Shown here: in pieces, positions 1-34,138 of the stretch
Layout: the number at the start of each line of letters is the position of its first letter
Position numbering within the stretch: position 1 is the first letter of the stretch
Source of the DNA: a virus
Virus record (IMG/VR): IMGVR_UViG_3300017773_000061
Coordinates: 1-34,138 of that record
Length of the DNA: 34,138 bases
Strand: one strand, 5' to 3'
Translations under genes and position numbers: made by a program
The notes under the pieces: model-generated
Seen by the model: only the letters and a program-made list of their open reading frames with translations
Databases searched by the model: none
What the model was told of the DNA's origin: nothing

Positions 1-123
1 AAAGCAGGAGCAGGTATCGTAGAAGATTTTGGAGAAGCCATAGGAGAAGTAGGTGCTATAGGTACACAAATCGTAGAGGAAGTAGGCAAGATTAGTGTAA
101 AATCGGCTCTTGAAACAGCCAAA
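1..123. repeat. Left copy of 123-bp direct terminal repeat
   Basis: Bases 1-123 are identical to 34016-34138. The repeat lies inside a reading frame that continues without a break when the two ends are joined. This is what an assembler leaves when it closes a circular or circularly permuted molecule, so the unique length is about 34,015 bp. A true physical terminal repeat cannot be excluded from sequence alone. Confidence 0.95.
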
Positions 124-1206
124 GGAATGACTCAGCTTGAGAAGGATGCACGTTTAGCTGAAGCAAGGGCACAAGGTGTGTTAGAATCGTACAATAATCA
201 AGTTGAGTTGCTAAGGCAAACAAGAGATGATGAACGTCTAAGCATAGAAGATCGGCAGAAGGCTAATGAGGAGCTATTTGCAAAGCTCGAAGAAATGGAG
301 GCAGAGCAATTGCGTTTAGCAGGTATGAGACTGAAGGCGGCAAATGCAAACCTTGCACTACAGCCACAAAACATAGAGCTTCTTGAGGCTCAGATCATGG
401 CAGAGAATGAGTTGGCGGCAGTAACAGCGGCTTCTACAGGTTTCAAGACTGAGCAATTGATGGCTGAGGTAGCACTTGAGCGTGAGATATCTGACATCAA
501 ATCGGCAAAAGCACAAACAGCTCTTGACGTATCACGGATTGAGCAAGAGGCTATAGCGGAACGTAGTGGTAGTGAGTTATTAGCACTGCAAATGTCATTG
601 GATCGCATTGATAGTGAAAGGATGGCTGAGGTACAGCTACTACGCGACAAGCAGAAGATGTATGCTGAGAACAGCATGGCATACACCGAGATGCAAGGTC
701 AGATTGATATAGTAAACAAGACAGCATCACAGGCAGAGCTGACACTTGCAAGGCAGGTGCAACAGCAGAAATTAGGTCTTGCATTAGAGACTATGGCATC
801 CTTAAAAACTGCACTTGGTGAGAATACTAAGGCAGGTAAGGCACTTGGTGTAGCAGAGGCAGTGATCAATACCTATGTAGGTGCAACAGCGGCACTTAAG
901 AATCCGTTCCCCTTTAATATAGTAGCCTTAGCAGGTACGTTAGCGGCAGGTTTTGCAAGTGTAAGAAGCATATTAGCTGTAGATGAAACAGGTATGGATT
1001 CAGCTCCTTCGGGTGGATCGGGTGGAGCACCTGCTATGGTTGGGCCAAGCGTGAATATAGCAGGAGGTGGAGTGGATGCTCAATCACAATTACTAAGTGC
1101 AGTTGAGAAGAACACGAGTAAACCATCTAAGGCGTATGTTGTAGGTACTGAAGTTACAAGTCAACAAGCGTTGGATCGCAGGGTAGAGGAAAATGCAACG
1201 ATTTAA
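1..1206 (+). CDS. Tail tape-measure-like protein, C-terminal part (starts at 33434)
   Basis: This is the downstream two thirds of a gene that starts at 33434 and crosses the circle junction; the whole protein is 595 residues. An ATG at 127 is only an internal codon, because the frame is open from base 1. The part encoded here is a long Glu/Ala/Gln-rich coiled coil followed by a hydrophobic C-terminal stretch of the form GKALGVAEAVINTYVGA...PFPFNIVALAGTLAAGFASVRSIL. That stretch is a hallmark I associate with phage tape-measure and tail-internal proteins. Tape-measure proteins fill the tail tube, set its length and are ejected with the DNA. A Gly/Ser-rich tail ends the protein. The protease gene follows after 20 bases. 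The assignment rests on pattern and on position next to tail-tip genes; no other tape-measure candidate is present. Confidence 0.8.
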   Translation, partial: KAGAGIVEDFGEAIGEVGAIGTQIVEEVGKISVKSALETAKGMTQLEKDARLAEARAQGVLESYNNQVELLRQTRDDERLSIEDRQKANEELFAKLEEMEAEQLRLAGMRLKAANANLALQPQNIELLEAQIMAENELAAVTAASTGFKTEQLMAEVALEREISDIKSAKAQTALDVSRIEQEAIAERSGSELLALQMSLDRIDSERMAEVQLLRDKQKMYAENSMAYTEMQGQIDIVNKTASQAELTLARQVQQQKLGLALETMASLKTALGENTKAGKALGVAEAVINTYVGATAALKNPFPFNIVALAGTLAAGFASVRSILAVDETGMDSAPSGGSGGAPAMVGPSVNIAGGGVDAQSQLLSAVEKNTSKPSKAYVVGTEVTSQQALDRRVEENATI

Positions 1207-1215
1207 GAATAAGGC

Positions 1216-1229
1216 GTTATATAGATATG
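1216..1229 (+). promoter_or_regulatory. TTATATAG-type start-proximal motif, copy 1
   Basis: GTTATATAGATATG ends with the ATG of the protease gene. Near-identical strings end at the ATGs at 2666, 6229 and, with two changes, 28260. It could be a translation-start element or part of a late promoter; the sequence cannot decide. Confidence 0.55.
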
Positions 1230-2192
1230 AGAATAATTGAATTAGTATTAGACGAGGCGAGTATGGCTAACGGCATTGATGCAATAAGCATTGTCGGTCA
1301 ACCTGCTATAGAGGAGAACTTTATTGCGCTCAAATCTCAAACGGAGTACAAGTTTGCGACTATAAATGAGGAGAAGCGCCTGTTATTAGGCCCTGCGCTC
1401 ATACCAAATAAGCCCATATACAGGGTAAATGAAACAGGTGAGTTCTATGTGTACTTCAGTCGCAAAACCATACGTCAAGCAAACGAGCTGTACCACAAGA
1501 GAGGTAAGCAACAAAGCGCAACGCTTGAGCATGAAGTGCAATTACAGGGAACAACCGTAGTAGAATCATGGATCACTGAGGACAAGGATCAAGATAAGAG
1601 TAAGCTATATGGATATGACGTGCCTTTAGGTACATGGATGATAGCTATGAAGATTGATAACGATGACGTGTGGAATCAGTATGTGAAATCGGGCGAAGTG
1701 GCAGGATTTTCTATAGAGGGATACTTCGTAGATAAGATGCATAAGGATCAAGCAGTAGAGCAATCAGCTCAAATGGATCTTGAGACAATGATCAAAGAGA
1801 TCAATGAGGCAGATGCTTCAGAGCAATTAGAGATGCTAAAGAGCATTGTATCTAAGAAAGGTGTCTCATCCAATAAGATTGAGATGTACACTGACTACCC
1901 TAAGAGTGTACGCAATAACGCTAAACGAGGCATTAGCCTTAATGAGAAGAACGGCAATAAGTGTGCTACGCAAACAGGCAAGGTACGCGCACAGCAGTTA
2001 GCACAGGGCAAGAGCATATCAGTAAGCACGATAAAGAGAATGTATTCGTACCTTAGTAGAGCTGAGGTATACTACGATGCAGGAGATACATCGAGCTGTG
2101 GTACTATAAGTTACCTGTTATGGGGTGGCAAGAGCGCATTGGGATGGAGTAGAAATAAACTTAGAGAATTAGGACAATTAGATGAAAAATGA
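1227..2192 (+). CDS. XkdF-type prohead protease with C-terminal extra domain
   Basis: This 321-residue protein has an N-terminal half (about 1-170) that matches the XkdF-like putative serine protease family, which matures the capsid by cutting scaffold and capsid precursors. Visible landmarks are LEHE with His102, VESWITED at 112-119, GTW at 135-137 and GFSIEG with Ser162 as likely nucleophile; the His/Ser pairing is inferred from the family. After an acidic helix (about 180-212) comes a separate domain at about 219-318. It has Cys246 and Cys291, the motif KCATQTGKVRAQQL and the motif CGTISYLLWGGKSALGW. I know this as a recurrent accessory domain in phage head proteins but cannot name a function for it. 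The start sits behind the repeated GTTATATAGATATG motif, which supports this ATG. The scaffold and capsid genes follow. Confidence 0.78.
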   Translation: MRIIELVLDEASMANGIDAISIVGQPAIEENFIALKSQTEYKFATINEEKRLLLGPALIPNKPIYRVNETGEFYVYFSRKTIRQANELYHKRGKQQSATLEHEVQLQGTTVVESWITEDKDQDKSKLYGYDVPLGTWMIAMKIDNDDVWNQYVKSGEVAGFSIEGYFVDKMHKDQAVEQSAQMDLETMIKEINEADASEQLEMLKSIVSKKGVSSNKIEMYTDYPKSVRNNAKRGISLNEKNGNKCATQTGKVRAQQLAQGKSISVSTIKRMYSYLSRAEVYYDAGDTSSCGTISYLLWGGKSALGWSRNKLRELGQLDEK

Positions 2193-2637
2193 CAAAACAA
2201 AAGCCGTGTGGAAATTCATGGCTGACACGGAAGCAAAGCAGGAAAACAAGAAACGAGAGCAATCAGAGCGATTGGTCAAGGTAGAGCTTGGTTTGAAAAC
2301 TGACATCAAGTCTGCTACAAAGGCCTTGATCAAAGCAGATAAAGATGGAGTAGCAATCATGCGGAAGCTCAATGCGGCTCGTAAGGAGTTTGTTGCATTA
2401 GGAGAAGATATGGTTGCATGGGATAAGGGCTTTGACAAGATGGGTGCTAACGCACAAAAACTACTTGCAAAAGCTGAGAAATCATTAGCTGAGTTAGACA
2501 TTGAGAGTGATGAGGTAGATTACATCGCTGATTTAGATGAGGTCTTGAATGATTGGGAGGATAGAGAGTTCAATTTCCCCAATGCTGATATTTTAGCAAA
2601 AGCCCTTAAACAGGTCAAGAGCTTAGGCAATTTGTAA
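2182..2637 (+). CDS. Small coiled-coil protein of the head operon
   Basis: This 151-residue protein is almost entirely charged helix (KQENKKREQSERLVKVEL near the start, LLAKAEKSLAELDIESDE in the middle). It overlaps the end of the protease gene by 11 bases and precedes the scaffold gene. The place between protease and scaffold suggests a head-assembly role, such as a scaffold helper or minor capsid protein. I recognise no family, so the function is open. Confidence 0.72.
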   Translation: MKNDKTKAVWKFMADTEAKQENKKREQSERLVKVELGLKTDIKSATKALIKADKDGVAIMRKLNAARKEFVALGEDMVAWDKGFDKMGANAQKLLAKAEKSLAELDIESDEVDYIADLDEVLNDWEDREFNFPNADILAKALKQVKSLGNL

Positions 2638-2654
2638 CAAAACAAAGTAAAAGA

Positions 2655-2668
2655 GTTATATAGGTATG
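2655..2668 (+). promoter_or_regulatory. TTATATAG-type start-proximal motif, copy 2
   Basis: GTTATATAGGTATG ends with the ATG of the scaffold gene at 2666. It differs from the copy at 1216 by one base. Confidence 0.55.
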
Positions 2669-3499
2669 GATTCACAAACGACATTGAATAAGATCTTGAT
2701 TGCACTTGGCATGGCTGAGGAAGTAAAGATCAATTTGGAAGAACGCAAAATGGCTGAAGGCGATGTAGTCTTTGAGGCAGAATCATTCGAAGCAGGAGAG
2801 GCTGTATTCATTATGAATGAGGATGGAGAGAAGATACCTGCACCCGAAGGTCATTACGCTATGGAGGATGGGAAAGTAATGATGGTAGATGATCAAGGTG
2901 TCATCTCAGCATACGATGATGCCCCTGTAGAAGAAGAGGAAGCAGAAGGCGAAGAGCCTAAAGCAGAAGAAGAGGCAGAAGAAGTAGAAGCCTCAGAAGA
3001 ATGTAAGGATTGCGAAGGTGATGTAGATCTCAAAGAACCATGTTGGGAAGGCTACGAGCAATACGGAACGAAAATGGTAGATGGCAAAGAAGTACCGAAT
3101 TGTGTACCTATCGATGCTGAGAAGGAAAAGGAAGTGGAAATGAGCGACGAAGTAGTATCAGAAGTAGCAGAAGCTACAGCAGAAGCTAAAGACCCTAAGA
3201 AGGTCGTTGAAAGCACTACCACGTCAAAAGAAACGTATTTCGCAGAGCAAGAAAAGTTGAAGGTAGAATTTGCCTCAGCTAAGGAGCAATGGGCAACGGA
3301 AAGAGCAGAATTAGAGACAATCAAAACTGAGCTTAGTGCTGAGATTGATGAGTTGAAAGAAAGACTTGCTACTGAACCGAGTGCAGAGCCATTGAGCCAT
3401 AGCGTTGAAGGTAAAGGTGAGGATGTACGCTTGTACAAACACAAGAGTAAGCATCGCACCAATACAAAAGACTCAGTATTGTCTCGTTTATATAAGTAA
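2666..3499 (+). CDS. Putative capsid scaffolding protein, acidic
   Basis: This 277-residue protein immediately precedes the capsid gene. Residues 20-85 form a segment (VFEAESFEAGEAVFIMNEDG, then EGHYAMEDGKVMMVDDQG) that I associate with scaffold-like proteins of Bacteroidota phages. A very Glu/Ala-rich stretch follows at about 90-112. A Cys-containing insert lies at about 112-148 (CKDC, then PCWEGYEQYGTK and VPNCVPID). The C-terminal part is a coiled coil (about 195-245) ending in a basic tail. Scaffolds are typically helical, charged and removed by the head protease, which fits the XkdF-type gene two genes upstream. No enzyme motif is visible. The start is supported by the GTTATATAGGTATG motif. 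The Cys insert is odd for a scaffold and may bind metal or form disulfides. Confidence 0.7.
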   Translation: MDSQTTLNKILIALGMAEEVKINLEERKMAEGDVVFEAESFEAGEAVFIMNEDGEKIPAPEGHYAMEDGKVMMVDDQGVISAYDDAPVEEEEAEGEEPKAEEEAEEVEASEECKDCEGDVDLKEPCWEGYEQYGTKMVDGKEVPNCVPIDAEKEKEVEMSDEVVSEVAEATAEAKDPKKVVESTTTSKETYFAEQEKLKVEFASAKEQWATERAELETIKTELSAEIDELKERLATEPSAEPLSHSVEGKGEDVRLYKHKSKHRTNTKDSVLSRLYK

Positions 3500-3527
3500 A
3501 TTAAGTAGAACCTAAAGATTAAAAATT

Positions 3528-4394
3528 ATGTCTTTATCAATTACAAGCACATATGCAGGAGAAGCAGCGGCAAAATACATCGCGGCGGCTCTTTTAAGTG
3601 CAAAAACTCTTGACTCACAGGCTATCAGCATCATGCCAAATGTCAAGTACAAGCAAGTTATCCGTAAAGGTGCAGTAAGCGGATTAGTTCAGAACGCATC
3701 ATGTGATTTTAGCGATGCAGGTGCAGTTGTACTTACTGAGCGTATCATGCAACCGACTGAGAAGCAAGTGAACTTACAGCTTTGTAAGGATGACTTTCAA
3801 TCAGATTGGGATGCAATCTCAATGGGCTATAGCGCACATGACGTTATGCCAAAGAATTTCCAAGACTTCTTGATCGCTGAAATCGCGGCTCAAGTAGCTC
3901 AAGACACTGAGACTTCAATTTGGACTGATCTTCAAGCGTTATTCGCTGTATCAGGATCAGGTGTAGTTAACAACGGATCGACAGCAGTATTGACAGCGGC
4001 TAACGTAGATGATGAATTAGCGGCAGTAATCGATGCTATCCCGAATACAATCTATGATGCAGAGGACTTAGTTCTATATGTATCTCCAAAGATTGCTAAA
4101 TTGTACATGCGTAACTTAGGTACTGCAGGATACAATGACGTGTATTCAGTAGGCGAAAAGCCATTGAACTTTGAAGGCAAAGACATGATCGTATGTCCTG
4201 GTCTTGGTGCAGATGAAATCGTAGCGGCTCAGAAGTCTAACTTGTTCTTCGGTACAGGTTTGATGAATGACATGAACGAAGTGAAAATTATCGACATGGC
4301 TGACATCGACGGCTCGAAAAACGTACGTTTCGTAATGCGTTTCACTCGTGGTGTTCAGTTCGGTATCGGATCTGAGATCGTTCTTAATCGTTAA
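3528..4394 (+). CDS. Major capsid protein (HK97-fold expected)
   Basis: This 288-residue protein directly follows the scaffold and carries the features of a compact HK97-type capsid protein. It has an Ala-rich N-terminal helix (about 8-30), a long spine-like helical stretch at about 110-145 (PKNFQDFLIAEIAAQVAQDT) and the segment DAEDLVLYVSPKIAKLYMRN near 175-195. Its C-terminus rich in beta strands includes FVMRFTRGVQFGIGSEIVL. No separate protease or decoration domain is present. Codons here are more uniform than in neighbouring genes, as expected for a highly expressed protein. The leader is A-rich (taaagattaaaaattATG) with no Shine-Dalgarno site, typical of Bacteroidota. A hairpin with a short T run follows the stop codon. 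Confidence 0.85.
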   Translation: MSLSITSTYAGEAAAKYIAAALLSAKTLDSQAISIMPNVKYKQVIRKGAVSGLVQNASCDFSDAGAVVLTERIMQPTEKQVNLQLCKDDFQSDWDAISMGYSAHDVMPKNFQDFLIAEIAAQVAQDTETSIWTDLQALFAVSGSGVVNNGSTAVLTAANVDDELAAVIDAIPNTIYDAEDLVLYVSPKIAKLYMRNLGTAGYNDVYSVGEKPLNFEGKDMIVCPGLGADEIVAAQKSNLFFGTGLMNDMNEVKIIDMADIDGSKNVRFVMRFTRGVQFGIGSEIVLNR

Positions 4395-4406
4395 TACTAA
4401 CTTGGG

Positions 4407-4437
4407 AGGGGGTGAGAGTTGAAAGCCTTGCCCCTTT
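4407..4437 (+). terminator. Possible weak terminator after the capsid gene
   Basis: AGGGGGTGAG at 4407-4416 can pair with CTTGCCCCTT at 4427-4436, with some G-T pairs and a 10-base loop, followed by only three T. It may attenuate transcription or stabilise the capsid mRNA rather than stop it fully. Confidence 0.4.
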
Positions 4438-4458
4438 ACCGACTAAAAACAACATACA

Positions 4459-4998
4459 ATGAGTTGTAACTTAAGTTTAGGGCGTTTAGAGCCTTGTAAA
4501 GATAAAGTCGGTGGACTAAGAGCAGTATATTTCGTTAATTACGCGCCTTTGTCTTTAACATATGACAGCACTGATACTGATGTAGTGGATGATATCCATG
4601 CGGCAGATGGTACTTCAGATGTTACCGCATTCAAATATGACCTTAAAGGAGCAAATAGTTTCGAGCAGAACGTAAACGCATCTCGTGAGAATGGGACTGT
4701 ATTTTATGAGCAAGTCTTGAACCTACAGCTTAAAGGTTTAAGCAAAGCATCGCATAAAGAACTAAAGCTAATGGCCTATGGCCGCCCTCACGTACTCGTA
4801 GAGGACAACAACGGCAAGTTCTTCTTGATGGGAGCAAAGCACGGAGCAGATGTAACAGGTGGAACAATCGTAACAGGATCAGCTATGGGTGATCTATACG
4901 GATACACCTTGTCATTGACAGCTCAAGAGCAAGTTCCTGCTAACTTTGTAGACGTAGCAGAATTATCCAGTATTATGACCGTAACTGCGGGCTCGTAA
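4459..4998 (+). CDS. Major tail (tube) protein
   Basis: This 179-residue protein opens with an LEPCKDKVGGLRAVYFVNY segment. In the small tail proteins I know from Flavobacterium-type phages, a PCKDKVGG start is followed by a beta-rich body. Here the body includes YDLKGANSFEQNVNASREN, then TVFYEQVLNLQLKGL, LVEDNNGKFFLMGAKHGADV and a closing YGYTLSLTAQEQVPANFV. Repeated beta strands, a size near 180 residues and the place right after the capsid gene fit a tail tube protein, which stacks as hexameric rings around the tape measure. A strong terminator follows, so this is the last gene of the head-tail transcript. Assignment is by pattern memory, not by a search. Confidence 0.72.
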   Translation: MSCNLSLGRLEPCKDKVGGLRAVYFVNYAPLSLTYDSTDTDVVDDIHAADGTSDVTAFKYDLKGANSFEQNVNASRENGTVFYEQVLNLQLKGLSKASHKELKLMAYGRPHVLVEDNNGKFFLMGAKHGADVTGGTIVTGSAMGDLYGYTLSLTAQEQVPANFVDVAELSSIMTVTAGS

Positions 4999-5024
4999 TA
5001 CATACTTGTGTTAAGTAGAGAAAG

Positions 5025-5053
5025 GGGTTTACGCGGAGTAAGCCCTTTTTTTT
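5025..5053 (+). terminator. Rho-independent terminator after the tail tube gene
   Basis: GGGTTTAC (5025-5032) pairs with GTAAGCCC (5038-5045) around a 5-base loop, with eight T at 5046-5053. It closes the capsid/tail tube transcription unit just before the promoter at 5063. Confidence 0.88.
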
Positions 5054-5062
5054 ACCTGTTTA

Positions 5063-5111
5063 TTTTGTAGATTTAAAAAGATTACTTATCTTTACCATGT
5101 AATCAAAAAGC
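5063..5111 (+). promoter_or_regulatory. Bacteroidota-type promoter, class A, with A-rich leader
   Basis: TTTTG (5063-5067), a 19-base spacer and TATCTTTAC (5087-5095) match the Bacteroidota -33/-7 layout. The leader element AATCAAAAAGC lies at 5101-5111, and the ATG of the next gene is 8 bases further. Four other promoters in the window share exactly this spacing. Confidence 0.82.
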
Positions 5112-5118
5112 TACAATC

Positions 5119-5487
5119 ATGGAAAAAACCAAATACCCCGATGGGTACATGCCGAAGATCGACTTTTGGCAGTCTCAATTTTGCAAGGCCAAGACTCCCG
5201 AAGATGAGGCACACGCAAAGAGCAAAATCATATGGTTTTGTAAGAAGCAGAACGAGGTGTACGGAACTATGTACACAGCAGAGGATTTCTTGCCTCAAGA
5301 GCATTTCATTCAACGCCCTAACGAGCACAAGGCGTATGTTGTTAAGAGAATCAAAATGGTCTTAGATGACCTGCAACACGCTCGTAAGAATGGCGGTGTA
5401 CCTGCTGATTGGATGGACATGAATCAGTTGTCCCATAGTACGCTCAAGAATGCTTTAGAGCTAATGGAGCACTTTTGGGAAGAGTAA
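5119..5487 (+). CDS. Hypothetical protein, promoter-proximal
   Basis: This 122-residue soluble protein has mixed charge, with Trp/Phe-rich patches (IDFWQSQFCKA, KIIWFCKKQNEVYG) and a helical C-terminus (MLKNALELMEHFWEE-like ending). I recognise no family. It has its own promoter (5063) and is followed by a hairpin. Together with the next two genes it forms a small cassette inserted between tail tube and portal genes, which suggests an accessory or early-expressed function rather than a structural one. Confidence 0.72.
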   Translation: MEKTKYPDGYMPKIDFWQSQFCKAKTPEDEAHAKSKIIWFCKKQNEVYGTMYTAEDFLPQEHFIQRPNEHKAYVVKRIKMVLDDLQHARKNGGVPADWMDMNQLSHSTLKNALELMEHFWEE

Positions 5488-5494
5488 GAATAGA

Positions 5495-5516
5495 TGCCCT
5501 GCCGTTTGGTGGGGCA
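5495..5516 (+). terminator. Strong hairpin, possible terminator overlapping a promoter
   Basis: TGCCCTGCC (5495-5503) pairs with GGTGGGGCA (5508-5516) around a GTTT loop, but only a poor T run follows. The loop contains TTTG, which may also act as the -33 element of the promoter just downstream. Confidence 0.5.
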
Positions 5517-5553
5517 CTATATCTTTTGTATATTTACAAAGAATCAAAAAGCA
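5505..5553 (+). promoter_or_regulatory. Promoter, class B, with TTTGTA-TATT-TACAAA palindrome
   Basis: TTTTGTATATTTACAAA lies at 5524-5540 and contains TATATTTAC (5529-5537), a good -7 box. A TTTG lies at 5505-5508, about 20 bases upstream. The leader element AATCAAAAAGC is at 5542-5552, and the ATG is at 5561. The 16-base inverted repeat could also be an operator. Confidence 0.65.
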
Positions 5554-5560
5554 ATATCAA

Positions 5561-5815
5561 ATGGAGAACAGGAAACTCGTAAACGCTTGGACGTGTTGGG
5601 ACTTAGAAAGCGACCAACGTGATAACAGCAATCATTACAGCCTACAGCAGTATTCGCTCGGCAACCCAATGGACGATAAGAAGCATGTAGTGTACTATCG
5701 CCTATTCAATGACACATATGGATACGATCAGTATTTCATGAACACTAAGGCCCTCGCAGACGTCTTATTCGATAAGAATCTCGATCCGTTTAACCGCAAA
5801 TCAGTAACAAAATGA
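5561..5815 (+). CDS. Small hypothetical protein
   Basis: This 84-residue protein is rich in Trp, Tyr and Asn (WTCWDLESDQRDNSNHYSLQ near the start), with no membrane segment or motif I recognise. It has its own promoter with the standard AATCAAAAAGC leader. Its stop codon overlaps the next start (ATGA at 5812), so the two genes are coupled. Confidence 0.7.
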   Translation: MENRKLVNAWTCWDLESDQRDNSNHYSLQQYSLGNPMDDKKHVVYYRLFNDTYGYDQYFMNTKALADVLFDKNLDPFNRKSVTK

Positions 5816-6138
5816 GAGTAATTAAGATAGATGCTGAGAACAAGGGTATGTACGACATCGAGATAGGTGATGAATGGCAAGACATATCGAAAGCCTTGCA
5901 CCAAAAGGCTGAGTATTTTCAACCTGTACGATTCAGAGATGATATAGACCTCATTGTAGATGAAGAAGGCTTGTTTAAGAACTACGGATTTGGCTTCAAG
6001 GTAAACGGAGTGCCGTTCTTTGGTAATGGATTGCTCATAAGTACACAAGGAGAGGAATATGTTGACGTATACGCTAAAGCAAACGACATTGAGATTGATT
6101 TGCAGTATGTCAAGGTAAGCGATTTTTATACGCGATAG
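5812..6138 (+). CDS. Hypothetical protein, possibly DUF3846-like
   Basis: This 108-residue protein has the order: short beta start, helix with ALHQKAEYFQPV, DIDLIVDEEGLFKNYGFGFKVNGVPFFGNGLLIS. The run of 'P-V, then LIVDEEG-L-K, then a glycine-rich strand' resembles the DUF3846 family of small phage/plasmid proteins of unknown role; this is a weak likeness judged by eye. It starts inside the stop of the previous gene and is followed by a strong terminator. Confidence 0.68.
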   Translation: MRVIKIDAENKGMYDIEIGDEWQDISKALHQKAEYFQPVRFRDDIDLIVDEEGLFKNYGFGFKVNGVPFFGNGLLISTQGEEYVDVYAKANDIEIDLQYVKVSDFYTR

Positions 6139-6164
6139 GGTATAACGATTTATTGTAGCGGAAG

Positions 6165-6194
6165 AGGGTGGATCGAAAGGTCTGCCCTTTTTTT
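6165..6194 (+). terminator. Rho-independent terminator with GAAA loop
   Basis: AGGGTGGATC (6165-6174) pairs with GGTCTGCCCT (6179-6188), with some G-T pairs, around a GAAA tetraloop; seven T end the structure. It closes the three-gene cassette 5119-6138. Confidence 0.87.
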
Positions 6195-6217
6195 ATGTAT
6201 TGAAATAGAGGTTTTGC

Positions 6218-6231
6218 ATTATATAGGTATG
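6218..6231 (+). promoter_or_regulatory. TTATATAG-type start-proximal motif, copy 3
   Basis: ATTATATAGGTATG ends with the ATG at 6229. It matches the strings before the protease and scaffold genes and decides the start codon of the next gene. Confidence 0.55.
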
Positions 6232-6564
6232 ACAATAGTTAGTCCGAATACAACCGATCACGTAATTAAGGTAGCCACTCGTAGTTATACGGGTGATTTG
6301 ACCTTACAGGTACGGGATGATTACAGCAAAGAGACATACAAACCTGCGTGTAGCATTACGATTAGTAATAGCTATCGACAAGTAGGGTTTGCGTTTAACT
6401 TTCAAGAAGAGCAGTGGTATCGGATCGTGCTAAAGGATAGTGATGGTATACCTGTGTATAGAGGTAAGGTATTTTGTACAGCACAAGAGGCTAAGAGCTT
6501 CAGCGTGATCAAAGACAAGTACACCGAGAACATGGGATACGAAAATAAATTTATGACATTATGA
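6229..6564 (+). CDS. Small beta-rich protein upstream of the portal
   Basis: This 111-residue protein alternates polar and hydrophobic residues as in a beta sandwich (HVIKVATRSYTGDLTLQVRD, then ITISNSYRQVGFAFNF and PVYRGKVFCTAQEA). The end 'YRGKVFCTAQEAKSFSVIKDKYTEN' resembles small proteins I have seen beside portals in Bacteroidota phages; a minor virion role is likely but unproven. The frame is open further upstream through a TTG at 6214. The ATG at 6229 is preferred because it sits in the repeated TTATATAGGTATG motif. The stop overlaps the portal start (ATGA). Confidence 0.75.
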   Translation: MTIVSPNTTDHVIKVATRSYTGDLTLQVRDDYSKETYKPACSITISNSYRQVGFAFNFQEEQWYRIVLKDSDGIPVYRGKVFCTAQEAKSFSVIKDKYTENMGYENKFMTL

Positions 6565-8345
6565 GTGTAAGGTTTGTGCAACTGCATGACTACAATAGCC
6601 CTGCTATAGTAGAGAGCAAGAACAAGGATTGGATCGAATACGGAGACGATAACTCGTTTTATGAGTATCTGATCTCATTGTACCACAGCAGTCCTACGAA
6701 CAATGCGGCAGTTAAGGGTATTTCTGACTTGATCTTTGGTGGAGGGTTAGAGGTAGTCAAAGCGGATCGTCAATTGGATGGTTACTTGAGCTTCAAGAAG
6801 CTGTTTAGAGATGATTGTGTACGCAAATTGTGTATGGACTTCAAGATGCTTGGACAGGCATCGTTTCAAGTCATAAAGAGTAAGGATGGAAAGCGTTTTG
6901 TACAGGCAGAGCATTTCCCGATCTACACATTACGTCCCGAAAAGGCCAACGACAAGGGAGAGGTAGAGGCTTACTACTACCACCACAATTGGGCAGAGGC
7001 AACGCCAAGTGATACGCCTACAAGGATACCTGCTTTCGGATATGAGGGCAATGCAATGGTTGCTATGTACGTTATAAAGCCGTACAGCACAGGTAACGAT
7101 TACTTTAATCCTGTGGACTATCAAGGTGGTTTGCAGTATGCTGAGATGGAGAGTGAGATAGCGAACTATCACTTGAACAACATTAAAAATTCGCTTTTGC
7201 CTACGATGATGGTGAATTTCAATAATGGGATTCCCGATGAGCGTAAGCAACAGCAGATAGAGAGTAAACTGAAGCAGAAATTTAGTGGATCAAGCAATGC
7301 AGGTCGCTTCATTTTAGCCTTTAATGATGATAAGGACAGCCAAGCATCCATCGAGCCTATTCAGCTAAGTGATGCGCACAATCAGTACAGCTTTTTGAGC
7401 AATGAGTGTATGTCTAAGATCATGGTGAGCCATAGGGTAACGAGTCCTATGCTATTAGGTATAAAGGATCAGACAGGATTAGGTAATAATGCAGATGAGC
7501 TAAGAACAGCGAGTGTGTTATTCGACAATACGGTGATCAGACCTATGCAAAACGCTATTATAGAGGCTGTTAAGGATGTATTGCACTACAATGGGTACTC
7601 GTTAGACTTGTATTTCAAGACATTACAGCCCCTTGAATTCGTGGATCTTAGTGGTAAGATGCTTGACGATGAGACAAGAGAGAAAGAAACAGGTGTAGAG
7701 CTAAGTGAGCAAGGTGATGCTAAGAATAAGGCATTACAGGATATGACTGATGAGGACGAATCTCATTGGCTTGAACATTTGAGTGAAATTGGCGAACAAA
7801 TGGATCTCGAAGAATGGGAATTGATGGATGAAGAGGAAGTTGACCCCGACACGGAGGACGAGAAGTATAACTTCTTCAAGCGATTTGCAAATCCTCAAGC
7901 TAAGTCTGACGATGATGCAGGAATATACAAGATCCGTTATCGTTATGCACCACTCAAGGCTTCTGATAACAGCAGAACGTTCTGCAAGAACATGGTTCAG
8001 AACGGAGAAAGAGGGGTAGTGTACCGCAGAGAGGATATTGAGAATATGGCAGGTAAAGTGAACACTGAATGGAGTCCAAAAGGCACAAGCACATATAGTA
8101 TATGGCGATTTAAAGGTGGTGCTTACTGCAAACACTATTGGGTGAGACAAGTATTTGTTCGTGCAAGAGATGGTAAGGGTAGGATCAAACCTGCATCGTC
8201 TACTAAGGATTTAGAAAACGATAAGAGAATAGCTGAAAGCGGTGCAAGAAGAGCAGGAGTGCCTAATACGAAATTTGAACCTAAAAAGTGGAAAGAGGCT
8301 CAACAACGTCCTACTGATATGCCCGATCAAGCAAAATTGAACTAA
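6561..8345 (+). CDS. Portal protein with C-terminal extra domain
   Basis: This 594-residue protein should form the dodecameric portal through which DNA enters and leaves the head. The first 360 residues have the portal look. They include an N-terminal segment with DDNSFYEYLISLYHSSPTNN, then an Ile/Phe-Gly-Gly-Gly turn (IFGGGLEV). Next come a wing region, a long helix with YHLNNIKNSLLPTMMVNFNN and the crown-side stretch MVSHRVTSPMLLGIKDQTGL. An acidic linker (about 370-445) leads to a separate domain at about 455-545. That domain carries SRTFCKNMV, YRREDIENM, TYSIWRFKGG and YCKHYWVRQ, so two Cys and a His may sit together. I have seen this domain on other head proteins but know no function. 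The gene lies downstream of the capsid gene and far from the terminase, against the usual order. Confidence 0.85.
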   Translation: MSVRFVQLHDYNSPAIVESKNKDWIEYGDDNSFYEYLISLYHSSPTNNAAVKGISDLIFGGGLEVVKADRQLDGYLSFKKLFRDDCVRKLCMDFKMLGQASFQVIKSKDGKRFVQAEHFPIYTLRPEKANDKGEVEAYYYHHNWAEATPSDTPTRIPAFGYEGNAMVAMYVIKPYSTGNDYFNPVDYQGGLQYAEMESEIANYHLNNIKNSLLPTMMVNFNNGIPDERKQQQIESKLKQKFSGSSNAGRFILAFNDDKDSQASIEPIQLSDAHNQYSFLSNECMSKIMVSHRVTSPMLLGIKDQTGLGNNADELRTASVLFDNTVIRPMQNAIIEAVKDVLHYNGYSLDLYFKTLQPLEFVDLSGKMLDDETREKETGVELSEQGDAKNKALQDMTDEDESHWLEHLSEIGEQMDLEEWELMDEEEVDPDTEDEKYNFFKRFANPQAKSDDDAGIYKIRYRYAPLKASDNSRTFCKNMVQNGERGVVYRREDIENMAGKVNTEWSPKGTSTYSIWRFKGGAYCKHYWVRQVFVRARDGKGRIKPASSTKDLENDKRIAESGARRAGVPNTKFEPKKWKEAQQRPTDMPDQAKLN

Positions 8346-8346
8346 G

Positions 8347-8850
8347 ATGGCAGAAGTATTATTGTGTACGAGAGAGGATATAATGACTCGCACTTCATTG
8401 AGCGGGAACATTGATATGGACAAGATTACGCCCTTCATTAAGACAGCGCAAGACATCCATATTCAGAGTCTACTCGGCACGAAGCTATATGACAAGATCC
8501 TGTTGGACATTGATGAAGATGATTTGTCAGCGACCTATGAGAACCTTGTCATGGAGTATGTGAAACCTGTATTGATTCATTATTGTGTAGCAGATTTCTT
8601 AGCATTTCACGCATACAGCGTAGAGAATGGCGGAATCTACAAGCATACAAGTGATAGCGGTGAGGTTGTAAGCAAAGGCGAGGTGGATCGCTTAGTGCAG
8701 AAACAAAGAGACATAGGAGATCATTATAGAGACTTTTTGGTCAAGCATTTGAGCCTCAATAATGACCTATATGCAGAGTATAGCGACTATCAAGCTGAAG
8801 GGATGTATCCTTCGGGCAGTTTAAATGGATTTACAGGATGGGTATTATAA
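8347..8850 (+). CDS. Head-tail connector-like protein
   Basis: This 167-residue, mainly helical acidic protein starts one base after the portal stop. A leading LLCTREDIMTRTSLSGNID, a helix FIKTAQDIHIQSLLGTKLYDKIL and a middle segment YVKPVLIHYCVADFLAFHA give the four-helix layout typical of gp6-like connectors, which cap the portal and receive the tail. Position right behind the portal supports this. Family-level homology is inferred, not tested. Confidence 0.68.
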   Translation: MAEVLLCTREDIMTRTSLSGNIDMDKITPFIKTAQDIHIQSLLGTKLYDKILLDIDEDDLSATYENLVMEYVKPVLIHYCVADFLAFHAYSVENGGIYKHTSDSGEVVSKGEVDRLVQKQRDIGDHYRDFLVKHLSLNNDLYAEYSDYQAEGMYPSGSLNGFTGWVL

Positions 8851-8942
8851 GAACCTATAAGCCAAAGGTTGTGAACGTCAAGAAACTTGAGGTTTACTTG
8901 TCAAAAGCAACGAATAAAGCAAAGAGAAATGGCAAAAATTAA
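8838..8942 (+). CDS. Tiny basic ORF bridging two structural genes
   Basis: A 34-codon frame starts at ATG 8838 inside the end of the connector gene and stops at 8942 inside the start of the next gene. The product is strongly basic (about ten Lys/Arg in 34 residues, beginning MGIIRTYKPKVV). It fills the only gap (8851-8928) between two coupled genes, which suggests it is translated, but chance cannot be excluded. Confidence 0.45.
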   Translation: MGIIRTYKPKVVNVKKLEVYLSKATNKAKRNGKN

Positions 8943-9288
8943 CTTAGACATAGCGAGTACGCTCGACATTACATGTAGAAGATACGATACGTTCAAGTTA
9001 GACATGGATTGGACTGATAGTTCAGATGCAGTAATTGATCTGACTTCATACACGTTCAAGGCACAGGTGCGTAAGCGTAGCACAAGTGCTTCAGTGGTTC
9101 TGACATTCAATACAGGAGATTTCACTACGAATGCGACAGGAGATTTAGTCATGAATAAAGCAGGTGCGGACATGAGCCTAAAAGGTGGTAATTATGTATA
9201 CGATCTACAGGCTACGCATACAGGAACAGGCAATATAGCCACATGGCTAAAGGGCTTGTTTATTGTTAACGACGATGTTACTGAATAA
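8929..9288 (+). CDS. Beta-sandwich structural protein
   Basis: This 119-residue protein has alternating strands: DITCRRYDTFKLDMDWTDSS, DLTSYTFKAQVRKRSTSASV, then GGNYVYDLQATHTGTG and FIVNDDVTE. The layout (an N-terminal strand with a W-x-D-S-S turn, 'DLTSYTFKAQVR' and a closing strand before the C-terminus) is common in phage neck, baseplate-upper and fibre-base proteins. The frame extends upstream to a TTG at 8887, but ATG 8929 follows an A/G-rich leader and is preferred. The stop overlaps the next start (TAATG). Confidence 0.72.
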   Translation: MAKINLDIASTLDITCRRYDTFKLDMDWTDSSDAVIDLTSYTFKAQVRKRSTSASVVLTFNTGDFTTNATGDLVMNKAGADMSLKGGNYVYDLQATHTGTGNIATWLKGLFIVNDDVTE

Positions 9289-9611
9289 TGGGGGTAAGCA
9301 TTAACCAAAATAGCGGAACATCCGTTAGCGTACAGCAAAATGACAGCACTGCGGTCAGCTTAAGCACACCTGCACCTACGAGTGTATCGGTGAGTGGTTT
9401 TGCCGTAGGTTCGGGAGATGCTCATTATGCCCACACGCAATCCAATGCTACGGATCAGTGGATTATAACACATAATTTAGGAAAGCATCCATCCGTTTCG
9501 ATAGTAGACGATGGAGGCAATGTACTTATAACCGAGGTGCGATACGATTCAGCCAATCAGCTCACGGTTTTATTCAATGGGGCTGAAAGTGGTAAAGCAT
9601 ATTTAAACTAA
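9288..9611 (+). CDS. Short fibre-type protein with HNLGKHPSV motif
   Basis: This 107-residue protein has a Ser/Thr/Val-rich first half made of short VSVQQNDSTAVSLST-like repeats. Its C-terminal domain, WIITHNLGKHPSVSIVDDGG to GAESGKAYLN, is a small module found at the ends of many marine phage fibre and collar proteins. It probably lies on the outside of the virion, at the collar or on the fibre. It overlaps the previous gene by one base and precedes the long fibre gene by 12 bases. Confidence 0.72.
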   Translation: MGVSINQNSGTSVSVQQNDSTAVSLSTPAPTSVSVSGFAVGSGDAHYAHTQSNATDQWIITHNLGKHPSVSIVDDGGNVLITEVRYDSANQLTVLFNGAESGKAYLN

Positions 9612-9623
9612 AACAAGAAAAAC

Positions 9624-11444
9624 ATGGCTTTAAAGTTTCTATCCGATATAGACGTATCGGGGGCGTTAGAACTGAATGGTAATTCACTCAAGAACGCAAG
9701 ATTTCAAAATGCGTCAGCGAACCCGAGTGGGCCAGCGGCAGGACAAGTGTACTATAATACAAGTGATAACGAGCTTAGATTTTACAATGGATCAAGTTGG
9801 GTAAACCTGTCAAGTAGTACAGGAGATATTACAGGCGTAAGCGCAGGTAATGGTTTAACAGGGGGCGGAGCGAGTGGCTCAGTAACTCTTAATGTTGTAG
9901 GCGGAACGGGTATCACAGCCAATGCTAATGATGTAGCGTTAGATACTGCAACTGCAAGTGCATTAGGTGGTGTGAAAATCGGTTCTCGCATAACCATTAC
10001 GAGTGGAGTTATCTCGGCAGATGTGCAATCGACTGAAGACTTCACGTCAGCATTGCTCGACAAGTTGAACAACATTGATGACAATGCAACTGCTACCTCA
10101 CACCCTGCTATTACCTCAAACGGCTCGACACCAAGTCTTGCTTCGGGAATATCAGCGGCAGAAGTACGTACATTGATCGGTGCAGGTACGGGTAATGGAT
10201 CTTCGAATCTTGCTCTTGGAACTACGTCAAGTACAGCATTAGCGGGAGACACGACTACGATTTCATCTTCACAGGCTACAGCTATCACGGCTAACAGCGC
10301 GAAAGTAGGAATCACGACTGCTCAAGCAAATGCAATTACTGCTAACTCTGCGAAGGTAACGAACACGGATGTTAACGTAAACACAACGAATCTTGCATCA
10401 CGTTTAGGGGAATTAGGTGGTACGACTACGATTGGATCAGATGCGGCAAGTGATACGATTGTCATTCGTGGTGATTTAACCGTACAAGGTACTACGACCA
10501 CGATCAATTCGAACACGTTAAGCACAGGTGATAATGTCATCTTGTTGAATAACGATGTTACAGGAACACCTACTCAAGATGCAGGTCTTGAAGTAGAACG
10601 TGGAACAGCTACCAATGTGAAATTCCAATGGGATGAGAGTTCAGATCGTTGGCAGTTTACGAATAACGGATCAACGTTCTATAACATACCGATCAGCTCG
10701 GAGTACAGCAATAATAGTGGAGACATCACAGGTGTTACCGTAACTGCGGGAAATGGTCTTACAGGTGGTGGATCAGTAACGAGTGGAGCATATAGCAAAA
10801 CGTTAAATGTAGTTGGTGGTACAGGTATTACAGCTAACGCAAATGACATCGCACTGAACGTAGCAACTGCTTCGGCTCTTGGTGGTGTAAAGATTGGTAG
10901 TGGTATTAGCATCGCAAGTGGTGTTATATCTGCTGATGCGCAGACTGAAAATGACTTCACGACAACCTTAAAGGATAAGTTAGATGGTATAGCGGATGGT
11001 GCAAATGCCTATTCGTTACCAACGGCCGCATCAAATACGCTTGGTGGTATTAAGGTTGGATCGAACCTCACCATTTCAAGTGGTGTGCTTTCGGGTACTG
11101 CGAATACTCAATTGAGTGCAGAACAAGTAAAAGACTACGTTGCTGACGTAATGGTAGGTAGTGCATCTCACACGGGTATTAGTGCAACTGACGATGACTC
11201 GGGTAATGGTGTTGATCTTGTCAACTCGTATGTATCGTATAACCAATCGTTTACAGGCGTTACTTCGATATCAGTAGCTCAGACAGCGCATAGAGCAGAG
11301 TTCCCTGCAAACATCAATTTGTATGATGCAAACGGGAATCAAGTATTGGCAGAGATCGTTCAAGATACAGGTGATGCAAGTGTGACAATCTCGGGGCTAC
11401 CTTCGGGGAATTACTATATTGCAATAACAGGCGTTAGAGCGTAA
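9624..11444 (+). CDS. Long tail fibre protein with internal repeats
   Basis: This 606-residue protein is dominated by Gly, Ser, Thr, Asn and Ala and contains no obvious enzyme. The N-terminus (FLSDIDVSGALELNGNSLKN, then AAGQVYYNTSDNELRFYNG) is typical of marine phage fibres. Two copies of a module of about 90 residues follow (GNGLTGGG, LNVVGGTGITANAND, ATASALGGVKIGS, SGVISAD, a DFT-L-DKL helix), plus a partial third (LGGIKVGSNLTISSGVLSG). The last 60 residues form a compact domain (NINLYDANGNQVLAEIVQDT) resembling the module at the end of the gene at 9288. A role in binding host surface glycans is the family expectation. The start shares the pattern 'MA-K-L--DVSG' with the next gene. Confidence 0.82.
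   Translation: MALKFLSDIDVSGALELNGNSLKNARFQNASANPSGPAAGQVYYNTSDNELRFYNGSSWVNLSSSTGDITGVSAGNGLTGGGASGSVTLNVVGGTGITANANDVALDTATASALGGVKIGSRITITSGVISADVQSTEDFTSALLDKLNNIDDNATATSHPAITSNGSTPSLASGISAAEVRTLIGAGTGNGSSNLALGTTSSTALAGDTTTISSSQATAITANSAKVGITTAQANAITANSAKVTNTDVNVNTTNLASRLGELGGTTTIGSDAASDTIVIRGDLTVQGTTTTINSNTLSTGDNVILLNNDVTGTPTQDAGLEVERGTATNVKFQWDESSDRWQFTNNGSTFYNIPISSEYSNNSGDITGVTVTAGNGLTGGGSVTSGAYSKTLNVVGGTGITANANDIALNVATASALGGVKIGSGISIASGVISADAQTENDFTTTLKDKLDGIADGANAYSLPTAASNTLGGIKVGSNLTISSGVLSGTANTQLSAEQVKDYVADVMVGSASHTGISATDDDSGNGVDLVNSYVSYNQSFTGVTSISVAQTAHRAEFPANINLYDANGNQVLAEIVQDTGDASVTISGLPSGNYYIAITGVRA
9822..10085 (+). repeat. Fibre module repeat, copy A
   Basis: This encodes GDITGVSAGNGLTGGG through the DKLNNIDDN helix. 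The protein-level match to copy B (10719-11007) is strong, with many synonymous changes, which points to an old duplication or recombination between fibre modules. Confidence 0.75.
10719..11007 (+). repeat. Fibre module repeat, copy B
   Basis: This encodes GDITGVTVTAGNGLTGGG through DKLDGIADG, parallel to copy A. It carries a short insertion after GGG (SVTSGAY). A shortened third copy follows near 11029-11098. Confidence 0.75.
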
Positions 11445-11464
11445 CGTAAAAAAGAGATAGGGAT

Positions 11465-12529
11465 ATGGCTGTAAAGGTTTTAGGCGCATTAGATGTAACG
11501 GGTTCGATGAACATTGCTTCAAGTGATGTACCGAACCTGTCAGCCGCAAAAATTACGAGTGGGACATTTAGTTCCGCTCGTATACCCGATCTAAGCGGAA
11601 CGTATACTCAAGCATTGAGCGTTAGTGGTACTACGCTTACGTTATCCAATAGTGGTGGATCAGTAACCCTGCCTACAAGTACAGGCCCTACAGGCCCACA
11701 AGGCCCCGCGGGTTCGAATGGTTCTAATGGATCGGCAGGTGCTGATGGTAATTCAGTAACGGGTGCTTCTTTGCAAAACTATGAGTTAGTCTTAGAGATT
11801 GATAATCTCGGTGAGGTTAATGTAGGAAATGTAAGAGGCTCTGCGGGTGCGGCAGGTTCAGCGGGAGCAACGGGCCCTCAAGGCCCTGCGGGAGCGGCGG
11901 GAGCTACAGGCCCTCAAGGGCCACAGGGGATTGCAGGAAGTGATGGAAGTGATGGTGCTGATGGTTCAAATGGTGCTACGGGGCCACAAGGAATTCAAGG
12001 GCCTCAAGGTGATCAAGGTGTAGAAGGGCCTCAAGGCCCAGCAGGTTCAAACGGGACAAACGGGACAAACGGCTCGAATGGTTCAAACGGAGCTATGTAC
12101 ACGGCTGACAAGTATCTATTCACTTCAAGTCAAACGTACACCTCAAGTGGTGCTAAGATCAGTATTGGAACACAAGAGTTAGATGGCACGACAGGCACAA
12201 CGATATCGAGTAGCAGGATCACGTTTAACGCTACAGGGACTTACATGATTATGTACAACATAAATTGGCAGTCATTGTACGCTAACCGATCTACGTTTGG
12301 AGCGGTAGTGCAGAAGAACGGGACTACAATAGCGGGATCATGTAACCTACAATACTTTAGACATAGCACTTACGGGCACAAATCTACTACGAGCGCATCG
12401 TTTGTAGTTTCTGCATCGAATGGTAATTACATTGAGGTAGAGACATTCCTGCATTCGGGAGTAGCGAACCACAAGGTAACGAGTACAGGAGGTGATGTAG
12501 GTGCTATTCAAATTATAAGACTATCGTAA
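11465..12529 (+). CDS. Collagen-like tail fibre protein with C-terminal jelly-roll
   Basis: This 354-residue protein has an N-terminus (VLGALDVTGSMNIASSDVPN) that parallels the previous fibre's start. Residues of about 70-210 contain Gly-X-Y triplets in two blocks (GPTGPQGPAG, GATGPQGPAGAAGATGPQGP and others), interrupted by a short globular segment, and these should form a collagen-type triple helix. The C-terminal 140 residues (SSSRITFNATGTYMIMYNIN, VVQKNGTTIAGS, NYIEVETFLHSGV) look like a C1q/TNF-type jelly roll, a common trimeric receptor-binding head. The virion role is most likely adsorption. The stop codon overlaps the next start (TAATG). C1q-like fold is inferred from strand pattern. 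Confidence 0.8.
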   Translation: MAVKVLGALDVTGSMNIASSDVPNLSAAKITSGTFSSARIPDLSGTYTQALSVSGTTLTLSNSGGSVTLPTSTGPTGPQGPAGSNGSNGSAGADGNSVTGASLQNYELVLEIDNLGEVNVGNVRGSAGAAGSAGATGPQGPAGAAGATGPQGPQGIAGSDGSDGADGSNGATGPQGIQGPQGDQGVEGPQGPAGSNGTNGTNGSNGSNGAMYTADKYLFTSSQTYTSSGAKISIGTQELDGTTGTTISSSRITFNATGTYMIMYNINWQSLYANRSTFGAVVQKNGTTIAGSCNLQYFRHSTYGHKSTTSASFVVSASNGNYIEVETFLHSGVANHKVTSTGGDVGAIQIIRLS

Positions 12530-12711
12530 TGGACAAGAAGTACTACATCGAGGATACAGCAAACGCACAAGTGCTACACGGAACGGAATGGAGGCAATAC
12601 GTTGGGGATACTGACGTAACGAGCTACGCAGATATAGCTAATGCTGAAGCAAAAATACAAACATTGGATGCAGGAGATTACAAGATCTTCGTAATGTACC
12701 ACAAAAGCTAA
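12529..12711 (+). CDS. Small hypothetical protein after the fibre
   Basis: This 60-residue acidic protein has no motif I recognise (YYIEDTANAQVLHGTEW, then a Tyr-rich C-terminus, YKIFVMYHKS). It is coupled to the collagen-like fibre gene by a one-base overlap. It could be a fibre chaperone or a minor fibre part; this is inferred from position only. Confidence 0.65.
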   Translation: MDKKYYIEDTANAQVLHGTEWRQYVGDTDVTSYADIANAEAKIQTLDAGDYKIFVMYHKS

Positions 12712-12717
12712 GACGTA

Positions 12718-12996
12718 ATGGCAATTAACGAGGTCAGCGAGAACACGGTATTAGGATTAAGTTTAAAGTCGTTAGGAGTCATTATAGGGGCTTGTGTGAT
12801 GGCTACAATGGGGTACTTTGACCTTAAAGCTGAGGTTCAAGAGGCTAAGACGTTACCGCAACCTGTAATTGGTAGAGTTGAATTTGACTTAAAAGACAAA
12901 CTCGTTCGTGAGACAATCATGAATACACAGGATGACGTAGCTGATATAAAGAAACAGCTCGAAAGAATGGAAGAGAGATTATTTGAGATACGATGA
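12718..12996 (+). CDS. Membrane-anchored coiled-coil protein
   Basis: This 92-residue protein has one hydrophobic segment (about 17-34, LKSLGVIIGACVMATMGYFD) followed by a charged coiled coil (about 75-92, DDVADIKKQLERMEERLFEI). This shape is common among phage lysis-cassette proteins (holin- or spanin-like). The position just before two exported proteins and a few genes ahead of endolysin and holin fits a lysis or envelope role. It overlaps the next gene by 4 bases (ATGA). Confidence 0.68.
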   Translation: MAINEVSENTVLGLSLKSLGVIIGACVMATMGYFDLKAEVQEAKTLPQPVIGRVEFDLKDKLVRETIMNTQDDVADIKKQLERMEERLFEIR

Positions 12997-13346
12997 AACG
13001 ATCATTACTGACCATATTAGCATGTATTATGTGTGCATTTACACCTGCGAAGAAAGAGGCATGGCAAAGAGGACTTGCACTTGTAGAGTTTAACGCTCGA
13101 TTTAACGAAAATAACACCTTCAATGACAAGAGAAAGGTAATTGACGTTGACAAGTACACGATATGGATAGATGATAACGCAATGATACAGGAGCAAATGC
13201 ACATAATGAGTGTCCCTTCATTGATATTGTACAATAATGGTAAAGAGATAGCACGTTGGGAAGCAGGTATAAGCCTACAGCTCAGAGTGGACTATATGAA
13301 TGTACAGCGAGAGGTAGATAGGATCACAGGAGCTAACAAATTTTGA
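12993..13346 (+). CDS. Exported thioredoxin-fold protein lacking the CxxC
   Basis: This 117-residue protein starts with a signal-type sequence (MKRSLLTILACIMCAFTPA, about 1-19). The LACIMCAF stretch could hold a lipoprotein Cys, but is not a clean lipobox. The mature part has the thioredoxin pattern: ALVEFNARFNENNTFND at the place of the active-site loop, a central strand VDKYTIWIDD, a helix, then VPSLILYNNGKEIARWEAG, where the 'VPS-L' bears the cis-proline. The two catalytic cysteines are absent, so redox activity is unlikely and a binding or structural role in the periplasm is more plausible. It is translated with the upstream membrane protein (ATGA overlap) and followed by another exported protein. 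Confidence 0.7.
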   Translation: MKRSLLTILACIMCAFTPAKKEAWQRGLALVEFNARFNENNTFNDKRKVIDVDKYTIWIDDNAMIQEQMHIMSVPSLILYNNGKEIARWEAGISLQLRVDYMNVQREVDRITGANKF

Positions 13347-13347
13347 T

Positions 13348-14454
13348 ATGAGAGCATTTTTAGTAACCTTTTTTATGATGTGTACCACTATGGTACAGGC
13401 GCAAAAAGTGGGTGGGCTGTTTAAGTACGCAACCATGTACTCAAGCCTTTTTGCTTCTACTCCTATGGATGCCCCAACGGAATACTTTGTATCGCAAGAT
13501 GGCTCGTTGATGGATATTACTCGTCAGAACCCTATTGACTACAAAGCAACGATTGGTATTAGAAGAGTGGCACGATATGACTATGAGAATAAGCAAAATC
13601 GCTTCTACGATGGTCAAACGGAAAGCACCACAGCCCTCAGTGCTACAATAGGATCAGTAACAGGTATAGAATACCTTGCTCAATACGATAGAGGTAGACA
13701 ACAAGGGCGTGATTATGTGAATCAGAGGTATTTCATGAGGTACTTGAGTAAGTATTTCATGTTGAAAGGAGAGTTTTACAGGCAAGGTCTTGTGGATCTC
13801 AATTATACACAAGTAGAGAGCAGAGCAAGACTTCATGTAGGTGAAATAGACCTCAGCTTTGGTATAGCGGCAAGACAACATAGAGCATATGGGTATAATC
13901 CTGTTGCAATATACCTACAGGACAAGGCATGGTGGGATTTAGCATATGAGTATGGATACAAGGATGTCCCGTATGGTATTGACTTTGACAATGATGATGT
14001 GATTGACAATTCAGATTGGCTATGGTGTGATGCAAATGATGTGCAAGTAGCGGCCACTGATGCTGACTTTAGAACCTACATATACGGCAACATAGTGAAT
14101 GACTATAATCGCACTATGTACGCTCTTGTCGGGCCTTTGTATAGTGCAAGTGCAATTGTAGGATTAGACTACTACCACTACGAAGAAAAGTTTTGGATTC
14201 ACGCTTGGGCAAGTGTATTGCCTTGGCATAGACACATCTACGGGGATCATATGTTTTCGTATGAGAATTTCGCTGACGAACTTGACAACACGAATCATTG
14301 GGTAGATGGCCAATGGATAGACTATAATGCAGGAATGGTTTTAGGTTGGAAATTAGGTCAGAGATGGGGCATTTTCACTGAGGCTGAATATATGCAGTAT
14401 TGGGACAGAAATATCTTTAACCTACGAGCAGGTATAAACTATCAGATACGATGA
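13348..14454 (+). CDS. Exported protein, probable outer-membrane beta-barrel
   Basis: This 368-residue protein begins with a clear signal peptide (MRAFLVTFFMMCTTMVQAQK; cleavage expected after residue 18, in the context VQA/QK). The mature part is rich in Tyr, Trp, Asp and Arg. It alternates hydrophobic and polar residues in strand-length blocks (YKATIGIRRVARYDYE, FMLKGEFYRQGLVDLNY, LHVGEIDLSFGIAARQHR, WGIFTEAEYMQYWDR) and ends in NLRAGINYQIR, close to a beta-barrel C-terminal signal. It has no catalytic motif I recognise. Phages seldom encode outer-membrane proteins. A host-surface change, such as blocking superinfection, is a reasonable guess, and a role in lysis or particle release is the alternative. 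The preceding exported thioredoxin-fold gene is one base away. Confidence 0.72.
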   Translation: MRAFLVTFFMMCTTMVQAQKVGGLFKYATMYSSLFASTPMDAPTEYFVSQDGSLMDITRQNPIDYKATIGIRRVARYDYENKQNRFYDGQTESTTALSATIGSVTGIEYLAQYDRGRQQGRDYVNQRYFMRYLSKYFMLKGEFYRQGLVDLNYTQVESRARLHVGEIDLSFGIAARQHRAYGYNPVAIYLQDKAWWDLAYEYGYKDVPYGIDFDNDDVIDNSDWLWCDANDVQVAATDADFRTYIYGNIVNDYNRTMYALVGPLYSASAIVGLDYYHYEEKFWIHAWASVLPWHRHIYGDHMFSYENFADELDNTNHWVDGQWIDYNAGMVLGWKLGQRWGIFTEAEYMQYWDRNIFNLRAGINYQIR

Positions 14455-14552
14455 ATTGGATACAAATTATACGCGATTGGTATGACATATTTGGGAGAGT
14501 CCATTTGCGTGACCAATTAGACTCGGTTCAAAAAATGCGCCATAGACGTTGA
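14451..14552 (+). CDS. Mini-ORF coupled to the outer-membrane gene
   Basis: A 33-codon frame starts at 14451 with the ATG overlapping the upstream stop (ATGA) and ends at 14552, just before the promoter at 14555. The product is polar and basic at its end (begins MNWIQIIRDWYDIF, ends RHRR). The ATGA overlap, used throughout this genome, supports translation, but the length makes it uncertain. Confidence 0.5.
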   Translation: MNWIQIIRDWYDIFGRVHLRDQLDSVQKMRHRR

Positions 14553-14554
14553 TA

Positions 14555-14581
14555 TTTTTTGTACATTGTAAAATCAAAAAA
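14555..14581 (+). promoter_or_regulatory. Possible promoter, class B variant
   Basis: TTTTTTG (14555-14561) then TACATTGTA (14562-14570) resembles the TTTTGTATATTGTAAAA string at 20374. The leader element AATCAAAAAAC follows at 14571-14581, and the ATG is 9 bases further. No convincing -33 element is visible, so this may need an activator. Confidence 0.5.
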
Positions 14582-14589
14582 CATTTAAC

Positions 14590-14880
14590 ATGGGTAAGAA
14601 GAAAGATCACGCGCCTATTCACAGGCAAATTAACGAGACGCATTTAGAGGAATTGCGCGAAATGAACAACGTACTTGCAGGTGCTAAGGCTAAGTTCTAT
14701 GAGATTTCATGGAGCAAAGAGCAATTAGAGCAAGTGTTACAGGCGAGTAGACAAGAGGTTCTTGATGCAACGTCATCCTTACAGGCGGAGTTAAACACGT
14801 TTGAAGAGCAATATGGAGAAGGAACCCTGGATTTAGATAAGGGAATATATTATGCCGAAGATGTTAGAGAGAACAAGTAG
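14590..14880 (+). CDS. Coiled-coil hypothetical protein before the endolysin
   Basis: This 96-residue protein is mostly helix (HLEELREMNNVLAGAKAKFY, then LEQVLQASRQEVLDATSSLQ), with no membrane segment and no motif I recognise. It is the first gene behind the 14555 promoter and overlaps the endolysin gene by 29 bases, so the two must be translated together. A role in lysis timing is possible but unsupported. Confidence 0.68.
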   Translation: MGKKKDHAPIHRQINETHLEELREMNNVLAGAKAKFYEISWSKEQLEQVLQASRQEVLDATSSLQAELNTFEEQYGEGTLDLDKGIYYAEDVRENK

Positions 14881-15289
14881 GGAAATCAGTAAGGTAATCG
14901 TGCATTGTAGTGCAACGAGAGAAGGACAGCCCATTAGTGTCGAAACTATCAGAAAATGGCATAAAATGCGTGGTTGGTCAGATATAGGATATCATTATGT
15001 GATAGACCTTAATGGTCAAGTACACGCAGGTCGTGATGTAAGTCGTGTTGGTGCTCATGTAAAAGGAGAGAACACAGGCAGTGTGGGTGTATGTTATGTA
15101 GGAGGACTTGATAAGGATGGAGAGCCTAAAGATACAAGAACGCATGAGCAAGATATTGCTCTGACGTACCTGTTGAAGTTGCTAACCCATCAATATGAAG
15201 GATCAACCCTGCATGGTCATAATGAATTTAGTAGTAAGGCGTGTCCTTGCTTTGATGTACAAGCGGAATATGGATGGATCATTGAGTAA
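14852..15289 (+). CDS. N-acetylmuramoyl-L-alanine amidase endolysin
   Basis: This 145-residue protein of the amidase_2 (T7 lysozyme-like) family cleaves the bond between muramic acid and the stem peptide to release progeny. Seen in the sequence: KVIVHCSAT (first zinc His at about residue 18), WSDIGYHYVID (Tyr of the catalytic centre at about 46), GRDVSRVGAHVKGEN, then GHNEFSSKACPCFDV with the second zinc His, Lys and zinc Cys. The family normally has CPGF; here it is CPCF, an extra Cys. No signal peptide or wall-binding domain is present, so the enzyme depends on the holin at 15392. The start could also be the ATG at 14861; 14852 is the upstream option. It overlaps both neighbours. Confidence 0.9.
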   Translation: MPKMLERTSREISKVIVHCSATREGQPISVETIRKWHKMRGWSDIGYHYVIDLNGQVHAGRDVSRVGAHVKGENTGSVGVCYVGGLDKDGEPKDTRTHEQDIALTYLLKLLTHQYEGSTLHGHNEFSSKACPCFDVQAEYGWIIE

Positions 15290-15386
15290 TGATTTTAGTG
15301 ATTGGGTTAACGAGTTAGAAGTTGATCCGAAGAATGAGAATGCGTGTAGTATTGATAACCCCGATTGTGAGGGGTGTGGAAGTTAA
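15270..15386 (+). CDS. Tiny Cys-containing acidic ORF between endolysin and holin
   Basis: A 38-residue frame starts at ATG 15270 inside the end of the amidase gene and stops at 15386, six bases before the holin start. The product is acidic and ends in ACSIDNPDCEGCGS, so three Cys lie close together. It fills the gap between two lysis genes and is the only frame there, which supports it. It could be part of the lysis control, but no family is recognised. Confidence 0.5.
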   Translation: MDGSLSNDFSDWVNELEVDPKNENACSIDNPDCEGCGS

Positions 15387-15391
15387 AGATT

Positions 15392-15757
15392 ATGAGTGGT
15401 GTACTTAAGAAATTATTGGGAGGCGGTGCTGTATCGGTCATTAAAGAAGTATCTGATGTGGCAGATAAGTTTATCCAAACACCTGAAGAGAAAAAGGAGT
15501 TTGAAGCGGCTATTGAGCGTACTATATCAGAACGATGGAAAGCTGACATGGAGTCAGACTCTTGGCTATCTAAGAACGTTAGACCGCTAACCCTAATAGT
15601 AGTAATAAGTACACTGATCTTGCTGACCTTTTTTGATGGTGCGGATTGGCTTGAGGTAGATGATGCGTGGATATCATTATGGCAGATGGTGAGCGTATCG
15701 GTAATAGGAGGCTATTTTGCCGTGCGTACCATAGACAAAAGAGGAAAGGTCAAATGA
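15392..15757 (+). CDS. Holin, 3-TM (Holin_3TMs-like) family
   Basis: This 121-residue protein has a basic N-terminal amphipathic helix (MSGVLKKLLGGGAVSVIKEV). A charged middle part follows (TPEEKKEFEAAIERTISERW), then LSKNVRPLTLIVVISTLILL as a transmembrane segment. A second hydrophobic segment (WISLWQMVSVSVIGGYFAV) comes before a basic tail. The order 'NVRPLTLI...IGGYFAVRTIDK' is characteristic of this holin family, which perforates the inner membrane to let the endolysin out. A GTG at 15374 would extend it by six residues; ATG 15392 fits better with the small ORF just upstream. It overlaps the next gene by 4 bases. Confidence 0.82.
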   Translation: MSGVLKKLLGGGAVSVIKEVSDVADKFIQTPEEKKEFEAAIERTISERWKADMESDSWLSKNVRPLTLIVVISTLILLTFFDGADWLEVDDAWISLWQMVSVSVIGGYFAVRTIDKRGKVK

Positions 15758-16620
15758 AATTAGTAGCAAAACATCGTAACAGCCATGTTGGTAAGACGAG
15801 CGGGGTAAAGGAGCAAAAGTTAGCATTTATGAGCGACATACATTGGGACAACCCGAAGTGTGATCGTGATTTGTTGAAGAAGCATTTAGACCGATGTCTA
15901 TCAGAGGATCGTAAGGTGATCATAAATGGAGATTTGTTTTGTTTGATGCAGGGTAAGTATGATCCAAGAAGAAGCAAGAAGGACATACTACCCGAACACA
16001 ACAAGCCGAACTATATTGATGCTGTGATTGAGGATGCTGTAGAGTGGTTTAAGCCGTATGCAAGTATCTTAATCTTGGTAGGGTATGGTAATCATGAGAC
16101 AGCTATCGTGAAGAACATTGAAACTGATCCATTGCAGAGATTTGTAGTCCTGTTTAATCACGTAGCAAATGGAGAGCTTTCGATTGGTGGATATGGTGGT
16201 TGGTTGTCATGGCAAATTAAGCCTTACGATAACAGCCAAAAGACCGTAAAATGTAATATGTACTACTATCACGGAAGTGGTGGAGGTGGCCCTGTTACAA
16301 GAGGTGTGATACAGCACCAACGGCAAATGGCTGATATTGAAGGTGCGGATCTTGTTATGATGGGACACGTTCATGAGTTATACACGATGGTGTGGAGTAA
16401 GAAATACCTGTGTAAGAATACGATGATACCTAAGCATAGAGAAGTGCATCACTTCAGAACAGGGTGTTATAAAGATGAATTTAGGGATGGTTATATGGGA
16501 TGGCACGTTGAGAGAGGCGCACCACCTAAACCGATAGGCTGTGTAGTAGCAGATTTAGTGTATACGGAAGAGCAAGGCAAATGTAGATTAGTGATTTTAC
16601 CAACGATATGGACGAGATAG
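15754..16620 (+). CDS. Calcineurin-like metallophosphoesterase
   Basis: This 288-residue protein carries the five metallophosphoesterase blocks in order. They are D28-x-H30 (FMSDIHWDN), G-D at 59-60 (INGDLF), GNHE at 112-115 (VGYGNHETA), His at about 172 (YYHGSGG) and GHVH at about 204-207 (MMGHVHELY). These bind two metals and hydrolyse phosphodiesters or phosphomonoesters. The substrate is not predictable from this; phage relatives act on nucleic acids, nucleotides or cyclic dinucleotides. The true start is ATG 15754, overlapping the holin stop (ATGA); a longer frame starting near 15667 would overlap the holin for 90 bases. It sits in a lysis operon, and the neighbours do not explain the enzyme. 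Confidence 0.85.
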   Translation: MKLVAKHRNSHVGKTSGVKEQKLAFMSDIHWDNPKCDRDLLKKHLDRCLSEDRKVIINGDLFCLMQGKYDPRRSKKDILPEHNKPNYIDAVIEDAVEWFKPYASILILVGYGNHETAIVKNIETDPLQRFVVLFNHVANGELSIGGYGGWLSWQIKPYDNSQKTVKCNMYYYHGSGGGGPVTRGVIQHQRQMADIEGADLVMMGHVHELYTMVWSKKYLCKNTMIPKHREVHHFRTGCYKDEFRDGYMGWHVERGAPPKPIGCVVADLVYTEEQGKCRLVILPTIWTR

Positions 16621-16760
16621 GAAACAAAACGCACGGAGAGAGTACAAGAAAAGATGACGAGCGTGGTTGTCTATGTAGCAATGGTAAGTACAGCAGAAAA
16701 TGTTGTGATGGATCATTACAGGCGCAAGGAATTGGACGTATAAACAAGCTATCGGAGTAA
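16608..16760 (+). CDS. Cys-rich microprotein (GCLCSNGKYSRKCCDGS motif)
   Basis: This 50-residue protein starts at ATG 16608 inside the end of the metallophosphoesterase gene. The core is RGCLCSNGKYSRKCCDGSLQ followed by AQGIGRI. I recognise this string as recurrent in Bacteroidota phages and host genomes, though no function is assigned to it. Four Cys in a C-x-C...CC arrangement suggest a metal-binding or disulfide-knotted fold. A terminator follows 24 bases later, so this is the last gene of the lysis transcript. Confidence 0.72.
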   Translation: MDEIGNKTHGESTRKDDERGCLCSNGKYSRKCCDGSLQAQGIGRINKLSE

Positions 16761-16783
16761 TTATTGTGTTACGTTACTTTGAG

Positions 16784-16810
16784 AGGGTTGGCTGAGGTCA
16801 GCCCTTTTTT
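16784..16810 (+). terminator. Rho-independent terminator ending the lysis operon
   Basis: AGGGTTGGC (16784-16792) pairs with GTCAGCCCT (16797-16805) around TGAG, with six T at the end. The class A promoter at 16822 starts the next unit right after. Confidence 0.88.
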
Positions 16811-16821
16811 ATGCCATTGTA

Positions 16822-16867
16822 TTTTGTAATATCACAAAGAACCATTACCTTTAGTATATCAAAAAGC
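16822..16867 (+). promoter_or_regulatory. Bacteroidota-type promoter, class A
   Basis: TTTTG at 16822-16826, a 19-base spacer with ATCACAAAGA inside it, and TACCTTTAG at 16846-16854. The leader element ATCAAAAAGC is at 16858-16867, and the ATG follows 7 bases later. It heads the replication gene block. Confidence 0.82.
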
Positions 16868-16874
16868 AAAAATT

Positions 16875-17084
16875 ATGACTTGGTTAGACGAACTATTGGA
16901 AGAAGATGCTGTAACGACATTGCTCACGCATTTGCAAGAGCAGTTTACGCATGATGACAATCGGTACATTTTTATGGGAATACGATTTAAAGAAGGCGCA
17001 CCATTATGTGTGTGTCAAAACATGGATACGTTTGAAGTGTCTTACTTAGACCCTTATCATGTGTATGGATATTTATGTATGTAA
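16875..17084 (+). CDS. Small acidic hypothetical protein, first gene of the early block
   Basis: This 69-residue protein has WLDELLEEDAVTTLLTHLQEQF as a helical start and a Tyr/Cys-rich end (APLCVCQNMDTFEVSYLDPY). No family recognised. It is placed directly behind a class A promoter with the canonical leader, so it is probably expressed early. Confidence 0.7.
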   Translation: MTWLDELLEEDAVTTLLTHLQEQFTHDDNRYIFMGIRFKEGAPLCVCQNMDTFEVSYLDPYHVYGYLCM

Positions 17085-17085
17085 T

Positions 17086-17217
17086 ATGGAAAAGGATATG
17101 ACATACATGAAGGCAAGAATAAAAGCTCTTGAGACTGCACTACAAGAGGCAAAAGAAGAGAATGCAGAATTGTTAAATGACTTAATAAAAGCAAGGACAA
17201 ATGAGAGGATCGATTGA
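17086..17217 (+). CDS. Small coiled-coil protein
   Basis: This 43-residue frame starts at ATG 17086, one base after the previous stop codon. The product is an uninterrupted charged helix (MKARIKALETALQEAKEENA). It could be a dimerising partner of the next, HTH-like gene, which starts 17 bases before its end. The start could be the internal ATG at 17098. Confidence 0.6.
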   Translation: MEKDMTYMKARIKALETALQEAKEENAELLNDLIKARTNERID

Positions 17218-17413
17218 TGATTGTTTAGCGGACGTGTTTCGTTATACGAATCAGACATTAACTGATGCAGGGCCAACCTATAATACGGTAGCCTCATGGA
17301 GACATCAGTACGGATTGGGGCGATTGAGCACTGAGAAAAAACGAGAAATACTTAATTTATATGGATATAAACTTCAAGCACAAGAAAAATGGAAGAAAGT
17401 AAAGCAGTTGTAA
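17201..17413 (+). CDS. Small HTH-like regulatory protein
   Basis: This 70-residue basic protein has the pattern 'YNTVASWRHQYGLGRLSTEKKREILNLYGYKLQAQEKW'. A helix with a Trp-Arg recognition end is followed by 'LS-E-K--IL---GY', then Q-E-KW, typical of very small phage regulators of the HTH type. It is a candidate for controlling the promoters of this region. It overlaps the SSB-like gene by 25 bases. Confidence 0.65.
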   Translation: MRGSIDDCLADVFRYTNQTLTDAGPTYNTVASWRHQYGLGRLSTEKKREILNLYGYKLQAQEKWKKVKQL

Positions 17414-17868
17414 AAAGCGTAACTCCTAACGGAACGTGGGACAGCAAGTATGGGACAATGTACAAGTTCGAGGTACACTTCGATAACGGAGAGTATGGAG
17501 ACTACAATAGTAAAAGTCCCGATCAGACAAAATTCGTTACAGGTGTAGAGGCATCGTATACAAGAACAAGCCGTGAATACAACGGGCAGACGTTCTATAG
17601 CGTTAAACCTCCTGCAATGCCTTTTAACGGATCTAATGGTGGAGGTGGATACAAGGGCAAAGATCCTAAGACTGAAGGGCGCATAGTCCGCATGAATGTC
17701 TTACAAAGAGCAACTGATCTTGTAGTAGCAGGACACGTTATGATTGGAGACATGAAAGCAGTAGCGGAGGATCTTGAAAAATGGGTACTCCGAGAAACTG
17801 AAGAGAAGGCTTTACCACCTGTGGTAGAAACAAAGCCACCTGCGGTTGCGAACGACTTGCCGTTTTAA
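17389..17868 (+). CDS. Single-stranded DNA-binding protein-like (acidic NDLPF tip)
   Basis: This 159-residue protein has a first part (about 1-85) with an OB-fold-like strand pattern: VVKSVTPNGTWDSKYGTMYK, FEVHFDNGEYGDYNSK, GVEASYTRTSREYNGQTFYS. A Gly-rich linker (NGGGGYKGKD) and a helical region follow. The C-terminus NDLPF is an acidic tip with a terminal Pro-Phe, as in bacterial SSB proteins (typically DDIPF), which docks onto repair and replication partners. The function would be coating single-stranded DNA and recruiting host enzymes. The sequence is too diverged from classical SSB to be certain. A terminator follows 16 bases later. Confidence 0.72.
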   Translation: MEESKAVVKSVTPNGTWDSKYGTMYKFEVHFDNGEYGDYNSKSPDQTKFVTGVEASYTRTSREYNGQTFYSVKPPAMPFNGSNGGGGYKGKDPKTEGRIVRMNVLQRATDLVVAGHVMIGDMKAVAEDLEKWVLRETEEKALPPVVETKPPAVANDLPF

Positions 17869-17884
17869 TATATTGTAAAAAGAG

Positions 17885-17907
17885 AGAGGGGCGCACAGCC
17901 CCTCTTT
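17885..17907 (+). terminator. Perfect 8-bp stem terminator behind the SSB-like gene
   Basis: AGAGGGGC (17885-17892) pairs perfectly with GCCCCTCT (17898-17905) around GCACA. Only three T follow, so termination may be partial and readthrough into the replication gene is likely. Confidence 0.75.
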
Positions 17908-17925
17908 CAGTATAATCAAAAAGCA

Positions 17926-17943
17926 CCGATGTGGAAGCATCGG
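17926..17943 (+). promoter_or_regulatory. Leader hairpin before the replication initiator gene
   Basis: CCGATG (17926-17931) and CATCGG (17938-17943) form a perfect inverted repeat with a 6-base loop. It lies just behind a leader element AATCAAAAAGC (17914-17924) and 19 bases ahead of the start codon at 17963. No other leader in this genome has such a hairpin, so it is a candidate operator or mRNA control site. Confidence 0.5.
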
Positions 17944-17962
17944 AATCGTAAAGATAGACATA

Positions 17963-18631
17963 ATGAATCAAGAAGCAAATTATTTCGTACTATATCCATT
18001 GACCTACCTTGACAGGTTCAACCACAGGCAATGTACCCTCATAGGCCTCATGAATAGTTTAAGCGTTAAGAAAGGCTACTGCTATGCTAAGAACAGCACA
18101 TTGATACTCATGAACAGGTGCAGTGCTAAGAGCCTCGAAAGAGATCTTGTTGTACTTGAGAGAGCGGAAGTAATCAGAAGAGAATTGATATACGAAGGTA
18201 AGCAGGTTATAGAGCGCAGGATCTATGTGCAGAATAGCCCGTTCTACGGACAGCCTCCTCGTCAAGAATACGATGAGGGTACACGTCAATCTAACGTACA
18301 CCCTACCGCCCAAATACACGGAGGAGATACTTCTAAAGATATAAGTAAAATAGATAGTAAAAATAATAGTGTATACTCACTTGATTTTGAAGAATTATGG
18401 ATCAGCTACAGGAAGAAGGGAGTCAAGAAAACAGCATATACTGCATACAGGAGGCTCAGTATTGGAGAACAACGCTTAGTGCAGGTAAATGTACCATTGT
18501 ATATAGCCCATCACGAGAAGCACAAGAAGATGCCCTACCTGCCCTACCTAACAACGTATTTAAACCAACGTAGATGGGAAGGTGAACTGCCATATGGTAG
18601 CGATATTTCAGATGACGTTTCGTGGGAATAA
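17963..18631 (+). CDS. Replication initiator-like HTH protein
   Basis: This 222-residue protein has an N-terminal winged-helix-like part (about 1-90: FVLYPLTYLDRFNHRQCTLI, then CYAKNSTLILMNRCSAKSLE, then LVVLERAEVIRRELIYEGKQ). This is the layout of HTH_36-type phage replication proteins, which bind origins. A variable linker (NSPFYGQPPRQEYDEGTRQS) follows. The C-terminal part (about 140-215: FEELWISYRKKGVKKTAYTA, then YIAHHEKHKKMPYLPYLTTY) resembles the DnaT/DnaD-type region that loads the host helicase. The role would be origin binding plus helicase loading. It lies between the SSB-like gene and the nuclease genes. A leader hairpin at 17926-17943 precedes it. Confidence 0.75.
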   Translation: MNQEANYFVLYPLTYLDRFNHRQCTLIGLMNSLSVKKGYCYAKNSTLILMNRCSAKSLERDLVVLERAEVIRRELIYEGKQVIERRIYVQNSPFYGQPPRQEYDEGTRQSNVHPTAQIHGGDTSKDISKIDSKNNSVYSLDFEELWISYRKKGVKKTAYTAYRRLSIGEQRLVQVNVPLYIAHHEKHKKMPYLPYLTTYLNQRRWEGELPYGSDISDDVSWE

Positions 18632-18657
18632 ATTTTATTTGTATATTTACAAAAAGC
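18618..18657 (+). promoter_or_regulatory. Promoter, class B, with palindrome
   Basis: TTTGTATATTTACAAA at 18638-18653 contains TATATTTAC (18642-18650); TTTCG at 18618-18622 sits 19 bases upstream as a weak -33. AAAAAGC at 18651-18657 and the ATG at 18665 follow. Confidence 0.62.
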
Positions 18658-18664
18658 ACTGAAC

Positions 18665-19354
18665 ATGAAGATATCTGACATGACCAAGACCGAGATAGGC
18701 GAAGAGCTGATGCGACTTGCCTCATTGACAGGGATGAAATTACCCGATGATCCGCCACTTACAGCACATTGGATTAAGAAGAAGTATGCTAACTACTATG
18801 CAGTCCTGTTAAGAGAGGCTTTTGATTGGTATTGCGAAGGATCACTTGACCTTAAGAGCCGTGAGGTAAACGCAATGAACGTGAGTAGGATACTGAACAC
18901 GCACATGAAGACATCAAAGAATCGGTATTACGAGGCAAAGGTGGTCAGTGTAGCTGAGGTAGAGGCAAGTAAGCAAAAACAGGAGGAAGGTAATCGTAAG
19001 GCATTAGTATATGCGGCAGAGGATTATTATAGAGATATAATTGGAGAAGATCCGAAATTCAGAATGACCATTGTGCAGTTGGAAGCATTACAGGGTTATG
19101 TTGTAGAGAAAGGATACGTTAGTCCTCAAGAGATAACCGAAGAGAAGCGTGATTATATCATAGGAAAACTGAAGAGATATGCAGAGCGCAAGACAAGACA
19201 TATACACGAGGAGGTCAAGTCAAGAAGTGATTTTCATGCAAAGACCTTCAGATCATTTCAAGGCAAGGATCGTAATTATGACTACGAACGTGCATTAGTA
19301 ACAGCATTTTTAATTGAAAAGCGGATAGAAGATGGATGGAAGCCAAAACTTTAA
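18665..19354 (+). CDS. Hypothetical protein, probably replication-associated
   Basis: This 229-residue, highly charged, mainly helical protein (EIGEELMRLASLTGMKLPDD, then YAERKTRHIHEEVKSRSDFH) has no recognised enzyme motif. It is the first gene behind its own promoter and leads into two zinc-binding small proteins, which it overlaps. Its position in the replication block suggests a helper of replication or recombination; the sequence does not prove it. Confidence 0.7.
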   Translation: MKISDMTKTEIGEELMRLASLTGMKLPDDPPLTAHWIKKKYANYYAVLLREAFDWYCEGSLDLKSREVNAMNVSRILNTHMKTSKNRYYEAKVVSVAEVEASKQKQEEGNRKALVYAAEDYYRDIIGEDPKFRMTIVQLEALQGYVVEKGYVSPQEITEEKRDYIIGKLKRYAERKTRHIHEEVKSRSDFHAKTFRSFQGKDRNYDYERALVTAFLIEKRIEDGWKPKL

Positions 19355-19526
19355 GGATCATGATCAGTACCAAGAGTATCTATATGATATGGGTAGTGAA
19401 TGTTGTGGATGGGATTTGCACTATGAGAATGACAACATAGGAATATGTGGTCGGTGTCGAGAATGGGCAGGTTACTATGAAGGATGCCAAACTGAGTTTA
19501 ATGAATGGCAAAAACAAACAGCATGA
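19332..19526 (+). CDS. Small zinc-ribbon-like protein
   Basis: This 64-residue acidic protein contains ECCGWDLHYENDNIGICGRC, so two Cys pairs about 15 residues apart (CC...CxxC), a probable zinc ribbon. It starts 23 bases inside the previous gene and overlaps the next by 4 bases (ATGA), as coupled genes do here. Its function is unknown; such ribbons often bind nucleic acid or replace host partners. Confidence 0.7.
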   Translation: MDGSQNFKDHDQYQEYLYDMGSECCGWDLHYENDNIGICGRCREWAGYYEGCQTEFNEWQKQTA

Positions 19527-19696
19527 GAGAGCAATGTAGAAGATGTGATACAAGTTTCACGTTAACTGAGTGGAAGATGGAGAGCGAGGTATGCTCGTCA
19601 TGTACGAGAATCCTGTTGGATAGAGAGGATCTTGTGGATGAGAATTATGTCCTATTAGTCATGTCGGCTATGGGAGATGAACATATGTTTATATGA
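19523..19696 (+). CDS. Small zinc-finger-like protein
   Basis: This 57-residue protein has QCRRCDTSF and EVCSSCTRI, two CxxC pairs about 20 residues apart, a treble-clef or zinc-ribbon pattern. The frame extends upstream to ATG 19505, but the ATGA overlap at 19523 is the usual coupling in this genome. Its C-terminus is hydrophobic and acidic (VLLVMSAMGDEHMFI). Its function is unknown. Confidence 0.68.
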   Translation: MREQCRRCDTSFTLTEWKMESEVCSSCTRILLDREDLVDENYVLLVMSAMGDEHMFI

Positions 19697-20019
19697 AAAA
19701 GAATAAGCTAAGAGATCGTGTAGAGCACGTCTTGACAAAAGCAGTTCACTTGCGTGATAATGATGCAAGACTTACCTGTGTTGTTTGGGCACAGGAATTG
19801 AAGGAGATAGGATTAGACTACTCACGCATTGGAGCAGGTACGTTGATGAATTTGTATGTAGATGGTACATTGAGTACACCCGATACGATTACACGGATCA
19901 GAAGAAAGCTACAAGAGGTCAATGAGGAATTAAGAGGAGAGAAGTACGCCAAGAGGCAAAGAGCCGCAGAACGATGGCAAGAGAATTACATAAGTCATAT
20001 TAAAAATGAAAAGCCTTGA
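19693..20019 (+). CDS. Small helical HTH-like protein
   Basis: This 108-residue basic protein has the central part WAQELKEIGLDYSRIGAGTL to TPDTITRIRRKLQEVNEELR, a helical layout close to small phage HTH proteins ('L-TPETI-RIRRKLQE--PELRG'). It may control expression of, or act with, the nuclease gene that follows, with which it overlaps by 14 bases. Confidence 0.66.
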   Translation: MKKNKLRDRVEHVLTKAVHLRDNDARLTCVVWAQELKEIGLDYSRIGAGTLMNLYVDGTLSTPDTITRIRRKLQEVNEELRGEKYAKRQRAAERWQENYISHIKNEKP

Positions 20020-20359
20020 GAGTCAGCTACAAGTAGCGTGTGTTAGATGGTTTAGATACGAGTTCCCCGAATATGGGGACTTGTTGTTTTCAGTACCCAA
20101 TGGTGGAAAGAGGCATATTGCAACAGCACGAAAGCTAAAAGCAGAAGGTGTAGTTGCAGGAGTGTCAGATCTCATCCTGTTGGTTCCGAATAAAGACTAT
20201 CACGGATTGTGCATAGAGATGAAGTGGGGCAAGGGAAAGCAAACTGATAATCAGATCAGATTTGAGAAGCATGTGGTGGATCAAGGGTATAAGTACATTG
20301 TATCAAGATCATTTGAGGACTTTGAAGAACGTGTTAGGTACTACTTGGCAGTAAAGTAG
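20006..20359 (+). CDS. VRR-NUC domain nuclease
   Basis: This 117-residue protein is a minimal VRR-NUC domain, a PD-(D/E)xK-type nuclease family found in phage and, as a domain, in FAN1. Visible landmarks: an N-terminal helix with ESQLQVACVRWF; FSVPNGGKRHIATARKLKAE; VVAGVSDLILL, where the Asp is a metal ligand; GLCIEMKWGKGKQTDNQ with the E-x-K core; then VSRSFEDFEERV. The expected action is cutting branched or flap DNA during replication or packaging. It is the last gene before the sigma-like unit. Confidence 0.88.
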   Translation: MKSLESQLQVACVRWFRYEFPEYGDLLFSVPNGGKRHIATARKLKAEGVVAGVSDLILLVPNKDYHGLCIEMKWGKGKQTDNQIRFEKHVVDQGYKYIVSRSFEDFEERVRYYLAVK

Positions 20360-20373
20360 GCAGTATGCTAAAC

Positions 20374-20390
20374 TTTTGTATATTGTAAAA
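20374..20390 (+). promoter_or_regulatory. Promoter-like site directly before the sigma-like gene
   Basis: TTTTGTATATTGTAAAA lies at 20374-20390, with the ATG only 5 bases further at 20396. If TATATTGTA (20379-20387) is the -7 box, the transcript would be almost leaderless. The same string without its first bases occurs at 17869. Confidence 0.5.
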
Positions 20391-20395
20391 ACCTA

Positions 20396-20911
20396 ATGGA
20401 AGAGATATTCGCACTGCACAAGGAATGGATTAAGATTGCAAAGTACGTTGGATGCCCATCGCACCTTGTAGATGATCTTGTACAGGATATGTATCTAAAA
20501 CTGCTAATAATCGAAGAGAAAGAAGGCAGTCTTGATCGTTTGTATCAGAACGACAAGCTAAACAAAGGCTATATTTTTGCGGTATTGAGTAATATGCACT
20601 CAATGTACAGGAGAAAACCAAGATCGGTTGAGTACATGGAGAGCGATACAGCAGATTCCAATTCAGAACTAATGGAAGAGAAGTTCGAGGTGCTAATGAG
20701 CAAAGTGGAAACCATGATGGGTAATATGCATTGGTATAACAGCAAATTGCTAAAGACCTATGTAGATGAGAATCATAGTATACGGAGTCTAAGCAAAGCG
20801 ACAAGGATCAGCGCACGAAGTGTACAGCATACCCTTGCAAAGACTCGTAATCAGATTAAAGACGAATGTAAAAAAGAGTATAATGAGTACAGGAAAGAAA
20901 AAAACATCTAA
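20396..20911 (+). CDS. Sigma-factor-like protein
   Basis: This 171-residue protein resembles minimal sigma-70-type factors. Residues of about 15-75 look like region 2 (SHLVDDLVQDMYLKLLIIEE, then YIFAVLSNMHSMYRRKPRSV). Residues of about 115-158 look like a region 4 HTH (SKLLKTYVDENHSIRSLSKA, then RISARSVQHTLAKTRNQIKD). Such phage factors redirect host RNA polymerase to late promoters. The first gene behind a near-leaderless promoter-like site suggests separate control. It overlaps the next gene by 29 bases. Alternative: a non-sigma HTH regulator. Confidence 0.7.
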   Translation: MEEIFALHKEWIKIAKYVGCPSHLVDDLVQDMYLKLLIIEEKEGSLDRLYQNDKLNKGYIFAVLSNMHSMYRRKPRSVEYMESDTADSNSELMEEKFEVLMSKVETMMGNMHWYNSKLLKTYVDENHSIRSLSKATRISARSVQHTLAKTRNQIKDECKKEYNEYRKEKNI

Positions 20912-21278
20912 GAAAAAGCCCATGAAAGGGTTAGGTGATGCGGTGGAGCGTGTTACTGAGGCCACAGGTATCAAAGCTGTTGTCAAGTTTATAGCAGGAG
21001 AAGATTGTGGGTGTGATGAGCGTAAAGAGCTTCTGAATCGCTTGATTCCGTTCAAAGGATCAGATCCAAATTGTATGTCTGAGGAAGAGCACACTTGGTG
21101 GACAGGATTTCAAGCAGGTGATGTAGAGTTTATGACGAATGCAGAAGCTCAGAAGGTGGCGCATATGCACAGCAGGATTTTCAATCATGAGTTGTATACG
21201 CCTTGCAAGTGTACACCTGCTAAATGGCAAAAAATGATAGATGACGTAAACGAAGTGTACAAGACGTATGGAGAATAG
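20883..21278 (+). CDS. Small Cys-containing protein conserved in Bacteroidota phages
   Basis: This 131-residue protein has a very basic start (KKKTSKKKPMKGLGDAVERV), then GIKAVVKFIAGEDCGCDERK, with a C-x-C pair, and later a Cys-rich C-terminal part (YTPCKCTPAKWQ). I recall similar proteins from Flavobacteriia phages (GLGD..., IAG-DCGCD-RK), with no known role. The frame extends upstream to 20820, but ATG 20883 is the better start. It overlaps the sigma-like gene by 29 bases and the ParB-like gene by 11. Confidence 0.7.
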   Translation: MSTGKKKTSKKKPMKGLGDAVERVTEATGIKAVVKFIAGEDCGCDERKELLNRLIPFKGSDPNCMSEEEHTWWTGFQAGDVEFMTNAEAQKVAHMHSRIFNHELYTPCKCTPAKWQKMIDDVNEVYKTYGE

Positions 21279-21921
21279 AGAAACAGGTCGGTATGAGCCG
21301 ATCTACATGGAGGTAAAAGACATAAAGCTGAATGATGTCAATCCAAGATACATTGAGGACGTTAAGTTCCGCAAGTTGGTACAAAGCATTAAGAAGTTTC
21401 CTAAGATGCTTGATATTCGCCCTATTGTGGTGGATGAAGATATGGTTGTTCTTGGGGGAAACATGAGATATCGTGCCTGTCTCGAAGCAGGGTTAGAGCG
21501 TGTACCTGTTATGCGTGTGTTGGATCTCACGGAGAAGCAGAAGCAAGAGTTCATAGTCAAAGACAACATTGCGTATGGTAAGTGGGATTGGGAGATGTTG
21601 GCCAATCAGTTCGATGCGTATCAGTTAGATGAATGGGCACTCGACATGGATCCGAGTATGTTCAACGTAGAGGGTGATGATGAGACAATGGATGAGGCAT
21701 TAGATACCACGAAGTTTAATGACTACACGATCTACTTTGCCAATGAAGCGCAGATGGATGTATGGTACTCCTTCTTGCGTAAGTTGAAAAACAAATTCGA
21801 GGACTATGACAATGTGAGCCAACGTGTTCTTGCGTATGTAGCTGAGGTGTATAACGATAATAACATGAAGGAGAGTGAATTGATACTCAAGTTCATTGAA
21901 TACGACATAGACGAGGAGTAA
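21268..21921 (+). CDS. ParB/Srx-fold protein, first copy
   Basis: This 217-residue protein's N-terminal 110 residues follow the ParB/sulfiredoxin-like pattern: IKLNDVNPRYIEDVKFRKLV, then DIRPIVVDEDMVVLGGNMRY with GGNMRYRA at 63-70, then VPVMRVLDLTEKQKQEFIVK and DNIAYGKWDWEML. The family binds or hydrolyses nucleotides; GGNMRYRA corresponds to the GERRxRA box of ParB. The C-terminal half is acidic and helical, with no recognised domain. Phage versions often lie beside DNA-modifying enzymes. Here the next gene, overlapping by one base (TAATG), is a PAPS-reductase-type protein, a pairing like IbrB/IbrA. A second ParB-type gene lies at 23821. Confidence 0.8.
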   Translation: MENRETGRYEPIYMEVKDIKLNDVNPRYIEDVKFRKLVQSIKKFPKMLDIRPIVVDEDMVVLGGNMRYRACLEAGLERVPVMRVLDLTEKQKQEFIVKDNIAYGKWDWEMLANQFDAYQLDEWALDMDPSMFNVEGDDETMDEALDTTKFNDYTIYFANEAQMDVWYSFLRKLKNKFEDYDNVSQRVLAYVAEVYNDNNMKESELILKFIEYDIDEE

Positions 21922-23048
21922 TGGCACGAAAAGAGGATCTGATATATGAGGATAGGAACGTCTACGAAGCGGCATTAGATCGCATCGATAGGGTTTACAA
22001 TTCGCATGATGAGGTATGGGTTAGTTATAGTGGAGGAAAGGATAGCCTGGTCTGCTTAAAGCTGATGGAAGAGTACCTTGACATGAAGGGATACAAAGAC
22101 AAGATAAACGTAATCTTCAGAGATGAAGAGGTCATAAATGGCGCAATACGTGATTTTGTATTATCGCAATATGATGATCCGAGATACAATTTTGTGTACT
22201 TGGCCACGCCATTGCAATCTGAGATCTACATATTGGGAGAGAAGCGTAAGTACGTTCAATGGGACGAGAAACGCAAGGGTAATTGGATCGTTCCGAAACC
22301 CGATGTAGCTGAGACTATGAAGGGTGTGATGAAGCAAGAGGAATTTGAGAAATACTTCTTTAAGAATAAGCGCAAGAGGATTGCATTGTGTATTGGAATA
22401 CGAGCGCAAGAGAGCCTGTTGAGATTTCAAGGAATCACGGCAAGTACAATACCATATCTAACGAAGAGTCCACTTGTCAAGAACGTATCTATGTTCAAAC
22501 CTGTGTACGATTGGAGTGAGAAGGACGTGTTCAAGTATTTCTACGATAAGGATATAGAGTATTGCAAGGTATATGACAACCAAGTGTTCAATAAAGATCC
22601 GTTACGAGTAGCTTCAGCTATTCACGCAGAGGCGGCCAAGCAGTTGCATAAGCTCAAGACCAATGATCCTGTGTTGTACAATCAGATCATGGAGGTATTT
22701 CCCGAAGTTGACGTACAGGCGAGATACTATAAGGACATGGTAAAGGGAAAGACTGATAAGATTGCATACGAGTACAAGGAGAAGGCAGGAGATGCGTGGG
22801 GAGCAATATACCTGTACATAAAAGAGAACATAACGGATGAGTATCAGTACAACCAAGCCATGCAAAAAGTAGCACAGGTGAGAAAGAGCCGTGCCAAGAA
22901 TGCAAAACCCGATGACCCGTTAGCAGGATTCCCTGCATTGTACGTTTTTGGCAAGATTATAGGCGGTGGTTACAAGAGATCAATTGTACCGACACCTGAT
23001 AGACACGAGAAATACTATGAGTATGAAGATATATCGAATAGATCATGA
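21921..23048 (+). CDS. PAPS-reductase-family (IbrA/DndC-like) protein
   Basis: This 375-residue protein has SGGKDS at 37-42, the PP-loop of adenine nucleotide alpha hydrolases, which activate substrates with ATP or handle adenylyl sulfate. The later block GIRAQESLLR (about 159-168) matches the G-x-R-A-x-E-S feature of IbrA-like proteins. A helix-rich C-terminal half follows (WSEKDVFKYFYDKDIEYCKV, KGKTDKIAYEYKEKAGD). Relatives include true PAPS reductases, IbrA (function unclear) and DndC, which starts DNA phosphorothioation. The DndD and DndE partners are absent. With its ParB-type neighbours the protein may modify DNA, RNA or a metabolite. It overlaps the ParB-type gene by one base and the GNAT-like gene by 26. 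Confidence 0.83.
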   Translation: MARKEDLIYEDRNVYEAALDRIDRVYNSHDEVWVSYSGGKDSLVCLKLMEEYLDMKGYKDKINVIFRDEEVINGAIRDFVLSQYDDPRYNFVYLATPLQSEIYILGEKRKYVQWDEKRKGNWIVPKPDVAETMKGVMKQEEFEKYFFKNKRKRIALCIGIRAQESLLRFQGITASTIPYLTKSPLVKNVSMFKPVYDWSEKDVFKYFYDKDIEYCKVYDNQVFNKDPLRVASAIHAEAAKQLHKLKTNDPVLYNQIMEVFPEVDVQARYYKDMVKGKTDKIAYEYKEKAGDAWGAIYLYIKENITDEYQYNQAMQKVAQVRKSRAKNAKPDDPLAGFPALYVFGKIIGGGYKRSIVPTPDRHEKYYEYEDISNRS

Positions 23049-23412
23049 TGAGGTATACGGGAGATTCCGTAGAGAATTAGTCAAGGAGCGAGTAGCAATT
23101 AAGAAACAAGATCCAAAGACACATTATGCCTGTGTGATGAATGGAATCCATCCTGTTGCAGTAGTAGGGTGGCAAGAGATCAAAGAAGGGCACATACGTT
23201 TCAAGACCGACTACGTTAGAGAGAATTTTCGTGGAAAAGGTTTATATTCAGCACTTTGGGACTATAGAATAAACCTTATCTTTAAGGAATATGATGTACA
23301 TACGATATCGGCTTACTGCACTGAGATGTCGCTACCGAAATACCTAAAAGAAAACTTCTTGGAAAGGGGAGTCAATCGTAATGGCATCACATATGTTAAG
23401 TATAATCCATAA
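23023..23412 (+). CDS. GNAT-like acetyltransferase
   Basis: This 129-residue protein starts with MKIYRIDHDEVYGRFRRELV and has HYACVMNGIHPVAVVGWQEI, a strand pair, and later the block VRENFRGKGLYSALWDYRIN. The R-x-x-G-K-G-LYS-LW pattern is the acetyl-CoA-binding motif A of GNAT transferases (RGKGLG). The rest (SLPKYLKENFLERGVNRNGI) matches the typical GNAT C-terminus. Its acceptor is unknown; with modification-type neighbours it could finish a base or protein modification. ATG 23017 is an alternative start, two codons upstream. Confidence 0.72.
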   Translation: MKIYRIDHDEVYGRFRRELVKERVAIKKQDPKTHYACVMNGIHPVAVVGWQEIKEGHIRFKTDYVRENFRGKGLYSALWDYRINLIFKEYDVHTISAYCTEMSLPKYLKENFLERGVNRNGITYVKYNP

Positions 23413-23420
23413 TCAAAAAG
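23411..23420 (+). promoter_or_regulatory. Leader element AATCAAAAAG before the HNH-like gene
   Basis: AATCAAAAAG lies 9 bases before ATG 23430 and is preceded by GTTAAGTATAATC (about 23395-23407), similar to the sequence around the -7 box of the class A promoters. No good -33 element is seen. It is probably a weak or ancestral promoter/leader. Confidence 0.4.
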
Positions 23421-23429
23421 TAAAACAGC

Positions 23430-23828
23430 ATGAAAAGTTACAAAAAGTGGTCAGCAGAATTCCGTAAGGCATCCTTAAAGCACACGCAACGCGCACAAAA
23501 GATGGGTTGGATCAAGTACCCAAAGCAATGCAACAGGTGTGGTCAGACTGAAGGCATAATCCATACGCATAATGAAGACTACGATGTTACATTTTACACG
23601 TTAGAAGATGTGTTCAATCGATTCCCGATCAGCATCGAACCCCATGAAATAGAAAAGCTCAAAAGCGTACTCGAACCATTGTGTTGGAGATGCCACATGA
23701 TGCACCACAGCAAACGCAGAAACCCCAAAGCCGTAGAAGGCTATTTCCAACAGGTACAAAACGGCAGACAATGGCCTCCTGTATATCGACACGATTTTGC
23801 AATACTAAGAAAAGACCACAATGTATAA
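23430..23828 (+). CDS. HNH-like zinc-binding protein
   Basis: This 132-residue basic protein has CNRCGQTEGIIHTHNEDYDV, a CxxC followed by an H-x-H-N-E-D-Y block, and then LEPLCWRCHMMHHSKRRNPK, a CxxC with HMMHH. This is the HNH/endonuclease VII-like zinc layout (C-x2-C ... H ... C-x2-C-H). The insertion between the blocks (YTLEDVFNRFPISIEPHEIE) is unusual. It could be a nicking or homing-type endonuclease, or a zinc-binding partner of the ParB/PAPS-reductase pair. A catalytic HNH core is plausible but not proven. It overlaps the next gene by 8 bases. Confidence 0.7.
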   Translation: MKSYKKWSAEFRKASLKHTQRAQKMGWIKYPKQCNRCGQTEGIIHTHNEDYDVTFYTLEDVFNRFPISIEPHEIEKLKSVLEPLCWRCHMMHHSKRRNPKAVEGYFQQVQNGRQWPPVYRHDFAILRKDHNV

Positions 23829-24339
23829 AGACGATCCGATCAGCCAAGTGCAATGGGTAAACGCTCATGATCTAAACGCTAACGAGTACAATCCGAACGT
23901 AGTGCTGAACCAAGAACTAAAACTTCTTGAGTTCAGTATTATGAAGAACGGGTGGATACAACCTGTACTCGTAGACAAGAACCTCATGATTATCGATGGG
24001 TATCACAGGAGTTTTTTGAGCAAGAACAGCAAACTGCTACAGGAGAAGTACGATGGCAAATGTCCTGTAGTTATGATGGATCTGACTGAACCCGAACGAA
24101 TGCTATTGACAATTAGGATCAATAGAGCTAAGGGTAATCACGTGGCAATCAAGATGCATGACATAGTGAAGAGCCTTATTGATGATCACGATTACAGCAG
24201 ACAGCAGATTATGGAGGGCATAGGTTGTACGAAAGATGAGATAGACCTATTGTACAAGGATGGAGTATTCGATGCGTTGAATATCAAAGAGCATAAGTAT
24301 AGCAAAGCATGGAGAAGTCCCAAACAAGGCAAGAAGTAG
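23821..24339 (+). CDS. ParB/Srx-fold protein, second copy (IbrB-like)
   Basis: This 172-residue protein has VQWVNAHDLNANEYNPNVVL to LLEFSIMKNGWIQPVLVDKN at the N-terminus. The box IIDGYHR at 57-63 and the motif RINRAKGNHVAIKMHDIVKS at about 99-118 follow. The DGYHR sequence resembles the DGQHR/DGHHR box of DndB- and IbrB-like proteins, closer to IbrB than the first copy at 21268. An HTH-like part at about 124-145 (DYSRQQIMEGIGCTKDEIDL) could bind DNA. The gene is separated from the PAPS-reductase gene by only two small genes, so the pair may work together. Confidence 0.8.
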   Translation: MYKDDPISQVQWVNAHDLNANEYNPNVVLNQELKLLEFSIMKNGWIQPVLVDKNLMIIDGYHRSFLSKNSKLLQEKYDGKCPVVMMDLTEPERMLLTIRINRAKGNHVAIKMHDIVKSLIDDHDYSRQQIMEGIGCTKDEIDLLYKDGVFDALNIKEHKYSKAWRSPKQGKK

Positions 24340-24425
24340 GATACGAAGAGGGCATGTATTGGGTATGTGAATACTGCAATAGCCACACCTACTATGATAA
24401 TGATAAACACGATTGCAATGACTGA
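24309..24425 (+). CDS. Tiny zinc-ribbon-like ORF
   Basis: A 38-residue frame starts at ATG 24309 inside the end of the second ParB gene. It contains WVCEYCNSHTYYDNDKHDCN, so Cys-x2-Cys, a His, and then His-x-Cys spaced as in a zinc finger. It ends eight bases into the next small gene. It lies in a densely coupled run of genes and its composition argues for it, but its length keeps it uncertain. Confidence 0.55.
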   Translation: MEKSQTRQEVGYEEGMYWVCEYCNSHTYYDNDKHDCND

Positions 24426-24561
24426 CAAGATGAAGCAGTTCCTACGCATAGCAAATGCGAGACTAAGAAAGGTGTACCCAAACAAGATTCAGAGAAAGGC
24501 TTGGGCGGCCAATATGTGGCGCAGGTATATTGAGAGGAAGAACATAGAACACGACCTTTAG
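24418..24561 (+). CDS. Small basic protein before the terminase
   Basis: This 47-residue, very basic helix-rich protein (KMKQFLRIANARLRKVYPNK, then AWAANMWRRYIERKNIEHDL) overlaps the tiny zinc ORF by 8 bases; its stop codon abuts the terminase start at 24562. The frame extends upstream by a GTG at 24367, but ATG 24418 is preferred. It could bind nucleic acid at packaging. Confidence 0.6.
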   Translation: MTDKMKQFLRIANARLRKVYPNKIQRKAWAANMWRRYIERKNIEHDL

Positions 24562-24924
24562 ATGAGCGACAAGAAGCAACAAAAACAACACCTTAAAAAA
24601 GAGCAGTTCTTAGAAGCTCTTGAAAAGAAGATGGGTATTGTGAGCCAAGCCTGTAAGAGCATAGGCATAGATCGCACGACACCATACAGGTGGGCTAAAG
24701 AGGACAGCGAATTTTCAGATGCAATGGATGAGGTGCAGAACATTGTATTGGACTTTGCGGAGAGTAAGCTGTATGAATTAGTGGATGACAAGAATCCGAC
24801 TTCAGTGATCTTTTTGCTCAAGACTAAGGGTAAGCATAGAGGATATGTAGAGCGTACTGAAATTACAGGTGCAGATGGTAAGGGACTTGATGTTAAGATA
24901 GAGGTATTGCGTAAAGAAGAATAA
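24562..24924 (+). CDS. Terminase small subunit
   Basis: This 120-residue protein has an N-terminal HTH (about 12-50: EQFLEALEKKMGIVSQACKS, then IDRTTPYRWAKEDSEFSDAM) that should bind the packaging start site. A helix follows (about 60-80), then a segment SVIFLLKTKGKHRGYVERTE, typical of small terminases in phages of this kind, and a Lys/Glu tail for contact with the large subunit. It is fused in expression with the large subunit by a one-base overlap (TAATG). The small terminase recognises viral DNA and stimulates the motor. Confidence 0.85.
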   Translation: MSDKKQQKQHLKKEQFLEALEKKMGIVSQACKSIGIDRTTPYRWAKEDSEFSDAMDEVQNIVLDFAESKLYELVDDKNPTSVIFLLKTKGKHRGYVERTEITGADGKGLDVKIEVLRKEE

Positions 24925-26090
24925 TGGCTGAGATAGCTTTACAAACGAATGTAGTTTTTGATCATATTGACCTTAGTGATAAGAGGTTCATTGTGGAGCA
25001 AGGAGGTACACGTTCGGGTAAGACGTACAATATCTTGATATGGATCATTTTCAAGTATTGCATGAGCAACAACAACAAGATCGTTACCATATGTCGTAAG
25101 CATGGCCCTTCGTTAAGAGGATCAGCTATGAGGGATTTCTTTGAGTTGTTGAACAAGTACAACATGTATAGCGAGATAAACCACAGCAAGAGTACGAATG
25201 AGTACAGGCTGAATGGTAATCTCGTAGAGTTCGTGAGTTTAGATGAGCCGCAGAAGATTAGAGGTCGTAAGAGACACCTGTTATTCATAAACGAAGGTAA
25301 TGAGCTTAGATACGAGGATTTCTTTCAGTTGAACATCCGTACCATTGAGAGGGTGATAGTTGATTACAACCCTTCTGACGAGTTCCATTGGCTATATGAT
25401 CAAGTAGTCGGTAGGGACGATTGTGATTTCCACATAACGACATATCGAGATAATCCGTTCCTTGACAAAAGCCTTGTTGCTGAGATTGAGAGACTCAAGG
25501 ATATTGATGAGACGTATTGGCGTGTATACGGAGAAGGTAAGAGAGCGCAGAACAAAGCTGTGATATTCAGATTCGACACAATAATGAAAGTGCCACCTCA
25601 TGCCAAGCTGATAAGCTACGGGCTTGACTTTGGGTATACGAATGACCCTACGTCATTGGTTGAGGTGTTTCAAGATGGAGATACGCTGTATTTCAATGAG
25701 CTGATATATGAGACAGGATTGACCAATGCGGGTATAGCGGAAAAGATGAGGATGTTTGACATTGATAGAGAGATACCTGTATGGGCTGATAGTGCAGAAC
25801 CAAAGGCTATCGATGAGATACACCGATGGGGATTCAACGTCAGACCAACGAGCAAGGGTAAGGATAGTGTCATGATGGGTATTGATATGCTAAGAAGGCA
25901 TAGGCTTGTATGGACTGATAACAGCACCAATGGTATAAAGGAAATGCGTAACTACAAGTGGGCAGAGGATAAGGATGGTAAGCTACTGAACAAACCTGTT
26001 GACCTGTTCAATCACGCCATTGATGCATTGAGATATGGTGTATGGATGGCCATGAAGAATCCAAACAGGGGTAGATACGCTCTTAGGTGA
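24924..26090 (+). CDS. Terminase large subunit
   Basis: This 388-residue packaging ATPase/nuclease has a Walker A at 27-34 (GGTRSGKT), an adjoining helix, and a Walker B-like segment at 119-127 (LLFINEGNE). The RNase H-like nuclease domain starts with YGLDFGYTNDPTSL near 232, where the Asp is a metal ligand; WADSAEPKAIDEI near 289 carries the second Asp. The closing helix has HAIDALRYGVWM near 362. All motifs needed for activity are present. At 388 residues it is on the short side for its family. A promoter for the next unit starts right at the stop codon. Confidence 0.92.
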   Translation: MAEIALQTNVVFDHIDLSDKRFIVEQGGTRSGKTYNILIWIIFKYCMSNNNKIVTICRKHGPSLRGSAMRDFFELLNKYNMYSEINHSKSTNEYRLNGNLVEFVSLDEPQKIRGRKRHLLFINEGNELRYEDFFQLNIRTIERVIVDYNPSDEFHWLYDQVVGRDDCDFHITTYRDNPFLDKSLVAEIERLKDIDETYWRVYGEGKRAQNKAVIFRFDTIMKVPPHAKLISYGLDFGYTNDPTSLVEVFQDGDTLYFNELIYETGLTNAGIAEKMRMFDIDREIPVWADSAEPKAIDEIHRWGFNVRPTSKGKDSVMMGIDMLRRHRLVWTDNSTNGIKEMRNYKWAEDKDGKLLNKPVDLFNHAIDALRYGVWMAMKNPNRGRYALR

Positions 26091-26130
26091 TTTTGTATAT
26101 TCAAAAAGTTATTGTATCTTTACAAAAAGC
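26091..26130 (+). promoter_or_regulatory. Bacteroidota-type promoter, class A
   Basis: TTTTG at 26091-26095 starts one base after the terminase stop. A 19-base spacer and TATCTTTAC (26115-26123) follow. ACAAAAAGC at 26122-26130 and the ATG at 26137 come next. The spacing equals that of the four other class A promoters. Confidence 0.82.
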
Positions 26131-26136
26131 AACGAT

Positions 26137-26517
26137 ATGAAAGTGTTCACGGATAACGACCTCACTTTACAGGTGGTCATAAACAACAAGCAGTACAATA
26201 TGGAGTACGACAGGGTATGCGATAGCCTGTTTTTGTGGAGAGAAGGAATGACTCATGACCAAAAGGTATGGCATGAAGAGATCTCATTAGACGATTGCGG
26301 TATACACGACAAGTTTGAGGACAGCGGTATGACCACAATGACCATTGATACCATGAGCGATGGATCATATGGAGGACATACGACCTACGAACGTGGTGTA
26401 GACATATCTGATATTAGCATACCATTGCATTGGTATCGTGAGATCATTATGCAACATAGAGTAAACAGCAGATGGAAGCATAACGTGGAAGTCAATAATT
26501 ATATAAGTAAAAGGTAG
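26137..26517 (+). CDS. Hypothetical protein after the terminase
   Basis: This 126-residue acidic protein has many His and Tyr and a beta-rich look (LTLQVVINNKQYNMEYDRVC, DDCGIHDKFEDSGMTTMTID, SYGGHTTYERGVDISD). No family or catalytic motif is recognised. It is the first of a run of small genes between terminase and tail chaperones, driven by its own promoter. An early or accessory role is likely. Confidence 0.7.
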   Translation: MKVFTDNDLTLQVVINNKQYNMEYDRVCDSLFLWREGMTHDQKVWHEEISLDDCGIHDKFEDSGMTTMTIDTMSDGSYGGHTTYERGVDISDISIPLHWYREIIMQHRVNSRWKHNVEVNNYISKR

Positions 26518-26521
26518 GGTT

Positions 26522-26695
26522 ATGATTAGAGTATTTGATTATTTTAAGGCAAGTGATAGAGCATGGGGTAGTTTATTGTACGTGGATATGTACGGCATAG
26601 AGATCAAGCTACTGCACTTTGATATTATGTGGAAAGAGAAACCTATGCAATGGGACTTTGTGTTCTTTAGGATCAACACAGGAGAGTTTATTTAG
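26522..26695 (+). CDS. Small hypothetical protein
   Basis: This 57-residue protein starts at ATG 26522, four bases after the previous stop, and ends just before a strong terminator. It is rich in aromatic residues (RVFDYFKASDRAWGSLLYVD, then KPMQWDFVFFRINTGEF). No family recognised. The compact fit between stop and terminator supports it. Confidence 0.65.
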   Translation: MIRVFDYFKASDRAWGSLLYVDMYGIEIKLLHFDIMWKEKPMQWDFVFFRINTGEFI

Positions 26696-26696
26696 T

Positions 26697-26725
26697 AAAG
26701 GGGGGCAAATAGCCCTCTTTTTTTT
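26697..26725 (+). terminator. Rho-independent terminator
   Basis: AAAGGGGGGC (26697-26706) pairs with GCCCTCTTT (26712-26720), with G-T pairs, around AAATA, and a run of eight T (26718-26725) follows. A class A promoter begins 9 bases downstream. Confidence 0.87.
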
Positions 26726-26733
26726 CAGTATAA

Positions 26734-26782
26734 TTTTGTGTGTTTACAAAAATACCTTATCTTTAAGTATGAATCAAAAAGC
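26734..26782 (+). promoter_or_regulatory. Bacteroidota-type promoter, class A
   Basis: TTTTG (26734-26738), a 19-base spacer and TATCTTTAA (26758-26766). The leader AATCAAAAAGC lies at 26772-26782, and the ATG at 26790. An in-frame ATG inside the leader (26769) is ignored because the leader is conserved as non-coding elsewhere. Confidence 0.83.
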
Positions 26783-26789
26783 AAACATC

Positions 26790-26999
26790 ATGAGAAACGA
26801 AGCGCAGTTAGTTAGTATCGCACTTGAAATGTGCCACAACAACGCAAAATCAGCAGAGCAGTTATTGCAGAACTACCAAATGGAGCACGGCTACCTGTCG
26901 TACCAAGAGGTAATGTACATTCACGCACAAGTGAACAGCACCAAGCGCATATGGGCTATGGAAGAAGCAGAGTTCAAGGCACACTTAAACTACTTGTAA
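26790..26999 (+). CDS. Small helical hypothetical protein
   Basis: This 69-residue, mostly helical protein (EAQLVSIALEMCHNNAKSAE, then YIHAQVNSTKRIWAMEEAEF) has no family recognised. A longer start (26619 or 26769) would run through the promoter and its leader, so ATG 26790 is chosen. The next gene starts two bases after its stop. Confidence 0.72.
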   Translation: MRNEAQLVSIALEMCHNNAKSAEQLLQNYQMEHGYLSYQEVMYIHAQVNSTKRIWAMEEAEFKAHLNYL

Positions 27000-27000
27000 G

Positions 27001-27339
27001 ATGAAGACACAGGTACTGAAAGAAGGGCAAGTAGGCTCGAAAATAAACGGAACAAATCTTAAAGGGTATCTGAACGGGTACACCTTTAAGGATTTGGTCA
27101 AGGCGTTCGGTAGACCTACCTACCTTGAACCAAGCGGTGATGACAAGGTGCAGGTAGAATGGGTGATCAAGTTTGACAACGGCAGTGTGAATGAGTACGC
27201 TACTATCTACGATTGGAAGACCTATGATAGAGCATACACGACTACGAAATTGACAACATGGAATATAGGAGGTCATGTACCTGTTGTATCGCATTGGGTT
27301 AAAGACTTAATGGATCAAAAGATACAGGAACGTGGGTAG
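27001..27339 (+). CDS. Hypothetical protein with conserved phage pattern
   Basis: This 112-residue protein has GYTFKDLVKAFGRPTYLEPS, DDKVQVEWVIKFDNGSVNEY, ATIYDWKTYDRAYTTTK and TTWNIGGHVPVV. I have seen 'FG-P---DKVQVEWVI-F-DGTVATIYDWK' in small proteins of unrelated phages, including marine ones, with no function known to me. It overlaps the next gene by 8 bases. Confidence 0.72.
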   Translation: MKTQVLKEGQVGSKINGTNLKGYLNGYTFKDLVKAFGRPTYLEPSGDDKVQVEWVIKFDNGSVNEYATIYDWKTYDRAYTTTKLTTWNIGGHVPVVSHWVKDLMDQKIQERG

Positions 27340-27526
27340 AGTAAGGAAGAGATCACGTAAGCTGACTCACAGGGCATTCTGCTACGAGTACAAGAACGGG
27401 AAGTATGAGGTTGTGGACTTAGCAGAGTTCACAGCCAAGACCCCTGCTCAACGATACGCTCTTAGATACGAGAGATCATGTGAGAATACAGGTGTAGATG
27501 GATACGCAATAACACGAGAAATTTAG
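27332..27526 (+). CDS. Small basic hypothetical protein (GTG start)
   Basis: This 64-residue basic protein (RVRKRSRKLTHRAFCYEYKN, then QRYALRYERSCENTGVDGYA) starts at GTG 27332, because no upstream or internal ATG fits. The reading frame is closed by a stop just before the next promoter. No family recognised. Confidence 0.6.
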   Translation: MGRVRKRSRKLTHRAFCYEYKNGKYEVVDLAEFTAKTPAQRYALRYERSCENTGVDGYAITREI

Positions 27527-27533
27527 ATGTACA

Positions 27534-27582
27534 TTTTGTGGATTCACAAAGAAACACTATCTTTAAGTATAATCAAAAACGC
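27534..27582 (+). promoter_or_regulatory. Bacteroidota-type promoter, class A
   Basis: TTTTG (27534-27538), a 19-base spacer containing ATTCACAAAGA, and TATCTTTAA (27558-27566). The leader AATCAAAAACGC follows at 27571-27582, and the ATG at 27591. Confidence 0.82.
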
Positions 27583-27590
27583 ACAACAGC

Positions 27591-27806
27591 ATGGTACATG
27601 AGTATTTATTTGAAGCCGCATCGAGCTTCGTTACCGCTAAGATGGTAAAAGAGATAAGCAAGGGTGAGGAAATCCTGCTTAATGACAAGTTTAGCCTATA
27701 TGGGTATACAACGGCTGATTCAGTAGTAATTGTAGACCACGATGATTGGATTGAATACGCAGTTTGTTTGACTGATGGTGATAATGTAATCTATGAAATG
27801 TTATGA
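27591..27806 (+). CDS. Small hypothetical protein
   Basis: This 71-residue acidic protein has AASSFVTAKMVKEISKGEEI and later VIVDHDDWIEYAVCLTDGDN. No family recognised. It has its own class A promoter, and its stop overlaps the next start by 4 bases. Confidence 0.7.
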   Translation: MVHEYLFEAASSFVTAKMVKEISKGEEILLNDKFSLYGYTTADSVVIVDHDDWIEYAVCLTDGDNVIYEML

Positions 27807-28144
27807 TGAGGTTCGAGTATAGAGATTGGGAAGAAGATTTCCTTGACATGATTGAGTCAGAGTTAAGCAAACGTACTATTGAATTTGACTGCATTGAGGA
27901 TGTAGAAGATAAAGTACACGAGTTATTGCTACACGATATAGACAACACCTGTATATATTACAAGGATTGCTTTGCTATTGTGGTAGGGTTATGGGTTACG
28001 CATTGGGATGATATGAGTCATTGGGAAGGAGGCATAACTGATATCACGAAATTAGCGTATGCCTCACTAAAGGATCACGCATATGAGCATGACATAGTTC
28101 AGAAGGCGGTTGACAGGATTGCGTGGAAGAATGAATTAGCTTAG
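27803..28144 (+). CDS. Acidic hypothetical protein
   Basis: This 113-residue acidic protein has a long helix with IESELSKRTIEFDCIEDVED and later Trp-rich CFAIVVGLWVTHWDDMSHWE. It may be an anti-host protein or a DNA mimic, judging from charge only. A second start codon in frame (27806) is possible. It is the last gene before the hairpin and terminator at 28148-28224. Confidence 0.68.
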   Translation: MMRFEYRDWEEDFLDMIESELSKRTIEFDCIEDVEDKVHELLLHDIDNTCIYYKDCFAIVVGLWVTHWDDMSHWEGGITDITKLAYASLKDHAYEHDIVQKAVDRIAWKNELA

Positions 28145-28147
28145 GTT

Positions 28148-28196
28148 TCTACTGAGCATATTGGTTTGGTTTATTGGTTTTAAACGGCTTAGTAGA
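28148..28196 (+). other. Long hairpin with TTGGTTT-rich loop
   Basis: TCTACTGAG (28148-28156) pairs with CTTAGTAGA (28188-28196), one G-T pair, enclosing a 31-base loop rich in TTGGTTT repeats. It follows a stop codon and precedes a terminator. It could be the 3' end of a stabilised mRNA or a small RNA, but no evidence of expression is available. Confidence 0.45.
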
Positions 28197-28201
28197 CATA
28201 G

Positions 28202-28224
28202 AGGGGGGCATTAGCCCCTTTCTT
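28202..28224 (+). terminator. Rho-independent terminator before the tail operon
   Basis: AGGGGGGC (28202-28209) pairs with GCCCCTTT (28214-28221), two G-T pairs, around ATTA. A short T-rich tail (TTTCTTTG) ends it. It separates the small-gene block from the tail genes. Confidence 0.8.
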
Positions 28225-28248
28225 TGTGCTACGATTTTAATGAAATGA

Positions 28249-28262
28249 GTTATTTAAGTATG
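28249..28262 (+). promoter_or_regulatory. TTATATAG-type start-proximal motif, copy 4 (divergent)
   Basis: GTTATTTAAGTATG ends with ATG 28260. It shares most bases with the copies at 1216, 2655 and 6218 and supports this start for the tail chaperone over the ATG at 28245. Confidence 0.45.
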
Positions 28263-28937
28263 GATAGTAAGACATTGATAGTGCCAACGAGCTTGGCTGA
28301 CATCACGTTAAAGCAGTACAAGCGTTTCATGAGTTTGCCCGAAGACCTCAATGAGGAGGATAGGGTGTATGAAATGATACACATATTCACAGGGATGAGT
28401 AGAGGCTTGATACGCAAGATGACAATGAAGAGTAGATCACGTGTGGTCTTGATGCTTCAGAAGTGTATAAACACAAGAGAAGAGGAGTTGGTTATGACTA
28501 CAACGCTACAGGGTGTTAAGCTCGGATTCGTACCGAACCTTGACAAGATGAGCTTTGGAGAGTTTGTGGATCTTGACAGCACGAAGTACGAGTACAAGAA
28601 TTACGAGTCATTGATGAAAGTCCTGTATAGACCTATAGTCAAAGAGCGTAATGATAGATATGAGATCATGGACTATAAGCACAGCCTTGAGCAAACGCTT
28701 GATTATGAGGAGATGACAATGGATTGCGTATTAGGAGCGTTGCTTTTTTTTTGCGATTTAGGGAACGACTTGTTGAAACATATGATGAAGTCTTTGCGAG
28801 AGGAGAAGGGGATGACTACAGCGCAGGAGCAAACTTTGCGGCAAAGTGGGGTTGGTACGGCTGTATTGTTAGCCTCGCTAAACATGACATTAGAGGCATT
28901 GATAGCATTACGAGAGAGCCACTTCATAAGTGTTTAA
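28260..28937 (+). CDS. Tail assembly chaperone (G-like), frameshift donor
   Basis: This 225-residue protein in the unshifted frame has the pattern of small tail assembly chaperones: LADITLKQYKRFMSLPEDLN, then MIHIFTGMSRGLIRKM, then LGFVPNLDKMSFGEFVDLDS, then VLYRPI and a C-terminal LFFCDLGNDLLKHMMKSLRE. Chaperones of this kind bind the tape measure during tail assembly and are not in the final particle. Translation can slip by -1 at nine T (28744-28752), so a longer G-T product of 246 residues is predicted. The start at 28260 is preferred over the upstream ATG 28245 because of the repeated motif. Confidence 0.8.
   Translation: MDSKTLIVPTSLADITLKQYKRFMSLPEDLNEEDRVYEMIHIFTGMSRGLIRKMTMKSRSRVVLMLQKCINTREEELVMTTTLQGVKLGFVPNLDKMSFGEFVDLDSTKYEYKNYESLMKVLYRPIVKERNDRYEIMDYKHSLEQTLDYEEMTMDCVLGALLFFCDLGNDLLKHMMKSLREEKGMTTAQEQTLRQSGVGTAVLLASLNMTLEALIALRESHFISV
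28744..28752 (+). promoter_or_regulatory. Programmed -1 frameshift (slippery) site
   Basis: A run of nine T is read as CTT TTT TTT TGC in the unshifted frame, which contains the heptamer T TTT TTT. Slippage by -1 enters the frame that stops at 28999 instead of 28937. The two frames overlap by about 190 bases. Confidence 0.75.
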
Positions 28938-28999
28938 TGTGGTTAGCCTACGATGCAGATAAGAGTAAGTTACAGGAACAGCAAATAAAGAAGAGATGA
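28751..28999 (+). CDS. Frameshifted T-like extension of the tail chaperone
   Basis: This is the -1 frame joined to the chaperone at 28744-28752. It adds about 82 residues (LRFRERLVETYDEVFARGEG, NFAAKWGWYGCIVSLAKHDI, PLHKCLMWLAYDADKSKLQE) that make up the T-like domain. The part 'F-AKWGWY--I--LA--DI---D-IT--PLHKCL--LAYD-DK' is well known to me from phage tail chaperone pairs, so it is coding, not chance. It has no ATG start of its own, the second reason to believe in the frameshift. It overlaps the next gene by 4 bases. Confidence 0.78.
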   Translation: MRFRERLVETYDEVFARGEGDDYSAGANFAAKWGWYGCIVSLAKHDIRGIDSITREPLHKCLMWLAYDADKSKLQEQQIKKR

Positions 29000-29469
29000 C
29001 AGGATATTACGGTATAACGGATGCGATAAGAAAAGCATTTAATAAGGCAGGGAGAATAAGCACTATTACTCACGGGGATCTGAACATAGTGGATCTTGGG
29101 AGACAAAGCATATATCCTTTAGCCCATATCAGTCCACAGGGTGCTGTTTTTGATTCAAACACTACGACATACAGCTTTAGTCTTAGTGTGTTTGACATCA
29201 TTGACTTCAGCAAAGAGCATGAGGACGATGATGGTGAGCCATTTTACGGCAACGATAATGTGCAAGACATACTGCATGACATAAGCCTAACGATTGAGAT
29301 GGCATTAGATGACCTGCGTAGAGGAGATATGTACTCCGAGCTATATCGTATAGATGATACGATCAACGGCACGAGCTTTATTAGTGAAGGTGAGAACAAC
29401 CTTGCAGGATGGCAGATTCAAATGAGTGTAACAACGACAAACGCGGCAGTCAACGATGGGTTATGCTAA
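28996..29469 (+). CDS. Tail terminator/neck-like protein
   Basis: This 157-residue protein starts with YYGITDAIRKAFNKAGRIST and ISPQGAVFDSNTTTYSFSLS, later LHDISLTIEMALDDLRRGDM and GWQIQMSVTTTNAAVNDGL. The alpha-beta layout and length match tail-terminator or neck proteins that cap the tail tube. The place between tail chaperones and a gp10-like gene supports it. It overlaps its neighbours by 4 and 14 bases. Confidence 0.65.
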   Translation: MTGYYGITDAIRKAFNKAGRISTITHGDLNIVDLGRQSIYPLAHISPQGAVFDSNTTTYSFSLSVFDIIDFSKEHEDDDGEPFYGNDNVQDILHDISLTIEMALDDLRRGDMYSELYRIDDTINGTSFISEGENNLAGWQIQMSVTTTNAAVNDGLC

Positions 29470-30010
29470 TGTAGAGAAAGCAGTAAGGTTCTTAGGATCA
29501 GAGATAGTCCGTAGAGCACGATTAAACCTTGGTGTGGTTCGTAAGAGAACAGGGTATCGTAGCACATGGAAGAAGTCGGGTAACAAATGGACACCGACAA
29601 GCACCAAGAAAGTAACGTCTAAGCGTAACAGCGTAGCAAGTGGTAAACTGCAAAAGAGCATTAGGTATGAGCTGACACCTACATTAGGATTGAAGCTGTA
29701 CTACGAGAAATATGGGGACTATGTGCAAAGTGGTCGCAAAGGCAAGAGCAAGGGAGCACCTGTTGGGGCAATAACAAAATGGTCTAAGATGAAACGATTG
29801 AAGCCAAGAGACATGGCTACAGGTAAGTTCATAGCTAAGACTAAAGGATCAATGAGCAGTATGAACTTCATGGTAAACAGGAGTATGGCGTATTACGGAG
29901 TACCTGCGTACCCATTCATGGATAAAGCAATAGAGGAGAGCTACGATAAGGAGCTTGATAACATATATGAAGCATTTAAAAAAGACGTAGCGGATGGCCT
30001 TGACAATTAA
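29456..30010 (+). CDS. HK97 gp10-like neck/tail-completion protein
   Basis: This 184-residue basic protein has the stretch NSVASGKLQKSIRYELTPTL to LGLKLYYEKYGDYVQSGRKG, the same order as in gp10-like tail-completion proteins (SG-L--SI-Y, then 'YGDYVQSG'). The C-terminal part (MSSMNFMVNRSMAYYGVPAY, FMDKAIEESYDKELDNI) is a helix pair. Proteins of this kind join tail to head. It overlaps the next gene by 17 bases. Confidence 0.72.
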   Translation: MGYANVEKAVRFLGSEIVRRARLNLGVVRKRTGYRSTWKKSGNKWTPTSTKKVTSKRNSVASGKLQKSIRYELTPTLGLKLYYEKYGDYVQSGRKGKSKGAPVGAITKWSKMKRLKPRDMATGKFIAKTKGSMSSMNFMVNRSMAYYGVPAYPFMDKAIEESYDKELDNIYEAFKKDVADGLDN

Positions 30011-31127
30011 CGAACAGCCGACAGCAAATTCATTGCAATTGTGCAATAGCCCTATATTGATAGTGGCTACGGACACTGCATCGAACCAAACTAATTTTAA
30101 GTATCAGTGCAAGGTGTACATATGGCATGGAGATAGAACGTCCAACAAGCCAAGTACAGCGAATTACACCTTAGAGAAATCACCAAATGCGGCTATTAGC
30201 AACAGGGTGGTGTTTAATATCAGCGGATTGATACAATCTGAACTAACTGAGATCACCCCTAAGTCTATGACTCAAACGATAGAGGACATAGGTACAGGTG
30301 CATGTTGGGTATATGTAGAGGTATTAGGTGTAGGCTCGTCTACTACGACTACAAATGGCAATGAGTTTTATGTAACGAGAGGATACAACCCTGCCTCAAG
30401 AGAAGAGATGAACGGATCAGCGGGATTTGTATCGGGAGGACGTGTAGCTATGCGCCCAAATCATACCGATGCTTATTTAGAGCATCCATTTTATGTGCCT
30501 GTGATCAGACAAGGAGCACCGAGCGTAACGATTACTGACGAGTTGGGTAACGATTACACGGAGACATTGACAGCAAGTACAACGAACAGCGCAACGAGAG
30601 TGCAATATGTAGACATCATGGCAATCTTCATAGATGAGTTAGGTGGTAATGGATCAACACTGAGATACAGGACAACGACTGACGCGGCTGATGACGTAAC
30701 GCTAAACATGGTATGTGAGAGCAAGTTTTATGTAGTACCTGTGATGTACTTGAATCGATTTGGAGTATTCGAGACGTTATTCATGAGTAAAAAGAAAACA
30801 CGAAACGTGTCGTACAACAGGGTGAACTATAAGCGTACAGCGTTTACGGACAGCTATGATATAGATCTGAGTCGTAAAATGTTTGTTACTGCTTCAGAGT
30901 CAGAAACGAAGTACACCTTGAACAGCGATTATTTAGACGAGGCAGAGAATGCTATGTACGAGGATCTGCTATTGAGCACCTACATATGCATAAATGTCGA
31001 TGGTAAGTGGAGACAGGTGGCAGTAGACAACACGCAATTCAAGGAAAAGACCTCACTGAATGATCGTTTGATACAGCATACCTTGACCTTTACGCAAGGA
31101 TTTAGTGACGTAAATCAGTTCCAATAA
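29994..31127 (+). CDS. Tail-tip/baseplate structural protein
   Basis: This 377-residue, beta-rich protein (SLQLCNSPILIVATDTASNQ, KVYIWHGDRTSNKPSTANYT, VVFNISGLIQSELTEITPKS, MYLNRFGVFETLFMSKKKTR) has no enzyme motif. The closing part (YTLNSDYLDEAENAMYEDLL, then HTLTFTQGFSDVNQFQ) suits a tail-tip ring. I recognise it as a type of Bacteroidota phage structural protein often next to the hub, but no exact family name. It overlaps the following large gene by one base (TAATG). Confidence 0.68.
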   Translation: MALTINEQPTANSLQLCNSPILIVATDTASNQTNFKYQCKVYIWHGDRTSNKPSTANYTLEKSPNAAISNRVVFNISGLIQSELTEITPKSMTQTIEDIGTGACWVYVEVLGVGSSTTTTNGNEFYVTRGYNPASREEMNGSAGFVSGGRVAMRPNHTDAYLEHPFYVPVIRQGAPSVTITDELGNDYTETLTASTTNSATRVQYVDIMAIFIDELGGNGSTLRYRTTTDAADDVTLNMVCESKFYVVPVMYLNRFGVFETLFMSKKKTRNVSYNRVNYKRTAFTDSYDIDLSRKMFVTASESETKYTLNSDYLDEAENAMYEDLLLSTYICINVDGKWRQVAVDNTQFKEKTSLNDRLIQHTLTFTQGFSDVNQFQ

Positions 31128-33301
31128 TGAGATATCAGTTATTCATAGATGGCAAGTCAGTTGATATGTACGCTGATGAGAGCCTCAATCTTGTAAGACA
31201 GCTTAAAGACTTTAAGGATGTGAGCAAGATGACTACTGACTACACGCAGACGTTTAAGATACCTGCTTCGGATCGTAACAACGGGGTGCTCAGTCATTGG
31301 TGGAATATCGACATTATTGATGGCTTTGATGCTAACAAGAAGGTGGATGCTCACATAGAAATTGATAGTCTACAGGTGTTCACGGGTATAATTGAAGTAA
31401 TTGATGTGTCTTTCACGAATGGTGCGCCTATGAACTATAGCGTTACGTTCTATGGTGATGTGAAGAAGGTAACCTCAGCAATGGGTATAGATACTTTGCA
31501 GGATCTGAACATGAACTACTTGAATCACACGAGAAACGTAACGAACATAGACAATAGTTGGTCGGGTAATTTGTTTAGCGGTAAAATCTTGTACCCTGTG
31601 ATAGCATGGGGAAAGCCATTTAGCTACGGCTACAGCCACGCAGACAACATTAGGATAGACAACGGCACAGGAGTAGAGATAGAGCATCTAAGGCCATCTA
31701 TATTGCTCAAGGAGTTAGTGAACAGGTGCTTTGAGAACTACGGATACACGAGTCAAGGTACTTTTTATACGAATACATATTTTGATGACCTGTATGTAGC
31801 ACCAAGTGCCTATGCAGGTACGTTGAATGACACGACAACGGCATCTACGTTTTTCGCTACTAAGAGTCAATTGATTGCATTTACCTATGATACGATTTTA
31901 GGTACATTGACTGAAACGAGTGATGATTCAAATAGCTTTAATCAGTTCGATGGTAGGTATACTGCACCTGTCAGTGGATCGTATACGTTTAACTTAAGGT
32001 TTACGATAGGAGCGTTTACGAATAACTCTTCGCTTAAGCTAAGGGTGTTCAAAAACGGGACACAAGATTACCAAGAGTTTTATGCGCCTTCTGCGGCAGG
32101 ATATACGAATTTCGTGAGGACGTATGCGCTTAATGCAGGAGACAACATACAAATAAAGTTCATAGCATCGAGTTCGAGTATGACTCTTACAGGTATGGAG
32201 TTTGAGTGTTCTTCAGCACCAAGCACTACGAATAATATCAGTATAAACATGAGTGAATTGCTACCTCAGATGAAGGTGGTAGACTTTTTGAGTCAAGTGG
32301 CTAAGACGTTTAACCTGGTCTTTGTACGATACGATGATACACGAATAGATATAGAGCCATATCAGACATGGTTAGCGAGTGGAAGCATAGTGGATTACAC
32401 TGAGTATGTGGACATTGGAAGCATCGTGCATAAGAAGCAAAAAGTGCCAAGCAGTGTCTCGTATAGCCACAAGGCTTCAGAAGATTTCGTGAATGTAGCA
32501 TACAGGAACAACGCAGATAGAGATTTTGGTAGTGTATTTAGTGAGTTGGCGGTGGACTTCGGAACAGGGGAGCTTAAAGTAGAAAGTCCGTTTACGATAG
32601 TGCCACCTGCCATACTAAACAAGCAGAATTCAAGTGGTGTAGTTACAGGCCCTTCATCGATACAGCTTGTGCAAATGATTGATAGCGAGAACACGCCTAT
32701 AAAAGCAGACTTCTTGTTGTTCTATTATGTAGGAGAGAAAACCACATCGGATTTATGGAAGTTTGAGTCAACTTCTCAGACTAAGTTCCCTGTGATTGCT
32801 CCATACAGCCAACATCCTACCAATGGATCAAGCAAGAGCGTAGCATTCAGTTTAGAGAGTAGCTTACAGGGCAATTCGCCATCGAATACGCTACTACAAA
32901 CGTTTTGGTTAAGCTACTTGTCAAGAATATACAGCCCTCAAAGCAGGGTTATTGAGATAAAGGCCACTTTACCTGTAGGTGAGTGGATTGATTTAAAGAT
33001 GAATCAGACAATCCTGTTTCATGGAAGGTATTTCAAGATAGAGAAGCTGACGTATGATCTAACGACCAACGTAGCTAAGTTGTCTTTGTTCAGTTACCCC
33101 GATGTTACGGTATGGTCGGCAGTAAGTACAGGGAATTCATGGAATGTAACACCTGTAGCGGCCACGTCAAGCTATATAGGTCAAGGATCGCAGAGTAACA
33201 CGTTAGGAAATGTAACACCGATCAGTGGTAGTACGAGTACCGACCTACCGAACGTGTCACCTGTGTTAGATGTAGGATCAGATAATACAGCAACACCATG
33301 A
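31127..33301 (+). CDS. Large tail-tip (hub) protein with jelly-roll insert
   Basis: This 724-residue protein starts QLFIDGKSVDMYADESLNLV, then VSKMTTDYTQTFKIPASDRN and DSLQVFTGIIEVIDVSF. This opening is typical of tail hub/tip proteins of Bacteroidota phages. At about 265-370 lies an insert FDGRYTAPVSGSYTFNLRFT, LKLRVFKNGTQDYQEFYAPS, LNAGDNIQIKFIASSS, which has the strand order of a jelly roll and may bind glycans on the host. Later parts (VVDFLSQVAKTFNLVFVRYD, LSYLSRIYSPQSRVIEIKAT, IDLKMNQTILFHGRYFKIEK) are compatible with a hub domain. A Ser/Thr-rich tail closes the protein. The stop overlaps the next ATG. Confidence 0.75.
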   Translation: MRYQLFIDGKSVDMYADESLNLVRQLKDFKDVSKMTTDYTQTFKIPASDRNNGVLSHWWNIDIIDGFDANKKVDAHIEIDSLQVFTGIIEVIDVSFTNGAPMNYSVTFYGDVKKVTSAMGIDTLQDLNMNYLNHTRNVTNIDNSWSGNLFSGKILYPVIAWGKPFSYGYSHADNIRIDNGTGVEIEHLRPSILLKELVNRCFENYGYTSQGTFYTNTYFDDLYVAPSAYAGTLNDTTTASTFFATKSQLIAFTYDTILGTLTETSDDSNSFNQFDGRYTAPVSGSYTFNLRFTIGAFTNNSSLKLRVFKNGTQDYQEFYAPSAAGYTNFVRTYALNAGDNIQIKFIASSSSMTLTGMEFECSSAPSTTNNISINMSELLPQMKVVDFLSQVAKTFNLVFVRYDDTRIDIEPYQTWLASGSIVDYTEYVDIGSIVHKKQKVPSSVSYSHKASEDFVNVAYRNNADRDFGSVFSELAVDFGTGELKVESPFTIVPPAILNKQNSSGVVTGPSSIQLVQMIDSENTPIKADFLLFYYVGEKTTSDLWKFESTSQTKFPVIAPYSQHPTNGSSKSVAFSLESSLQGNSPSNTLLQTFWLSYLSRIYSPQSRVIEIKATLPVGEWIDLKMNQTILFHGRYFKIEKLTYDLTTNVAKLSLFSYPDVTVWSAVSTGNSWNVTPVAATSSYIGQGSQSNTLGNVTPISGSTSTDLPNVSPVLDVGSDNTATP

Positions 33302-33456
33302 TAGGAAAAGTGATTGAATTACTGCACTCGGATGAGTGGCACGGAGTAAGTGAGAACGTCGAAATTGCTAAAGGAAAGCACGAGCGAGTAACGACATGGA
33401 AAGGATTTTGGACAACATTAAAAAGGATGAGAAATGTCAGAAAAGCTAATAGTTGA
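33298..33456 (+). CDS. Small basic protein between tail hub and tape measure
   Basis: This 52-residue protein starts at ATG 33298, overlapping the hub stop (ATGA), and ends 23 bases inside the tape-measure gene. The product is basic with several Trp (LHSDEWHGVSENVEIAKGKH, then TTWKGFWTTLKRMRNVRKA). It is tightly coupled to both neighbours, so it is probably real. It may help hub or tape-measure assembly; no family known. Confidence 0.62.
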   Translation: MIGKVIELLHSDEWHGVSENVEIAKGKHERVTTWKGFWTTLKRMRNVRKANS

Positions 33457-34138
33457 GCTGATCACTGAGACGAAAAAAGCTCAGAAAGACTTAGAGGATA
33501 CAAATGCTCAGATTAAAGAGATAAAGGATCAGTTAGGCAAAGTAGGTAAAAGCGGTGAAGAGTCAGTAAGCGGTATTAAGAAGCTCGGTAAGGGCATATC
33601 GGGTATTGGGTTAGCGATAAAGGCCGCAGGAATAGGTATTTTGCTACAAGGATTGACCTTTTTGAAGGACTTGTTGATGCAGAATCAGACCGTTGTAGAT
33701 GCGTTTAGCACAGCGTTCAATTTCCTATCAGTCATATTTGCTGAAGTGTCAGATGCTATCAAAAGTGTATACGAGAATGTATCGCAGAGCACTGAGAACT
33801 TCGATGCAATGGGTAGAGTGATAAAAAACGTGATGACGATTTCCATTACGCCAATGTTACTTGCGTTCCAAGCCATAAAAGGAGCTTTGTTAGGGGCACA
33901 ATTAGCTTGGGAGCAATCCTTCTTTGGAGGAAAAGATCCCGAGACAATAGAGGATCTCAAGACTCAATTAGCAGAGGTTGGAGAAAAGATGGTCGATATA
34001 GGATCTGATGCTATCAAAGCAGGAGCAGGTATCGTAGAAGATTTTGGAGAAGCCATAGGAGAAGTAGGTGCTATAGGTACACAAATCGTAGAGGAAGTAG
34101 GCAAGATTAGTGTAAAATCGGCTCTTGAAACAGCCAAA
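33434..34138 (+). CDS. Tail tape-measure-like protein, N-terminal part (continues at 1)
   Basis: The ATG at 33434 opens a frame that runs off the window end and resumes at base 124, giving 595 residues in total. The N-terminus (about residues 1-45) is a Lys/Glu coiled coil. Hydrophobic, Gly-rich helices follow at about 55-82 (GISGIGLAIKAAGIGILLQG) and about 133-160, as is common in tape-measure proteins that must insert into the host envelope. The gene begins 23 bases before the end of the small ORF 33298-33456, so the two are probably translationally coupled. At the usual 1.5 angstrom per residue the length would predict a tail near 90 nm; this is a rule-of-thumb inference. Confidence 0.8.
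   Translation, partial: MSEKLIVELITETKKAQKDLEDTNAQIKEIKDQLGKVGKSGEESVSGIKKLGKGISGIGLAIKAAGIGILLQGLTFLKDLLMQNQTVVDAFSTAFNFLSVIFAEVSDAIKSVYENVSQSTENFDAMGRVIKNVMTISITPMLLAFQAIKGALLGAQLAWEQSFFGGKDPETIEDLKTQLAEVGEKMVDIGSDAIKAGAGIVEDFGEAIGEVGAIGTQIVEEVGKISVKSALETAK
34016..34138. repeat. Right copy of 123-bp direct terminal repeat
   Basis: This is an exact copy of bases 1-123. Joining position 34138 to position 124 keeps the tape-measure frame open (GCC AAA then GGA ATG ACT). The window is therefore one full circle with a short overlap. Confidence 0.95.

Follow-up and report, generated by a model that had tools for sequence, protein, structure and literature searches.

A recurrent five-gene phage cassette with an exchangeable acetyltransferase or methyltransferase points to an unstudied modification system

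The window, a viral DNA of 34,138 nucleotides (IMG/VR record IMGVR_UViG_3300017773_000061), carries five closely packed open reading frames on its plus strand, in the order ParB_A, IbrA, GNAT, HNH and ParB_B/IbrB, followed by the genes of the small and large terminase subunits. All five, which the initial annotation had described from their motifs, were confirmed in position, reading and motif content. Neighbouring genes overlap by 1 bp (ParB_A/IbrA), 26 bp (IbrA/GNAT) and 8 bp (HNH/ParB_B), with 17 bp separating GNAT from HNH. Downstream, TerS (24562..24924, plus strand; phrog_4044, 5e-9) is syntenic in close relatives, and TerL (24924..26090, plus strand) matches PF04466 (1.1e-23).

The first gene, ParB_A (21268..21921), encodes a ParB/Srx-fold protein with the motif VLGGNMRYRA and a C-terminal extension; its ParB_N domain scores over the cut-off (PF02195, 2.5e-6), the protein matches phrog_620 (2.4e-24), and a homologue lies 5' of IbrA in nearly all loci of the IbrA clade. 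The last gene, IbrB (23821..24339; motif IIDGYHR), falls below the Pfam cut-off on its own (0.003), and its profile matches ParB/Noc and SerK chains; the form DG(Y/F)HR is found in all 15 aligned IbrB sequences. The ParB_N domain together with the GxxR-type nucleotide-binding motif indicates membership of the ParB/Srx superfamily, whose proteins are NTPases (PMC5512222). An IbrA/IbrB pair is defined here as a PP-loop protein of the phrog_2302/424 type and a ParB-like protein of the phrog_2159 type in one operon. The window shows matches to phrog_2302 (4.9e-84) and phrog_2159 (2.1e-63) within one cassette, with only the GNAT and HNH genes between them, which supports the earlier naming of these proteins as IbrA and IbrB.

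IbrA (21921..23048) is a PP-loop ATP-pyrophosphatase and probable adenylyltransferase, with the motifs SGGKDS and GIRAQES and a match to PF01507 (1.9e-12). The top fold matches of its AlphaFold model (pLDDT 88) are the PAPS domain of FAD synthase (Z 17.6) and CysD (Z 16.1), in a comparison that barely reached the C-terminal helical domain (about 270-375); the predicted fold is closest to that of AMP-transferring enzymes. None of the 36 alignment rows contains a CxxC motif, and the sole widely conserved cysteine, C215 (30 of 36 rows), is clade-specific. Identity as an assimilatory PAPS/APS reductase (CysH) was rejected, since the ECGxH catalytic-cysteine motif was not found in IbrA and the PRK02090 score of 17.4 bits is far under the cut-off of 154. 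The candidate DndC identity failed likewise, on a TIGR03183 score of 34 bits against a cut-off of 290.4 and on the missing DndC-type cysteines. Neither DndD/DndE nor SspB/SspC partners were seen among the window genes scanned, which comprise part of the ORFs of a possibly incomplete record. A fold nearest to AMP-transferring enzymes and the absence of the cysteines that PAPS reductase and DndC use in catalysis disfavour phosphorothioation, and with it the sulfur- or Dnd-type route considered in the initial annotation.

For the HNH protein (23430..23828), with its zinc-binding CxxC...HNEDY...CxxCHMMHH pattern, a single-protein family search returned no match, and the sole match of the family profile is a McrA-type HNH (E 0.51). 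The AlphaFold model (pLDDT 94) adopts a beta-beta-alpha metal fold, and residues H47, Y51, H89 and H93 are invariant in 26 sequences; the fold together with the three histidines is consistent with an HNH nuclease. The best fold match, obtained by VIA comparison with Foldseek alone being uninformative, is the Gme HNH nicking endonuclease (4h9d; Z 6.8, 82 of 90 residues), so that by predicted fold the protein resembles a nicking endonuclease. The gene is encoded in 37 of the 46 non-redundant loci of the IbrA clade and adjoins the transferase gene in 32 of 36.

The intact cassette recurs in nine further loci (L018-L021 and L098-L102) at 47-83% identity, and the gene order including the terminase is conserved in L018-L022 and L098-L102. 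L100 and L102, which are closely related, show purifying selection (omega 0.014-0.109); comparisons of the window with the relatives nearest to it gave saturated dN/dS. Intact recurrence and purifying selection together indicate that the cassette is not a chance assembly. The relatives of IbrA were found with an alignment query; single-sequence scans of viral contigs with IbrA and GNAT confirmed none. TerL was located in only part of the relatives' fragments, with three Pfam families searched. The initial annotation had counted a lack of recurrence in other phages among the outcomes that would speak against it, and the gene set does recur; its picture of a linked, uncharacterised cassette suited to modification is likewise supported. 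It had further called the bracketing of a PP-loop enzyme by two ParB-type proteins upstream of the terminase unusual, which does not hold. ParB-IbrA-IbrB beside the terminase is common among the phages surveyed, the five-gene set is found in many unrelated phages, and a reading of the layout as a rare arrangement is ruled out by the survey. IbrA/IbrB-like pairs occur in more than 100 sequenced phages. In the Cluster B mycobacteriophage Gadjet, ParB-IbrA-IbrB is present but transferase and HNH are missing, and a scan of its right end for distant HNH or transferase genes of the cassette families found none, so these two components are dispensable add-ons.

The third position is taken by a gene (23023..23412) whose product carries the R-G-x-G acetyl-CoA motif (RGKGLYS). 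The window protein alone lies just under the Pfam cut-off (PF00583, 0.0018), and 18 of the 19 aligned members of its family match PF00583; motif and family profile identify a GNAT acyltransferase. Across the 46 non-redundant full-view loci, this slot holds a GNAT alone in 25, a methyltransferase alone in 16 and neither in 5, and both are never found together (Fisher p = 2e-8; p = 8e-8 when loci that the HNH query alone had retrieved are excluded). On the IbrA tree at least seven GNAT/methyltransferase changes are forced (starred branches) and ten are most parsimonious, with swaps between the sister pairs L031/L032, L006/L033, L004/L014 and L111/L052; furthermore, each common gene order occurs with either enzyme. 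The replacing enzyme is a single dedicated Rossmann methyltransferase, phrog_11826, and IbrA/IbrB are present in all 18 phage records that carry it. Its 21 sequences contain neither the DPPY/NPPY nor the PCQ motif, and the closest matches of its profile are methyltransferases that modify small molecules or proteins; this suits a capping role rather than classical DNA methylation, and identity as a classical DNA methyltransferase was rejected on the missing catalytic motifs. The earlier remark that DNA methylases are absent holds within the set of window genes scanned, although related cassettes have this non-classical methyltransferase in the GNAT slot. GNATs have also been recruited in other IbrA clades (L058-L060, L077), and in L044 an extra TauD-type dioxygenase lies between IbrA and GNAT. 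That the two enzymes replace each other repeatedly and exclusively at a single position is strong genomic evidence for a shared substrate, made by IbrA and its partners. The acyl-type end group suggested initially is plausible, since the GNAT is a regular member of the module and replaces a methyltransferase.

Collectively, these findings strongly support the existence of a conserved five-gene module. The explanation that fits best, at just short of an even chance, is a hypermodification module encoded by the phage, its probable target being the DNA of the phage itself or the nucleotides from which that DNA is made. IbrA would use ATP to activate a position, allowing installation of a nucleophile that is probably an amine or hydroxyl, and the ParB/Srx proteins may carry out NTP-dependent phosphotransfer, handle the substrate or direct the module to DNA. 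The new group would then be capped, with acetyl by the GNAT in the window or with methyl by the methyltransferase in relatives, and the HNH protein may nick host or rival DNA that is free of the mark. A change of cap would alter how the mark appears to host enzymes that detect DNA modification. A more specific version is tentative and rather unlikely: the PP-loop enzyme and the two ParB/Srx proteins would install the core of a novel DNA base or sugar modification, the cap would be exchangeable, HNH would cut unmarked DNA, and cap swapping would be an arms-race adaptation to mark-reading host enzymes. Against the hypermodification model stand Gadjet, which does without transferase and HNH, and the original naming of IbrA/IbrB as prophage transcription co-activators; an identical swap pattern would also be expected if the exchanged enzymes had a protein or small molecule as their target. 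A literature search covering only a minority of subscription papers found no report of modified DNA in carrier phages.

Among the alternatives, the one that survives best, although unlikely, is a counter-defence or nucleotide-pool module that modifies free or signalling nucleotides instead of DNA, for example disarming a host alarm or starving host enzymes. The resemblance of the IbrA fold to enzymes whose substrates are small molecules (FMN and sulfate, for instance), the NTPase nature of ParB/Srx proteins, and GNAT and methyltransferase profiles resembling small-molecule enzymes, among others, are consistent with it, whereas the conserved DNA-nuclease-like gene beside the transferase and the frequent proximity of the terminase favour DNA. 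Distinctly unlikely is a transcription co-activator pair, in which IbrA/IbrB turn on phage or host genes and the remaining genes are passengers. IbrA/IbrB were first proposed in E. coli prophages as gene-expression co-activators and historically annotated as such (PMC4541368; PMC8813620), and in some carriers they lie near antirepressors; this reading nevertheless leaves the dedicated methyltransferase, the exclusive GNAT swap and the widespread HNH unexplained. A search for mechanistic studies of the pair, which likewise covered only a minority of subscription papers, found none. Improbable, too, is a protein-modification module, in which host machinery is taken over through a mark placed on one of its proteins by the GNAT or methyltransferase. 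The phage GNAT Rac targets host RNA polymerase (PMC7824862) and PRMT-type enzymes are among the methyltransferase profile matches, but neither the HNH nor the dependence of both transferases on linkage to IbrA is accounted for.

A slighter chance still is given to a packaging accessory, in which the HNH, like that of HK97-type phages, would serve the terminase, the other genes being local clutter. Terminase-associated HNH proteins such as HK97 gp74 are known, and both in the window and in close relatives the gene lies just 5' of TerS/TerL. This packaging-only reading is set back by Rhizobium phage L338C, in which HNH stays with ParB-IbrA-IbrB, more than 60 kb from TerL and with a ribonucleotide reductase nearby, and by the transferase being its usual direct neighbour. 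Dnd/Ssp-type phosphorothioation, suggested by weak DndC and BrxP matches of the PP-loop protein, is highly improbable in view of the score, cysteine and partner-gene results given above.

IbrA/IbrB-like pairs continue to carry annotations as sulfur reductases or transcription co-activators, and the larger module of ParBs, IbrA, HNH and an exchangeable GNAT or methyltransferase appears to be undescribed. An exclusive acetyl- or methyl-adder as finishing enzyme points to an unstudied modification system, and the swap pattern turns a vague annotation into a directly testable prediction: if the hypermodification model is true, the cultivated sister Arthrobacter phages Salgado (methyltransferase) and Kovu (acetyltransferase) should differ by methyl versus acetyl on the same target.

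Compared with known systems, the cassette shares with the prophage IbrA/IbrB pair a PP-loop protein and a DGxHR ParB-type partner in one operon, and extends it with a second ParB, HNH and GNAT (methyltransferase in relatives) to a five-gene module. Dnd/Ssp/BREX-4 phosphorothioation (DndC, DndB) likewise combines a PP-loop ATPase with a ParB-superfamily protein; in contrast, the cassette lacks the DndC-type cysteines, scores far below the DndC cut-off, shows no DndD/DndE among the genes scanned, and carries a GNAT or methyltransferase instead. The HK97 gp74 type resembles the window in its HNH fold and a gene near the terminase, whereas the cassette HNH is linked to IbrA/IbrB and a transferase even far from it. 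GmrSD-type type IV restriction also combines ParB/Srx with HNH, but here these are separate, phage-borne genes accompanied by modification-type enzymes. Mom-type, GNAT-based phage DNA acylation with a linked nuclease places a phage GNAT beside a nuclease, which fits a mark-and-cut pair, and in jumbo phages GNAT-family Mom domains fused to nucleases are predicted to shield the DNA of the phage while attacking DNA from other sources (PMC7824862); unlike these, the cassette GNAT matches generic GNAT families only, is accompanied by a PP-loop enzyme and ParBs, and can be replaced by a methyltransferase.

All five open reading frames of the cassette, together with the motifs reported for them in the initial annotation, are found on the plus strand of the 34,138-base IMG/VR virus record: ParB_A (21268-21921), the PP-loop protein IbrA (21921-23048), a GNAT-like protein (23023-23412), an HNH protein (23430-23828) and the ParB/Srx-type IbrB (23821-24339). 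Successive genes are spaced by -1, -26, +17 and -8 bp, the GNAT start being most likely the ATG at 23023, which places the last 26 bp of the PP-loop gene inside the GNAT gene; one small ORF separates the cassette from the downstream TerS and TerL. In the family scan, the first protein matches ParB_N, the second PAPS_reduct and phrog_2302, and the fifth the ParB-like phrog_2159. The third by itself falls slightly below the GNAT cut-off, and PF00583 is matched by 18 of 19 aligned family members. A sigma-factor-like gene lies shortly upstream of the cassette (20396-20911; phrog_1740, 1.7e-4) and could control late or cassette expression; similar upstream genes occur in the related loci L019, L021, L099 and L102.

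Of 50,697 phage records searched with tblastn, 135 contain a relative of IbrA and 219 a relative of IbrB. The ParB-bracketed layout had been regarded as unusual; this does not hold, since ParB-IbrA-IbrB genes are arranged in the same way upstream of the terminase in Mycobacterium phage Gadjet and Arthrobacter phages Salgado and Kovu. Close relatives came from searching viral contigs and prokaryote genomes with alignments, and from scanning with the HNH protein. Loci L018, L019, L020, L021 and L098-L102 retain all five cassette genes, with TerS and TerL next in line, at 47-83% identity per gene; in L100/L102, the sole low-dS pair, purifying selection acts on every gene (omega 0.014-0.109). The order IbrA-GNAT-HNH-IbrB is shared by a contig assigned to an Epsilonproteobacteria MAG (L104; IbrA identity 66%), a clue to which hosts phages of this type may infect. 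A Desulfobacteraceae MAG contig carries one ORF matching both ParB_N and terminase large-subunit families (L103:3577-4707), either IbrB fused to the terminase or a gene that is disrupted or misassembled.

The loci were annotated with purpose-built profiles for ParB_A, IbrA, IbrB, GNAT, HNH and the methyltransferase found at the corresponding place in relatives. This methyltransferase belongs to a single family, phrog_11826, with the signature PxIHD...DLGxxTGLL...ARRxxPEL...EGR. Its profile is nearer to UbiG-type, ToxA-type and protein-arginine methyltransferases than to DNA methyltransferases, and none of its 21 members contains a DPPY/NPPY or PCQ motif. The survey covered the best 80 viral loci, with sequence-based labels and partial contigs, and absence in fragments is no proof; 60 clade loci were reduced to 50 non-redundant ones (90% IbrA identity), 46 of them with a full view. 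In this set, GNAT-bearing loci number 25 and methyltransferase-bearing ones 16; none has both enzymes and 5 have neither (Fisher p = 2e-8). The HNH is present in 37. After removal of loci retrieved solely via the HNH, the corresponding counts are 22, 16, 0 and 5 (p = 8e-8), with the HNH in 34 of 43. Because related loci are not fully independent, the IbrA tree outweighs the Fisher value: it shows at least 10 GNAT/methyltransferase changes by parsimony, 7 of them forced by well-supported branches, and the sister pairs L031/L032, prophi79-1 (L006)/L033, Salgado/Kovu and L111/L052 differ in this slot (X). Either enzyme serves as X in every common order (ParB_A-IbrA-X-HNH-IbrB, ParB_A-IbrA-IbrB-X-HNH and ParB_A-IbrA-HNH-X-IbrB), and the HNH adjoins X in 32 of 36 loci. 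All 18 phage records with the phrog_11826 methyltransferase also contain IbrA/IbrB. In the 51 loci of other IbrA clades, neither this type of methyltransferase nor the HNH lies within 1.5 kb; a GNAT-like gene abuts IbrA in five, and of four such genes analyzed with Pfam, those of L058, L060 and L077 give a GNAT match and that of L012 none. As the two enzymes use different donors, replace each other and never co-occur, the pattern fits alternative caps for one chemical group, which, judging from the linkage, would be a product of IbrA and its partners.

The HNH protein gives no match in the family scan. Its AlphaFold prediction (25 sequences, pLDDT 94) shows a beta-beta-alpha arrangement, and the top VIA-align match is the Gme HNH nicking endonuclease 4h9d (2.6 A, 82/90 residues), with a Z of 6.8 that is modest, yet far above the next row (3.6) and consistent with the invariant histidines. 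HNH proteins encoded beside terminases are known to assist packaging, and membership in the module therefore required a test. Rhizobium phage vB_RleS_L338C provides one: its HNH homologue (E 2e-24) is grouped with ParB, IbrA and IbrB in the 66-70 kb region, only a few genes away from a ribonucleotide reductase, and TerL is distant, at 1-3 kb; at least here, the HNH travels with the module and not with the terminase. Five loci (L006, L033, L037, L041 and L111, one from Pirellulales and the others of mycobacteriophage type) encode the HNH on the other strand, yet it remains close to the transferase and IbrB. Two homologues (L048:4204-4797 and L050:1417-2013) have lost most zinc-binding cysteines and keep the catalytic-type histidines.

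By both profile and fold comparison, IbrA is nearest to AMP-transferring enzymes. Its profile matches CysD (1e-10) and FAD synthase (4e-9), then PAPS reductase (3e-7); its fold matches the FAD synthase PAPS domain (Z 17.6), CysD (16.1) and FMN adenylyltransferase (15.3) ahead of PAPS and APS reductases (14.9 downward), a margin too narrow for the fold alone to be decisive. The lack of both the reductase cysteine motif and CxxC in IbrA weighs more. The sulfur chemistry initially proposed is disfavoured, and only that, because C215, conserved in 30 of 36 sequences, could act as a sulfur carrier. Membership in DndC is rejected, IbrA falling below that family's cut-off.

The earlier interpretation is partly supported. 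The cassette is a larger version of the IbrA/IbrB module that includes a putative HNH nuclease and an exchangeable enzyme, which probably adds an acetyl or methyl cap. No description of it was found in a literature search with most subscription journals outside its scope, and novelty is hence claimed with caution. In L044, a TauD/TfdA-type dioxygenase (8092-8754; PF02668, 1.3e-11) between IbrA and the GNAT is a possible extra step, as expected of a multi-step tailoring pathway. In Microbacterium phage Dewdrop (L010, 90247-95409), an IbrA-like gene stands at the end of a gene series comprising three genes annotated as glycosyltransferases plus one acetyltransferase and one methyltransferase, a different modification-like setting for the same PP-loop family.

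In the proposed mechanism, IbrA would activate a position in an ATP-dependent manner, the ParB/Srx proteins would provide phosphotransfer, targeting or gating, the GNAT or methyltransferase would cap the newly made group, and the HNH would act on DNA without the mark. The ParB/Srx superfamily includes NTPases and nucleases (PMC5512222), and SerK, a ParB/Srx kinase, is listed among the weak matches of the profile comparison. DNA is the favoured target because of the HNH, the packaging or nucleotide-metabolism neighbours and, as a predicted precedent, the pairing of Mom with nucleases in jumbo phages (PMC7824862).
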